This document shows positions 1-64,000 of a stretch of 64,000 nt of DNA, piece after piece. This DNA is from Penicillium oxalicum (taxonomy: Eukaryota > Ascomycota > Eurotiomycetes > Eurotiales > Aspergillaceae). Position 1 is the stretch's first letter, and each line of letters opens with the position of its first letter. The stretch lies in contig NC_064652.1 in the NCBI RefSeq assembly GCF_001723175.1, positions 3,286,001-3,350,000 on the forward strand. The letters are read 5' to 3'. Below the pieces are notes generated by a model. That model saw only the letters and a program-made list of their open reading frames with translations. It was not told the DNA's origin and searched no databases. The position numbers were made by a program, and so were the translations under genes.

Positions 1-160
1 CGCCAATCACTGCCGCCCGCCCCTTCACCTTGGCCTTCCCCTTGGGCAATCGGGTGGAATAGCGCTCATGCAGTGTGATGAATTGCACAGCGGGGCGTTG
101 TATTGCCACGTCTCGTCCCCCACACCTGCATCCTCTCCTGTGGGGCGATCTTTCGACGTG
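1..160 (+). pseudogene. Degenerate protein-coding fragment related to 3350-3510 (inverted)
   Basis: The first 160 bases are similar to the reverse complement of about 3350-3510. Both translate, with frame changes, to a stretch containing ALMQCD followed by YCHV and SP. The family is not recognised. The copy at the window edge is cut off and has no complete frame. It is probably an old duplicated gene fragment, now on either side of the HeLo gene in opposite orientation. Confidence 0.4.
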
Positions 161-299
161 AGGTTGATTTATTTTCTGGCGCAGAGAGCACGAACTGCTT
201 TCTAGCTGCGGCTGAGGTGCCTAACGCTCTTGCGCTTCCGGACACCTTGACTATTACAGATAGCAAGAGAGACATAAAGCTTACTTGGATCACATAAAA

Positions 300-2260
300 G
301 ATAATTCTCCGGTTTCATTTTACCTGCTCAGAGAACATCTGCGGTGGATATCTGCCTTTATGCACACGTCCATAGGCTCTTATAGAGTACTCCTACGTTG
401 CCACAGGTATCCAAAAATTACATGAGCCTAATTGGCGGTCCAAGCTGATTGTCATTGCGCTAATTTGCTTTTTGAATGCCAAGTGATCTGAGATGGCGTC
501 TCAAGTATCGGATAGGGCACCCTCAAATGTCTCGTTACCTGCTATCTTGTATCTACCCCCGCGCCATGCTTAGAAACATTGGGTAAAAAGGACAAATTTC
601 CTATACGCCGAGTCCTTAGTAAGTCTACCGTTATGTTGGACGGGTGATGTTTCTGCTTCCATAATACTTTCTGTTATACTTTTTAAGTCTTCATCGCATT
701 CCCCAGCCTTTTTGATCTCATATATTTTTACGAATCACAGCGCGCCTTGAAAGGTGAAAGCACCACTCGAGTCTTAGTATTTAGGAGCACTGAACAACCT
801 AGCGTGTGTGTGAGATGTGAGAACTGCGGTTGTGGACAGAAACCAATGCCTTCGTTATCAATACTATAGGACACGTAGCGCAATGCTTTGACATTAACTC
901 TGGGCCCTGTGATCCCGACTGACCATCCTTGGCCTAGCTCAAGGCTAGCCTCTTCAGGATTAGCGCACCGTGAGATATTAACTTACGTGATCCCACATCC
1001 AGGGCGGAACGAAAAACCTTCATTTCCTCATTTCCTCGGGGGATCGCGTAGACCCCGAACTCCACGTGACCATTGACTCAAACCAAGGCAGAATGCGGGG
1101 CTCCACCAAAATCAACCGTTTAACTTGCAGTTGGTGAGAATTGCCAAACGGTAACTAAGAAGATTGCAGGCTCTATATTCCACAGTAGTTCAAATGTGGT
1201 TGAAAGTCAAAAATTGAGCTCTTTCTCTCAACAAAACCGCTCTATCAATTTTGCTCGGCATTGTTTTCGTCTGCTCAGCCCAGAGCGTTCAGATGCTCTT
1301 GGTGTTCAACGGTCGAAAAAACTCCCTGGCTGACTATGTTTAAGTTAGTTACTCTGGCGGTTGCCGGGCTGTCGTTGAAAGGCTACAGTAATGATTTTAA
1401 GAGTCATAATTTTGTTTTCATAATAACTAAACAATGTGTAACTTACATCTAGTTAAAAATTATGCTCATATCGCATGATTCAACCCCTCTTTGGAAGCTC
1501 ACCGGTCAATTTAGGCTAATTGCTGACGTAGATTCATCCTTGCCAAAAGTCCCGCAAAGACAAGCATGACTGTACACCCGCAGCAATTATTTTGATGCTG
1601 CTGGAAACACCAACGGTTATCACGTCTACGGACCGACAACCCAGCATATTTTTGACCTCTTTGACAATGCTGCGAAGCTTCGCATAGAGATTCAATGACG
1701 TTTGGTATGCTCAGGATTGTGGTGGAATCGTTAGATCTGGCTGGTGGAATTTGATTTCAAAGAACCTGTCCACCAATAACTAATCGCTGACTAATTTAGG
1801 TAATTACAGAGCCGGGCGTTTCTATCATATAATTTAAGACCGAGTAAGTTATCCTTCCTTAACCCGGCCTTGGATGGATCACAATAGGTACTGGACGGCC
1901 AAAACTTCAATGCCCGCCCTGAAGAAGGGCAATGCTAGCGATGATTCTAGCTCCCTACTAGCAGCTACACAACCTTCTCCTTCGATATTTCATTTGCATG
2001 GTGGCCAGCACGAGACTTTTTGCTCGGTAATGAATTTACCTCGAGGATTTTCGAGACGTCCTCAATTTGGGCTTATGCGCATTTCCAGTCCAGCAAAGCT
2101 AAGTTTAAGCCCAAATGGGCATAGCGTGACCAGAATGCTCAGTCCTCTATTATTAATTCACGAAACAAAGCAACTCGCAGGCATGAACGTCGGATTGTCT
2201 TCAATACATATCTGAATCCCATGAACTGCTCCGAACTGCAGTCAGCTGGTCAACGCAGCG
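300..2260. other. No recognisable gene
   Basis: AT-rich, stop-dense sequence. The short open frames here, including one of 113 codons at 1874-2215, show no recognisable motif, convincing splice sites or codon bias. I see nothing supportable apart from decayed intergenic DNA. Confidence 0.5.
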
Positions 2261-2371
2261 CTATCTTCTTTTGCTTGCATCAGATGCGACCGTCATTACA
2301 TAGTGACCTTGCTGATCCTGCCCTATTTTCTGGACAGTAGACTCCGTGGTGTTGAAGATCATGTTTTCATT
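2261..2371 (-). other. Second exon: candidate amyloid signalling motif of the HeLo effector
   Basis: After splicing, this exon continues the HeLo frame for 36 residues and ends at TAG (2263-2261). Its core, N-M-I-F-N-T-T-E-S-T-V-Q-K-I-G, resembles the layout of HET-s or RHIM/PP-type motifs: an Asn, alternating hydrophobics, then Q-x-I-G. It matches the receptor N-terminus encoded at 3834-4060. Unspliced read-through instead gives an unrelated Ser-rich tail, so the splice matters. Confidence 0.6.
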
Positions 2372-3150
2372 CTGCTTGCATTAACAACACGATGACACGA
2401 TGATAGACTAGAGAGAGGAGAATCAGATCGACCTCCACTTACTCTTTGCTCCAATAGATTCTTGACAGCCGTGTTCATTACTGGATCCCGCTCCGATGCA
2501 GAGCGCAATTCCTTCATGACTTTGAGAAGCTTATCCATTTCCTCCCCGCCCGCCGCTTCTTCGTCGCTCGCAGACGGAGTGTAAATTTGGTACAGTGCGT
2601 CAATGTGGTCATTGATGTCCTTGACTAGCTTCTCGAGATGCTTCTCGTCGTAAATAGCGAACTTGAAGAGTCTAGGAACTGACATCTTGTTTCTGCGCTC
2701 GTGCACGATTTTTTGCATTGTCTCATGGAGGTAACGGTGCATAGCACTCCACTTAAAGCCATCCTGGCCGAACGGCTTCATTTCGTTCGCTCTCACTTCA
2801 GGGTCATCCTCAGACTTTCCTTTGCGTTCATTATGACAGATTTTCATGGACTCTTCGAAAAAAGTCGCCAAGATCTGAAATGTCCGTATAGCCTGATTCT
2901 CTTGCTCCTCGTCGAGCTGGAATAAGCCCGAGCTTTTCAGCGACTCCTCGTCTTCGATATTCGAGCCTGTCAGACCGACAGCCTGGCCCCAGCGCGTTAG
3001 TCTCAGCTGCGCACTGCCAAGCTTCACGATCAGAGACTGAAGTCGCGGGGCCGCCTTTCTGGCAATGTAGATGTAGTCAAACCAGGTAATAATCGTGGTA
3101 AAAAGACCGGCTAGCCCAGATGCCGCACTAATAACTTCTACACCCGTCAT
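2261..3150 (-). CDS. HeLo-domain cell-death effector (HET-S-like) with C-terminal amyloid-type motif
   Basis: Two exons: 3150-2443 and 2371-2261, joined by a 71-bp intron with donor GTAAGT. The product is about 272 aa; HET-S/s is 289. The start at 3150 was chosen because the protein then begins like HeLo domains: a hydrophobic N-terminal helix (ASGLAGLFTTI), then the R-L-T-R-W-G segment about 40 residues on. The HeLo domain fills residues 1 to about 210. The short second exon encodes a polar tail with the core STVQKIGQDQ. In the HET-S family the HeLo domain is a membrane-targeting, pore-forming cell-death domain unmasked when the C-terminal motif is templated into amyloid. The gene is divergent from the NLR at 3834, as HET-S is from NWD2. 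The acceptor could also be 3 bases earlier (CAG repeated), adding one residue. The domain call is strong. The tail's amyloid role is inferred. Confidence 0.85.
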
Positions 3151-3833
3151 CACGGTAGAAGTGCGCCTGTCTGTGTGTGAATGTATAGACTGGTTGATGA
3201 TGATAGGCCTGGGGGAGCTCGGTATGGATTTTGCGCATAATTCTTGGGGTAATGTGGTCTTATGTATCAAAGAGCGAGGTCACCAAATTCACTGGTGCTT
3301 GCGGCTGGAAAGCGGTCCGTGCGATTCGCTTGTTGGAAAATGAGGCATTGTCACCTGCAATGGAAACGCTGCCCGGAGCGATCTTCAACCGCGGGGACGC
3401 GACGTGGCAGTACGATGCGGCGCAGTACAATCTGTCGCACTGCATGAGCGCTGTCCCCCACCCGCTTGCCCTAAGGTAGGGGGCGGGCGCCAGCGATTGG
3501 TGGGCGACGTGCAGCAGCGGCGCGATATCTGCAATGCTTGCCGCTGGCGCTATGTTACAACATCGGAGCCAGTGACGGATCCAATAGCGGTTTTCGCACA
3601 TGCAAGACCCATGGAGTCAGCCCTGCTATCCGCATTGGCTTTCAGCCTGATGACCCCGCTTTTCATACAAGTGCGAGAGACAGACGGAAAGAGGTCTCTG
3701 ATCGGTCTGGTAATGACGGGTCGAATTCTATCACCTACCGAATTTCTCCGCTGTTAGCGGCGCACTGCCGTGCGACTGCCAGATACGCTCAACTCACTAC
3801 ACGGCGGACTTAGCCAGGGTCAGTTGACTTGTC
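3151..3833. promoter_or_regulatory. Divergent intergenic region between effector and receptor
   Basis: About 680 bp separate the two start codons, so both genes probably share this control region. It contains a decayed coding fragment (minus frame, about 3601-3260) related to bases 1-160. No clear TATA box or operator was identified. Confidence 0.45.
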
Positions 3834-4093
3834 ATGTCGATAAGGAGGCACCAGTGGGACAACAATGGGGGAAATGTCCAATTCGAAGGCACTGCGACAC
3901 ATTCGTACGTCGATATTGATGATTGTACCGCGTTGACGAGTATTACTAACTTGGTGCCATCTTAGCACCTTCATTCAAAACATCGGAGGTACGTCTGAAC
4001 ATCAAGTTTTCCTCCTGGCGGTACTCCGTCTGACATGAAAGCTCGCAAGACCAAGACCGACAAAGCAGGGATCGCTGCCGCGAATACTTCGCA
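3834..4093 (+). other. Spliced N-terminal exons of the NLR with candidate amyloid motif
   Basis: The NACHT frame is closed upstream by TGA at 4031, so exon 3 cannot simply extend to a start codon. Two small upstream exons solve this: ATG at 3834, exon 1 to 3904, a 23-base exon 3966-3988, then entry at 4050, all in phase. The joined residues read [13 protein letters not shown] then IQNIGDQD, similar to the HeLo tail. Splice signals are good but unproven. Confidence 0.65.
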
Positions 4094-7000
4094 GTGACGG
4101 ATCCGCGCGACGTCAAGACAAACATCCACCAGACAAGAGGGGCGCCCCTCAAAGAGTCCTATGAATGGATCCTCCACCACCACCAGTTCCAGTGTTGGCG
4201 CGACGGTAACAACAGTAACGACAGTCAGGTCCTTTGGATCAAGGGGGATCCTGGTAAAGGCAAGACAATGCTACTCTGTGGCATCATCGACGAGCTTAAC
4301 CCGACCATAGAAATAGCAGATTCCCAAGCCAAGACATTCCTGTCTTTCTTTTTCTGTCAAGCCACTGTTCCTAAGCTGAGTAACGCTCATGCTGTCTTAC
4401 GTGGGTTGATCTATATGCTTGTGGACACACAACCATCATTTCTCTCTCTTATACAGAAAAGGTTCAATCAAAATGGGGAGCCACAATTTGGGGGTGCGGA
4501 AGCATGGGCTGCATTGTGCAATATGTTCTTATGTATCTTGCGCGCCTGTACCACGGACAAGATCTACATTATAGTTGATGCTCTGGACGAATGCGTACAG
4601 GACCAAGATAAACTGTTACAGCTTATTCTCCAGGAGACAAGGGGATTACCGCACGTCAAATGGATCATATCCAGCCGGAACCACGTTAATCAGCGCATAA
4701 GGCTTGACGACTCGCAGTCAATACTGAGCCTGGAACTGCAGGAAAACGCCGAAGCTGTGTCTCTGGCCATCGGAGCTTACATCTCGAACCGGTTAGCGGA
4801 ACTTGAGTCTCTGGAGGAGGATGATACTTTGCTGGAATATGTTCAGCAGACCCTCGAGGAGAAAGCCGAAGGAACGTTTCTCTGGGTGGCGCTCGTCGTC
4901 CAGGAACTTCGGGGCGTTGATAGCTGGGACGTGAAGCAAGTGGTGGATGAAGTGCCGACAGGGTTGGATGATATGTATGCGCGAATGATAGACCAGATCG
5001 AACAGGAAGCGCCTCGAACCCGAAAGTTTTGCCACTTGGTCCTCTCAGCTGCTACCCTGGCCTATCGGCCGCTTCAGCTACTGGAGCTAGGGGCAGTGTC
5101 GGGACTCCCTGACGAGATCGCCGGAAAGGCGAAAAGTCTTGTGACGATGATCAAGAGGACCGGCTCGTTCCTCACGGTCCGCGACGAAAGCATCTACTTT
5201 GTGCATCAGTCTGCCAAGGACTATCTAATCGGAAAGGGCGCGCAGAGTATCTTCTCGGCTGGCCCTACGGTTGCCCATCGCCGAATGTTCACGCAGTCCC
5301 TCCAGGTCGTGAAGAAGGCGTTACGGCGGGATATGTATAGCCTAGGAGCCCTGGGTACTCCTATCAAGCAAGCCCAGCCACCTAATCCGGATCCGCTTGC
5401 AGTCGCACGATACTCGTGTGTCTACTGGGTCGACCATCTACGAGAAAGCGGATCATACGAAGATCTCAAGGAGGGTGGTACTGTCGACACGTTTCTTCGA
5501 ACGCAGTGTCTCTACTGGCTCGAGGCACTGAGCCTCCTGCGAAGCATATCGGATGGAATTATGTCGATACAGAGACTGAAGGATCTCGTATTGGTATGTG
5601 TTCATTTCGGGAATTGGAACTGCTCTAACACCGCGATAGGAACGACCGACAGCAGCCAAACTGAGCATCCTCGTCCAAGATACATATCGATTCATTCTGT
5701 ACCACCGAATGGCGATCGAGAACAGCCCCCTACAGGCGTACGGTTGTGGGCTTGTATTTAGTCCATCGCGGAGTTTGATTAAGAAGTTGTTCTGGCACGA
5801 GCGGCCCAAAGATGTCACGATGATGCCGCCAATGGGAAATGACTGGGATGCGCACACCGGGGCATGCCTGCAGACGCTGGAGGGCCATGATAGCTATGTC
5901 AACTCAGTGGTGTTCTCCCCCGACGGCAGCCGCGTCGCGTCCGGGTCTTCGGATAACACGATCAAGATCTGGGATGCGCACACCGGGGCCTGCCTGCAGA
6001 CGCTAGAGGGCCATGGCGACTGGGTCAACTCAGTGGTGTTCTCCCCCGATAGCAGCCACGTCGCGTCCGGGTCGGAGGACGAGACGATCAAGATCTGGGA
6101 TGCGCACACCGGGGCCTGCTGCAGACGCTGAGGGCCATGATCGGATAGTCACTCAGTGGTGTTCTCCAACAGCAGTCGGCTCGCGTCCGGGTCGGACGAC
6201 AAGACGATCAAGATCTGGGATGCGCACACCGGGGCTGCCTGCAGACGCTGGAGGGCCATAATGACGATGTCAACTCAGTGGTGTTCCCCCAAGAGCAGCC
6301 GCGCTCGCGTCCGGGTCGGACGACAAGACGATCAAGATCTGGGATGCGCACACCGGGGCCTGCCTGCAGACGCTGAAGGGCCATGATCGGATAGTCACCT
6401 CAGTGGTGTTCTCTCGGACAGCAGCCTCATCGCGTCCGGGTCTAGGGACAAGATGATCAAGATCTGGGATGCGCACACCAGGGCCTGCTTGCAGACGCTG
6501 GCGGGTCATAATGACGATGTCAGCTCAGTGGTGTTCTCCTACGACAGCAGTCGCGTCGCGTCCGGGTCGGACGACAATACGATCAAGATCTGGGATGCGC
6601 ACACCGGGGCCTGCCTGCAGACGCTGGAGGGCCATAATGACGATGTCAGCTCAGTGGTGTTCTCCTACGACAGCAGCCGCGTCGCGTCCGGGTCGGCCGA
6701 CAGGGCGATCAAGATCTGGGATGCGCACACTGGGGACTGCCTGCAGACGCTGGAGGGCCATAATCATGATGTCAACTCAGTGGTGTTCTCCCCCGACAGC
6801 AGTCGCGTCGCGTCCGGGTCTTTGGACAAGATGATCAAGATCTGGGATGCGCACACCGGGGCCTGCCTGCAAACCCTAAATGTTGGCAATTATGTGAATA
6901 TTCTTTCCTTCGACACCACCAACTCCTCTCTTCACACTAGCGTTGGGATTTTTCCCCTTCGTGGCTCAGCAACACCTAATCCTAGGCCTCCGACTAAAGT

Positions 7001-7241
7001 GTCCGCGTTAGACCTCCAATCACCTAGTGCAAATCAACTGCCGCAACCCCCCGAATATCAAGGCTACGGTATCAGTTTCGATAGACTCTGGATCACGCGG
7101 CGTTCACAGAACTGGCTCTGGCTGCCTCCCACCTATCGCCCGACCAGTTCGGCTGTAGGAAAGTCCGGAATAGCGGTGGTGCTTGGCTGCCCGTCTGGAC
7201 GTGTTTTGATCTTCGGATTCGCGACTGGGGGTGCCGACTGA
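3834..7241 (+). CDS. NACHT-WD40 NOD-like receptor (HET-E/NWD family), frame-damaged inside WD repeats
   Basis: Best model: exons 3834-3904, 3966-3988, 4050-5593 and 5640-7241, with introns of 61, 61 and 46 bp (GTACGT, GTACGT and GTATGT donors; a TACTAAC branch in the first). About 1,080 aa if frames are kept. Residues 1-40 carry a short motif ending FIQNIGDQD. The NACHT NTPase follows, with Walker A GDPGKGKT at about residue 97, Walker [10 protein letters not shown] at about 206, and a downstream W-I-I-S-S-R. A linker typical of NWD proteins leads to tandem 42-aa WD40 repeats from 5845. The C-terminal segment ([20 protein letters not shown]) is family-typical and ends at TGA 7239-7241. In this family the WD region senses ligand, NACHT oligomerises, and the N-terminal motif templates the partner effector. 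Repeats three to six contain single-base losses that shift frame and then restore it, so the gene may be inactive or the region mis-assembled. Confidence 0.85.
5845..6890 (+). repeat. 126-bp tandem WD40 repeat array of the NLR
   Basis: Nine occurrences of the WDAHTG boundary lie at 5845, 5971, 6097, 6217, 6341, 6466, 6592, 6718 and 6844. Spacing is 126, 126, 120, 124, 125, 126, 126 and 126 bp. Units are nearly identical in DNA. The differences cluster at the residues after the GH of each repeat (DSY, GDW, NDD, NHD) and near the SGS-x-D turn. These are positions known to vary in HET-E-type repeats. The three shortened units (6097-6465) lack nine bases in total. Confidence 0.9.
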
Positions 7242-8494
7242 GCGATTCACGGCTATGGTCAATAGCCAGTTAAGACCCGAAGTAAAGGACAATCGCACGC
7301 AAGCCTTGTCTTGCCACGCGCAGTGGTTTCTCTGGACGGCCGTGGTCGTCACCTGATCGATGGCCTGAGCATAGCGAGTGAATCTTCCGTAATAATTACA
7401 TACTTGGTGTGGGTCTACTTCCATATTTAGCCGCAGTTATATATTTCATACACCAACTTACACCATTGTTATTTTCCCGTGTATTCAACTTCATGAATTT
7501 GTAATCTTAGTACCTCTCCGCTGCCACGGGTTTCGCTCAACTCCACATTGTTGTGACTCACATCATTTTGATGGCCTGGAAAGATGATACCCGACATTAC
7601 ACTTGCGCAATTTTATCCCTCACACTTATCTCTGATGTCATGGTGGGTGGTCTTGGCGTCCCAGCCGTCAACGGCAGATTTCCAGGTAATACATTAGGTC
7701 TTGTACTTCAGCATTGGGACGTGGTATTTAATAGCTTTTGCAAAAGCAGTGATAGCAAGAATCATGTAATTGAGGTATCCTCTATCCACAAATAAGAATT
7801 GACTGGTTGTTAGAGGATAAATATGCTGGACTTGTCAGATACCTCGCGGGTGTTTCACCACGTAGGGCATTTCATGTCATCGGGATGGGGGTTACATAGT
7901 CTCCCAATCCTTCATTGGAAGACCGAACTCGCAGATTCGGACAATTATTTCTTATTCTGAGGGCGCAATTTCCAGGGCAAATTCAAATTATAGAACACGG
8001 CGGGTTATCCTGCTGCTCCTACAGGACGGGCCACTTTCAAATTGAGTAAGCAAATAACCTTCATCCACACCAAGGCTAGTTGATTTAGCTTTAAAATTTA
8101 TTAACACAATAGCGCTACCATTTCAATATCGGATTGTTTCACCATGAGAGGCTTCATTTAATTAACTGCCTACGATCACATGAAGCCGTCGCTAGTTAAC
8201 GGCCGACCTAATTTCATTTATGTTGGCGTGTTGGCTAGCTTTAAGAATAGTGGTTGTTCTCTGGTCACGCATGATATGGACCCAGGTCAAGGGCTATGAA
8301 TTTGAGATTTCTTCCGATGTGAGGCTAAATAGTCTTCCTGACGGTCTTACGTATCCTACGACCAGCATAAACTATGTGATAAATTGTCAGAACCAGAACT
8401 GCACCAGACTTCCACACACGTCATTATGAGAATGATTAAGGAGAATACCTGCGACTACTGTGTCCCCCCGTTGGTCTTTGATGTATCCCCTCAC
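7242..8494. other. No recognisable gene
   Basis: AT-rich spacer between the NLR stop and the end of the ferric-reductase-like gene. The short open frames (for example 7553-7795 and 8220-8429) show no recognisable domains. Confidence 0.5.
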
Positions 8495-10121
8495 TTATTT
8501 TTCAATTTTCAGTGACCCACGGTAGAAGCAAAGTCGATTTTCTTCCTGATATGAAGTCGAAGGGTCCTCATTTGAGTCGGCTCTGCCACAGTAACTTTTG
8601 AATTGTAGGATCTAAGCGGGAGCCAGTATCTATTTCGAATGTCGTTCGGACACCTACTCACGTCAAATCCGCCAGATGTAGGATGATCTAGGCTCGGGAC
8701 CTCTTGCCTCCACTCTTTCACCCATGGCGGATAGTCTCCAACCCCAAGTCAGCAGATACACTAAGAGACTACTTAGGAAGATAGCTCGACGACTCACTAG
8801 ATTCCGCGTCATCTTGCCACAAAATCTCCAGTTTCCGTACCAGCGCTGTCCGTTGCACACTGGCCTTGACTAGCATCTCTATATACGAGAGAGCTCGAAA
8901 AAAGCCAACGTCCTCTACGACTAACACAACGGTCCCAAACCGGAGCAAGTTTTCCGGGCGCCCATATGGTCCGAGCGCAGTGACCGTGATCCAATTCCCG
9001 CGCGGGGAAGCGAGATTCCTATCGTAAAGCTTTTGAGTAATACCTGAGCCGGAACGAGCCACTATCCGTGCGATCTTGTGCGCGCCATCCTTTTTGCATG
9101 CTGCCGCATAGAAGAGGGGCAGTTGCAGACCGGCGTAAATGCCGGCACTTGGCATCCAGAGCTGCACATATTGACCGGGCTGCACAGTCAAAGACGGAGG
9201 TAGACCGATCTCAAGCCAAAGAAGACTATTAGATGCGTTCATAAACACTTCTTGTCTATCGTGTCGCCATGGCTTCCGAGACCACACGGTGGCTCTAAAG
9301 ACGGCGAGACTTGTCACAGCCCAGAGGCAAAGAGCACCTAATAATACCCAACGATACATATATTGTTGTTACAGGAGATGATATCCAAGGGCGTAAATGG
9401 CCACTACCGCAAGCAAATAATGGCATTTCAAAGCGAACTGTACATGTCGTGTTCGTATTGCCGCGCACGTGACCGGAACAATCAGAATGAGCGAGCACCC
9501 AGCCTAGTAGGAGTCAGAGTGATCCGAGGTCCAAAACCGTCTTCTGGCTCAACCGCGAAGTAGACTTACTATGATAGGGAAAATATACCGCGGAGTTATG
9601 AAGATCGAAGCTTCGGTTGTAGACATGATAATAATGCCGTGTAGAAGGGAATGAAACACGCATATACGCCCTATCCATCGATGAAACCATCCGAGCGACT
9701 GGCGGTCGATACATAAGAGATCAGCTGGAAACCCAAAGTTCAGACCGGTGCACAGAGAGGCGATGCTGATGACGGCCAAAGACCCAGCTCTTTTTTGGAC
9801 GACCATCAAGGACGTGGCTCTAGGTCGCAAGGCTAAAATGTCTGTTGCAAGCAAAGATGCCAGTACCAAAGCCTGCCAACATGTTGAGATGTCGAGCCAT
9901 CTGAAAGAATTTGGTAGGTGAACAAAGAGAAGTCGTCGCCAAAACCCCGGCAGCCTTGAGCTCCATGAATGTCAGGACAACAGATATCTTCTTTTGCAAG
10001 CCCAGAACCATATATGCACTGCAGATGAATAGATCAGCCAAGACGCAAGAAAAATCGCAGCGGAAGTACCGCAAACTTCAGGAACAGATAAATTCGAAAG
10101 CCAGTGCAGGAGTTTCGACAT
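8495..10121 (-). pseudogene. Ferric-reductase-like (FRE) transmembrane oxidoreductase, one in-frame stop and C-terminal truncation
   Basis: Modelled exons: 10121 to about 9982, 9900-9570, 9503-8798, 8735-8662 and 8611-8495. Introns 2-4 have good signals (GTAAGT, GTGAGT, GTGAGT); the first donor is poor. About 455 codons. Exon 1 starts with a membrane helix. Exon 2 has further helices and FHRW and LLHG, exon 3 has CHYLL and YHLL. These supply the four haem histidines of the FRE family. The FAD/NAD part follows (PGQYVQLWMP, LGPYG, LEILWQ). An in-frame TAA lies at 9371-9369 in front of two CAA codons, consistent with CAA to TAA. The family HPF motif is altered to LPLF, the nucleotide-binding glycines read VVEDVG, and the last ~100 residues of the family are missing. 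The functional family reduces Fe(III) at membranes. This copy is probably dead. Confidence 0.75.
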
Positions 10122-10133
10122 TGGCTTGTACAC

Positions 10134-10161
10134 TTCCTGTAGCCTATGCAGGCTACAGGAA
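10134..10161. repeat. Perfect inverted repeat (12-bp arms) in the FRE leader
   Basis: Arms TTCCTGTAGCCT and AGGCTACAGGAA are separated by ATGC. The hairpin starts 13 bases upstream of the FRE ATG (10121, minus strand). A minus-strand TATATAAG lies at about 10181-10188, so the hairpin would fall in the 5' leader of the transcript. Confidence 0.7.
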
Positions 10162-10941
10162 TAGTGAGAGAGCCAGAATGCTTATATAGAGAGGCCGCTC
10201 CTTCACTTGGCCTTCCTTTCCGGAGGGGCAAAATGATACATTAACAGTGTGAAGGAACGCCATTAACTTTCTACTGCCTCAGAACCCAGCCAATAGGTAC
10301 AAGTAATTGCGCCCTCCGCGACGGGGCCGCCTCGTTGCGATTAGCATAATGTACCCGTTTACGTGTCAGAGGCTGGATGACCAAACAGGCGCCGGAAAGT
10401 AAGCATCTAAGCATAGCGGTCTCTCGGCTTCCGTTATGCCGGTTTTCTGATGTCGGATGCTTTGGTCTTTCTGTTCAGGTGTGTACAGTACATCCGCCGG
10501 GTCCCGGTCCACTACTCAAGGGCTAGGAAGCTTCCAGGAAGATTTGATACTGCATTTTTGTCGTCAGAGTAGGTTGTTCGCATCGTTGTTATTACTAGCC
10601 GTATATTTCTATCTGCGACTATTGGCCCTCTCATCGACCTGTCGAATTCAACACGCAGAAGTATTGATAAGCATTATACTGCTGATTATGCGTTATTAAG
10701 TTCCATCGTCTGCTTGAGAATATATGAGAGATGTATTGGCGTTGAAAATAATCAATCATTAGCGGGTCCTCAATGAGTCGGGCTCTCCGGTGTTTTCGGA
10801 GCCCGAGAGCATCTTCGGGATTCCTAGGAGCTCTTCGTACCCATATCTCTATAAGTTTCTTATACGTGATTCTTTCCGAGTATAAGATTGGCCTTCTGTT
10901 TTTCTAGCCTCCGTTTTGATCTATCTTAAAACATATTCATC
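10162..10941. other. Intergenic, putative promoters only
   Basis: Apart from the minus-strand TATA-like box for the FRE gene, the stretch before 10942 has CT-rich and TATAAG-like sequences as seen in fungal promoters. No supported coding region. Confidence 0.4.
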
Positions 10942-11457
10942 ATGAAGACCCTCCCTGTGCTACTCTCGACCTTGGCAACAGCCTCGCTACTCCTACATTG
11001 CACTCGAATTCCTTTCCTTTGTGTAACATTTCAGAATCATGCGTCCCACCAGTAGCTCGACCGTGGGCTCTTTGTGGCAATACTGATTTTGTAGGCTGTC
11101 TTGTCGGCATCAAGCTGGTGCGTAGCAAACGAGGCTCTCATGGGAATCATCGCCGGATTAGTCAGTGTATTCTTATCTTTACAGGCAGTTCGTGAGCTCC
11201 CCTGTGTAGACGCCTATGAATCTCGTGCTTATTGCGATCCGCAGTATCTTCGAATCAGCATTCACTTGCAGCCTCCATCAACTATTGCTCGCTGTCTGAG
11301 AGTCTGCTGTCTACTTTTTGCTGCCTCCTCGAGCCTGACTAAATTGACCGTTATCATAGTCGGTAGCTTCGTCTTTTTCCCCCTGCGGTCGATCATACCC
11401 TTCGTTGTGTTCATAGACTTCCTGAACATAGCTTCTTTTCCATTAGTGGCTAGTTAG
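10942..11457 (+). pseudogene. Candidate small secreted cysteine-rich protein, frame-shifted
   Basis: ATG at 10942 begins a signal-peptide-like stretch (MKTLPVLLSTLATASLLL). A shifted frame from about 10998 encodes a cysteine-rich segment (SCVPP, CGNTDFVGC). It can be spliced (donor GTGCGT at about 11118, acceptor TTTACAG at about 11186) to another with LPCVDAY, YCDP and RVCC. About eight cysteines result, a pattern common in fungal effector-like proteins. The signal and the body are out of frame by one base near 10995, and a hydrophobic tail to 11457 may not be coding. No family recognised. Confidence 0.3.
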
Positions 11458-11900
11458 ACGCATCAGATATCAACGTCTAGCTCGGCCACAAGTACTGTCC
11501 GTCGCATATTAATACACTAGACTGACATGTGTCCTACTGGTCGTCGCACTCGTCGGTGTTATTCGTGGGCACTGGCTACTGTCACTGGAGGTACTGTAAC
11601 TCTGGCTCTCCATGAACATTCCGAGTTCGTATTTGCTGACCAGACAAGCTTCAACTTTTTATGATCTCTCTTGGAAAGGTATTAGCATGCTTTATCCTAG
11701 GGATTCCATTATCTGAGCCGTGAATTATTCCAAGAGTGGGTTGGATTTCCGGAACGAGCATACACCAAGAGTTACTGATCTGGCAATGACGACTTCAGCT
11801 AAAATAGAACTCGAAATTCCTCAACTGCGGCCAGTCCACCGCTTCTTGATGAACTAGCCCCTTGTTGCATTCACAAAGTCAATATTGATCAATGATCCTC
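11458..11900. other. No recognisable gene
   Basis: AT-rich spacer with scattered stops in all frames. Nothing supportable. Confidence 0.45.
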
Positions 11901-12453
11901 CTATGTTTCTTCCGGATTTCCTGCCAACACCCCTGTAGAACAAGTATTCCAATCTTTAAGCACGCCAAGCAGACTTTGCCGCACCTCGTCCATGGACCGC
12001 TCAAATGAGACTAGACGAGCGACTTGGTCCCCCTCTCGACGTTTAAGATAGTCCCCCTCCCGACAGAACTGGTTGTTTTCGGCGCGCATCACTTGATTGG
12101 CCTCTTCAAGTCGCTGAGTATCAACATCTTTAGAGACGCACGACTCCCACACGCGACGGTACAACCCCACCAGTCTCGCTGCCTGTAAAGCAAGTTTCGG
12201 GTCCTCCCGTTCCAGGCGCTCCAGTGTATTAAGCACCGGTTGGAAAGGCTCTACGGCCAAATTACGTTTATCGTCGTTGGCATCTTGATACGGGCAGGGC
12301 TAGAGTTTTCAGTACTATGCGCTTGAATAACAGCATGGTGCCACTTACCAATCCGGCATCCGAGGGCGAAAATTGATTGGGATCCTTTCCGCTAGGGCTC
12401 GGCTGGGTATTGCAAAGTTCAGAAACTGGCAACACTTCCATGGATGGATCCAT
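11901..12453 (-). CDS. Hypothetical coiled-coil protein, two exons
   Basis: Exons 12453-12349 and 12299-11901, with a 49-bp intron (GTAAGT donor, CTCTAG acceptor), restore a single 167-aa frame. The start is the first ATG of the open frame (MDPSMEV). Residues 1-45 are Ser/Pro-rich. Residues from about 90 to 150 are highly charged with leucines (LERLERED, RLEEANQVMRAENN, LKRREGDQVARL) and should form coiled coil. The family is not recognised. It resembles, in size and design only, the small coiled-coil genes at 18931, 20698 and 29003. The open frame and splice signals suggest a real gene. Confidence 0.5.
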
Positions 12454-13262
12454 CAGTTCCAATCTAGCCAGATTGCTCAGGACTGGCAATCGCCAAGTTC
12501 TTTCTGACCTCTTTAGATATTGCGATATTGTGCTTCTTTATAGCTGCGACGAGCGAAAGCCACACCATACACTTCCGATTGCAAACCAACACCTGCATCA
12601 ACGTTCAGCTTGGTGGAGAGCCAAACGAAAGTCGTAGACCACCTCAACATTCTTGAGCTAGCCTTAGTCCTTGCCTATGGGGAGGGAGGAAAGCACGAGA
12701 GATATCTGAGGGCGGGTGAACCACCAGCACATTGGATAGGTCCACCAACAAACAACTTGATCTATCTCAAGCTCACCGAGCAAAAGGTGTTGAGGTGGGA
12801 TAGCTGGGAGGGTTTGCTACTACAGTACAACTGGTGGTGTTGCTTCAACTATTGGCAGTAGCGCACCTTGACCAGATTCAGACGGTAATTAGGTCATCAT
12901 CAACAGCCTGCTCATCGTCGTCGTAAGTCGATACCAGTGGTGGAAAGGATACTTTTTTGGTATGACTTGTTTCAAGTCTACTTTGCGTTAGGACTAAACC
13001 GAGTTCTACAATGAGCGCTGAGCTTCTACGTGCTCGATATCTTATACGTCAGATGTTCACGACCTGTGTGTAGCAGATACTACGGTGCTGATATCAATGA
13101 TTTGATGTTTTTGAAAACAGGGAGTTACTGTACTGTATTGCATATTGAAGTATACCATTGCAAAGATAACCCCTCGAACCAGTAGCTTCTGCCTATGTAG
13201 AAAGTATTTGCATTGTCCCCTTGAAGAACTGGTCTTACCGCCCACATCCCACTTTTCAGTTT
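12454..13262. other. No recognisable gene
   Basis: Upstream region of the coiled-coil gene plus spacer. The plus-strand open frame 12610-12861 has no recognisable features. Confidence 0.4.
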
Positions 13263-13655
13263 TCAGTATCGTCGGTGAGGCATGGGACGCAGTCGCTTCA
13301 TCCATTCACGCCGATCACGTCCCCTGTCGCCCATTTTCTTTGGCTGGCGGTGGTTTATGGGCGTTTCATTTTCATTTTCACCGTTAGAAGCCCGTGCTTT
13401 GGGGGGGGGGGGGAGGCACCACGCCTCTGTTGTGGGGAGCTGCTGACGAAACCGCAGTCGAATCGTAGTTTCCGTACGCTCCCTGGACGGCTGGGCTACA
13501 ATGTTCGGGACTGGCATCTGCTTCGGGTGGATCTCATAGTTGGGAACCTTGGTCCTTCGCGACGGCCGGGCTTTGGCGGTGCGTTGAAGCAAAGGTGCAG
13601 CGTCGCTGTTATCCCCTTCAGGGTGGCGCACTTGTCTGTAAGAAATGTTGGCCAT
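13263..13655 (-). CDS. Weak hypothetical ORF, basic and proline-rich
   Basis: Open for 130 codons from ATG 13655. It could extend upstream through an acceptor-like AG near 13695. The composition (many Arg, Pro, Gln) is protein-like but has no recognisable domain. The frame crosses a 12-base poly-G tract near 13402 where length errors are likely. It may be a shadow or an exon. Confidence 0.2.
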   Translation of the reverse strand: MANISYRQVRHPEGDNSDAAPLLQRTAKARPSRRTKVPNYEIHPKQMPVPNIVAQPSRERTETTIRLRFRQQLPTTEAWCLPPPPKARASNGENENETPINHRQPKKMGDRGRDRREWMKRLRPMPHRRY

Positions 13656-14022
13656 TTCTGCGTCTGGTATAAGGACAATCTGCGTTTCAAGTGATTTTCC
13701 TGACTATTTATCCCCTATAGATAACTATACATGCATATGGGCATACAAAATATGCCGCATTCTATCGTGGCAGCTTGAAAAAGTCCCGGGTTGATTAAGA
13801 GTGACAACATGGCGGTCTAGGGGTCTTCAAACTGGGGTCAAAGGCTGTGCTGTAAAGTGGGGGGTGACAGTGCTATCGCGATGGCCTTTTCGATCCTCAG
13901 ATTCCCGCTCATCCCTCTCTGTTGGCAATGTGTGAGGCTCTGCTGAGTCCGCTTAATAAAACTTGTGCCCTTTCCTTTCAACTTGCCGTCCAACCCTCAG
14001 GTTTTCAACGCCATGTCAAGTA

Positions 14023-14223
14023 GGCCTTGCAATTACTCGCGAGCCGTACGACGGTAATACACTAGTAATCGAGCCGATCGAACCGCGAGTTTTTCTGGCT
14101 CGCTATATATAATAATAAATTACCGGCTCGATTTTACAATACCGTACGAGCGGGAAGACTCGCGAGTCCTTGGCTCGCGAGTCGAGTCCAAAAAGCCGGC
14201 TCGCCGCGAGTAATTGCAAGGTC
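14023..14223. mobile_element. MITE copy 1 (TA target duplication, about 19-bp TIRs)
   Basis: The 201-bp element begins GGCCTTGCAATTACTCGCG and ends with the near-complement CGCGAGTAATTGCAAGGTC, flanked by TA at 14021-14022 and 14224-14225. It has no coding capacity. The interior is rich in CTCGCGAG palindromes. About 120 bp of the core is shared with 15671-15910. TA duplication suggests mobilisation by a Tc1/mariner-type transposase. Confidence 0.8.
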
Positions 14224-14282
14224 TAATGTCAAGCTTATTCCGTTGAGCTTATAGTATAGTCTCGATTAAATGGCTCTATCTA

Positions 14283-14606
14283 CTAGCGTCTAAAAGATGG
14301 TTGCTGAAACCACCCCGTTGATGCAGGTTTGAATGATCGGTGAAGTGGGGCCTTAGGTGGGGTTAAGCACAATTGGGGGAGAACAGGGCTGGCTTTAGGA
14401 TTGTTCCGTATAAGATCGAATACTTGTGGTGACAAATAAAGACCTCGTCCAACCCAAGACACAGTTTCCGAGTCCACTTCCATGGCGACTTCCAGCAACA
14501 AAAATCGTGCATTACTCCAGCGACTGGACCGGCGACTGGACCGAGGCGGCCGGGGCGTTTCTTGAGTCATATACTGAATAGCATTATCGCGAAGTGAATT
14601 ACTCAA
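14283..14606 (-). CDS. Weak hypothetical ORF of 107 codons
   Basis: Begins MSNSLRDNAIQYM. An Arg/Ser-rich stretch is followed by a segment with some hydrophobic character. It lies just beside MITE copy 1. No domain recognised. Could be an exon of a larger lost gene. Confidence 0.2.
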   Translation of the reverse strand: MSNSLRDNAIQYMTQETPRPPRSSRRSSRWSNARFLLLEVAMEVDSETVSWVGRGLYLSPQVFDLIRNNPKASPVLPQLCLTPPKAPLHRSFKPASTGWFQQPSFRR

Positions 14607-14800
14607 TTTCTTACTCCTTTCCTAGGGCATGCCAATTACCTTAGGGTGTCGGCTCTTGTACTCATCCGTTACGTCAACTCGTGCTACCAGGCCCATAGTA
14701 ACTATCCCAACCCAAGCGTTGTGCTTATCTCTTTCGTGCCCTAGACTTGGCGTGGAGCGAGCCAATTAAAATGGAGATTAAACGCCTGGGGTTCGACCCT

Positions 14801-14828
14801 GGTTCAACCCCGCTCTAGGGGTTGAACC
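14801..14828. repeat. Perfect 11-bp hairpin
   Basis: Arms GGTTCAACCCC and GGGGTTGAACC with a 6-base loop, preceded by a partial third copy (GGGGTTCGACCC). It looks like a tRNA T-arm at first sight, but no cloverleaf surrounds it. Confidence 0.6.
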
Positions 14829-15670
14829 CCTGTGGCCGATGGGAGCATTTTACATTTGGTAGGAACGAGTTGGTTATGACCGAAGCGACGCGGTTTTCTT
14901 TCTTTTAGAGATGATAGTACGTCGCTCTACATTCAGTCGGATGAATACTGTGCGGATCGCCCGCATCGGAAAATTAAACTGCGTTTTTCAACATTCGCGC
15001 AGCGCTTCTACTGGTGATTGGGGATATATATCTTTAGCTTCAAACGGTCGACCCATCACTAGTCCGCGCGAGTGAAATAGAACCCAGTCATCTCATCAGA
15101 AGTTGTCCAATAAAATACACTATTGACGAATTTACTCCAATCCAGGTGTCCAAGGTACTATATTAACTGATAAATTCGGAGTCAGGTCGGATCTTATGGC
15201 CGAGAACGATTGACTGGATAAAAGTCGCATCGCTAACCCGAGGAGGATGGATTCTCGACTTCTCCTAGTGTCCAGTGTCAGGACTCATCCTTTGGGGAGT
15301 AAGCCAGAATGAATCTCCACCGTCGCAGTGAATGTGTAGACTGGTCTCTGACGCGTTCGCATCCGCCCGATAGCACGAAATGGACGAGGGCAAAGCCCCC
15401 CAAGCTTTCTGCCCTCCTTGATCTCATTACTACTGCTGTATGCTATAACGTACTAGTACTGTACCACCGTCTGTTGGATAATACCGTCTGTAGGAATATC
15501 CCTGAACAGAGGGGTAGTAAACGCGCCTATTCCCTGTTAATTCTATGCTACGAGGCGAGAAGAAGGTCAGAGCCCCCTAGCCTGGCCTCAGTGCTGTCCG
15601 ACGTACTTGCATGCAATGAACTTGATTATATAGTAGCACGTGTGTTAGTATGCCCGGCGTATTTGACCTA
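14829..15670. other. No recognisable gene
   Basis: Spacer up to MITE copy 2. The 120-codon frame at 15309-15671 lacks recognisable motifs and ends at the MITE border. Confidence 0.4.
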
Positions 15671-15910
15671 GGCCTTGCAATTACTCGCGAGTTCGAGCCG
15701 GGAAGGCCGGCCCGCGGAAAATTACTCGCGAGCCGAGGACTCGCGAGTTCGAGTCAGAAAGTCCGGCTCGCGAGCCGTACTACGGTAATACACTAGTAAT
15801 CGAGCCGATCGAACCGCGAGTTTTTCTGGCTCGCTATATATGATGATAAATTACCGGCTCAATTTTACAATACCGTACGAGCGGGAAGACTCGCGAGTAA
15901 TTGCAAGGCT
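15671..15910. mobile_element. MITE copy 2, inserted at the left edge of a LINE fragment
   Basis: 240 bp, same TIRs (CCTTGCAATTACTCGCGAG and its complement), TA flanks at 15669-15670 and 15911-15912. Compared with copy 1, it has about 90 extra bp near the left TIR and lacks about 40 bp near the right TIR. Each copy is therefore a different internal deletion of a longer parent. Confidence 0.8.
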
Positions 15911-15912
15911 TA

Positions 15913-16958
15913 CGGCAGAGCTTAGAGGATTAACTCTGGCACTGCAGATAATAGTCGACATACCGCCAACGGGCGTACCACCAAATCGAAGCGCCGTTAT
16001 ATTCACTGACCACCAAGCCGCCATTTAAGCCATCCGGAACACCAAGCACCCGTCTGGACAACATATTCCGGTCGAGGCGACCCGAGCGCTTGACGAAAAT
16101 CGAAGCCAGAGATGGGAATTGCAATTTCGATGGATCCCGGCACATCTCAGGGTGCCTGGTAACGAGGCTGCTAATCAAGCTGCGAAGGAGGCCGCCGGGG
16201 CCGATCCGACCGCGAGAGCGAATGCCGATCCGCGACTAGAACCAGACACCTTGCGCACACTCATAGCAACCGCTAGATGTACTATTTGCCGAGCCATGCG
16301 AAAAGAGTGGGAACAGGAGGGGAAAATATGCAAGCATGGTAGAGAACTCTACAAGCTCGGAGTGCGAACGGGCAAAGCGATCCTCGATATAGGTATCGGG
16401 GCACATAGAGCAATTAGCTCGGCTATTACGTAGATACGTATAGGCAAGATCGGTCTACGGGCCTACCTCCACGCTATTAGCGGGGCCGATACAGACCAAT
16501 ATCAGTGCGGCCATAGATGAAAGACGGTACGACACATCCTGCTCGAATGCCGGAACTGGGTGGAAGAACGACATCAAATGTGGGCAGGCAAGTCTCCATG
16601 CGTTGATATCAAGCGCATTCTCTGTAACCCGCCAATGGCAGTACAAGCAGCCAAAATCTTGAGGACTGGACTGCTAAGACAATGCCGGGCAGTGCCGTCG
16701 ACGGTAAAAATACCTATAGCGAGAAGACGAGTGATTTTTGGTAAATAGAAGTGGAGAAGGGTCAGGAACGGTAGATAGAAGCAGCACGGTTAATAAGAGT
16801 ACGAGTCGGGGTGGAACCTACTAGAGCAGACGGAGAAGCTATTCGGACGAGGAACAGCTTGCTTCCTGAAAGTGCGGGCGAGGACACCAGTATATATAGC
16901 CACACGCTGCATAGCTGCCTTAAAGCGGCTGGGGCAGTCTGTGAATCAATCAATCAAC
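15913..16958 (+). mobile_element. 3' fragment of a Tad/I-type LINE: RNase H and zinc knuckle
   Basis: The translation gives an RNase H segment (TAELRGLTLAL, FTDHQAAI, WIPAHLRVPGNEAAN) followed by a Cys-His motif (QCGH, then HILLEC). This is the usual C-terminus of fungal LINE ORF2. In-frame stops at AAI-TAA-AIRN and AIT-TAG-IRI fit CAA/CAG to TAA/TAG changes, and a TGA follows QCGHR. The 3' end is marked by a short ATCA-repeat tail at about 16943-16958. The reverse transcriptase is missing; nothing of the LINE is recognised left of the MITE. Confidence 0.75.
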
Positions 16959-17852
16959 TGGTTTGTGTTTTTTGACCCCGGCCGATTTACTTCCAGGAAC
17001 GCAGCTGATGTTCCTCGAAATCCGTTAACTCCTGGGAACTCATAGGCTGGCTCCACTACAGCATGTCACCCTAAACCAGCGCGCTAACCGCTCATCTCTT
17101 TAACTGCAATTCTAGTAGTTTTTGAATCTATATAGACCTTACTGTTCACCTCGATGAAATTGTTCAAACTATTAAAAGGTTCGTGACGGGAATTTTTCTT
17201 CGGATTCAAAGACACCTCGGGAAACTAGGTAAGCTAATCATTGAAGAGTGTCAAAGTTGACAACCTGCTAAGACTAACTAGAGAGTTTTTCAAGTGACCT
17301 ATCCGAATCCGGGCTTTGATACTTAGTATGCAAGTTTGGTATGCAAAAACTGGCGCCGACACACAATATCTGGACGCATGAACGTATGTATAGGAAAAAT
17401 ATGCGAGTGGAGGGCGGAGTGCCCTAGTAAGGTATTGATATCAAGTGTTGATACGTTCTATAGGCCTTCTATGCCTTGCTTGGATTTTGGAATGCTGAGT
17501 CCCGAGAGGGGAAAGACTGTACTGATCCTACTATTGAAGCTACTGTATCTGATTTCATCGCCTGTATAAGAAGCCCGGGATGGGGAAGATATAGATGCGT
17601 GGTTCGGCTCGCTGGTACCTTGTTATTAAGACTGAAAATGACCCACTACCAAACGTTGAACGGTTACTCCCAGGAAACACCCGGGCCTCTTGCGGGTCCA
17701 CTATGGAGATACCTAGAGAGCAAACGACTTGAGCCTAGAATACATCCTCCCTATATAAGTTAATCCTAAGTCATCCTTATTTTCTCGCTTCACCCTTTAC
17801 CTAACTATGCTACGGTCACCCTTGCAACATACATTCGATCCAACGTCTTGAT
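16959..17852. other. No recognisable gene
   Basis: AT-rich spacer between the LINE tail and the Cys-rich ORF. Short frames only. Confidence 0.4.
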
Positions 17853-18248
17853 ATGGACTGGAATACGCATCTCCTGACCTTGTTTGGTCGGGCCCTTGGA
17901 GATATTCTGCATAAGGAACAATGCGTCTGGGAGGGCGCCAACCAAGGCCGATGCCGGAATACCGTGCCAATAGAGTCTCGAAAATATGGAGCAATTTGCC
18001 TTGGCATGATTCAAAAAGCTCCTTCCACCTATACGCTGCAGCAAAAACTCACAGAGGCGGCAAAATATATGCTATGTGCGAACTGCAAACATTATCGCGG
18101 CCGAGCTCAGGGGTGTGCTAAACGATGGGTTGAGCTATTATTCCCCCAGGGAAGCACTCTGAGAGACCTACCCGCACAGTCCTGGCCTGTTAGCATTTCC
18201 TACGGGGCAGAATCAATCAGCTTCACTCGGACTTCAGCTTACTCCTGA
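17853..18248 (+). CDS. Hypothetical protein with paired Cys motifs, possibly zinc-binding
   Basis: 131 codons from ATG 17853. Residues 24-35 have C-x10-C (EQCVWEGANQGRCRN); residues about 74-88 have LCANCKHYRGRAQGC. This resembles the Cys-rich segment before GIY-YIG (T5orf172) domains in fungal proteins, where C-x-G-x-C-x-N is followed by an LC-x-x-H stretch, but no GIY-YIG domain follows here. It may be a fragment of such a gene. Confidence 0.35.
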   Translation: MDWNTHLLTLFGRALGDILHKEQCVWEGANQGRCRNTVPIESRKYGAICLGMIQKAPSTYTLQQKLTEAAKYMLCANCKHYRGRAQGCAKRWVELLFPQGSTLRDLPAQSWPVSISYGAESISFTRTSAYS

Positions 18249-18930
18249 GGCTATGATCCTCAATAACGCATTTAGAGTGATAGTAGGTGCAGGAACCGCG
18301 TGAGGTGTCCCCTAGCTTCAATACAGAACGATCTCTATATACATAATTAACCCTACTGCATCTAGGGCGGAGGAGCTACACCGACAAAACTAGGATATTC
18401 TTCTGTTGATATTCCATAATCAGGGCTCCCTCTGCTCACCGGGCATCATGCGCCTCCTCTATAACGTCTCTTACACAACCGTCCGGAAAACAGGTTGAAA
18501 TTCTGAGATCGTTCAGATTGTTTGCCTATTTGACGGGTTCCGTTTGAGTAGGATATCAGGCTCTGGCGATGGCGCACCTGAGCGGCGCTTACGCTCGCGG
18601 TCAACGGTGGGGTTGGGCACGTCTGGCACGGTCGAATCTTTTGACCTGCCCCAGAGACCACTCTGTCGAGCCCTATACAATGAACTTCGAAGTGCCCGAA
18701 TGAAGCCTTTTGGCCGAGGAAAAGAGTCTTGGCACTTCATCTTGATCTTGGATCGATTTTGAAACGGATGATTAGTAGCTTCGGGAACATCGCAGCCTCA
18801 TAGCAGCGTCTTCTAGGTACTTGAAACTTGTATATTTAAATCGATAGAAGATCTCTGGCAAAATGCACAACAAATACGTGAAGAAAAATATCAGGGAGAG
18901 GCCCTAAGACATTTAAATAAAATTGGAATC
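18249..18930. other. No recognisable gene
   Basis: Spacer. The opposing short frames near 18513-18762 show no domain. Confidence 0.4.
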
Positions 18931-19356
18931 TCAGCTATCCGGTACCTTGGCCTTAGCATTTTCCGAGACAGCCTTGTCCTTTCCGCCCACGTCCCCCGCT
19001 TTCTCTGACTCCATGATAGAATCGAGGATCGATTTAGCTGATTGTTGATCACAACCGCTCTCTGATGCCCCACGTTCCCGAAGTAAGTAGTCCACAACCG
19101 CACCCAACCTCTGGCTGAGATCGTAGAAAATGTCCGCTAACCGAGTAACTTGTTCTAATTCATCGGTTGTTCGTTTCAAATCATCTTGGACAGACTTTAA
19201 CCCCTGTTCGAGTTTGGTATGGGCTTGCTCCGCTCGGAATGCCCGGATATCGAGCCTTGCAACAGTACGGAGGATGCCCTTGATTTGTCAGAAGAGCCAG
19301 ATAAATTTGTTGGCGAAAAGAGCGAGTTACAAAGATGAACCTACTGGGTCGTCCAT
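18931..19356 (-). CDS. Hypothetical coiled-coil protein, two exons
   Basis: Tiny exon 19356-19345 (MDDP), a 66-bp intron (GTAGGT donor, CTTCTGAC branch), then exon 19278-18931. About 119 aa. Residues 10-60 form an evident coiled coil (LDIRAFRAEQAHTKLEQGL, DDLKRTTDELEQVTRL), followed by a Lys/Asp-rich tail. Family not recognised. The tiny first exon is inferred from phase and splice signals, because the main frame has a stop right before the acceptor. Confidence 0.45.
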
Positions 19357-19935
19357 GTGGGTGTCGGTAGGATAGCACTTCGCTAAGGATGCTACAACTG
19401 GAAAAAGGTATTCTGGAACGAATTCTTTAGTCGATTTAGGCGACTGGACAGAGAAAGCTCTATTTATGTTCTGAGAGGCTCGCCTAAGGTTGGTTATGGC
19501 TAGTAGATCTAAGATAATGCCGGTTAGTGATTTTCCGAGATAGTCGCTCAGGTGCTCTTCTGAGGCTAAATTCTTGCTGAAATCTCATGGAGCGGTCTTG
19601 TAGACGGTGGAAATTGGAAACCATGTGTCAGTTTCCAGTCCTTACATTGGTGTGTGTCAACGGCTATAGACGTGGCCATAACCGCTGCCGGGTTTCTCTG
19701 GGTCCATAATGAGCAGGGAATGTCTACCAGAGCACCAGGGCAGAATAATTAACGAACGTGTTGCTTGATTTGTGGACGCGAGTTAAATCAAGTCCCCGAA
19801 CGATTTAACGGTTAGAATGTCACCACGCAAGCGTTGAACGGTAGCTTTGTAGCTCAAGACAAATGACTCAGAAGGAGCTAATTGAGAAGCTTACTACTGA
19901 AGGAGGGGCCGAGTCTGTTCTATAATCCTGGAGGG

Positions 19936-20233
19936 GGTGGTGGTGAAGAGAGGGTGGTGGTGAAGAGAGGGTGGTGGTGAAGAGAGGGTGGTGGTGAAGA
20001 GAGGGTGGTGGTGAAGAGAGGGTGGTGGTGAAGAGAGGGTGGTGGTGAAGAGAGGGTGGTGGTGAAGAGAGGGTGGTGGTGAAGAGAGGGTGGTGGTGAA
20101 GAGAGGGTGGTGGTGAAGAGAGGGTGGTGGTGAAGAGAGGGTGGTGGTGAAGAGAGGGTGGTGGTGAAGAGAGGGTGGTGGTGAAGAGAGGGTGGTGGTG
20201 AAGAGAGGGTGGTGGTGAAGAGAGGGTGGTGGT
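19936..20233. repeat. 17-bp minisatellite, 17 perfect units plus a partial
   Basis: Unit GGTGGTGGTGAAGAGAG repeated without variation from 19936 to 20224, then 9 further bases. Since 17 is not a multiple of 3 and the unit lacks stops on the minus strand, all three minus frames stay open and encode the same 17-residue His/Pro/Ser/Thr cycle. No start context or domain suggests translation. Confidence 0.95.
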
Positions 20234-20697
20234 AGGAGGGCCATAAAGCATGGCTGAAGAATAGAAAGGCGATCATCTCAGGCTTCGTGTCCCAGTCCTA
20301 ACGATCGTGTCAGAGAAGTTTGACACACATACCGCACCGCAAATAAATCCATCATAGTCAATCGTCGGCCATCGTGCTTAACTTTAACGCTGGATGATCT
20401 TAACCACTGAAGATCACCCAGGCTAAGAAATAGATGGCTCGGCGATTGATCAGCTATTACCAACAGCGTACAACATGGTCTAGCTCTTATAACGAAACTA
20501 AGCTACTGCTAGCCAATTAAGCGCTAACAGAACGACGGCATTTGCAGTGTGCTTCATTCAGAGTTGCGATTGCAAATCACAATGCGAAATAGTCTCCGCG
20601 GAGGACGATCGAGACGCGGCTCTATCGACTAATGACGTGGGGTGTACTATACATATTGCGCTGATACAGTTGCACCTATCTTAGCACCTTTCTAGTC

Positions 20698-20990
20698 TCA
20701 CGGCCTTCTTCCGTTTCCTTCTATTGCTTCAACAGGCAATTTATTACCCCTATATAGCAATACGTGTTTCTTGCGTACAAGGTTATGTTGAGTGGTCGAA
20801 ATCCTCCTTTCACTGCAAATTAGATCTAACCGTGCCATCATTGCCTCTTGGGTCTCCTTGAGATCGTGTATTTCCGCTTTCAGTGTTACGGTTTCCTTAG
20901 ACAATCTCGCGTTATCAGCCAGCAAGGCTTGGATGCTCCCTTGCCCAATATCTATGGGAAAAGGGTCGATTCGTCTTTACGGTCCATTAA
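20698..20990 (-). CDS. Coiled-coil ORF fragment
   Basis: The minus frame contains SIQALLADNARLSKETVTL followed by KAEIHDLKETQEAMMARLDL, a clear heptad pattern, then a basic tail ending at 20698. The 5' end is not resolved. It may be the last exon of another small coiled-coil gene like those at 11901, 18931 and 29003. Confidence 0.3.
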
Positions 20991-21070
20991 TGCCACCATA
21001 TTTGAAGTTAGGAAATCATGAGAAAGGGCAAAGTGACTTACTAGGGTCGATTTCGGGGCTAGAGGAGTTC

Positions 21071-21241
21071 ATGTCCGTTAGCAACTCTAACGAAACCTAT
21101 CATGATGGCACTCAGATCCCTTACCGTTCAGCGTCGGGTAAAGCTTTCGCGTCTGGCTCTGATGTGTACGTTGATCGCGATTCTAAAAAGAACATCAACC
21201 AAAACATTCACTGGCCTTTCCGTCCGGGAATTCCTGCTTAG
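21071..21241 (+). CDS. Small ORF of 56 codons
   Basis: ATG 21071 to TAG 21241, starting MSVSNSNETYHDG and ending WPFRPGIPA. Its codon usage looks more protein-like than the surrounding stop-dense DNA. No family recognised. It may be a small real gene or the terminal exon of one. Confidence 0.25.
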   Translation: MSVSNSNETYHDGTQIPYRSASGKAFASGSDVYVDRDSKKNINQNIHWPFRPGIPA

Positions 21242-21862
21242 GTCAAAGGGGTGGCTCTACCTGAAAGCCTATGCTTAGTCGGGCAGGGGGGGGGCAGAGG
21301 TGCCTAGCTCTCCGGAAAATACCGTGCGATTAAATCGCTCAGTATAATTACCTGAGTGGCCCCTAGATAGGCGTTGTTTTGTGCCCGCTTTCTTAGGCGT
21401 TTCAGAGGGCAGAATTGACGAGTCCAAAATTAAGAACGAAGGGGTACTCTAGCCGCACGAATTCAGAGGGTAAGGCCAAGGCTATAGCTAAGCAGATAGG
21501 CCCTCTGGAACCGTTACAGAGACGGTCAACGATCGTCTAGCGTGGTACATTTGCCCACAAAATAACCAAAAGCCGATTCGAGCGGAACTCTCAACGAAAG
21601 CAAGCTCGCCGCGCCTGTCTATGGTTCGCGTCGGACTAATTAGTCGTATCGGATGAACGCATACGGGAAATTATAGGGGCAGGCCGTTGCGTTAGGGGTG
21701 CGTAAGTGGTTCGTGCAGGTGTCTGTAACAAAAGATATATAACCAACCTAGGTTGCTAACATCTTCCAGTAGAACAGGCCTTTCTGTCCTCGTGCATTCA
21801 GATTGATAGTTCGTCTGATGGTTCTGTGTCCTTTGTCTTCCATGGACGCCGCTGCCTCGCAG

Positions 21863-21940
21863 CCTTCACTGCCTTGAGCCCCGTGAAGTATATCTTGTGC
21901 TCCTTCACTGCCCTGAGCCCCGTGAAGTATATTTTGTGCT
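21863..21940. repeat. 39-bp tandem duplication
   Basis: Two 39-bp units differing at two positions. On the minus strand they lie in an open frame (21963-21748) as ILHGAQGSEG repeated. It could be a fragment of a coding gene; the family is unknown. Confidence 0.7.
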
Positions 21941-22599
21941 CTTTGTGTGTCATAGAGTAACATAGTTACTTTGACCTCCCCTAGCTATGCAGGCACCTCT
22001 TCGTGGTGCTAGGGATTATTACTCAAGGTTTCCAGCCTCGAGGAAGCCAAGACCTGCATATTTTGACTCTTTCTTTATATCTTGTACTTCACATAAACAA
22101 ACCGAAGGCTACCTAGAGGAAAACCCTCTTTATCTGTACTGAATTTCCTTTTGCCGTATATATAAAGTAAGGGCATTTCATAATAGAACCCATAACTATT
22201 AATTAGCGTATTGTACCTGAGAGTTTAGACAACGAAAAGTTGGACAAAGAGTGGAAGTACGGCAAGACCTAGGATAAAGATTGTACGGAACCGTGGCCCG
22301 CCACAGTCCCGGAGGTTATGCTAGAGAGGTAGCAAGGAAACTTAACACACTAAGTTTTTAAAACAGGCAGAACTAAGAAAACTGTCAGCCAGTGAAGTGT
22401 GTGCCAAATACCGCATGCAAAAGTATCTATAGGCTGGTTCAGCTGGCATCCCATCCTAAGTCCATCTCGGTAAGGCTCGGATTAACGCCAACACTTACAA
22501 AGATAAAAGCAGAGAACAGGAGTAAAAAAACGGACAGCTAATTAGCGGTGGTAATAACTCCCGCGATATTTTATTTTAGAACTTAATGGCTTTCCTGCT

Positions 22600-25500
22600 C
22601 TAGCTCTTATCAGGAATAGGACAGAGAGACATTCCTATCCTCATATAGTATCCAAAAGACGGAGTGCACACCAGGAAAACAAGTCGAAGCAACCGTCGGG
22701 CTTACGAGGCTGAAAGCTGTGATAACTACTAGATCTGTAGGGAAAGCCTATCTAGGATATCGGCGCTAAGAGGGTTGTAAAGCAATGAAAAACGTACAGT
22801 CAATATAATGTTTCTTGCGACATCAACGCATATCATATGGTATTAGTCTTTCAAAGGTGTTTGGCTTGCTTCTAAAAAGCGGATGAAACTCGCAGGAGCT
22901 TGAGGAACAGGCGGAGTAGCTACGTAATGGAAATCATCAAGTGGTGGTCTGATTCACCCGGTTAGTATTAGGAAAGGATGAGGCCGTGGGCAAGACACGA
23001 GAGCCAGAGGGAAAAGTACAACGGCTTAAGCAAGAACAAGAGATCATGAACGCTAGGCACCAGGACCTGGTAGGGTGGAGTGAGGTCATTCCTACGTCCT
23101 AACGGGCGCATGCCAGCCTTCTTCCTGCCGCCGAAATGGTCTAGAAAGAGTATAACACGCTTCATAATAGGCGAAATGCGACTTCCTACCTGGGTCTAGG
23201 GTCTAATAGACAGACTAGCCTGCACAGCTCACTGATGTGGGGCCTGGCGTATTGCCTGGCCACTCCTTAGCGGTGGCGAATCCTTCCACGGACGCTCCGC
23301 AAGCGCCAGCGCTACCTGAGCAATACGAGTGGCCTTGACTCAATAGAGTTTGACCCCCATATCGAGACTTTTTACTTTCACCCACACAGGCTCAAGCCAA
23401 GGCCCCCACCAACTATACTGTCTGCCCTCATCAAATCATTAAAATCCAACATTAAACCTGCTAGTCATAGCCACGTATTTCGTACCACTGTATAATAACC
23501 TACTCACAGGTTTTATTTCATATCACAGCATGTACATTAGCTCTGGAAACTTACCCCTATCAGAAGCTCCTGCCACGAGGCGGCCGTTGGTCTAGGCTAG
23601 GGATCGTCGTCGCGAAAGTAACATTACTGGCGTGCCTAGACGTGAATCGGCCATTTTGCGTCCAGACATCCCGCTGCTTCCGTTTTTCATCGTCTTGCCT
23701 TGTCTGTTGGGGGCTAAGTTAGGGGTCAAAACAGTTGAAAAAGACAAAAAGAGGCACCGTCAGGACAAACTGGTGCCTTACGGGTCCAATTGCTACCCTT
23801 AGACTCAAGCTACGGCCAACAGATCCCGGTGAACATGCCGTTCCGATGTTCACAGTCTAGCGAAATACCTGCGTCAGGCTCGACTGTCGATCTAAGTGAA
23901 ACCGTTGGGTTTCTCAGTCTATTCTTGCAGTCAACCAACTTGACCCTTGCACATCAAAAGGTGTGGTCCCGGAAGGAAGGATATGGCCATCCTTGGATAT
24001 TGATGCGGGACCACTTATCTATATATACCGTTGCAGGACAAACCATCCTAACAGATGGTTTGGCTTAGACCTTTTGGCCTAATGGATTAAACAGTGAGCA
24101 ACGGCATGGTAGGATTCCAAAGGGCGATCAATTCGCAACTAGGGGCGTATTCCCCCCCCGGCCCGAAGGTCTCTACAGCCGCGTCATTGCTAATCCGAAG
24201 CCTTGTCAATCGCTAGCCTCTATAAAAGTAATGCTACTTAGACTAAAGTATTGCTTGCCTTGATCACCCCTGCCGCTTCTGGCCGACTTCGGTCAGACTT
24301 TCTCTTTGGACTAGCCTTAGCAGAGCCACCGGCCAGAGACGCCGATTGACATAGATGTCCTAGTGTCGCGATCAAACTGTCATGACCTGTGACAGGACTG
24401 TCCGGCCGTACTAAATTAATGACCCGTGGATTCGCCCCACGAGAGGATCGGATTGCTGCAAAACATGAGCATCGTTGATTCTGGCCCCACGAGCTGCAGT
24501 TCGCATGTACTGTCTGTAACCTAGTCTATTCTAACCTATATTTGTGTAGCGTTCTCTATCTGGCCACTGAAAGGGCCCTCTCTGTCGGCTGGAACCATAG
24601 CGGATGCGCCGGATTTTTTTTTTTTTTTTTAAAAAACGGTACTAATGTATCATAAACTCGATCCCTCTAATTTTGAGACAGGAGGGTGGAATACGTTGTC
24701 TGGATTCTGATATGTGGCTTACACCAACAGAAATAGGGATGATTTCCTCTGAACGGGGCTTATGCTTGGTGCTTCCCACGCCCAATCATCGCAGTCTCTT
24801 CCTGGAAATCTGGTATATCCACCAGTCCTGAATTCTTCCGCTGTAAGTTTCCTCTCCTACGTTGAAAGTATGGTACGGCTTGCGGATGAGACCTTCTGGT
24901 GGTGGTGGTGGGCCAGTTCAGATCAGCGTTACCAAGCGTTGAAATTCGGGCTCCACCTAGAACTAGCCCGTGCGCATGATCCTCCAACGTCCCGCAAGCT
25001 TGAGTTAGGGCCAATTTTTACCAGGGCCGTTGCCGTCGAAACTGTCCTATTATAAACGATACCTATCCTTAATAGAGAGCAAAGGCGGCTGGAAATGGAT
25101 CCAATCCGGGGCTTTCAAAAAGCTTCCGAATAACCGACAAAGTATTACGACGAAGTAGCCTTATCCGTAGTCACATTGCCCGACGCGATAATCGTTTTCT
25201 ATGCGGGGTGGCTCTCCGCCTCAGCTATGATGACTTTAGTGCAAAGAGCTGTAACGTCCACGCGTACACTACTAGCCTTGTCTGGCCGGGTGGTTCATGA
25301 CAGGGGTGTCCTCCGAAGGTACCCCGCCACGGACATGAAATGGAATCAAATTCGTCCACAGCGTAGCCAATCATAACTCTTAGGAAAAATGAAGTGTGAT
25401 CGACCAGCTCAATGGCCGCAGGGGCCGATCCTGTCAAGAAAGGATCGGCAATTTCATGACTCGCACGCTAGCTGCTAGAAGTTTAGCACAGCCTATACGA

Positions 25501-28130
25501 TTCATGTAAACGAAATTTTTTCAATGCCAGTAGGATCGAGTTAAACGAAGTGTCTGCGATTTGGTCCGGGCAAGTCGTGGCTCGTATACATGGTCCCTGC
25601 TCGTGAATTCTCCCTTTCGGAGTATTGGAAGAGACAGGGGAAGGGATAATGCCGGCTGATGCTGAGGTCTAGGCCCGTGCTATCGCGGGTGCCGGCCGAG
25701 GTCTACGACGCTAGCCGGCAGGCTTTACCCTGAACCCTGTTCGGGCCCTTGGTTCCACGGCTCGTACCCTACATGCTTGTGTGGTTCAGCCTGTTACAGG
25801 CATCGGTTATCACCGCAATCTCACGAGAGTAGTATGCTGTTACAGGGTTAATGACGACGGGGTTGGAACCGGGCCAATCTCCCAGGGCATAGAGACATGG
25901 GTAGGGGTTCCAGGGAGAAAAGGGTCGAATGTGATTCCGTGCCAGTGTAAGCGAGGATCAGGAATCAGCGTGGCGCTCCTATAGCGTCACCCAGGTCCAT
26001 GGGGTTCTCAACGATTTGGATCAGTGAGAAACCAACTCGAAAGTTGTGGCAGGGAGGATGCCGAGGCATTCTACGGTTAGTGGATGGTGTACGACGATGT
26101 TCAGCATCGTGCACGGAGTCAGAACTGAATCTTAATGACTAGGAGTGACTCGCTAATGGGTTGTCGATCCGTAAGACGGGAGATGTTCGTTATTCCCTTT
26201 CTAAAGCGGATTGTCCGAACTTGGGTAAGGGTCAAGGCTTGGTACTAGCTGACCAAGAAATTTGTTATTCAGAGATAAAATAGTTACTACGCTTCTTTGT
26301 TACGTAGTAGTGTTGTGAAGTTATAAGTCTGAATGGATTACATTGAATACCTTGCAGCCTTCTTTCGGTATATTCTTAATCTCTAGTGGATGTGCCTAGC
26401 TTGACCAACGTCCAATCCTTGATTAGCCCCCAGATCCAGAACGCATTAAATAGTCCGCGGAGCCTCCGAGATGCTATCTTAACCGCTTTGGGACCACAAT
26501 GTTTTCATTTTTTCTTCTATCGCAGCCAGCTTTGCATTGATGGCCTCAATGTCGGTGCATAGTTTATCTATCATAGTCTGTGTGTTGGCCGGGTATCGGT
26601 GCATGTTTTTCTTCCGCTATATTAGTTCTCAAGAGAAGTTTCCGTAGACCTTGGTTACATAGTTAGTAGGGTAGTATAATATATTGTGCGGCGTCTAGTC
26701 TGTTTACTCACGTCAGTCGATTATCCGGGCTATAAGGGTGTTAGCTTCTAAGTGTGTGTACCAGGGAGCTGAATATCTTGCTTTGCTATGCAGAGCAAGG
26801 CCGGTCATAGCAAACTCCGCGAATACTCTGTATTTAGGACCCTGTTCGAATAGCTTTTTCTCGCCCCTTGAGGCACCACACTCCACTTCTATTTATACGA
26901 TTCCTTGTAGCTATCTTCCTTCATAGAATCATCTTCTGGTTTTCTTTCAGATTGTGAGTCCATCTACTTAAGGTTGTTATCGTTTGTGCGTTCTGCATCC
27001 GACCTGGAGATGCTCTAGATACTGACCCTCGATAAAAATTAGCTTGAAGACCTAGTCTAGTCGATCGGCATATTTTCTAGAGCTAGTTCCAGAGAAGTTC
27101 CTAGCTTTCCCCCTTTTAGAGAGATAGTATTATAGGCTACAAGCCGTAAAATATCGAGGAGGAAGATATATAAGGAAGACAGACTATATTAGAGATAGTA
27201 TGATTCTATAGTGCAGGCCGAGAAAATGGTTCAACAGGAAACACATTATATTTGTTGGACGGCAAAAAGTATAACGGACCACGCTGACACCTCTGGATGA
27301 TAAAGTTGGATAATGCAATTGTCCGTCGCATTCTAAGGGGAAAGCAATTCTTATCAGGTGGACCACGGCGAAACAAAGATAGAAGATAGTGTCAATAGAA
27401 AGTCGATTGTCAGTAATCAGAAACCCTACCGGAGACCAATCTATCAATCCTTGTATATGATAATTTGGAATTGTGTTATACCGCCAGGATAGGTGCAGCA
27501 TAAAAACCCGGGCCACAGAACACCACAAGATTGACAACACTAGGGTGCATAGGAAGAGAAAGCCAAGTTGACTGAGCATTGAGTAGAAGAGCGACAGCCA
27601 AGGTGCAAATACCATGCGTGAAAGCCAGAGATAAACGTTTCACCGGAAGCTTCCCCAAATAACTTTTGATAGTTCTTCCTTTATTCCCGTTCTTGATGAA
27701 TTAAACCTGGCATACTTGTCAACAGGCAGCCTTAGGTTCACCCTAGTTGACCCGCTATTGGTGGTTCTTAAGCGGTCGTAGCCAAGGCTACCCTATGCGT
27801 AGTACGGGCCTCGGTTGCTAGGAGGAGTTCCAAAATCGATACTGTGTGTTAGGCTCAACCATAAGGTGCCAGGTTGGCTCACCATCCTTGAAGTTATCAA
27901 GATCACCATCCTCACAAGCTCGACTAGCTCGACTAACGGATAGGTTTTCCGCACTCCGCGCGAACCTGAATCTTTCGCCACCCCCTATACTCACCCATAT
28001 ACCAAGTAAAGCCATCCTAGCAGAAATGCTATTTATTCTTCGCGTACTATGCGAATCCAGTCCTTGAGCCCTATATTGCAACAATATCATGATTTTTAAT
28101 CGGGTTATTAAATTTGTACATCTACACAAT
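22600..28130. repeat. Diverged copy A of a duplicated three-gene module
   Basis: Several blocks match copy B (29003-34566) in the same order and orientation: a decayed coiled-coil gene (about 22690-23210 versus 29090-29650), an anonymous block (25630-26100 versus 31490-31860), a minus-strand acidic/coiled-coil gene (27100-26490 versus 33220-32560), and the CAACYATAAGGTGCC segment (27858 versus 34009) ahead of the Myb-like gene. No frame in copy A is intact. Stops and length changes are dense, and a run of about 18 T lies near 24615. It looks like an old duplication or transposon copy degraded by mutation. Confidence 0.6.
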
Positions 28131-29002
28131 AGCTGTAGGAGCCGACAACTGAAACGAGCGAAAAGAATAGAAATAAACTATCGAGTTTGTATAGCAAGGT
28201 GCGTCCCGCCAAAATTCGTAGATACTATAGCAGGTTGGGTGCGTTGAGATCTGGACTCTTAACAACCAGGTACAAAGGCATGATAGGTGGATCTTCTGAA
28301 TATCCTATCAGTCCGAACTCCTTTTGCAAAGACCGAGATCAATGCTAACACCCACGAGCAACGAATCAGAATGCAGGGAAAAATAAATATTTAATCGAGA
28401 ATTATTTTCGCTAAATCATTAATTTTATTCTAGTACACACCGGTATCGCTAGTCTCAGCTGTTACAAAAACAGGATCTTGAAGCTCTATCCTCGCAATCG
28501 CAAGGCGTATTGAATAACCCGAGGCTCTGCTAGGGTGATCGATGAGCCTAGAAGATAGGACAAGTTTCTGGGCTAGTAGATAATAGCCAGTCTGGACCGG
28601 CTGCGCTCATAATAAAGTATATGCAATATAGATATTACGTGCGAATATCCCCACGCATAGATTATTTCTAATGATAGACAAAACGCCCTTCATCGGCCCT
28701 TTTTAAGTGAGCCCACCTCCAGGCTCTTTACCTCGAATTAACCGTTTCTCTCGGAAGGACGGGGAAGAACATCCTCCGGTGGGGCGTGTAAAAGGTGACT
28801 TGCCGGCAACCCTCAGGATAGTAAGGCCGGGAGGAAAGACGCGGTGGATATTCAATGGGGTTTGATAGGGATTAGTAGCGACCGTGAGCTCTAAATCATT
28901 TAAAGTCACAATACCTCCCCCAAAATAAAAATTTCATTCAAGAGAAACTCCGGTTACTTCGCCTCTCGTTGAGAACGTTGAATAGTGATCTACATATCCA
29001 AC

Positions 29003-29818
29003 ATGCCAAAGATCACGAGCTCCTCCCGCAAACCAATAATTCAGGCCCCGCCAGGCGCAGGGAAAAGCAGTTTCGCCTCTGCTAAATCTTCTGTTAGCCG
29101 GGCTACACGGGCTGCACGCTCTGCGACTGCCACAGCGGATGCCAGCTCACAGGCAAAGAACCGAGTTGCGAAGCTAAAACAATACGCGGTAGGCAGTCTT
29201 TTTAGCAGCGAGGGGCATTTTGCATTCTGACCTCGTGAAACTTAGGGCCCCTCTCCTAAGGTGGACTGGCACCAAGTCTATGAAAAATGCTTGGTTCTCC
29301 TCCAAGAGGCTGATGAAGACTCGGAGAGGCTTGAGGAAAAAATAAACGAAGCGCGAAGGGAAGCTACTCAAATCCAGTTGCAGCTACGCAGCGAAGTGAA
29401 GAAAGCGACAGCAGAGGTCAGCCAGCTCAACTCGGAAAAACAAGAGGCCATGGGCAAGATACAGGCGCTAGAGGGAGAAGTGCGGCGGCTGAAGCAAGAC
29501 CTAGAGACCACAAATGTCAGGAACCAAGATCACGTAGCGTGGAGTGAAATCTTTCCTGTACTTCAACGGACGCACAGCAACCTGATTTCTGCCGCTGATG
29601 GGGTCTGGAAAACCTATGACACGCTACAGAATAAGCGAAATGGGACCTTCTTACCTGGATCTGGGGTCTCCTGGTTAGACCAGCCTATGCAGCTTGCTGC
29701 AATAGGTCCTAGCTCTTTGCCCGACCTTGCATTAGCGCCAGACAATCTCTCAGTGGATGCTCCGCAAGCACCGGCTCAGCTCGACCAATACGGGGGACAT
29801 TCGTGGAAAGATATTTAA
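29003..29818 (+). CDS. Coiled-coil protein of the duplicated module, two exons (copy B, intact)
   Basis: Exon 29003-29188, a 57-bp intron (GTAGGC donor, TTCTGACC branch, CTTAG acceptor), then exon 29246-29818. 252 aa. The N-terminal 60 residues are basic, Ser/Ala/Arg-rich (SRATRAARSATATADASS), perhaps DNA-binding or disordered. Residues about 75-150 are a long coiled coil (EEKINEARREATQIQLQL, EGEVRRLKQDLE). The rest is a globular-looking tail with WSEIFPVLQRTHSNL. A decayed homologue lies at about 22690-23210. Family not recognised. Its preservation next to heavily decayed DNA suggests recent activity or selection. Confidence 0.6.
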
Positions 29819-32547
29819 CTGCTACCTCCGGACTGCCTCACTTCCAGCTACACCTGTCAAGGCCACAGTACTGTCTATTCACTATCATCGTCTAACAAAT
29901 CACAATCTTGACCGTTCATCCCCCTGCCACCTAGAGAGTCGGGTAGACTGCAGGGCTGTAGAATAAACGCTCTCCATGGTCCCCAAGTCAACTCTAGAGA
30001 TTTTAATACGCAACGGAATCTCCCCATAGATAAGTCCTTATAGATTAAATTGAATTATTAACATAAAGTGATTGAGATGACTGAAGGCGTGGAGGTCTGT
30101 TAGGAGATCGCTCGCAGAGATTTACAGTACGACGCTATACTACCTAAATATCACTCTGTATGATCATCGCGAAAAATCACAAATTTGACACCATACTGGC
30201 CGCGGGTTTTTCGCGGACCAGGATAGGACCAAAATCGACTATAAAAGCCGTTCGGTTTCAGGGGCAAAAGCGCATCTTAGTAGGGGCTAGTTATAAAATC
30301 TGCTATATGCTAAGTTTAGCGATCTAGGCGGCCGCGTAAACTTTCTCTACATCAGTGGATTTTTCCTACTCAAGAACTCGGGCGCCATGCCCTAGCCTCA
30401 GTATCTGGGGCTAATAGAGAGGTAGTAGGGCATTAGCAAAGAACACATTCCTAGTTGATAGGGAGACAGGCCAGTTAGCCAGTTTTGACCCCCTGAAGTT
30501 GTAAGGCTCGGGATAACAATTGGTATAGGTTCGAGACTTTTGTTGTCAAGGGTCATCTGTTACGGAAGCGTTCTGGGCGGACACTAACCAACAAGACCAT
30601 AAAAGATCACTAATATCCGCAGTTGCGGATACTGCCCAGAGTCCGGTATATATAGTATGGTATCGCAACTTGTTCGGCTACGCCGTAACATCATCAGTAT
30701 CCAAAGTCGGTGATCTTGACCAAACTCAAGTCCAGGAAGCGGGGATGTCTGGCCGAAGTTACACCGGGGTAGTGGGGGACAACAGATAGGGGCGGAACGC
30801 CTAGGATACGCTAATCCCGCAATATTTTGCTCTCTATTACTATCGACAATTATCTTTCTAGCCGGAGGACTAGCAGCTTCTTAGAGAAGCTAATACAATC
30901 TCAGATTTGAGGATGGGAGTTCGTATTGGTGGAGCTGGGGCCGCTAGGCTAAGTGGATTGACTGCCTGCACAGATTAGGGACTACCGAGGCTTTGCGACG
31001 CGGACAGCAGAGAAGAATACTACATTTCCAAGTTTATAATCCTAGAGATAGTCTTCACGAGAATTGAGAGACTGTCTATCTCACTACAATCTACATCTAC
31101 TACCGCGCCGCACGCTCTTGCCTTCGGCCGGCCGCTATGCTATGTATAGCTTTGGCAGATAAGCTGTAAAGCATAGATATCCCCGACGGACTAAAATGCT
31201 AGCGGGAACTTGATGGTCGACGCATAGGGACACGCAGCTGCGCGTAAATACCGAGGACGATAAAGAAAGGTGGGTCTCTTTGCTGACAAAGCTGCCTTTC
31301 TCTAGGCTTGTGCTAAGAGCATCGATTGTTGTAGCCTCCTGTAACGTGGATTCGCTAGTGTAAGCTTGAGCTCAGGGGTCTAAAAATTGCCGCAAGACAG
31401 GTCAATCTCCGGGGGATCGACTTTACTCCGAGCTTGCTACGGCCCCGCAAATAGAGGTTACTACTCGCTAGTATGTCCTCTTGGCTAATTAGAAGGGACA
31501 AAGGGAAAGGTAATTTCGACTGACGCTGAAGCCTAGATTCGGTCTATCGCGGATGCTAGTAGAGATCTACAACGCCCAAACCTAAAATTACTGTATCGTT
31601 CACGTGGACTGCAATCACGGCCAGTAATCGTTGCGGTTATGAGACTGCTATTCCATAACAGGTTGCTGTTCTAGTTGGAGAGCCGGGATTGTGAAACTAG
31701 ACTAACCAGACAACATAGAGACTTGGACTTAGGGGCGAGAAGGGGTGAGCACGATTATCTAGGAGGTATGCACACGGATTAAGATCCTGACACTGACTAA
31801 TCCCTATGACCGCATCCCGGTTTAAGAAAACCTGATTAGGCTGGATTTTGAGAAACTGTCAAACTCAAACACATAGGGGTAGGGGGGGAAGACAATGCGT
31901 TATGGGGTTCGGAAATCTCGTGCATCACGTTCGGCGAAGAAGTCCCGTTGTCACGGAATCTGGAATGATTCGACCAAGTTTCTACTTACGAGTCTCAAGA
32001 GGCCGATAATTGAGGCATTGGCTAGCTAAACTGGACTTGAAAGAACCTGCATATTGTGACCCGGACCAATACTTAGGCAGCCTATCTCATCGCCAGAATG
32101 AACCCGAGATTATCGTGGGTGCACTGGATAGGATCTTTATTTTGTTGCCGTTGAGAATTACGTCAACGGATCCTCGATGACTTGTTGGTCCGGCTGGCGG
32201 CCGTCGGAAGATTCCGCCAGCCCACCCCTCCGTTTGTCTACCCCTTCCGAGACTGAGGGGGACGTGTACGGTCAGTAGTGGCGCCTCTGGAACTTCGACC
32301 AGGCCGTCTACATATCCTATTCTATTCCGAAACCAGCCGTCGAAACACGGTAGACCGTCGACATTTGACGCTAGTTAATCGACGACGGCTCGTCACCAAC
32401 GGGCCATATAATGCGTTCTATTATATTGTAGCGTTGTAAAGCTTCTAATTGAAGCGATTGTCTTAGATAAATATTTCACGATGTTCGTCCGGCATCTTCT
32501 TCACCCCTAGCGAACCCGGCCCAGACTAGTGCGCACCGTATACTCGA
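29819..32547. other. Decayed interior of module copy B
   Basis: About 2.7 kb with no long frame in any direction. The block at 31490-31860 is alignable with 25630-26100 in copy A, so the sequence was once shared and possibly coding. I could not identify the ancestral protein. Confidence 0.5.
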
Positions 32548-33221
32548 TCAACTTTGGCGCCTGGAGCGTGGTGACCGATTCTTACTGCCATCTTTGCCTC
32601 TTTCCACCCACAATAAACTCAACTTCTCTTCCATTAAGGCAAGTCTGGTATCAATGGCCTCAATATCAGCGCACAGTTTTGCCACTATGGCCTGCGAATT
32701 TGTCTGGTTTAGCTGCATGTTTTCGTTCCAGCAATGCTGATTCTCAAGGGATATTTCCGTAGACCTGGCTCTGTTGATCAATACAATATTCATACGTCGA
32801 CTATTCTGATACACTCACTGCTGTCGTTTATCCAAGCTAGGGAAGTATTAGCCTCGTATTTCTCAACTTCCTCACCAGGTAACTGGATATCTTACTCTGC
32901 CATACAAGCTAAAGCAAGTTCAAGCGAGGTCTTTGGATACTCCGACTTGGAGACCTTGTTTGATGGGGTCGAGATTATCTCCTGGGGCACCGCAACCCAG
33001 TTCTGCTCGTTATCTTCCTCATCGCCATCTTCCTTCATCGTAGCATCTTCAATTTCATCTTCTGATTGGAGCCCGTCTGCCGGAGGTCTTCCTCATCCAT
33101 ATTTCTGCATCCGACCCTCAATGCTCCAGATATCAGCCTCAACGGGCCATTTGAAGGCCTGCTCTAGTCGATCAGAATATTTTCCAGAGGCAGCACCAGA
33201 TCTTTTTCTGGCTCCCGTCAT
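32548..33221 (-). pseudogene. Acidic coiled-coil gene of the module, with stop codons (copy B)
   Basis: From ATG 33221 (MTGARKRSGAASG) the frame reads through KYSDRLEQAFKWPVEA, an acidic region (KEDGDEEDNEQNW) and WVAVPQEII. It is broken by TGA (after KYG) and TAA (after CMAE). A second frame at 32814-32548 adds a coiled coil (LCADIEAIDTRLALMEEKL) and a basic Ser/Arg end. The TAA fits a CAA to TAA change. A decayed homologue lies at 27100-26490. Function unknown. Confidence 0.45.
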
Positions 33222-34131
33222 ACTAGATAGTGATCGGAAGTGCGAGTCGCAGAAGGTATTATAGTAAGTAGGAGAGGTGTGAGGAAAGACAGGCAGACCA
33301 AGTCCAAGGAGACAGGACGGCCTTATAGCGTATATGGGGAGAGATTGAAGTAACATCAAACACACTCTACTCCTTGAAGTACCGGGACTGTAGCTAACAA
33401 ACCTATTTCATATAATTAGTCGCCGTGATTGTCCGTAGCAATCTGAGGGGACTGTATTAACTATCAGGTTTACTATAAAGTCATCGGACGAACACAAACG
33501 ACAAGGTAAAACAAAATATCCTTGTTCTTGTGGCAATTAGGATGGCGATAGGAAGCTAAGTTATCAGATTTCTACCTCTCACAATTTTATGCGATATATA
33601 TCATCATGTAACTTGGCGCGGTGACATGCACGCCTCGCTAGAGAAGAGATGAATATGAAATAGGCCGAACTTGGGTGTGAAGGGCTAAACCTATAGATTG
33701 GCCTAGAATTAAATAGAGCTGAGACGACCAGTGTTTGCAGGGCTAGCGTCTATAGAGTGGGGAATACTAGTGTTTTCACCAAGAGTATTCCTCAAGAACG
33801 TTGATAATCGGTTCACCGGCCTGTTGAACGGATGAAGGCCCCACAAGACTGCTAGCGCACGGCTCTAGATCCACCGTAATTTAACGGTCGTTGCTGGTGA
33901 CCAAGTCGCCATCTTGGGGGTTGCTCCCTGTGTGGGTGTAGTTAGAGCTAGGGCTCGAGTTCTCTTGTTAAACTGGTCTCTTAAACAGATAGTCTGTTTT
34001 TAGACGCAACTATAAGGTGCCCTGTTGGCCCACCGTCGTACTCACTAAATTGTTTACCTAGGCCAAGAAATCGGTCTTCTTAGATCCCGCACTTCCTCTC
34101 GTCTTTCTTCTTTCTCTGAGAATCTCTCACC

Positions 34132-34566
34132 ATGCCTCGGGACAATGTCGTTCCATGGTCACCGTTAGAGGAACAGAACCTTCTTCCCTGGCTATCTCGA
34201 AACCGAAAGCTATCTTGGAAGGCAAGAGCCAAAGCCTATTCTAGACAACACCTCATAAACCGTTCAGCAGAGTCATTACGCGGTAAACAAAACCACCTTC
34301 GTCGGAAACGCCGCCTCGCCCGGAGAATGACACACAGTGACGACATTTTCAAACGACCAAGGTCATGCAATCAACGAAGGCGTGTTTCTGTCCAGCTACC
34401 CATCTCTGTTCCCACTCTCGCAATCAATAGTCCAAACCAAGAAGTTGAGCAATTGTTCGATGGCTTTCGACGACTTCGATTTTCAGGCTCATCCTCTCCG
34501 GCCACGGTCTCATCTGCCCAGGGTCGGCAGCTAGGTGAGATCCTACTATACTCTAAGCTTGAATAG
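34132..34566 (+). CDS. Myb/SANT-like DNA-binding protein
   Basis: 144 codons, single exon, good promoter-like CT-rich leader (TTCTTTCTCTGAG) before ATG 34132. Residues 7-60 match a Myb-type helix-turn-helix: PWSPLEEQNLLPWL, then LSWKARAKAY, then RSAESLRGKQNHLRRKRR, with tryptophans and a basic recognition helix. The C-terminal half is Ser/Pro-rich. It lies at the end of module copy B; its upstream segment is conserved in copy A (27858), where the gene is decayed. Likely a nuclear DNA-binding protein; targets unknown. Confidence 0.6.
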   Translation: MPRDNVVPWSPLEEQNLLPWLSRNRKLSWKARAKAYSRQHLINRSAESLRGKQNHLRRKRRLARRMTHSDDIFKRPRSCNQRRRVSVQLPISVPTLAINSPNQEVEQLFDGFRRLRFSGSSSPATVSSAQGRQLGEILLYSKLE

Positions 34567-35766
34567 TAATGCCAAAATACTCAACATACAGTCAGGCTAC
34601 AGCTCATCACTTCTCCGGGGATACGAGCAACCGTACCTTACTCCCTGGCTCTGGAGGATTGTCCATGATCGTGTGTTGAGAGAAAGAACCAGCGTGGACA
34701 CCTAATGAGAAAGAAAAGTTGAATGATCGCCTAGGCTCCGAATCTGGCCTAGGGTGCAGTAGACATTGTGGAGGTATACTCAACATTTGTTAACAATGTG
34801 TGAGGGGCTGAATTGAGGTCAAGTAACGGGATACATACTGTGAATAGAGTATGAAATTCTATCCTGTATCGAAGTCGCAAACTCTACAGTACTTTAGATT
34901 TCCAGCATCGTAATGCGGAGCATGCATGCGGAATGGACCACCAACCTCGCAAATTCATTGCCAATATCAAATGTGCAACAGAGAAAACAGCCGGGATGCC
35001 AGCAACCTTCGGTGTATCCCCGTGGCTAAACCCATGCCGCCCTGATACATGGGTATATGGGTAGCTGCAAATCAGAATTCCGGTACTGCATTGTACCTCA
35101 ACGTCTATCAAGATATCGCCACTCTCTGGACTTCGGGGTCCAGTGACGGGGCAGGCCGTACGCGCCAGGTCTTTCCGTATAAGTTTCCTAACTCACAAAA
35201 GTTACATCTTGCTGCCGGACTGATGTTGGCCATCGCCCTTTCTACCATTGCAGGTTCAGGCTCGACCTCCGAAAATGACCTACCATAGATCTGCCCACGA
35301 AAGCCAGATGGAATATAACCAGAGGGAGTGCGACCTGTTCCAACTTACGACGAGCCATTTCTTAAAGTCATTACCCACGCTTCTCTCTTGAACTATCTTC
35401 AACTACCTTTTTGTTAATTCATTTGTTGGCACTCTGTACATATCCTTTGGTAGTACGAATAGGGATCGAGCAATTAGATATCTGGGAAGTGTCTGCTGGA
35501 GCCTGATGAGTAAAGGTGAAGAGACCCACGAAATGTATGTACAACTCCATCTGAGTCTATTCAATCCGTTCAAACTTCGGCAGGGCTGGAATGTGGCAGT
35601 GGGGCAGGGGCCAAGATGGGTGTTGGCCCATGTTGAGCTGCTCAGCGGACAAAGCCATGGGCATGTTATTTATCGAGAGCGGTGGAAAGCCTTGTAGCGT
35701 TCCGAGTTTGCTGTATTCTATCGAAATTTGAGTATTCTGGTGCAATATGGGCTCTTCTCATGCAAA
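34567..35766. other. No recognisable gene
   Basis: Spacer between the Myb-like gene and the 3' end of the DUF2841 gene. Short frames such as 35049-35288 and 35506-35697 show nothing recognisable. Confidence 0.4.
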
Positions 35767-37503
35767 CTATGGGACCCGGGCGGTTTGAAGTTGATCCGAC
35801 GAAGACCAGAAAAGAGTAGAATCCAAGACTTCGCCTGGAATGTATCCAGGCTGTAACCAGACGGTGGGAAAGCTTCGCTGAAGGGGGTAGGATGGCAAAG
35901 TCGAAATAGCTGTGACCGCTTGCTCATTAGTTGACGTCGAAGTTATTGGTACGTTCTTGTTGATCGCCTCACCTAGATTTGGTGTTACTACTTTCCTATC
36001 GGCACTGGTCTCACCACCGTTCTCCCCGCCGTACTTGACGTAGACAACAGTATTCACACCTGTGACAACCTCCATTAGCTTCACACTAGACAACGCATCT
36101 CCAGCGTGTAAGCTTACCAATTTCACCCCTCTCATAGCGCTCCTCTATCTTGCGCACGTGAAGAATTTCATAGAGGATCTCCACATAAAATTGTGGCTTC
36201 ACACTCCGCTGGATATCGCCAGCGATGACCTTTAGATTCTCAGCAGTGATTCCCCGGTTTCCAAGATTGCGGATAATATGCAGCAGAAGCTTGATGCGAT
36301 CTGTGAGAAACTGTGAGTAAAACTCAAAATGGATAGGACAAGATGGTTTAATATACAATCCTTGATCAGGTGGTCTGGCTCTTTGTGTATGACACCTTCG
36401 GGCCACCACTCGGGCTTGGTTTCCTCTGGGTCGCCTGTGGCTTGAGCCGAGCCTGGCGGGGGCTTTCCACCGCTGTACGGGTGTTGGACCTGCTTGTGAG
36501 GCTCGATGAATTTGATGAATGCCTTGGCAACCGTGCAGCAGTTGCGTTGCTGGAATTGCTCGAATGCACCCTTGTAATATTTGATAACCATTTGTGTGTC
36601 TGCAAGACGTATGGGAGTCATTTTGTCATTGCCCGAGCCATTGCTGTCAGCGTGCAGAATTGTGTGATCTGATTGCTCGACGGCTGACGTGGGAGCTATC
36701 GGCCCTTGCTCCTTGGCTCCTCCTTCGATCATTGGCGTCCTTGTCATCCCAGGGCACTGCTCTTCTCCGCCCTTTCGTCTGGGTTCGTGACTTATGACAT
36801 TCATTGTTATGCTAGGACCTGGGGCGCCAGAATTTAGCCAGGATACTGAATACTGCACGTGAAGTGTCTAGACATACCATATTCACCCCGTTCGAAACGC
36901 TCTTCCATCTCGCGTACCCACAAAATGTCATATATAATGTTCAGATAGGAGAAGGGTCGCAAACGATCCCTGATACGGCCAGCGACTTCCTTAAGCTTTT
37001 CGGCAGTGACGCCCTGGTTTCCAAGCTTGCGAATAATGTGTAACAGTAGTTTGATGCGGGCTAGAGAATAGTGGGATTCAGCGTGGATACCTAGAAAATA
37101 TCCGGAACAACGTACACTCTTTTCCCAGGTGTTCCGGGGCTTTGTGCACCACACTCATTGGCCACCACTCAGGCTTGGTCTTTTCAGGATCGCCTTTGGT
37201 ACCGGGAGCCGATCCCCGAGGAGCCTTGCCGCCGTTATACGGGTGTTGGTCCCGTTTGTGAGGTTGAATGAATTTGATGAATGCGTTTAGGACCACGTTG
37301 CAATTATCTTGTAAGAAGACCTCGAAGGCACCCTTATAGTAATCCGTCACCTTCTCGGTATCCCCAACACAGAGTGAAAGCATCAGGCCGGAATTATTCC
37401 CAGAGCAGTCGCCGCTCTCGGAATCGACACCTCCCAGGCGGCGCCTCACGTGGCGGGTTGACGCATCGAGCATTGCTATACGCCACGTTATAAAACTCAT
37501 CAT
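35767..37503 (-). CDS. Tandem DUF2841 (HrmA-like) protein, five exons
   Basis: Exons 37503-37116, 37060-36878, 36818-36357, 36300-36118 and 36059-35767. All four introns (55-59 bp) interrupt in phase 1 and have usable GT/AG signals. The frame stays open for 502 aa. It holds two DUF2841 domains: YYKGAFEVFLQDN then FIKFIQPHKRDQHPYNGG and KPEWWP, and YYKGAFEQFQQRN then FIKFIEPHKQVQHPYSGG and KPEWWP. Each is followed by a separate 183-bp exon (RIKLLLHIIRxLGNxG). The repeated exon plan shows internal gene duplication and fusion. A Ser/Thr-rich tail (35767-36059) ends the protein. DUF2841 is the domain of Aspergillus fumigatus HrmA, a subtelomeric regulator of colony and hypoxia morphology with no proven biochemistry. 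Alternatively these are two adjacent genes; the perfect phase argues for one. Confidence 0.8.
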
Positions 37504-40269
37504 GTGCTACAAATCTCTATTAAATACGTACTGATTTCAGGTTCCTCACTAAGGATCTCCAGAAATTTCCAGCAGACATTAGGAGTGAAAAGAGTTGAAC
37601 GATGTTGCCGGATAGAAGCAGACTCGACGATATTCAGCTCTCCCATATGATCGAGATATATTGCAGCATAGTCGCCGAAGGGAAGATTGGCTAAAGTGTG
37701 CGAGTTTATCGCAGGCTAGGTTCCATAAGCATCGGTCCAGCACAGATTGAATAAGCTGTTCTTACTGTAGCACGATCCCGCCCCAGTGGGCTTTCACAGG
37801 AGGTTGAGGCAGTCCGCTTCATGGCACCAGTGAAAGTGATTATCTCTGGGAAAATGGAATGGAACTGAGAAACCCCCAGTCTCTTGCTTCGATGAGATAG
37901 GCGTGAAGAGAGACGTGGCTAGGGTTGTGTGCTGTATAGACAATACTCTGGCAATTTGCGATGTCTGGTGGTGGGGAGGATTGTCAAGCCTTGAATAGCG
38001 AGAGGATGACGATTTATAGATTGGGATTTTTCTCACTTATGCCAAAAAGAGATACCCCTACCCCTTGACTCGTTCCCTCTGATCCTGCATTGGGCTTGCA
38101 TTTGGAACTGCCAATAGTGAGGCTATCCCACGGAGGTCTGAATTAGCTCCGCAAAAGTTCTTTATATGCACCGTGCGCGGATTCCCATACAATTGTAGCA
38201 TTTTATTAGATGATTGAATAGCTGAGGCGCCCGGGGTCTTCCTCGCATAATTTCCACAGGCCGGCGTTTCTGGGGCCTACTCTGCCAATCTGTTCCAGTT
38301 TACCCCCCCCTCCCCCCTATCACTTGCCTACCACTTTTTACGGGGCCTCAATCCTGGTCCACTTCTGCCGCTACGGAAAAAAAGTACCAGTCTCCTGCAT
38401 GAGAGTCGATCTAGACAAAGACTGATTCTTCCAATCACCTTCTCAGGTAGGTACAAAGGTTTTCAACTTGAGAGCCTGGATGTCACGGGATTCATGTTCC
38501 CTCTCAGACCGTTTTTGACGCCCTAGTCAGTCCAAGTGGGACTGGACCATTTAGGTTCATATTGCAGCACCAATCCAATCCTTGTCAACTTAATTGAAGA
38601 CGCTACCATAAGGAATCAGTTGTTGAGCTCTCGCATGTCTGGCATCCTGTCCCATCACTTCTTTATTGGAAACAAAAACTTAGGCTGGCTCTCACTGAAG
38701 GAATTTGAAATTTTCAGTTCGCTCTGGCGCAGGCAAAGCCACTGATGTCCCTATGAAAGCTTTCACATCACCACTCAGAATCTTGGATACATTATTTAAT
38801 TTGATCTTAAGATCCCAGGAGACTGTCTTGCGACTGCGGGGATTGCCAGCACTATTCCTACAACCTGAGTATCAGCACGGGCCAGAACATGCGTGGACTA
38901 TGCGTCCTGACCTGATTTACAGTTCAATTTTGACTAACCTGTTGAATTACCTGATATAATGGCGCTATGTATCGCCTTGCATTAGCGTTTCGAACTGAAT
39001 TGATTTACTGCCATCATCTCTCATCCGTCGCCCCTGCCAGGTCAAGGCTGATCTTGTTCTTAAGCACAGGTAAAATCCCTGTCTGGTATTTCCACATGTT
39101 CCCATAGTAGGCTGTATCATATCGTTAAGAGCACAGGCCACATCCGGTCTAGATTATAGTATTTGATAAATGGCCTCCACCAGAGCAGACAGAAATACCA
39201 ACAACTTAAATAGTCCTTTGTCGCCTCTACTGGTCTCTGAATAGCACTGTTCTCTAGAAAGGAATTCTATATATCACTCAATTCTCATCATTCAATCCTC
39301 ACAATTTTTTGATTGATATGTGCTTATCTGAGCCCCCTTTCAACATGGCCCGAGGCGCGTACGACACCACTGGTGTTAAAAAACCAGGAGCACCACCACC
39401 GCCACCGAAATGACTCAGCATCAATACAGCGATATTACATCAGTACGTCTGTACAAGCTACACTGTCGACATAGATTCTGACCAATAATTGATCGACATA
39501 GTTTGAATTTAATGGTCTCTGAGGGTCGACATATTAACTTGCTGAGTTAACATGCGGCCGTCCATGCTAGGTTGTGCATGAAATCTATATTAGTAGCAGG
39601 GCTGCCATTATATCTGGTTGCCTTGTGCTGAAGAGAATTGACATTCTTGGCATCAAAGAACGGACAGCCATTGAAAGACCCATTCTTCACCAATTTTTAA
39701 GGCTCTCAAATGATCAATCACTATGGCCCGTTGTTTGTGTATATATGGTGTTGACGTACTATTGTGTGGTTGGCAATGACAGGGATTATATCAGGCTTGG
39801 TTTTCCGGCAACAATCTAATCCATATCAATTCAATCCAACCAAACACCTGAGCCTTGCCTGAGCTACACAGGTTCTCGATCTCTTGCATCCAGTCGCATT
39901 ATTTTCAAGGTTTCCTCGGCCCTTGACATTTCCGTTTTCCCTTCATGTAAAGAGTCGGAGAGTGCTTGCAGCTTCCCACAGCTCCACTTGGCTTTCACCA
40001 CAGCGGAGGTCACCCTTATCTCCTTTCACCCGTTCCAGGACTTTACTTCATAAGAACCATCGTGGAAGAATCTGATGTACAGGTTATTTGGGCCCATTCA
40101 ACGTTATTGAAAATGATAGACTCGCCATATCTCAGCTTGATAACTTCAACTTGTCGGATTTAATATACCTCATCTTTGTATCAGGCTCATAGGAATGGGC
40201 ACGGTGATCCTGGTCCTCCACGAGCTTCCAGGCTCTACTATGCTTGCCTCTATGGGCCTGTAGCACCCA
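37504..40269. other. Long intergenic stretch; one tiny proline-tailed ORF
   Basis: No recognisable gene in 2.7 kb. A 22-codon frame at 39345-39413 (MARGAYDTTGVKK, ending in a run of five prolines then K) is noted but unsupported. C- and T-rich runs occur near 38300. Confidence 0.35.
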
Positions 40270-40431
40270 TACGGGATCTTATCGCCAAGGGATAGGATGT
40301 CAACGCGCAGAGTGGCGAGTACGGCAACGTTCTCCAGGCCGCCTCGTCGGGAGGCCATCAAGAGATTGTCAAACTGCTCTTAGACAAGGGAGCGGAAGTC
40401 TACGCGCGGGGCGGCGAATGTGCCTAATTAA
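40270..40431 (+). pseudogene. Ankyrin-repeat relic (NLR-type C-terminus)
   Basis: The frame reads DVNAQSGEYGNVLQAASSGG then HQEIVKLLLDKGAEVYARGG, one and a half ankyrin repeats of the type at the C-terminus of fungal NACHT-ankyrin receptors. A TAG interrupts just upstream (AKG-stop-DVN) and TAA follows. No NACHT or other ankyrin sequence flanks it. Confidence 0.65.
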
Positions 40432-40731
40432 TAACAATCGGCGAGTTTTCTTCTGTCCTGTCAGCGGCCCTGATGAATCCAAATCAGATGTGAGTCTCAC
40501 ATGTATCTGAAAAAAGGATGGAACTCAGGACTCAGGACTTAACTTGCCATTATTCTCTCTCTGCGCGGTTGTCAAATGCGGTCGAGAAGTGCGTAAGTCC
40601 ATCTTACTGTGCGCCTCTTATTGCCTTAATCCTTACTAGGAAAGTATGTTGCGCTCAGATTCGTAATTCCGGTGCTGGTAAAATGGCGGCCGCTTCCTGC
40701 GTCGCGCTAACCGTCTCATGGAGTAAGAGGG

Positions 40732-40927
40732 TATCGTTCGTGTCGGTTAGCCGTAGGCTGCTTCTGGCGCCTGCCCTGAATGTCTTCCCTTCGGGTCCCT
40801 TGGGGTATGCCCAAGTACACCGAAACGCACGTGACAACGCTAATCCCTAGTGTCCGCAGAATGATTGGTTCACGGTCGTCACTCAAATAACTGCGGCCCC
40901 CGCGCTTCTTTGAGGTCCGTAACATAT
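40732..40927 (-). repeat. LTR-like dispersed repeat, copy 1
   Basis: 196 bp nearly identical to the reverse complement of 60691-60886. In the minus orientation it begins TGTTACGGACCTCAAAGAAG, as many fungal Gypsy LTRs begin TGTTACGG. The other end has no clear CA. No internal retrotransposon sequence is present, so it may be a solo or partial LTR. Confidence 0.65.
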
Positions 40928-41005
40928 CTGAGCTTGACCTGAAGAACCATCTATGCACTCCATCTACTCCATTAGAACCTAAAACAGATAGTAAGAAAAT
41001 TGGTG

Positions 41006-41335
41006 TTTAGAAAAGTTGGGTTTAGAAAAGTTGGGTTTAGAAAAGTGGGGTTTAGAAAAGTGGGGTTTAGAAAAGTTGGGTTTAGAAAAGTTGGGTTTAG
41101 AAAAGTTGGGTTTAGAAAAGTTGGGTTTAGAAAAGTTGGGTTTAGAAAAGTTGGGTTTAGAAAAGTTGGGTTTAGAAAAGTGGGGTTTAGAAAAGTGAGG
41201 TTTAGAAAAGTTGGGTTTAGAAAAGTGGGGTTTAGAAAAGTTGGGTTTAGAAAAGTTGGGTTTAGAAAAGTTGGGTTTAGAAAAGTGGGGTTTAGAAAAG
41301 TGGGGTTTAGAAAAGTGGGTCTAGAAAAGTCGAGT
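41006..41335. repeat. 15-bp minisatellite, about 22 units
   Basis: Unit TTTAGAAAAGTTGGG (T/G at position 12) from 41006, last unit degenerate. The 15-bp period keeps frames open on both strands (VGFRK or NPTFL cycles), so long ORFs here are artefacts of the repeat. Confidence 0.95.
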
Positions 41336-42176
41336 AGCGCTTCTGGTATTGTCATACTGTGAACGAATGCAGTCGATTGACAAGGATATTAACAGTAGAC
41401 GCAATCAATAGCGCATCAGCATTTCAAAATATAGACAGTACCCAAGCGATTTCCTCTATAATGCGCCAAAATAGTTCCAGGTGGAAGCATAGGAAATGTC
41501 AAAGCCCGGCAACAGGTAACATATTATACCAGATTTAGTATATAGCAAATAAATAGAGATGCTGCCCTTTCGTTGAATACCAAAGACCGCTTACAGACGC
41601 AGTTAATCAGAAAGAAGAAGCAGCCTTCTCTCCCCATCTCTCTCCATAGTCTCCCCTGATCTTAGCGTAGTCTTAATCAATAGTTACACCGAGGCTTTGC
41701 GTACATTACGCTAGTCCGTGGATATGATAGTGGCACTAGTGCAGTAGTATTGAGATTGACGTGTTCGAGTTTGATACGACGATTCTGCTAGGCTCCAACT
41801 CAAGGAGACCTCTTGATGTCGTATAAGCGTATCCAGAAGTCCCTAAGCCTCGAAAATGCTACTGACCTCGTATATATATCTAGGGCATTATCCTGCAAAC
41901 GGTCAGAGCCTTTTTTGATATCGCTTTCTCACATCGTGCAATTTATAAGAACAAGTTTATCCTCCTGTATGCTCTCTTTTGCAGAGGTACGCGATAGTCG
42001 TTTGAAACTGACGAAATTACAGACGGGAAAAGCATAGCAACAGTCCCACGCACAAGTTATCAGGCTTGCCCACCGCAAACATAGACCCTTGCCGGTCCAT
42101 AAGACGTCCTAGGTCATCCTTTCCCTTTACGTACCCTGGCTCGGATAGAGACTGACATAGAAGCTAGGCTTCCACA
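41336..42176. other. No recognisable gene
   Basis: AT-rich spacer. The 41813-42037 frame has no recognisable domain. Confidence 0.4.
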
Positions 42177-42368
42177 ATGCCAAATAAGTACGAGGTCTGC
42201 ACACAGGAGCGCGTGCGATACTCGTGCTATCATGAAAAAGATGGTCAATTCGTTAAGTGTGCTAAACACGCGGAGAAAGATGAGCGATGCTCAAGCTTGT
42301 CGATCAAGTATGTAGTAGTTAAGACTTCAACACACAGTTGCAGGGCTTGTTCAAAAAGTGAGGGTTGA
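42177..42368 (+). CDS. Small cysteine-rich hypothetical protein
   Basis: 63 aa from ATG 42177, with cysteines at roughly 8, 17, 28, 38, 55 and 58 (YSCYHEKDGQFVKCAKHAEK, HSCRACSK). The pattern resembles small fungal proteins with a C-x-C/H core and a terminal C-x-x-C, possibly zinc-binding. No signal peptide. It converges on the kinase-like gene. Confidence 0.5.
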   Translation: MPNKYEVCTQERVRYSCYHEKDGQFVKCAKHAEKDERCSSLSIKYVVVKTSTHSCRACSKSEG

Positions 42369-42418
42369 ACTGGATGTACGCGCCCACTGGAGATAAAGAC
42401 AGATAGCAAGGAGAAATT

Positions 42419-43225
42419 TCAGCGTTTTCCTATCCCTGAACCGTCCTCAAACTTCTTCACTAGGCTTATAAGTTCTTCGCTTGATTCCTCTGCCCCCACA
42501 TGTTCCTTAACAACCGCGACCTCAAAGTCAAAGACAATCGCGCCGTGATCCGTCATGAGAAAATTGTACCTGTTGAGGTCGCGATGGAGGATACCGTAGT
42601 CATGAAGGAGTCGAGCGGTTATTTGGCAATCTTCAAGATCTCCTGAGCCTGGCGTGCTCCCGGCGATATCTTCCATCAACAAACCAATCGTTCGGTTTAT
42701 CGTTCCTTCATAAGCGTACCCAATCACCTTAGGAGCAAGGGGGAAGCCACGGGACGCTAATAAAGCGTATGTTGATACCTCCCGCTGTAGCGCTGGCACC
42801 TCATGTCGAAACCTGGCGATTTTCAAAACCAACGTTTTGTCACCTAACACCACTCTGGAGACGCGATCGCTAATCCGAGAAAAAGGCACAAGATCTAAGA
42901 TATTGAAGTATGGCGCATCTTTGCCATGAATGACCGCGGTGTTTAAGGAGTGTGGTGGAAATTCGTCGACAGTGGTCTCAATAACACCCTTTGGGGTTTT
43001 CCGGATAGTAAGTGTTGTCCAATCTCCGTTCCAATTTGGAACTGCTCTCAGGTTTGAGAGAATTCGGGAACCATCTGTGCGTTCCTCTGAAGGGATTATG
43101 TCCTCGTGTAACACCGACACGTACACAATTCGAGACTTCCTTCGAATTCGGTAGAGAAAGTCATTATCCTCAAGATCAAGGGAGAGAACTTCCTCCTGTC
43201 CACACATTGTGAAAGAACGAAGCAC
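42419..43225 (-). CDS. Protein-kinase-like protein (fungal APH/kinase family)
   Basis: Open for 268 codons. Start at 43225 or at the second Met, 43207 (MCGQEEVLS). Residues about 130-150 include the lysine-containing DKTLVLKIARF strand, then EVSTYALLASRGFPLAPKV. The catalytic loop is LHRDLNRYNFLM and the metal loop is FDFE, where kinases have DFG. The HRD-x4-N residues are kept and the change of DFG to DFE is common in aminoglycoside-phosphotransferase-like fungal families. Length is short for a full kinase, with a divergent N-terminal half. Substrate unknown. Upstream lie two CACGTG boxes in an 18-bp repeat. Confidence 0.7.
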   Translation of the reverse strand: MLRSFTMCGQEEVLSLDLEDNDFLYRIRRKSRIVYVSVLHEDIIPSEERTDGSRILSNLRAVPNWNGDWTTLTIRKTPKGVIETTVDEFPPHSLNTAVIHGKDAPYFNILDLVPFSRISDRVSRVVLGDKTLVLKIARFRHEVPALQREVSTYALLASRGFPLAPKVIGYAYEGTINRTIGLLMEDIAGSTPGSGDLEDCQITARLLHDYGILHRDLNRYNFLMTDHGAIVFDFEVAVVKEHVGAEESSEELISLVKKFEDGSGIGKR

Positions 43226-43276
43226 GGTGAACTTCGGAGTGTAACCCAGTCGAAAGATTATAGGTTTGGATGATGT

Positions 43277-43320
43277 GTTGCTAGCGCACGTGATGTTGCT
43301 AGCGCACGTGATGTTGCTCG
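43277..43320. promoter_or_regulatory. 18-bp direct repeat with two CACGTG boxes
   Basis: GTTGCTAGCGCACGTGAT occurs at 43277-43294 and 43295-43312, followed by a partial third. The CACGTG palindromes are at 43287-43292 and 43305-43310, 52-80 bp upstream of the kinase-like ORF. CACGTG is the core site of bHLH regulators. Confidence 0.6.
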
Positions 43321-43609
43321 TCTGTCGGAACGTAGCAGGTGGATACCCGGAAGGAGGGAACTATCTACCGCCGAGATTGTACTAGTGACTTCCAAATTGC
43401 TAGCTACAGGATCTCCACATCAGCCAGTTTCGATTTGTCCCTTAAACTACCTGGGCCTCTGGGGGGTGTTAGCGCCTATTTCGCCAAAAGTTGGGCTCCG
43501 AGGCGGGTCAAGTAGGTTTAACTGCATTTGTTTAAAAAGAACAGTGGACTGATGCACGGAAACTATGGTCCTTCCTTGAATAAAGCTTGTTCCCTGCGGT
43601 TGACCTTAA

Positions 43610-45506
43610 TTGTATCGTAAGCAACCCTTCTTTCCTACTATAGAGGGACCTTCATCTTCGACCCTCAGAAACCTACAGGCAGCTGTTCAAGAGGTTATTA
43701 AAGTCCGAGACGTTCACAGCCTTATCTTCAAGGATTCAGATGTTCTGGGCTCACGAGCACTCGATCAATCAAAAGTCAACAATCTAGTGCACAAATTCAA
43801 GCATGAAGGATGTCGCTGACTCGATTCTTTGACTTGGATTCTTTGCATGATGGCTCGCTTGGACTTTGAGGTTTTGTGGTCACAAACTACTGTGAGAGGG
43901 GATCAAATCGAAACAGGTGATCCATTGGAAGTGAAGCTTCCAGTGGGGTACCGGCTTCCTTGCTTACAAGGCCAGCATCGAATTGCAGCCGCTTTGAGCT
44001 GGCTTGATCTAACGGACATATGGTGGAATTTCATCATATATGACATTAGAAAGCTCGACAACGAATGCAAAAACAGATTACGAGAGTCAGAAACCGGCTT
44101 TCAAGCATTTAGTGACGGGGATATCTTTCAAAACGTCGGACATTGCAAACTGCTAGGACAAGAACAGGCATCGTCTGAGTGGCTTGCAAAATGGTCACAA
44201 ACTAAATATCGAGAATTCCATCGTGTCTATAAGCCTCGACAGAATGTTGAGGAATTTCAAGCTTTGGGCAAGAAATTGGACGACCTTCTATCCCTTCCCG
44301 CTTTATGGCCAGCGTGGCTGATGGGCACTCATCTAGCCAGCTTGCGTTGTCCACAGGTACTGTATTGGTTCAGTTTCACAGCTTTTTGAGTCAAAAATAG
44401 ATTTACAGCAAGCTGACTGTGATTAGGAACTTCCAGCGACTTACCTTGGAAAGATATATGACGCTTGGCATACTTTAACTTGCACCCACTACTCCTTTCT
44501 GGATCGCAGAACCGTGGAGCTGCTAGGTAGAAGGCCGATGCCCTAGCATCTCAATCGCCGATAGGAATACTATCATTCAGTACTTCCAGGATAGGAGTCT
44601 CTTTCCTCTTGTGAACGATCCAGTATCGAGGTTACAACAACAAGAAGCCTGTATATCGCATTAAGCTATCATCCCTTCGCTAAAAACCTTTCTTTAGAAT
44701 ACAAAATACCTCAAGCCCTTGACTGACGTGATAAAAAAGATCCTGCCACCGGGATCCAAGAAGACCATCAAAAAGACAATGCTACAATATCACACTACTA
44801 ATTCTGGCTCAGCGGCATTGGTGCAAGTCTCTGAGAACGAATTTAACAAAGTCTGCGTTCTGGAGCGTTAAGCCTTTGAGTCGGCATGTCGCTAGGTTCT
44901 GCTTTTTGCGATGCGTCACTTTTTCGGCCTCACTGAGACAACTCCTCTTGAATACACTTATAACTATCGAAGTCAGCTAATCTACGATCGCTAAGAGCTT
45001 TGGAGAAGACTTGACGATTTGTGTACTAGGGTGGGCTTTGTTCTTCCCTGGTCGAAGAGGCCTCGACCCTCAAGTGACACACTTGCCGTGCACAAATTTC
45101 TCTCTCGTTTACGCCTGTCCGAGCTTTTTGAGTACGACCAGGATCTTGGATTAGAATGCATGCAAACAGTGTTGAGACTCTTGGGCACAGTGCGAGAACG
45201 CAATATTGAGACACCGAGGCCAATGTAAAGTGTGGATATGAGTATCGAGTGGTGTTTAAGAACTCGCTGTGGAATGACCGATATCGCCAGCTATTTATCA
45301 GATCGAAGGTATCTTTTCCTGCAAAAAACATCGACACACACGATAACACTCCAAGGCTGGCAATCACATCTTTCGCGATCAAGCGCGATTTCCTTCGGGT
45401 GTTCTTTGACAATCGCGAGAACGAAGAATTACGTGCTGTAACGGCATCGGATGATAGGCATCGCGGCACTTTCATGTTTCACTCTCAAATAAAGTTGACG
45501 ATATAG
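43610..45506 (+). pseudogene. DUF3723 protein, degenerate
   Basis: The reading begins near 43610 and contains the family hallmark GYRLPCLQGQHRIAAALSWL followed by WWNFIIYD. It is spliced (donor GTACTG at about 44357, acceptor GATTAG) to ELPATYLGKIYDAW. Later segments fit the family: DRNTIIQYFQDRSLFP (shifted by one base near 44540), PPGSKKTI, MRHFFGLTE and ELWRRLDDLCTRVGF. A TGA interrupts the first part (near 43818) and several stops and shifts lie between 44530 and 45000. DUF3723 is of unknown biochemistry and is a recurrent cargo gene of Starship elements. Confidence 0.7.
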
Positions 45507-45734
45507 TTAGTGCGACGCAGGTCGCTCAGGGAAGAATACCCGAAGTTGACAGGCCTGGGTCTTTTGGGTCTTCTGTGTTAATCGAGGAAGTTGTTCAGTA
45601 TTCAGCTCTCGTCACAGCATTCCAGTGAATCCAAAATTCATTATCGTATACATGCATCTTTCACTTCTCTTGTTCACCTTTGAGAGAGTTCGCCCTCTCC
45701 AAATGTTTGCTAGGCCCAGCAGCGGTCATGTGTC

Positions 45735-46735
45735 TTAAGGGTTTTTCCCCCATCGTGGGTTTTCCCTCTCTCTCTCTTCTTCCTTCTCCCTAGACTTCCC
45801 AATTCCAGTTGTCTCTCCTCTAGATTGCTTCCTTGCCTTGTAGGCCTGTAGGTCTATCAACCATTTGAGTTCTATACTACCTGTCAAAAATTCGCTCAAA
45901 ATTGGCCCTACATAATTATCGTTCATATTGAAGATCACCGGGCTATCTTCTCTGAAATCACCTACCTCTCAGAACCCGTGGGCTTGATTCTAACTAATGT
46001 CAAAGATCTGTGGCTCGCGTCTTCCGGAGAATCAGCGGCTGGAAATATGTCATTGTCTACCTTCTCATTCCCCAGGATGTGCAATGTCGACGACAAACCA
46101 TTTTCGTGCACTGTGGTCCTCATGGAAGGTTCACGAAACCGGTCCCCGCTGCCAGCAGGCTTACCAACATCGATCTTCCTATCTTGCTGAACACCCAATG
46201 GACCGTTCAGCATCACTCATAGCCTCAAAGCTTATGATATCGCTCGTCAACCGTTCTTTTGGTTCATTCTATAATTCCGTGGCTACCTGGTCCACGATTT
46301 TTGCAACTGCATAAACTGTGGTGTCTTGTAAGTCCTGGAGCACAAAGCTCGATATTCAAGGCATATAGCTGCAATACTACTGGGTTTTACTTGAGCATCC
46401 TAATACCCTATTCATAAAAGCGACCCCCCTTAAAGGTCGCTTAATCGTCTCTCAAACCCCATAAGAGTTTTCCGGCTTGGTTCGCCACGGTGGCCCTCTC
46501 CATTCAATACCTTGACCCAGACACCAGCTACTGACCTTAGACTCCTGTCCTTTTTACCCCTCAAGCTTGACTTTATCACTTCCAGAATAGCCTTTCCCAG
46601 CCAGAGTTCGAGGCAATACGATGACTGGGCGCCAGGAACCCTTTCTGAAAGTAAGTTATCATACAAGGATATGATTTGCATTTCGATCTTTGGGTTGGAA
46701 ACAGATCTGACGTCTTTGTCAGTGCACCGAGACAC
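45735..46735 (-). pseudogene. Decayed minus-strand coding stretch, unidentified
   Basis: Protein-like minus frames lie in sequence: 46735-46430 (NPKIEMQIISLYDNLLSERV), about 46320-46200 (VDQVATEL, stop, NEPKERL), 46216-45962 and 45938-45735 (ILSEFLTGSIELKWLIDLQ). Neighbouring frames connect only through shifts and stops, so this appears to be a broken gene. Family not recognised. Confidence 0.3.
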
Positions 46736-47349
46736 ACATATGCGAGCGGCTGTGCATCTTCAGATGCTTTATCGCATCGCCTCAACTAAGAGTACTGTTA
46801 CATTTTTTAATCCAACATCTACCCGCAATATACCGCCATGTGAGGCACAGCGTGCTATCAAGATGCCTGAAAAATTGAATTGCCAGCTGATGACGTACAA
46901 TATCAGTCACGGGTACGACACTGGCCTTGGACTGATTCATTAGGATCGATTCGTCGACACATGGCAGAGCATCAGTACTGCAAAGTTCCTTTCGAATAGT
47001 ACTTTGTCACCAAGCCGCAGAGCTATTGTAGTCGCAGCTTTGCGCCCTATATGTCATGAGTTTCAGTATCCTGGCGAGTGGAGTGAAATTCCATTTGGTG
47101 CATGATGAGCTCAGGCTACAATGCATGTTTTGCAGCGAGAGTAAGCGTTCCAGTTATTTTCGAACAAAAATATTTTTCTGGCCAGGGCCCCACCACATTA
47201 CTCCGCAACTTGGAAATGTGATGAAAAACAAAACACAGTCAGCACATTTGGGTGACTGGGTTACCTGGAACGTCGAGCCGAATATGTGCAACTATCGTAG
47301 GCTCCTGACCTCTGTATTGAACCTTACGTGCTTAACTCTGTTATGTTGA

Positions 47350-47440
47350 ACGCCAATTCGAAAGCCTAATTCTTGAGTCTTCCGAACAAGACCTGGATAG
47401 TAGTCATTACTATAGCGCCCGCGTTTGGATTTAACTAGAG
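47350..47440 (-). pseudogene. C-terminal fragment related to the PD-(D/E)XK-like gene
   Basis: The minus frame reads SKRGRYSNDYYPG, close to SKRERYSGDYYPE at the end of the gene at 49800-50995, and the DNA around it aligns as well. The rest of that gene is not recognisable here, so this is a leftover tail of a paralogue. Confidence 0.55.
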
Positions 47441-47847
47441 CATTCACTTCGATGGCAGTGCCAATTGAACCATTCAGCGCCACAAGATGAATGATAGTTG
47501 CAGTCTTTGAACCCTGGACTAGTGAAGTGCAGCGGAAAGCGAGAATAGTGAAACATGCGCAAGTGTCAGAGCATCCGATATGTGGCAATTCCCGATCATT
47601 TGACGCCATATTATGAGCTGTGATTCTGGACGTCGAGGCTGACATCCTCAGACATGCGATGTAGAGCGAGAGCCAATCAAAAATTAAGAATCATCATGAT
47701 GACAAGCTGGCGTGAATAGATGCATGTGACGGGCGAAACTTCCATTATTGCTTCTCTCGTTTCCCCGCTTACCTTCCACCTCCATCATCCTCCTATTTTC
47801 TAATTCTTTTGCATATCCGATCACTTTGTACTTATTTTACTCTTCAC

Positions 47848-47902
47848 CTACTTTCCACCTACTTTCCACCTACTTTCCACCTACTTTCCACCTACTTTCC
47901 AA
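47848..47902. repeat. 11-bp repeat upstream of the 47945 gene
   Basis: CTACTTTCCAC repeated five times, ending 42 bp before ATG 47945. Related 11-bp repeats in the same orientation relative to the gene occur upstream of the genes at 52263 and 54650. Confidence 0.9.
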
Positions 47903-47944
47903 CTACTTTTACTACTTGTATCACCTTACCCGAGCCAGTCTAAT

Positions 47945-48797
47945 ATGTCGAGGAGAAAGCTCACCATAGCGGAAGCTCTGAGTCATATAGCCGACAAAGC
48001 AAACCAGCTAGTGAAAGTCCCTTATCTCACAGGAAGGCAGAAAAGAGCTATTCGGTTTGCTCTAGCTCTTCCTGATGACCCGAAAGGTCATAAGAGAAAG
48101 CGAAAATACAAGACTTTTCTAGATCTTTTATTGAAAGAAGGAGCACTCCATTTGTTTCTTTTATGTGTCATTGCCCTGGGCGAACTCAAAATTGCCGCGA
48201 TAAGGGACGATGAGCGCACAGCAATACTACAGCTCATGAAAAAAGATGCTCGACTCGACCAGCCTCTTATCCATTCTCTTGCCCGAGAATATTGCATTCT
48301 ACCCTCCTCGAAAAGTAGGTATATATCTAGTGTCACGAATCCAGCAACTTATGCTTACTTATACAGTGTTAAATGTGTTTGTTGAACAAGCCGTCTCTGA
48401 ACGGCAGAGCCAACACACTGATATGACAGAAGCTCGGCCACAGCCCACCGATGATTTGAATGCAAAAACGCGTAAGTGAGCAAACGTATATAATTGGACA
48501 AATTTTTATTTAATATACAGAACAGTGATCGACATGATGTGGTCCAAAGCCCCGGTCGACCTTATTCCGCAACTTGGAGACTTGATAACAAAAGCGATCG
48601 CAAGTAGCCAGCAGTGGAAAATGGAAAGAGAGGCAGGCGATGAGTGCACAGATTGCTTAGTGGTAATGGTCCCAGAGGATCAGTATGAAGACATGTCCAT
48701 CAACATACGTGTTGGACAGAGACTTGGGCTGCAGTTGCTCAACTTATTCCATCTGGAGAAGAAGTGGTCATCTTCACATGGGCATCTACCACCTTGA
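47945..48797 (+). CDS. Hypothetical protein, three exons
   Basis: Exons 47945-48314, 48367-48471 and 48526-48797, introns of 52 and 54 bp (GTAGGT and GTAAGT donors, phase 1 both). 248 aa. The N-terminus is helical and basic (LTIAEALSHIADKANQLV, RKYKTFLDLLL). The middle is polar, and the third exon has DLIPQLGDLITKAIASSQQW. The acceptor of the last intron was chosen as AACAG because the earlier CAG gives an immediate stop. No family recognised. Downstream, another frame stays open to 48946, which may mean a later frameshift or a separate minus ORF. Confidence 0.5.
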
Positions 48798-49799
48798 CCT
48801 CGTGCTTGGGAGGAACGTGCAACTCCAAATTAGTCTCCACGAACCTGTATGATTTTGCTTGTCCCTCTCCAATAGGTGGAAGGATCATAATCAGTGTACC
48901 TCTTCCGACAAGGTATCGGTCGTATTCCACTGCATCAAAGAAATGACCCCTGATGTATTCCTCATCCCCGCCAAGAGCAATAGTTCCTACCTAGAGGCAT
49001 GTCAAAGAATGACCGGAAAATTGGTTTATCGTAGATCGCTTACTTCGTAAGACATTTGTGTATCTAAGTAGGCTCACAAGAGAGAAGTGATAGTTAGGGT
49101 TCTTCTTTGATAGAATAGCAGAAGGAAGAATAGCAGAATTTGGCTGGTTGGCTGGCTAGTTGATGTCAAATGCTATTTGATACTGCGGCACAGGTATAGG
49201 CGCACAATTAGCGAAGGTCAGAAAGAGAAGGAAGATTTCTTCAGGTTGGAACGACTATGCGCTGGACCCCGCGAGCGATTAGTCATTACGGGGTGCCTAC
49301 TTACCCACCAGGTAGTCGGTATCTGCAATCTGTGCTGTACACTCTGTAGTACTAGTAGGTGCCCGACCTTACCCACTTTTCTGCCCAACCTAAAAAATTT
49401 CCCACCATGACACGTCTGGGCCAGGCTAGAGCATGGAATAGGCTTGTGTAGTATCAGTGGCCTAGAGGTATGGGTAGGCCGGAGTACTAAGATCACGTAA
49501 GCCACTGATACTAGTCACTTAAAAGTAACGCATCAGTAAACTTTGAGCGGCTTGATTCATGAGAAGACCTGAGCTAGAGGGGATCTGGGTGAAAGGGCAG
49601 AGGTTATAGAAAAACTCAATGATATTCGATTGGAAAGTGCAAGGTATGGTGGAAAAGTGCCGGTAGCCCCAGTCCACCTATCGAAGGCCGATGGGTCCAG
49701 CACATGGATCAGAGTACATATATTAAGTAGGTCACTAATGACTTGAGCGATGCAAGGCCACCGCAATCATGGTTCGGAGCTTCAGTATTTTGTCCAATC
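48798..49799. other. Weak frames only
   Basis: A minus frame (48930-48739, MEYDRYLVGRGTLIMILPPI) looks protein-like but is short and has no partner exon. The rest is AT-rich spacer. Confidence 0.35.
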
Positions 49800-50995
49800 C
49801 TAATTCTTCGAGTCTTCTGAGCAAGACTCTGGATAGTAGTCACCACTATAACGCTCTCGTTTGGAATTCTGACCAACTGGACCTGCCTTCTTATCGTCGG
49901 AGCTTGGTTGTTCGGGGGGAGACCGTACCCGCCGACGCTTGAGTGCCCCCGGACGTACTTGATTGACAGACCCGGATATCTCATTCTGCGATTTTTGCCT
50001 TGATTCAGCGTCGGACAAGAACTTGCAAAGTTGGCTTGAAGTAAGCGTAATACATCCATCAGAACCATGAACCCCATTGCATAGTTCCTCTGTCGCGAAG
50101 TCCTTCAGCGATAACGAAATCCGGAAACATTCGACTGGAAAGCCTTTGTCTGAGCGAAACTGCTACTTAGAGTTAGCATCAAGAGTTGCATGCGGTTGGA
50201 CGATTCCCGTACCTGAGATTCTATAACGACGACTGCTGGGAATTCTTCCACCCCATCATGGATTTTGTAGACCGGTCGCCACATCGTGACTGTCGCTTTC
50301 TGTGAACCTCTATAGTCGACGTCAAGGATAAGGACAGCATTTACGCTCCCGTCAGTGTCTAGAATATACTCTTCAGCAAGATAGGCCGCTCGTTGGCTCT
50401 TCTGCGAATAGCAGACTTCTATGATCACACCAGGATAATGTGCAAGTCTGTGACCAAAGGATGCGTCCGGCTCCCGTTTCGAGTAGGCCTTTAGCATGCC
50501 ACTTGATTCAATTGGGATCAAAAGTCGGGAAGTCGCAAAGTGTTTGATTTCTTTAGCGAATACGGCAAGGGATCCGTCCTGCTCTTGGAAAATCTTGAGC
50601 TGTCTCAAAATCTCTCCTACGATCTCCGCGCAAAAGACGTCGTGGACGGAGCTTGCCATTCAAATTGCGAGGCAATGAGATCTAGGGCTATAATCGTACC
50701 TGTACATATGGACACGTCAGATCTTGCAGTCCAACGGATTTAAGAAGGCTTACCGCACTTTGTCGTTTATGTAATTGATGAGTTCTCCGTCGAGGGCTAG
50801 CAAATCAAGCAGCTTCCTATATTGCCTCAGGTAAAGACGATGTTCCAGCCAGCTTTGCAATTGATGACCTTGGCGATGGAGGCGAAAGTAATCTAGAATC
50901 TTTGCGACACTTTCTGAAGACGCTTGTTTATCTGTTGGTAGCGGCGTGAGGGGAGGTTCAAGAACACTCCCGGGTGGTGTGGTTTCAGCACCCAT
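49800..50995 (-). CDS. PD-(D/E)XK nuclease-like protein, three exons, one internal TGA
   Basis: Exons 50995-50754, 50699-50213 and 50162-49800, introns 54 and 50 bp (GTAAGC, GTACGG donors; GCTAAC branch). About 363 codons in one phase. The core resembles fungal PD-(D/E)XK-like proteins: PDASFGHRLAHYPGVIIEV, YSQ, AEEYI, then VLILDVDYRG, with the D, E and Q expected around a metal site. The C-terminus is basic (ALKRRRVRSPPE). A TGA at 50662-50660 interrupts the frame right before MASSVHDVF, where relatives have an Arg followed by Met; it may be CGA to TGA. Either the gene is dead or translation starts at 50659. Function in this fungal family is unknown. Confidence 0.6.
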
Positions 50996-51885
50996 GGGAG
51001 GTGAAGAGAAAAGCGGCTGATCTTCTTGATTGCAGTGTTTACAAAAAGTTTCCGCATTAAAAATTTACCTCACGACGTGTGGTTGGTGCGAATGTTCGAG
51101 TCTTTTTCAAAGTTGATTAATCATAAGGTAGGCGATGGGTGAATGTTGATGAGTTGAAAGGAGTATGGGGCCGCGTGAGGTGGATCGAGCGAAAGGTCTT
51201 GATGCCTTAGGCAACAACAATTCCATTGGAGAGATATAGTGTAAACAGATCCAAATTGTTGGACGACGCGCGTTTCCCGCGACGACCCATACCCTGCGCT
51301 AGTCTACGTCATAAAAGTCTCCATCCCTTTAGTACACCGCACGACTGGAAGGTCAGGCCTGAGGGTAAGTAAGTCACTTAAGCTCAATGGGGCCAGAATC
51401 CTCATTGTTGGAACGCTGCTGCGCATTATTAGACGAGGAAAGCCGAGCGAAATCTAGCCACGGCATTAGACGTCAAATCTGGGTTGAAGAGGCCTGCAGA
51501 AAGCAGAGATTGAACTTCTGTTTTCTCATATTTATGCATCGAGAGAGAGGAATCCAGGCCTACAGGCGCAATTCATGCAAAGAGAGAGACAGCGCGCGTG
51601 TGTGTGCGTGTGTTCGTGTCACGTGACCTAACCAGGAAAAAGTTGGAAACCTGCCTACGCAGGGGAAACCCTTTCAACCTTCTTGTCCACGCTGGGGCTG
51701 TGCAAAAGGTCAACTCGGAGCGGGCACTGCATCGAAAAGCAATGTTGGGATGTCGTTCCTGTAGGGGCCTCATGCGATTGTTAGCTGCATGTCCGTCTCG
51801 ACAATGCATATGCGAAATAGCAGGGTTTCGACAAGCGCTGAGGAAGACCTGAGAGTTGGTGGCTCTTACGTTTCAACGATCCTGG
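50996..51885. other. No recognisable gene
   Basis: Spacer with a GT-rich low-complexity run near 51595-51620. Short frames only. Confidence 0.4.
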
Positions 51886-52263
51886 CTAGGCCGCCAAGGC
51901 CCACTTCTCAAACAAATTGAGATCCTTTTTCGAAGAAAAGAATACAATGTCACCATCACATGAACGTGCGTGCTGGAAGCCGTTTTCCTGATGCTTGTTC
52001 CTTGCCACAAATGTCCTAGGCAAAGCATATTTATAACCTTGAAGCTGTGAAAACGTCTGGTCTAGATGCGCCAAGTCGGTGCTGTCTGAAAGTCGGTCCG
52101 TTGAAATAGCAGTAAATGACGGTACGCGATGGTCTTGGCCGACGAGAGGAGGCTGCACATCGCTAGTCGCATTGGAGCCATGAATCTTCTCCTTCGAAGT
52201 AGCCTGGTTTTCCTCCGCTGAAGTGATAAGAGTCGAAGTCTCTTCAAATGCCATGTCGTACAT
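51886..52263 (-). CDS. Hypothetical protein, single exon
   Basis: About 125 aa from ATG 52263 or 52254 (MAFEETSTLITSAEENQ). Ser/Thr/Glu-rich N-terminus; C-terminal part more structured (FSQLQGYKYALPRTFVARN, DIVFFSSKKDLNLFEKW). No domain recognised. An 11-bp repeat array lies about 310 bp upstream. Confidence 0.4.
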   Translation of the reverse strand: MYDMAFEETSTLITSAEENQATSKEKIHGSNATSDVQPPLVGQDHRVPSFTAISTDRLSDSTDLAHLDQTFSQLQGYKYALPRTFVARNKHQENGFQHARSCDGDIVFFSSKKDLNLFEKWALAA

Positions 52264-52570
52264 TCGGAATGTTGCGGAGTGTCCAAAAGAAGGGTAGCTC
52301 GAACACTCAAGATTATATAAAGTCAAAGATGAAAGTTGAAGTTGACACTAGCGAAGAGATTGAGATCTGCTGTTGCTTATGTGCTTCTCCTACTGGCCTT
52401 TCTTCCTCATCCAACAAATTGTGCCGCGCCGACATCTCCGTTTTTTAATTAGTTGTTCCTTATGACTACCTAGCACCTTTTTGATATAGCCAATTAGTGC
52501 GGCGAGCAAAAATAAAATAATCGAATTTAGAGTAGTCCGCCCAAGCTTAGTATAGATCAGAACGAAGCAT

Positions 52571-52625
52571 GGACAGTAAACGGACAGTAAATGGACAATA
52601 AATGGCCAGTAGGTGGCCAGTAGGT
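52571..52625. repeat. 11-bp repeat, five units
   Basis: Units GGACAGTAAAC, GGACAGTAAAT, GGACAATAAAT and GGCCAGTAGGT (twice). On the minus strand the last units read ACCTACTGGCC, like the CTACTTTCCAC array at 47848. It sits upstream of the minus-strand gene at 51886-52263. Confidence 0.85.
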
Positions 52626-52854
52626 AAAGGTGAAACCCACTTAGGAAAATAAGAAATCTATACAAGTGCGCTTATAGATAGAATAGCATAACATCAAACG
52701 GTTAAGACTACGCGCTACCATTCGACCGTGACCCTCTCAAGAGTGAGGAATACATATAAGGAGACTTTGCCTCTGCTGCGCAGCGTCTGCTGAAGAAATT
52801 TGTCAACACTTTTCAAAGATTCACATCACCGCAGTATCATTCACTTTAGCCACG

Positions 52855-53483
52855 ATGGCTGATAGCGCTGCCTGTTTTGCTCGTTTGTCTCAATGTGAGT
52901 GATAGTCTCCAAGTTTCCGGGCGGGCAAAGCTGCTAATCCTTCTGGTAAGGTACTTTGATATTAGAGGTACAAGTTCTTGAAGGTGTCAGGTTTCAACCA
53001 ATACACCCTGAGCTGATGAGCTCTTGCCAAAAGCTCTTTTCCAAGAGCCAGACCACTTCGAAAAACTACATCTACTGGCTTGCCGAAATCTATATAGCCT
53101 TAATCATGCATGATGAAAACTTGCGATGGATAAAATTTTATCTTGCCCAGGCTCTACGAGATCGAATGGCGGAGGAGGTTGCATGTGACAAATTACCATG
53201 TGCTGAGGCAAAAGATCTAGCCATCATAGCCTATTCACTGAACCAAAGGATTTTGGTTCAAAGAAAAGGATTCTATCTGACCCATATCAACGAGCCAGGG
53301 GCCTCAGAAGAAGCTTTCATGGAAGCATTGGTACCTATGGGGGCAAGACAGGAACCAGATGGTTATCAGCATTGGCAGATGAGAATCACACTACCAGAGC
53401 ACTGGGGACATTCTCTCAGTGTGGTTGGAACACCAAGCGTACTCAGGTGCTTTTTCCGCCTTCCAGAGAGCACTATATTCTGA
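52855..53483 (+). CDS. Hypothetical protein, paralogue of 57332-57901
   Basis: Exon 52855-52894 (MADSAACFARLSQ), a 56-bp intron (GTGAGT donor, GCTGCTAAT branch), then exon 52951-53483. About 190 aa. The body begins TLILEVQVLEG, then IHPELMSSCQKLF, YWLAEIYIALIMHDENLRW, later YSLNQRILVQRKG and HWQMRITLP. It aligns along its whole length with the gene at 57332 (ILEIQDISG, YWLAEIHIAFLMRGENLTW, LHQKIWVQRAG, QWQMKVTIP). Family and function unknown. Both copies have open frames. Confidence 0.65.
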
Positions 53484-54133
53484 AATTTTAAGCTGAGGGG
53501 GGCACATGAGCCGGCAAGCAGAAAAGCGATTTGTTTATACTCTGACAGTGAAGGTCGGTGTCGGGCCATTGATATTGATGTCTTCAAGTTTCTGATGTCG
53601 CTCGCAGGATTCTGCCCCCTGCTCTTATTCTTTTGTGTAGCTGTCCTCTATACATGACAGTTGTCCGTTTATCACTTTCCTTGTCCTTTGTCACTCTCAG
53701 TCCAGATTATGAAAACTACCCGATGCAGTTATTTTCTTGCCCACGTAAACCTGTCACCTGTTTGGAGTCTGATAGTCATCGCTCAGACTTTGCCCTTTTA
53801 GATGATGTTAGTGTGGTACGTTGTTCTGTGTATGCTATGACTGGAATCATTCAAGTATAGACGAGAGCATAGAGTTCTATTCTGACTGGACCCTCAGGTG
53901 AGCAAAATACGAAAATGCTAGACTGAAAACAAAGCATTTGATCCTCTACTCTGTAGCAAAATTCTGAAGGTGCTAAGGTGCCGAACGTAAGTGCAAAACT
54001 CCAGAATCTCCGCCTTCAATTGCAAATACTGGGTTATTTCGCCGAAGAATGCTGATTTATCCTAAGTTATGTTAAGACCCGCAAGCTTTCCAGCCCATTA
54101 TAGCGCTTGAAGGCGATTCAGCTGACACTTCAA
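53484..54133. other. No recognisable gene
   Basis: Spacer between two gene ends; short frames only. Confidence 0.4.
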
Positions 54134-54650
54134 TTAACCTTCTCCACTCGTCCCGATACTGAACAGCTTCGCAACATTGCATGCAAAGAAGGGGGTTTCC
54201 GACGTTCTTGCTTCTATCCTTGCTTTCCGGATTTCTTCCAGGATGTGATTTAGCACATCACTTCCAGGCTCGTTCAGGAATATTTTGGTTATTGATCGAC
54301 AGAGGGGCGGAGACGGCATAATTCCAACTTCGATGAATATAGCAAAGATAAAGAAAGCATTCCGTTCTCCATCGCTCGTCTTGAGGCTTTCATAAACACT
54401 TTGAGGAGCCTCGAGCAGACTAACATCCAGAGTTTCGCATAGGAGTAGCCTCATCGATCCTTCGTGACTACAACTCGAGAAAGCTTCATTGATATATTGA
54501 GAGATAATCTCGAAGCTAGTCGTGGCAGGATTGCAGTGTACTTCTGGACAGTTGACTATGAAGCATTAGCCTAGGATCTGTAGTCCGAAGGATGATTTGC
54601 TCACAGTAATTGTTTATAGCGCTAATTATAAGCGAAACGCGGGGACTCAT
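54134..54650 (-). CDS. Hypothetical helical protein, two exons
   Basis: Exons 54650-54605 and 54555-54134, with a 49-bp intron (GTGAGC donor, GCTAATGC branch, TTCATAG acceptor), phase 1. About 155 aa: MSPRVSLIISAINNY, then ATTSFEIISQYINEAFSS, RNAFFIFAIFIEVG and LNHILEEIRKARIEA. Mostly helical with a short hydrophobic segment. No domain recognised. An 11-bp-type repeat lies about 130 bp upstream. Confidence 0.5.
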
Positions 54651-54771
54651 TTGAGAAGAGGGTGTGGAAGGAATCAAAAAGCCTCTTTGACTCAAGACTG
54701 TAGTCTAGGTCGCTTTCGAGACGCCCTACTTATAGGGTCATCAGGAAAATCAATAAAAAGTAAGTATATAC

Positions 54772-54818
54772 CTAAGTAGGTGGCCAGTAGTTAGTTAGTA
54801 GTTGGTTAGTAGGTCATT
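54772..54818. repeat. Degenerate CCTACT-type repeat upstream of 54650 gene
   Basis: The minus strand reads CCTACTAACCAACTACTAAC followed by TAACTACTGGCCACCTACTT, a looser version of the arrays at 47848 and 52571, again upstream of the gene in the same orientation. Confidence 0.6.
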
Positions 54819-56070
54819 GGATGATGGGTGGAAGGTCTCTTTCCGGAAATACTTTATTAGGCTAATGTATGCTTTTTGATTTTATGACATATTGAATATG
54901 ACATAGTTCACTAGGAAATTTACCCTCTACAAGATAATACCTTGATATCAGCACTACGGAGACTCACTTGAGCGATTATCTTAGTGCTAGTCCCGCGTAT
55001 AGGGGAAAATCCCAGTTTTCTCTGAACTACGTATGACTAAAAGAGAGCCACGAAACAAAGACTTTTAGCGATACACAGCGCTTTCAGAATGATTGACCGC
55101 TTTCAAAGGGTCAACTAGAAGTAGTCAGATAGTCTCGCACACCTAAGTATAGTAAGGGAAGTTACTAACAAGATGGTGGCGTCCATATAGTCTCATTCCC
55201 TTCCTGAGGTCCTATATGATTGTAATTGAAACTGTCTTCCATATTAGGAAGAGCGAGAATGCTGCCACTGGTAGAAGACTGAACAAAGTGGGTTGAAGTA
55301 GGCCGGCGATGGGTATCTGACAAAAATTGGCATTAGCACCATTGAGTGGGAACAATGATAATTCTTGAAGGTTTATCTCGGGGCGCTTGGGGCGGCGAAC
55401 ATGAGCCTCCCGTTTCTTTGAGGGGCAGGCAAGGCGAGAACAAGTTTCTCAACTTACATGCTGCACTATCTATGCATGTTTGTGTTGAATTCGTATCAAA
55501 GACCGCGCGTTCAAGATCCACTTCCGGCTCTTTTGCCCAAATCCAGCTCAACAGATAGCAGTAGAACTTGCGTATTGGCTGGGCCCACGCCAGCCAGGAC
55601 CGGGGGGATATTGTAAGGAAGCAAGACATGAGGTGCGTTTAATGCCCTGAATAACAGGTAATCCAGGCTGCTGGGAGATATAACGAAAATGAGAGGGCAA
55701 TTTAAAGCTGAATAGGAGATTATATACTGAGCTATCTGCTTTACACTACATGTCAACGAAAGAAAGACCGCTCTCTACGCCTCGTGTAAAACAAGTATGA
55801 TCACAAGGAATAACTTGCATCTAGCCTACTTTGGATTCGACAAGGGCAAATAAAATGGGGACTATGAACAACAGAAGGCGCAGCCTTTTCAACAAGAAAT
55901 ACCTTTTCGACTGCCTCGAATAGAAACAATCACCTTGGCGTGTCTCAGGTGTGAGAGTGCGCACGTGGACTATTTTGTGTCGTTATATCATAGGCCCTAG
56001 TATAAGGCAGCTTGTGCAGTGCTCACTAGAGTAAGACGTGACTCCTCGAACTAGCGAATAACTAGGCGAT
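54819..56070. other. No supported gene
   Basis: A 98-codon minus frame at 55629-55333 (WAQPIRKFYCYLLSWIW) is the only longer one and lacks features that would support it. Confidence 0.35.
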
Positions 56071-56509
56071 CTAGGGTGGGGCACCGAGCATGTAGTTGTT
56101 GTGTGGCATTTCATAGTTATTGTAAGGCTTCAGTGACAGTTCATACTTTGATGGTTCTGGATGATCACCAATCTCTAGCAAACTGCTCACAATAGGCTCT
56201 CCTTCTGCATCGCACCGGAACAATGAAAGCATCATCGGGTAGAGTTTGATCACTTCTCCGAAGCCCGAAGGGGTTACAGCGAGATCAACAAGAACCATAT
56301 CCCGTAATGTGTTCAACGACCAATTGCATTCAATGACGACTGATGCTCGAATATCATTTTCGATGCCGCTTACGTTGAGGCTACGCCCAAGGGCCTGAGC
56401 TGATGAAAACTTTCGTAGGAGCCAAATACGCAAAGTCTAGTGAAATAAATTAGCACAATGTAAAAACTAATATCAATCAGCCGGTCCTTACGAAAAGAGT
56501 AGCAGACAT
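56071..56509 (-). CDS. Hypothetical protein, two exons
   Basis: Exon 56509-56492 (MSATLF), a 55-bp intron (GTAAGG donor, GTGCTAAT branch, CACTAG acceptor), then exon 56436-56071. 127 aa. Contains LRIWLLRKFSSAQALG, CNWSLNTLRDMVLVDLAV and EVIKLYPMMLSLF, then a Tyr/Asn-rich end. No domain recognised. The clean splice that extends the frame to a start supports a real gene. Confidence 0.5.
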
Positions 56510-57331
56510 GTTGTTAGTTTATCAGCACACTGTAGGTCTTAAATGACTAATACTATTGTGCTCTGCTCTTCAAATCGCCAACTCCGCGTAGTAGTCCTAT
56601 TTAATCAACGGTGAAATAAATGAATAATGACCCGATGCTCTGTTTGAAGATACCGTGACTTGGTGATATTTATGTCTGTCCTTTTTAAAAGTAATAATGC
56701 GTTTCATCAACGACAAAGCTGTTTATTGGCCTATTTATGACCCCTGACGGAAAGGCCTTAATGGGAAGTAAGTATCTCAATTTAAATCAAGAGCCGAGGA
56801 ATGCGTAAGGGTCAGACTGAGCATAAGTCATACAGTGAAGGGGGGAATACTCACAGCAGTCTGATCTCACCAGACAGGTCGAGTCATAGAGGAACCAAAC
56901 CAAACCCACCAGCACGCAAGTCCTGGAATCCTCCAAGGTAATCGTGAGATCCGATATCAGGTACCAAAGGCAGGAATCAAAAAAAGTGTGACATTTCAAG
57001 TGTAAGGAATCCGACTGTAAAGACTGTCCTGAATCCTCCGTCCAAACTGTTGATCAAGTATGTTGATGATGCCGGATCCCGCAAGCTGGGTCCTAGATAA
57101 CCTTCCTCGACGGTAAGGCTCTCAGGCATCTCCTACTACTGAATATCCGCCTTTAAGTATATGCAACCGAATCCCCCACTACAATAGGTATTTTCTCGCT
57201 ATGAGAGCTCGAAGAACCAGTCCTGGTTATCAGTGTGTTTGAGTAGCGCGGACTTCAGGGGAAAGTGAGTCGTCAGCAAGTATATTGACTATAGTTTCAT
57301 TAACTAGCTCCAGTCCCATTACCATTCCACG
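56510..57331. other. No recognisable gene
   Basis: Spacer with short frames only. Confidence 0.4.
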
Positions 57332-57901
57332 CTAGATGTCAGGAGAGTAAACATAGCATGCCTGTCTGAACATGCATACAAGGTTGTTAGGGGTTCCGAC
57401 TGCAGTTGCAAGAAGCCCTTGTAATGACGGTATGGTGACTTTCATCTGCCATTGCTGAAGACCATCGTACTCATCAATTCTCTTTCCAATAGGAATCAAT
57501 GCTTCCAAGAAAGCTTCTTCAAATGCCCCCGTGTCGATAACAGGCTTCAAAGATTCCCCCGCTCTTTGAACCCAGATTTTCTGGTGTAGATAAAAAGCAA
57601 CAACAGTCAAGTTTCGAACCTCAATGGGTACTTCAGAGCGGATGTCGTGTATTTGCTCGTTCAAGCGGTTGCGTAAGGTCTTGCAAAGATCGTCCCTTGC
57701 CCACGTCAAATTCTCGCCGCGCATCAAAAAAGCTATGTGTATCTCGGCAAGCCAATATGCACACGTTCGACTCGGCTGAGTATTATAGAAAAGCGAATAG
57801 CAAGCGCTAGACAAGGCTGAGTGGATTGGATGGAAGCTAGGTCCACTGATATCTTGTATCTCCAAGATCAAGGTAGCTTTTGTCCTCGTCAGCTTTACCA
57901 T
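57332..57901 (-). CDS. Hypothetical protein, paralogue of 52855-53483
   Basis: 189 aa, single exon, ATG 57901 (MVKLTRTKATLILEIQ). Conserved blocks shared with the other copy: HPIHSALSSACYSLF, YWLAEIHIAFLMRGENL, RNLTVVAFYLHQKIWVQRAG, EEAFLEALIPIG and LQQWQMKVTIP. The intron of the other copy is absent; the N-terminal dozen residues differ. No known domain recognised; conserved Trp and charged positions suggest a folded cytosolic protein. Confidence 0.65.
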   Translation of the reverse strand: MVKLTRTKATLILEIQDISGPSFHPIHSALSSACYSLFYNTQPSRTCAYWLAEIHIAFLMRGENLTWARDDLCKTLRNRLNEQIHDIRSEVPIEVRNLTVVAFYLHQKIWVQRAGESLKPVIDTGAFEEAFLEALIPIGKRIDEYDGLQQWQMKVTIPSLQGLLATAVGTPNNLVCMFRQACYVYSPDI

Positions 57902-58416
57902 TTAGGTCAAGTGGAAGAATATTTTTCTCACAGTTAGGCACTTGAGTGAGGTAGTCGAACGAAAGTGCATATGATCCATCCAAAGAAGGCGAGGTCATAG
58001 TTCCCGCAGAAGTTGTCAGAGGCTTGTTCGGTCATAGAATGGCGCCGTGCTAAGCCGTGCCACGTTACTCTTACTTATAGGCCTTAATTAGAATCTGATG
58101 CCATCGACAAAAGCTAATTAAGCACGGAACAATACCCAATTTCTCCTAGTCCCGAGACTCAACACCACATACTAGTAGTTCTTTATTTGATAGGTTCTCT
58201 AAGGTAGACAGGGGATCATTGTATAGCTAGGAACTCGTAATTTAGAGCTCTTTTCCTTTGAACAAGAATTTCCACTAGGCTCGAGAGAACTTAGGGTAAG
58301 CTCTGCTTATTGATGAGCTAAAACTAACCTTCTTGTTTGGGATATTCGAAATCCCAACTATTCTTGCATGTAAGAACCAACAAACCTCTTCGCGCCCTGA
58401 TAGCCATTTAGCATTC

Positions 58417-58444
58417 AGAGAATAAGTACGCGCAGTTATTCTCT
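58417..58444. repeat. Imperfect 28-bp palindrome, copy 1
   Basis: AGAGAATAAG, TACGCGCA, GTTATTCTCT: same outline as the perfect palindrome at 58689 with two altered central positions. Part of a roughly 100-bp direct repeat. Confidence 0.7.
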
Positions 58445-58688
58445 TGAAAACAATTGGTTAAAGAGCAGAATCCACTCGCTAAGGGAAGGCGCTAGCGTAG
58501 TAGCACAGCTTTAAGTCAGTATGGGTACACTTACTATCCGGGGACAAGGGAGCATGCCTGGGTTGAGAAAATTTTGGGACCAGACGGTGCATGAGACTCT
58601 GTGCGTGAAGTATCGGGGCCTTGAGTGGCTTTCTCGAAGGTCGAATCTTCTCGTGTTGGCTAAGAGCTCATATAGCTATTCAACGTAC

Positions 58689-58716
58689 AGAGAATAACTG
58701 CGCGCAGTTATTCTCT
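58689..58716. repeat. Perfect 28-bp palindrome, copy 2
   Basis: AGAGAATAACTGCG followed directly by its exact complement CGCAGTTATTCTCT. The following sequence (GATTGGTTAAT versus CAATTGGTTAAA) and CGCTAG also match copy 1. Could be a mobile-element remnant or a protein-binding site. Confidence 0.85.
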
Positions 58717-59463
58717 CGAGACTGATTGGTTAATAAGCAGTTTCCACTCACTGCAGTCGGGACGCTAGTGTAGTTCTCCTGAGCACAGGCCTCAAGGAGC
58801 TTGTCTCAAACAGGAGGAACGTATTACGAAATATCACCCGGCACAGGCGGACACGCCTAAAAAGCCACAGAACTTGGGAAGGAACTCTTTCGTACTGCAT
58901 CGGGGATAGAATTTCTCTTAGCAACTTACAATGCGCTTGATCACGTACCGGCGAAACGCTAACAATGTGGGCATTACGCCGAACATTAGTGGCGCGCGCT
59001 TCGCACGCACCCTGTGGCCCTGAAACAAGAAAAACAGAGAACATGAACTGACAACGGAAGAAAAAGGAATAAACTAGGCAGCAATTTGAAACAAGCTATC
59101 ACTCCGAACGAAGGCGAATGGTGAAGCTCTTTCACTACAGAAATAGATATTCCCTGGCTCACATGTATATTCTGAGCATGAGACATGGATCAAGCGCTCA
59201 TTGACTTGATTCTATTCTTAGAGGAGATACGGATTAGAAGATAAGCCGAAGTCACTACTTATCACCTCTTATCACGCAGGTAGCGGTTATGACTCCTGTT
59301 AAAGTGTTAGGTAAACTAGGGAGATGCATAGATATAAAACCCTTGAGAAAGTCCACCTGTAAACCGGTTATAGAGAATAATCTATCGCTCTTAAGCATCC
59401 CTTGAACACTATCCGGCCTAATTACCGTCAGCTCTAGCTATATTTCCCAAGATCGCTTGCACA

Positions 59464-60071
59464 ATGCCATCTAACAAAGACCGTCTCTATGTTGCTCTCT
59501 ACGCACGCGGAGGCAATCCTACCATGCTAGGCAAAGAAGACACGTGAGTTCGTCATGCAGAAGCTTCCTTAGCGGATATTAATTAAAAGACTGATATCCC
59601 GTCTGAGCTAGATACCACTGGGCCTTGATCGTGGGGCCCAAAGTTGAAGCAGAGGATGGTATGGGGGTCCGTTACCACGCAAAGGAGAGGCTAGCATTGA
59701 CAGGGGGCTCTAAATGGTTCTTCGAGGAGCGCGAATGTCCACTTGCCCCTACTAGCATGCTACTTGTTCGTATCATAGTTGGGAAGGTAGCGGAAAGAAA
59801 TCGCCTAGTCGAAATTCTGCGGAACACGCCTATTCGGCAAGGCCAACCAGGTTGGAACTGTGTCCTCTGGGTAAAGGAGGCCCTGGAAATGCTTAAGGTT
59901 GATACCAAGGCTCTAGGCACGAGCGTCGTTGAGTGGGAAAAAGTACGCAGCGGGGCGATGGATTATTGTCAGCTGAAGAAAGACCAGCACCGTTTTGATG
60001 GCCAGGGCAACTTTGATATGAAAAAGGTTCCAACATATGACTTGATAGAGCGGAAGGAAATCATTGTCTGA
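59464..60071 (+). CDS. DUF6914-like protein, two exons
   Basis: Exons 59464-59543 and 59612-60071, with a 68-bp intron (GTGAGT donor, TCTGAGC branch). 179 aa, a usual length for this fungal family. The sequence has its hallmarks: LYVALYARGG, TYHWALIVGPK, RYHAKER, APTSMLLVRIIVGKV, LRNTPIRQGQPGWNCVLWV and HRFDGQGNFD. The GWNC Cys and the YHW His recall papain-like folds, but that is inference. Function unknown; common in accessory regions. Frame intact. Confidence 0.75.
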
Positions 60072-60165
60072 GTTACAAGCTAGGATTATTCAAATATCTC
60101 CAAAATGAATTTGACAGACCCGTTCCATCGCCAGCTCTTCGGGCTTTACTAACTTTATCAAAGAT

Positions 60166-60630
60166 GGATTGGTTATTCAACGTCACAACGAGCCACATGT
60201 CCTCATTCCAAAGTCCCTCATGGATGACTGGGTGAATGCCTATGGGAAACAGAATTTCTTCACTACAGTCCCACAGATAATCAACGCGATCAAGGCTATC
60301 GAAACATGTCAGAGAGTGGGACCGTCGAACTCGAAGAAGATAACGGAAATTTTCTATCACTGCATAGACATAGGCAACAGCAAGTTCTTCGCAACGGAAC
60401 TCGGCAAATATGTTCAAATCGCGGTACTGGTGGGCCATAAAATCGACCCAGAAAAATATTTCAAAGGGTCCCAGGCAATATGGGACGGGAAGTCTCCCAT
60501 AGAGTTGATGAATATTGCTTTGAAGGAGGATCCTCAGGGGCATCATATGATCCAGGCCACAGTCCACTACTGGGGATTTAATGCTGGCGTGGTGAAGAAC
60601 ATTGCACAAATGTACGAGCTATTGTACTAG
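60166..60630 (+). CDS. Hypothetical protein, 5' end unresolved
   Basis: Open to TAG 60630: LVIQRHNEPHVLIPKSLMDD, then NFFTTVPQIINAIKAIE, ITEIFYHCIDIGNSKFFATE and GHHMIQATVHYWGFNAGVV. A TTACTAACTT branch-like site and AAAG acceptor just upstream (60147-60165) suggest this is a downstream exon; the first exon was not found. It follows the DUF6914-like gene by under 100 bp. The antisense frame (60609-60073) is also open but looks less protein-like. Confidence 0.45.
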   Translation, partial: GLVIQRHNEPHVLIPKSLMDDWVNAYGKQNFFTTVPQIINAIKAIETCQRVGPSNSKKITEIFYHCIDIGNSKFFATELGKYVQIAVLVGHKIDPEKYFKGSQAIWDGKSPIELMNIALKEDPQGHHMIQATVHYWGFNAGVVKNIAQMYELLY

Positions 60631-60690
60631 AGAACTTTGCTACTTTAGTACTTGTTTGCCACTGTGTTTGTACTTAGAGGTTTAACTGAT

Positions 60691-60886
60691 ATATGTTACG
60701 GACCTCAAAGAAGCGGGGGGCCGCAGTTACTTGAGTGACGACCGTGAACCAATCATTCTACGGACACTAGGGATTAGCGTTGTCACGTGCGTTTCGGTAT
60801 ACTTGGGCGTGCCCCAAGGGACCCGAGGGAGAGACATTCAGGGCAGGCGCCAGAAGCAGCCTACGGCTAACCGACACGAACGATAC
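60691..60886 (+). repeat. LTR-like dispersed repeat, copy 2
   Basis: 196 bp, nearly identical in opposite orientation to 40732-40927. Begins (AT)ATGTTACGGACCTC. Flanks of the two copies are unrelated beyond the repeat. Confidence 0.65.
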
Positions 60887-62707
60887 TAGGTTACTTATAG
60901 TATAGATAGTGCGCTCAAGGTTATATATTAGCGTTATAGAGCTATCCTTGAGTACTCTTATACCCACTTTCCCTTGGATGCATTGATTGCATATGTACTC
61001 AGCGACCAACCACGTATCGTCAAACCTTACCCTGTACTTGATGCGGCAGTGGTCCACTTGTTGACAACCGGCGAATTCCCTCAAGTTTTTAGCCGCCAGA
61101 CTGTACAAAAATGGGAGCGGTGTGCAGCCACCGAGTCTCAACAGACTTGCCCCCTTCAAGTTTGGCAAGCTTTTAGCACTGAGGCGGTATCTGGTGTAGC
61201 CCAAGGCCACCTTCAAGAATGGGTGGATATACCTGGAAATTGCCTGTTAGGCTTTTGAACCTCTGTGTACTTTTATGCAGAGGCCCTTTTCCTTTTGGCG
61301 TTGGGTTGGCGTAGACGGACATGATGCAAATGTGACCAGCTTATGTCGTTTTACAGTACCTGGTTAAATAGACAATATTGGCATCGGAATTTATTTGTGC
61401 TTCTAGACTGTGTAGGAACGGCATGTCTCATAAAATCGAAAGCTGAGGTATTAAAATACATCACAAATTTTCTTCATGATCATCGAAAGGAAAATAGTAA
61501 AGAACCGCTGTCTTCTCCATCTCAGTGCTTGAATGCTCCATCAAACCATCCTTGATGCTCTGGCTGACAGCCCTGCGCCATTCAAGCTGATCCTCATCTA
61601 AAACCCAGCCAAGGGCATCTGTCCCGATTAGATCCCTCATCCCGCCAAGTTCCTATAGTTTCTCCTGTTCTTGGCGATGATCCTCTGAGTATTTCTGTCT
61701 CTCTTCCTCGGAAAAACACATTTCAGACAATCTTTCAGGGAAGTAAGCCTAATTCGGAGAATTTTGCATCGTGCCTCGCAAAACGCCATAGGGGTTTCAA
61801 TCCATGATTTCATCTCCAACGAAAGGAGTACTAACGCATATAGAATGAGAGTGAGGCAACAATTAAATCTACCGATTTGAAACTATGTGACATGACCAAG
61901 CCTACTCTTTCAAGTTCTTTGACAGTTGGTCCTCGAAGTCCCGTATCGCCTGCTCTTCTTCCTCCTCATTCCTGTCCACTTCAATCTCTACATCTGCAGT
62001 CGAATAACCTTGTGGGAATCTTGAGCAGCCCTTTTCTTCAGAGTGAAATCTTGAGTGTTCAGATTGAACTGGAATTTGTACCGTCGATATTCCTTGCCAG
62101 CTTTCTTGATGACTTATCAGTACGGACCAACCTCTCGCATTGACCTGTTAAAGAGGGAGAGATTTGTTCCTTTAAATAGCCTTGCGTCACATGCAAAGAC
62201 ACAAAGAGCTGCGATTTGAATGAGGTTCTTCTGAACCGCGAACTTGAAAGGATTCTTGAACTTCGGAGTGGGCTCCTCGAACACGGGATAGTGGGGAACT
62301 CGTGGTTCTCCGAAGGGCTGATTGGACACGGCTATTTGGCGGTTCGAAACTGCGACCCCGCGAGCTTTCTGCCATCAAAGCTCGTTACTAGTTACTGTCT
62401 ACTGTGTAGAAGGCAGGTGATTTCATTATTTTGCGATATTTCATTATATTGTTGCCCGGCCCTTGTACAATACATATATCTACTGTATCGAGAGTGGCCA
62501 ATTCTGGCGCTGGGATTGTCTGAACAATTCAAAGGCAAGTAAAAATCATATACAAAGTGACACTGGGCCATATACACGTCCGCTACGATTTTAAAACCTG
62601 GTCGGTTGCAGCCTTGCCAGTCCTCTCCCCAAACCAAATGCCCCCGCGGTATTACGTCTCTTTGCCTCTCCATTGAGCTCGGCCTCCCTATCTCGTTCTT
62701 AATGTCC
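60887..62707. other. Weak, probably decayed coding remnants
   Basis: Short frames such as 60974-61258 (plus) and 62329-62117 (minus, FGEPRVPHYPVFEEPTPKF) are protein-like but unsupported. On the minus strand, EEEEEQAIRDFEDQLSKNL before a TAG at about 61898 may be the C-terminus of a lost gene. Confidence 0.3.
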
Positions 62708-63940
62708 TTATTGCACCCAAGAACTCTCCCTCTTCAGTTGGCTCACTGCCTCCTTTGCCTTTGCCACCCAGGTTTCAACACCAGTAACAGCACCAAAAGG
62801 CGAGTTCTTCTGCTCCATCAGGAACGACAAAACTTCAGCTGGACTGAAAAATTGGTCTGGCACCTTGGAAGCAAAGTTGTCGGCAAGTCTCTCAATCGTC
62901 TCATCACCGAATTGTCTCTTGGATTGCTTGTGGCCGGGCGTCTGCTTGAAGACTGTCTGAAAAAGTTGAGCGGACATTTTCCTATCGGCAAGCTAAAAAT
63001 GCACCTTTTTATCCGTACGGCCAGGCCGAATGAGTGCTTCGTCCAAATGTTCGATGTGGTTGGTTGTCATAATGAGCACCCGACCTTCTTGAGATGACGC
63101 ACCATCAAGAACATTAAGAAGACCAGAGGGGGTGACTCTAGAGCCTGAATTGCTTTCTTGGTCTGCATCTGCACCGTCCCTTCGTCCCATCCCAGCGGCG
63201 TCAACGTCCTCCAGGAGAACGATACAGTGCGGTGGAAGCTCAGCAAATAGCTTCATCAGCTTGCTGTCCGAAATACCGGACAATTGTAGCGTATAAATAT
63301 CAAGTTCAAATTCCCCCGCCAGTGAAAGACTGAAGCTGGATTTTCCGGTTCCACGAGGTCTGTATAAAAGGTAGCCTCGTTGGTAGGGTATTCCATGGTC
63401 GGCGTACCACTTTTGAGTACGCTCATCCAGAAAGTCCTTCCCATCTCCCAAAGGTCATCCTGAACTTGTTTGTCCATGATAACTGTAGAGAGTGGTCGAA
63501 TTGGTCTTAACCTGGTCTTCTTCCAGTCCCCTTCGCGGTGCTCAAAGACAGCAATATTTTTGTCAATATTATTAAGATATTTTCCTCGGTACTCTTCAAC
63601 AAGCTCTTTGAGTATGTTTGGATAAAGGCCAATGGAGGAGATGTAGATATCTTCTCGATGGTCTTTGACAGCGCAGTGAAGTATGAGCAGATATCCCTTG
63701 TACCAGAAAGGGAAAGACCCGTCCCAGGGAGAAAAAGTTAAAGTCTTTTTCTTTGCTTGATTTTGGATGCTCGCGATCGTCTAGGACAGCATCCTTGAGG
63801 TTTTTTGACCTTTCTTGTCCAGATTTGACTACTGTCTTAAATTACACATATCCGTCCAGAATGACTTGGGCATTTTCGTGCGCCTCGCCATGTACGTCTA
63901 AGCGCTCCCGAAGCATCCTTTTCCATTCGACATCCATGTC
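62708..63940 (-). pseudogene. BCS1-like AAA ATPase, broken
   Basis: The minus strand encodes, across frame breaks, a BCS1 N-domain (FPFWYKGYLLILHCA, VFEHREGDWKKTRLRPIRPL) and an AAA core: HGIPYQRGYLLY, Walker A GTGKSS, Walker B CIVLLEDVDAAG, sensor MTTNHIEHLDEALIRPGR. The C-terminal segment is AQLFQTVFKQ. BCS1 relatives have GPPGTGKSS; here it is RPRGTGKSS. One base is missing near 63430 (between DLWEMG and KDFLDER), and a TAG at 62995-62993 stands where CAG is expected (HF-stop-LADRK). A TAA also follows DGYV in the N-terminal part. The gene may extend beyond the window. Mitochondrial BCS1 inserts Rieske protein; fungal paralogues in accessory DNA have unknown roles. Confidence 0.7.
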
Positions 63941-64000
63941 ACCTTGAAGAGATAATAGCAGCGTTAGTCTTGCATGTTAGATTAGCACTTTGCCTGTGAA

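Follow-up and report, generated by a model that had tools for sequence, protein, structure and literature searches.

A putative NLR/HeLo cell-death switch on an apparently mobile cassette of Penicillium oxalicum

In the window analysed here, a stretch of 64,000 nucleotides of Penicillium oxalicum (contig NC_064652.1, positions 3,286,001 to 3,350,000), a HeLo gene is flanked on either side by an NLR copy, the two NLRs being inverted relative to each other; together they occupy a near-palindrome of 11.8 kb that extends partly beyond the window. We consider it probable that the whole constitutes a two-component regulated cell-death switch on a mobile cassette, for which we infer amyloid templating, cell death and a transposase. 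The genes and exons, the motif at the family level, the terminal repeats, the TA on both sides and related cassette-free sites are directly observed (Table 1).

According to this reading, the NLR, bearing NACHT and WD40 domains and a short N-terminal motif, would oligomerise upon ligand binding by the WD40 repeats, its motifs thus assembled would serve as a template for the related motif at the C-terminus of the adjacent HeLo protein, and the N-terminal helix of the latter would permeabilise the membrane, leading to cell death. The near-palindromic element with its terminal inverted repeats would have undergone two or more insertions, each at a TA dinucleotide, mobilised in trans and probably by a Tc1/mariner- or pogo-type transposase.

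Table 1. Features of the cassette and of a related cassette-free site, in window coordinates
Feature	Position	Strand	Remarks
Inner end of left cassette arm	1..120		Promoter side of inverted NLR a1
Single-copy loop of near-palindrome	121..3392		Contains the HeLo gene
HeLo executioner, exon 2	2261..2371	-	C-terminal 36 aa with motif, and stop; from splicing and translation; P0001 identical
Effector motif FNTTESTVQKIGQDQQGHYVMTVA	2285..2356	-	Pattern in 14/53 HeLo homologues; register from family tests
HeLo executioner, exon 1	2443..3150	-	HeLo domain, residues 1-236; PF14479 and HET-s match
Right arm of near-palindrome	3393..7892		Promoter, NLR b1 with its 3' flank, and the terminal inverted repeat (end at 7892)
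NLR b1, exon 1	3834..3904	+	First part of receptor motif; same residues in P0054
NLR b1, exon 2 (23 nt)	3966..3988	+	Second part of receptor motif; same residues in P0054
NLR b1, exon 3	4050..5593	+	Linker and NPHP3_N/NACHT domain
NLR b1, exon 4	5640..7241	+	WD40 array, 9 unit starts; frame broken by 120-, 124- and 125-nt units
Right-side TA of cassette	7893..7894		Partner TA at C3:3282102-3282103, left of the window
Repeat copy without cassette, single TA	40663..40924	+	Its repeat is host of the second cassette elsewhere

The HeLo gene and the NLR copies

Both genes of the original prediction proved to be real. The HeLo gene, on the minus strand with a 71-nt intron between its exons, gives a spliced product of 272 aa with the C-terminal end NENMIFNTTESTVQKIGQDQQGHYVMTVASDASKRR; the deposited model has the same exons, and the database protein POX_c04579 shows 100% identity across the 272 aa. 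The HeLo profile PF14479 scores 99.7 bits (cut-off 23.2), and the HET-s structure 2wvo is matched by phmmer (E 4e-13), where position 33 of the 2wvo chain pairs in the alignment with K32 of the product, not with a proline. As for the receptor, NLR b1 scores 122 bits for NPHP3_N and 45 bits for NACHT and matches WD40 as well, and the two starts are divergent with a spacing of 683 bp, in agreement with the roughly 680 bp claimed. The small exons proposed for b1 are likewise used in the deposited P. oxalicum model P0054, while P0060, the database model fitting b1, has no motif exons and an early stop. The NLR exons of Table 1 were confirmed; 5640-7241 is not a single open frame, because the WD40 frame of this copy is broken, with successive unit lengths of 126, 126, 120, 124, 125, 126, 126 and 126, which counts against the proposed switch. 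Besides the broken frame, the original prediction had overlooked the transposon-like boundaries and a second, inverted NLR just outside the left end of the window.

It is a serious, if somewhat doubtful, possibility that the pair in the window is decaying, so that b1 would be a pseudogene and the HeLo protein an orphan or one answering only to NLR a1. Three WD40 units of b1 and one each of a2 and b2 are of off length, and among the four copies only a1 (coding exons at C3:3285670-3282764, left of the window) is open throughout, with 126-nt units only and a reading of 912 aa. However, closely similar WD40 repeats are described as frequently mis-assembled with short reads (PMC12222747), and the four NLR copies agree without a single difference over 1,986 nt or more counted from the start region, so that any decay would be recent.

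A motif common to the two families

The earlier claim of matching motifs holds at the family level and in another register, but not for the pair alone. For the P. oxalicum pair (P0001/P0054), the best gap-free match lies at +12, the register first proposed, and its score of 21 compares with a shuffle mean of 21.6 and is reached in 1083 of 2000 shuffles. In the family register this pair scores 14 and the second pair tested, P0002/P0055 of Aspergillus floccosus, scores 18, values which the best match of the shuffles reached in 1999 and 1711 of 2000 cases, respectively, and which count against the motif; in this shuffle test the termini of neither pair were found above chance. Moreover, with the register fixed, the z value is 2.8 for the P. 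oxalicum pair, 3.7 for the A. floccosus pair and 4.9 for the non-cognate P0027/P0054, which also counts against it; HRAM motifs of NLRs are described as mostly grouping with those of their partner (PMC4518210). As neither pair passed when tested singly, the motif claim rests on the families.

At this level, the gap-free register [FWY][DN]x4[NTV][VIA][QM]xxGx6[FYI]x[MQVA]x[VILS] stands out. The 32 columns round the conserved G of each family were taken from 13 of the 14 motif-bearing effectors (without P0046) and 8 of 16 receptor hits, the dropped receptors being P0060 (other first exons), P0063 and P0064 (motif pattern absent) and P0065-P0069 (without N-terminus); P0063 and P0064, two hits of the 16 whose N-terminus has no pattern, count against the motif. 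Over 24 cross pairs the mean score is 21.75 in the chosen register versus 5.5 (sd 2.96) in the others, the profile reaches 18.4 bits at the receptor N-terminus versus at most 8.4 in 626 other registers, and none of 5000 composition-keeping column permutations reached the observed family score. The shared head/tail motif typical of amyloid signalling is seen at the family level only, and the single pair fails; it is only with relatives added, and in another register, that sequence comparison supports an NLR/HeLo pair with a common effector-tail/receptor-head motif.

The QKIG/QNIG register of the original prediction (+12) gives 11.0 at the family level (11.3 at +13), versus 21.75 in the chosen one. 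Compared with its own family, the motif shows side peaks at -12 and +12, and the QKIG/QNIG match seems to reflect a half-repeat of 12 residues inside the motif: the original prediction had set half A of the effector against half B of the receptor. Instead of the Q-x-I-G core whose spacing differs by 3 residues, each of the two motifs is better understood as a pair of [QM]-x-x-G half-repeats lying some 12 residues apart.

Motif-bearing effectors are found in Aspergillus, Parathielavia and Kalmusia. Among 53 HeLo homologue models, 14 bear the motif pattern, 5 fall in neither class and 34 end in apparent read-through of the exon-1 donor, a loose count as the pattern used is permissive and caught the fragment P0053 too. 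Hidden behind an intron, the motif seems to be missed by many gene models. P0024 of Podospora pseudocomata, a relative of the species in which the assays exist, is a HeLo relative whose model has no motif. Receptor and effector are presumably near each other in other genomes too: P0002 and P0055 both come from 338221-long contigs, and P0007, P0067 and P0069 all from 17437-long contigs, probably one contig in each case. In the chimeric-motif search for receptors of other lineages, one of 173 candidates stood at E <= 10, namely P0070 (E 0.32), a fusion or a fused model, and the motif was not seen by eye in the printed frames of three further P. oxalicum NLR loci.

Comparison with known families gave a partial fit to HRAM, and none to the PP, RHIM and PUASM signatures. 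No PP/RHIM core, whether GphiQphiG, NxGxQxGxN or the RHIM form [IV]Q[IVLC]G, occurs in the 14 effectors or the 8 receptors, hence the suggested RHIM/PP-like core is not upheld, and the PUASM signature FxGxGxQxxGxGxF is found in 0 of 22 proteins. Pfam, which contains a model of the sigma-type motif (about 40 residues), gave no match to the two motif peptides at E <= 10, although HMMER filters may hide short matches. Searches of PDB with the motif peptides and their profile found no amyloid structure, and an NCBIfam search of three proteins found no match.

The motif could also be a divergent single-copy member of a known, HRAM-like family, in a pair otherwise working like HET-S/NWD2, which we regard as unlikely though worth weighing. 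With a core defined as G19 and hydrophobics at 5, 8, 10, 16 and 18 (where Q is also accepted at 16 and 18, and T at 10), all 14 effectors match 4 of the 5 positions in their best window, and HeLo is described as a usual partner of HRAM (PMC9815663). However, shuffled tails reach this fit in 6-20% of cases for the 4 effectors, of the 14, that were shuffled, and no best window has R or K at position 15. In receptors, P0054, P0055 and P0059 are scorable, with 4 positions in two of them and 3 in the other (P0054 shuffles reach 4 in 4%), while 5 of 8 give no scorable window because the G is too near the start; and the window that fits corresponds to half A on the effector side and to half B in these three receptors. 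The lack of a Pfam match for the two peptides points in the same direction, as does the strict pattern, which finds one motif in each of the 14 effectors and no second HRAM-type repeat; two repeats are general for HRAM, if not universal (PMC4518210).

It is quite improbable that the two termini interact through a non-amyloid contact, such as a beta-hairpin or a helix, or that their likeness is compositional. N, Q, G and T abound at either terminus and the single pairs stay at chance level, but the composition-keeping permutations never reach the family score, the receptor N-terminus stands out in 627 registers, and known systems of such layout are amyloid as described in PMC7885112 and PMC9815663. 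Amyloid templating between the NLR and HeLo motifs is likely.

The apparently mobile cassette

The gene order is NLR(-)/HeLo(-)/NLR(+), and the terminal inverted repeats of the near-palindrome are near-identical, with TA on both sides. The TA junctions of this first unit are at C3:3282103 and 3293893. A second copy of 12.0 kb, also with TA on both sides and with junctions at C3:3386391 and 3398439, lies 105 kb away, and the two copies have 1 difference in a 7.7-kb inner segment (excluding 23 end columns from unequal cuts). The terminal 25-mer occurs without mismatch in exactly four places (reversed control 0), and a looser pattern gives 13 matches, 5 of them exact (control 4); these searches found no further close copy of the terminal repeat, which counts against the proposed mobile cassette. 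For unit 1, a paralogous segment on the same contig has a single TA and no cassette, its flanks being identical at 200/200 and 199/200 positions; for unit 2, the cassette-free repeat copy of Table 1, again on the same contig, is 94% identical to the left flank over 63 bp and 92% identical to the right flank over 201 bp. The sites compared are paralogues on one contig, not other strains. Taking the two copies, the terminal repeats, the TA sites and the related empty sites together, it appears that the signalosome was mobilised in the manner of a non-autonomous DNA transposon with TA as its target; and since the genes share a tail/head motif and lie together in what seems to be a transposon that moved recently, the complete switch may transpose as a single unit.

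Profile searches for DDE_1 and DDE_3 gave no match inside either cassette, which counts against transposition, and 39 and 7 matches genome-wide, respectively. None of the 7 DDE_3 loci showed convincing cassette-type ends, and neither these loci nor the terminal-repeat searches yielded an autonomous partner with the same ends. As to a Starship, 0 of 16 DUF3435 captain matches lie in or between the two units, the nearest on C3 being at 3577872. That the copies arose by segmental duplication or by recombination between inverted repeats, in a region full of segmental duplications, with the searched transposase families absent inside the cassette and with an empty site of unit 2 that is merely another repeat copy (92-94% alike), is very improbable, as the two copies have matching ends in different flanks, TA on both sides and related single-TA sites.

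More speculatively, and in our estimate rather unlikely, a complete switch, made up of an executioner and two receptors and using an amyloid motif of a family not yet described, would itself have turned into a DNA transposon. The receptor genes would form its inverted arms, gene conversion would keep them identical, and the whole would persist as a selfish allorecognition or anti-parasite element killing cells with mismatched or disturbed parts.

As an apparent small transposon carrying both partners, with readable junctions and empty related sites, the cassette allows PCR on natural strains to test directly whether cell-death systems spread by transposition. The motif may moreover add to the few families known for amyloid signalling in fungi (HRAM, PP, sigma, PUASM).

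Comparison with known systems

The closest layout is that of HET-S/NWD2 (Podospora anserina, HRAM), where a HeLo protein with a C-terminal motif is likewise adjacent to a NACHT-WD40 NLR with an N-terminal motif; here, however, each effector has one motif instead of two repeats, the HRAM pattern is partly matched, an intron separates the motif from the HeLo domain, and one effector stands between two inverted NLRs in an apparently mobile cassette. PNT1/HELLP, with the RHIM-related PP motif, also joins an NLR to a helical executioner by a short motif with a conserved Q, whereas the present executioner is HeLo, not HeLo-like, GphiQphiG is absent and the distance from Q to G is 3, not 2. The sigma (het-eN/sesA/sesB) and PUASM systems share with ours a head/tail motif common to NLR and effector, but differ in the effector domain, the PUASM signature and the Pfam result. 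NLR34, an unassigned 28-residue N-terminal motif of Ascomycota NLRs whose effector was not found according to PMC9815663 (Table 1), is similar in length, phylum and position in the NLR. Finally, Starship giant transposons are also fungal mobile DNA able to carry NLRs, while the present element is 12 kb long, has a TA target and no DUF3435 captain inside, and holds its NLR genes within inverted arms.

Gene pair and cassette

As originally predicted, a HeLo gene (the effector) and a NACHT-WD40 NLR (the receptor, here copy b1) are divergently transcribed, on the minus and plus strands with 683 bp separating their starts. The HeLo protein is identical to the 272-aa POX_c04579; Pfam gives 99.7 bits for HeLo, 122 for NPHP3_N and 45 for NACHT, with WD40 also matched, and the closest solved structures to the HeLo protein by sequence are HET-s chains. 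According to excerpts of PMC10197012, H33P is the change that sets HET-s, with its dead HeLo domain, apart from the killer HET-S; since position 33 aligns to K32 in the HET-s structure alignment, no argument of this type would speak against an active HeLo domain here, as far as sequence can tell. The predicted small NLR exons are likewise real to the extent that the deposited receptor model P0054 begins with them; P0060, the deposited model fitting the window's own NLR copy, goes without them and ends at the WD40 frame break. In the search of the 30.8-Mb assembly, the sole HeLo match besides the two cassette copies (on C1) falls within a 556-aa frame which looks like continuing into a kinase-type region, judged by eye.

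The gene pair occupies the loop and one arm of a larger element. A segment of 9.3 kb is repeated 105 kb away at 99.0% identity, and immediately left of the window there is an inverted copy of the NLR (a1). The cassette, in the order NLR a (minus), HeLo (minus), NLR b (plus), occurs as units 1 and 2; in both, a loop of some 3.3 kb with the HeLo gene separates inverted arms that are 4.0 to 4.8 kb long. All four ends start with ACCCCCATCCCG[GA]TGACATGAAATG; the terminal 25-mer is found without mismatch at exactly four genome places, namely these ends, and at a fifth with three mismatches, while the reversed 25-mer as control is found nowhere in the genome. TA flanks both units on both sides. The fifth, diverged terminal-repeat copy, on C8, is preceded some 0.8 kb upstream by a TPR-repeat remnant, an arrangement resembling that at the cassette's NLR 3' ends, and this locus is perhaps an old cassette relative with another NLR.

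Moreover, related sites exist without the cassette. For unit 1, the flanks are joined elsewhere on C3 via a single TA, the adjoining bases being identical at 200/200 and 199/200 positions. Unit 2 has a repetitive left flank, for which 39 further scored matches occur genome-wide; in the one inspected copy, stretches resembling the left flank (94% over 63 bp) and the right flank (92% over 201 bp) again meet at a single TA. The unit 1 flanks have a further, older paralogue (81%, 88%), which is also cassette-free, with about 15 bp separating the flanks. The ferric-reductase-like stretch adjoining the cassette recurs elsewhere in the heavily duplicated C3 region.

Features of the cassette and its surroundings (prefixed positions are genomic, C3 being NC_064652.1; unprefixed ones are those of the window, C3:3286001-3350000)
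Feature	Position	Strand	Details
Unit 1	C3:3282104-3293892		11,789 bp
Unit 2	C3:3386392-3398438		12,047 bp
HeLo gene	exons 3150-2443, 2371-2261	minus	splicing and translation
NLR b1	exons 3834-3904, 3966-3988, 4050-5593, 5640 onward	plus	splicing and translation
Fifth terminal-repeat copy	C8:60369-60386		L032, L037
TPR-repeat remnant	C8:59319-59606
Joined unit 1 flanks	C3:3443592-3450839
Older paralogue of unit 1 flanks	C3:3372999-3373015
Inspected copy of unit 2 repeat	40663-40924
Other HeLo match	C1:3711625-3712131		L023
DUF3435 pieces	C3:3577872-3579332		Starship captain type
Ferric-reductase-like stretch	8769-9971	minus	PF01794, 24.5 bits (below cut-off of 28)
Tandem array	19931-20233		17-bp unit, 17.8 copies
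Tandem array	40994-41330		15-bp unit, 22.5 copies
ORF, YDR124W-like helical bundle	36232-36867	minus	PF11001
ORF, phosphotransferase APH	42419-43360	minus	PF01636; RIO1 more weakly

Probable exchange between copies and probable mobility

Besides 23 end columns from unequal cuts, the inner segments of units 1 and 2 show 1 difference in about 7.7 kb. Their outer 3' flanks are swapped with loop orientation unchanged, which points to recombination of the arms with each other. Over at least 1,986 nt, counted from the start region, the NLR gene is the same in all four copies, although upstream the a copies diverge from the b copies (0.67-0.76 identity per 250-bp bin); gene conversion between the arms would best explain this. 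WD40 units are all of 126 nt in a1, include 120, 124 and 125 nt in b1, and count one of 125 nt in each of a2 and b2; the off-length units may be decay or assembly error, the latter being reported for short-read assemblies of such repeats in excerpts of PMC12222747, and the frames were kept as found, uncorrected.

The cassette would probably be moved by a transposase in trans. DDE_1 has 39 genome matches, 33 of them containing stops (mostly TAG/TAA), and DDE_3 has 7, of which one, some 19 kb to the left of unit 1, has an open frame of 396 aa; neither type is matched inside either cassette, and no convincing copy of the cassette-type ends was seen at the DDE_3 loci. The DDE_1 stop pattern resembles repeat-induced mutation, a sign missing from the dinucleotide indices of the duplicated cassette. 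Starships can carry NLRs, as cited in excerpts of PMC9815663, one being described in those of PMC12134995; no captain is found within or between units 1 and 2. Captain-type pieces lie further right, some 180 kb from unit 2.

A motif shared between the protein families

The predicted match between the termini of this one pair does not emerge from the pair alone, whose best gap-free score of 21 is reached by 1083 of 2000 shuffles (mean 21.6); a pair from Aspergillus floccosus is likewise not above shuffles (22, reached by 818 of 2000). A match, in another register, appears at the family level. A conserved C-terminal motif is present in 14 of 53 HeLo homologues, in genera including Aspergillus, Parathielavia and Kalmusia, and many of the motif-less ones look like fragments or models overrunning the exon-1 donor. 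A conserved N-terminal motif is present in 8 of 16 receptor matches; P0062 fits its pattern only loosely, and the N-termini of P0063 and P0064 lack it. Comparing 13 effector tails with 8 receptor heads as profiles gave 19.3 bits in one gap-free 28-column register, a value reached by none of 5000 column permutations (mean 9.3, sd 1.8, maximum 18.5). In a scan of 615 receptor-family columns, the motif place scored 18.4 bits; none of the other 626 registers exceeded 8.4 (mean 2.5, sd 1.3).

Over 24 cross pairs (six effectors by four receptors) this register averages 21.75, the next highest being +13 with 11.3 and then +12, the register first proposed, with 11.0. Compared with its own family, the motif shows side peaks of 10.3 at -12 and 9.5 at +12. 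This suggests a half-repeat of 12 residues within the motif, in which case the original prediction would have paired effector half A with receptor half B. With the register fixed, z is 2.8 for the P. oxalicum pair and 3.7 for A. floccosus, some non-cognate pairs being higher (P0027/P0054, 4.9); against the shuffles' best over all registers, neither pair is significant in the family register (scores 14 and 18). The effector P0013 of Aspergillus navahoensis is closer to the P0014 type than to P0001, the P. oxalicum effector, over its first 100 aa (77% vs 67%), and closer to P0001 in its motif (71% vs 46%), a possible motif exchange.

From the matching lengths of their contigs, the A. floccosus proteins P0002 and P0055 would have the same kind of neighbourhood there, and P0007, P0067 and P0069 would form an NLR-HeLo-NLR trio on one 17.4-kb contig. 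In Schizothecium, the single model P0070 carries HeLo (111 bits), a half motif (by itself a weak match, E 0.32), an AAA/NB-ARC-like region, with NB-ARC below its own cut-off, and TPR repeats.

Relation to known amyloid signalling

By analogy with HET-S/NWD2 and HELLP, a ligand would be bound by the WD40 of the NLR, NACHT would oligomerise, the NLR motif would template that of the effector, and HeLo would form a pore. The RHIM/PP-like core once proposed finds no counterpart, the PP and RHIM signatures occurring in 0 of 22 proteins, as does PUASM. HRAM spacing is kept at 4 of 5 positions in all 14 effectors, if T is allowed at 10 and Q at 16 and 18, a level also reached by 4-20% of shuffled termini (five proteins tried); all 14 lack R/K at position 15 and a second HRAM repeat. 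Receptors score 4, 4 and 3 in three of eight, from the opposite motif half, the other five being not scorable. Among the matches listed, no title in the open-licence literature concerned the motif or a TA-bounded NLR/HeLo cassette. Our comparison draws also on excerpts of PMC5485727, PMC7885112, PMC4518210, PMC3321046, PMC12258605, PMC12881547, PMC12261475, PMC9262711 and PMC3689799. The excerpted PMC9815663 lists HRAM, PP, sigma and PUASM as NLR motifs together with unassigned ones, including NLR34, an Ascomycota motif of 28 residues for which that study found no effector. From these signature results and this list, the motif would be either a new family, or the effector side of NLR34 (compared by its description), or a far relative of HRAM.
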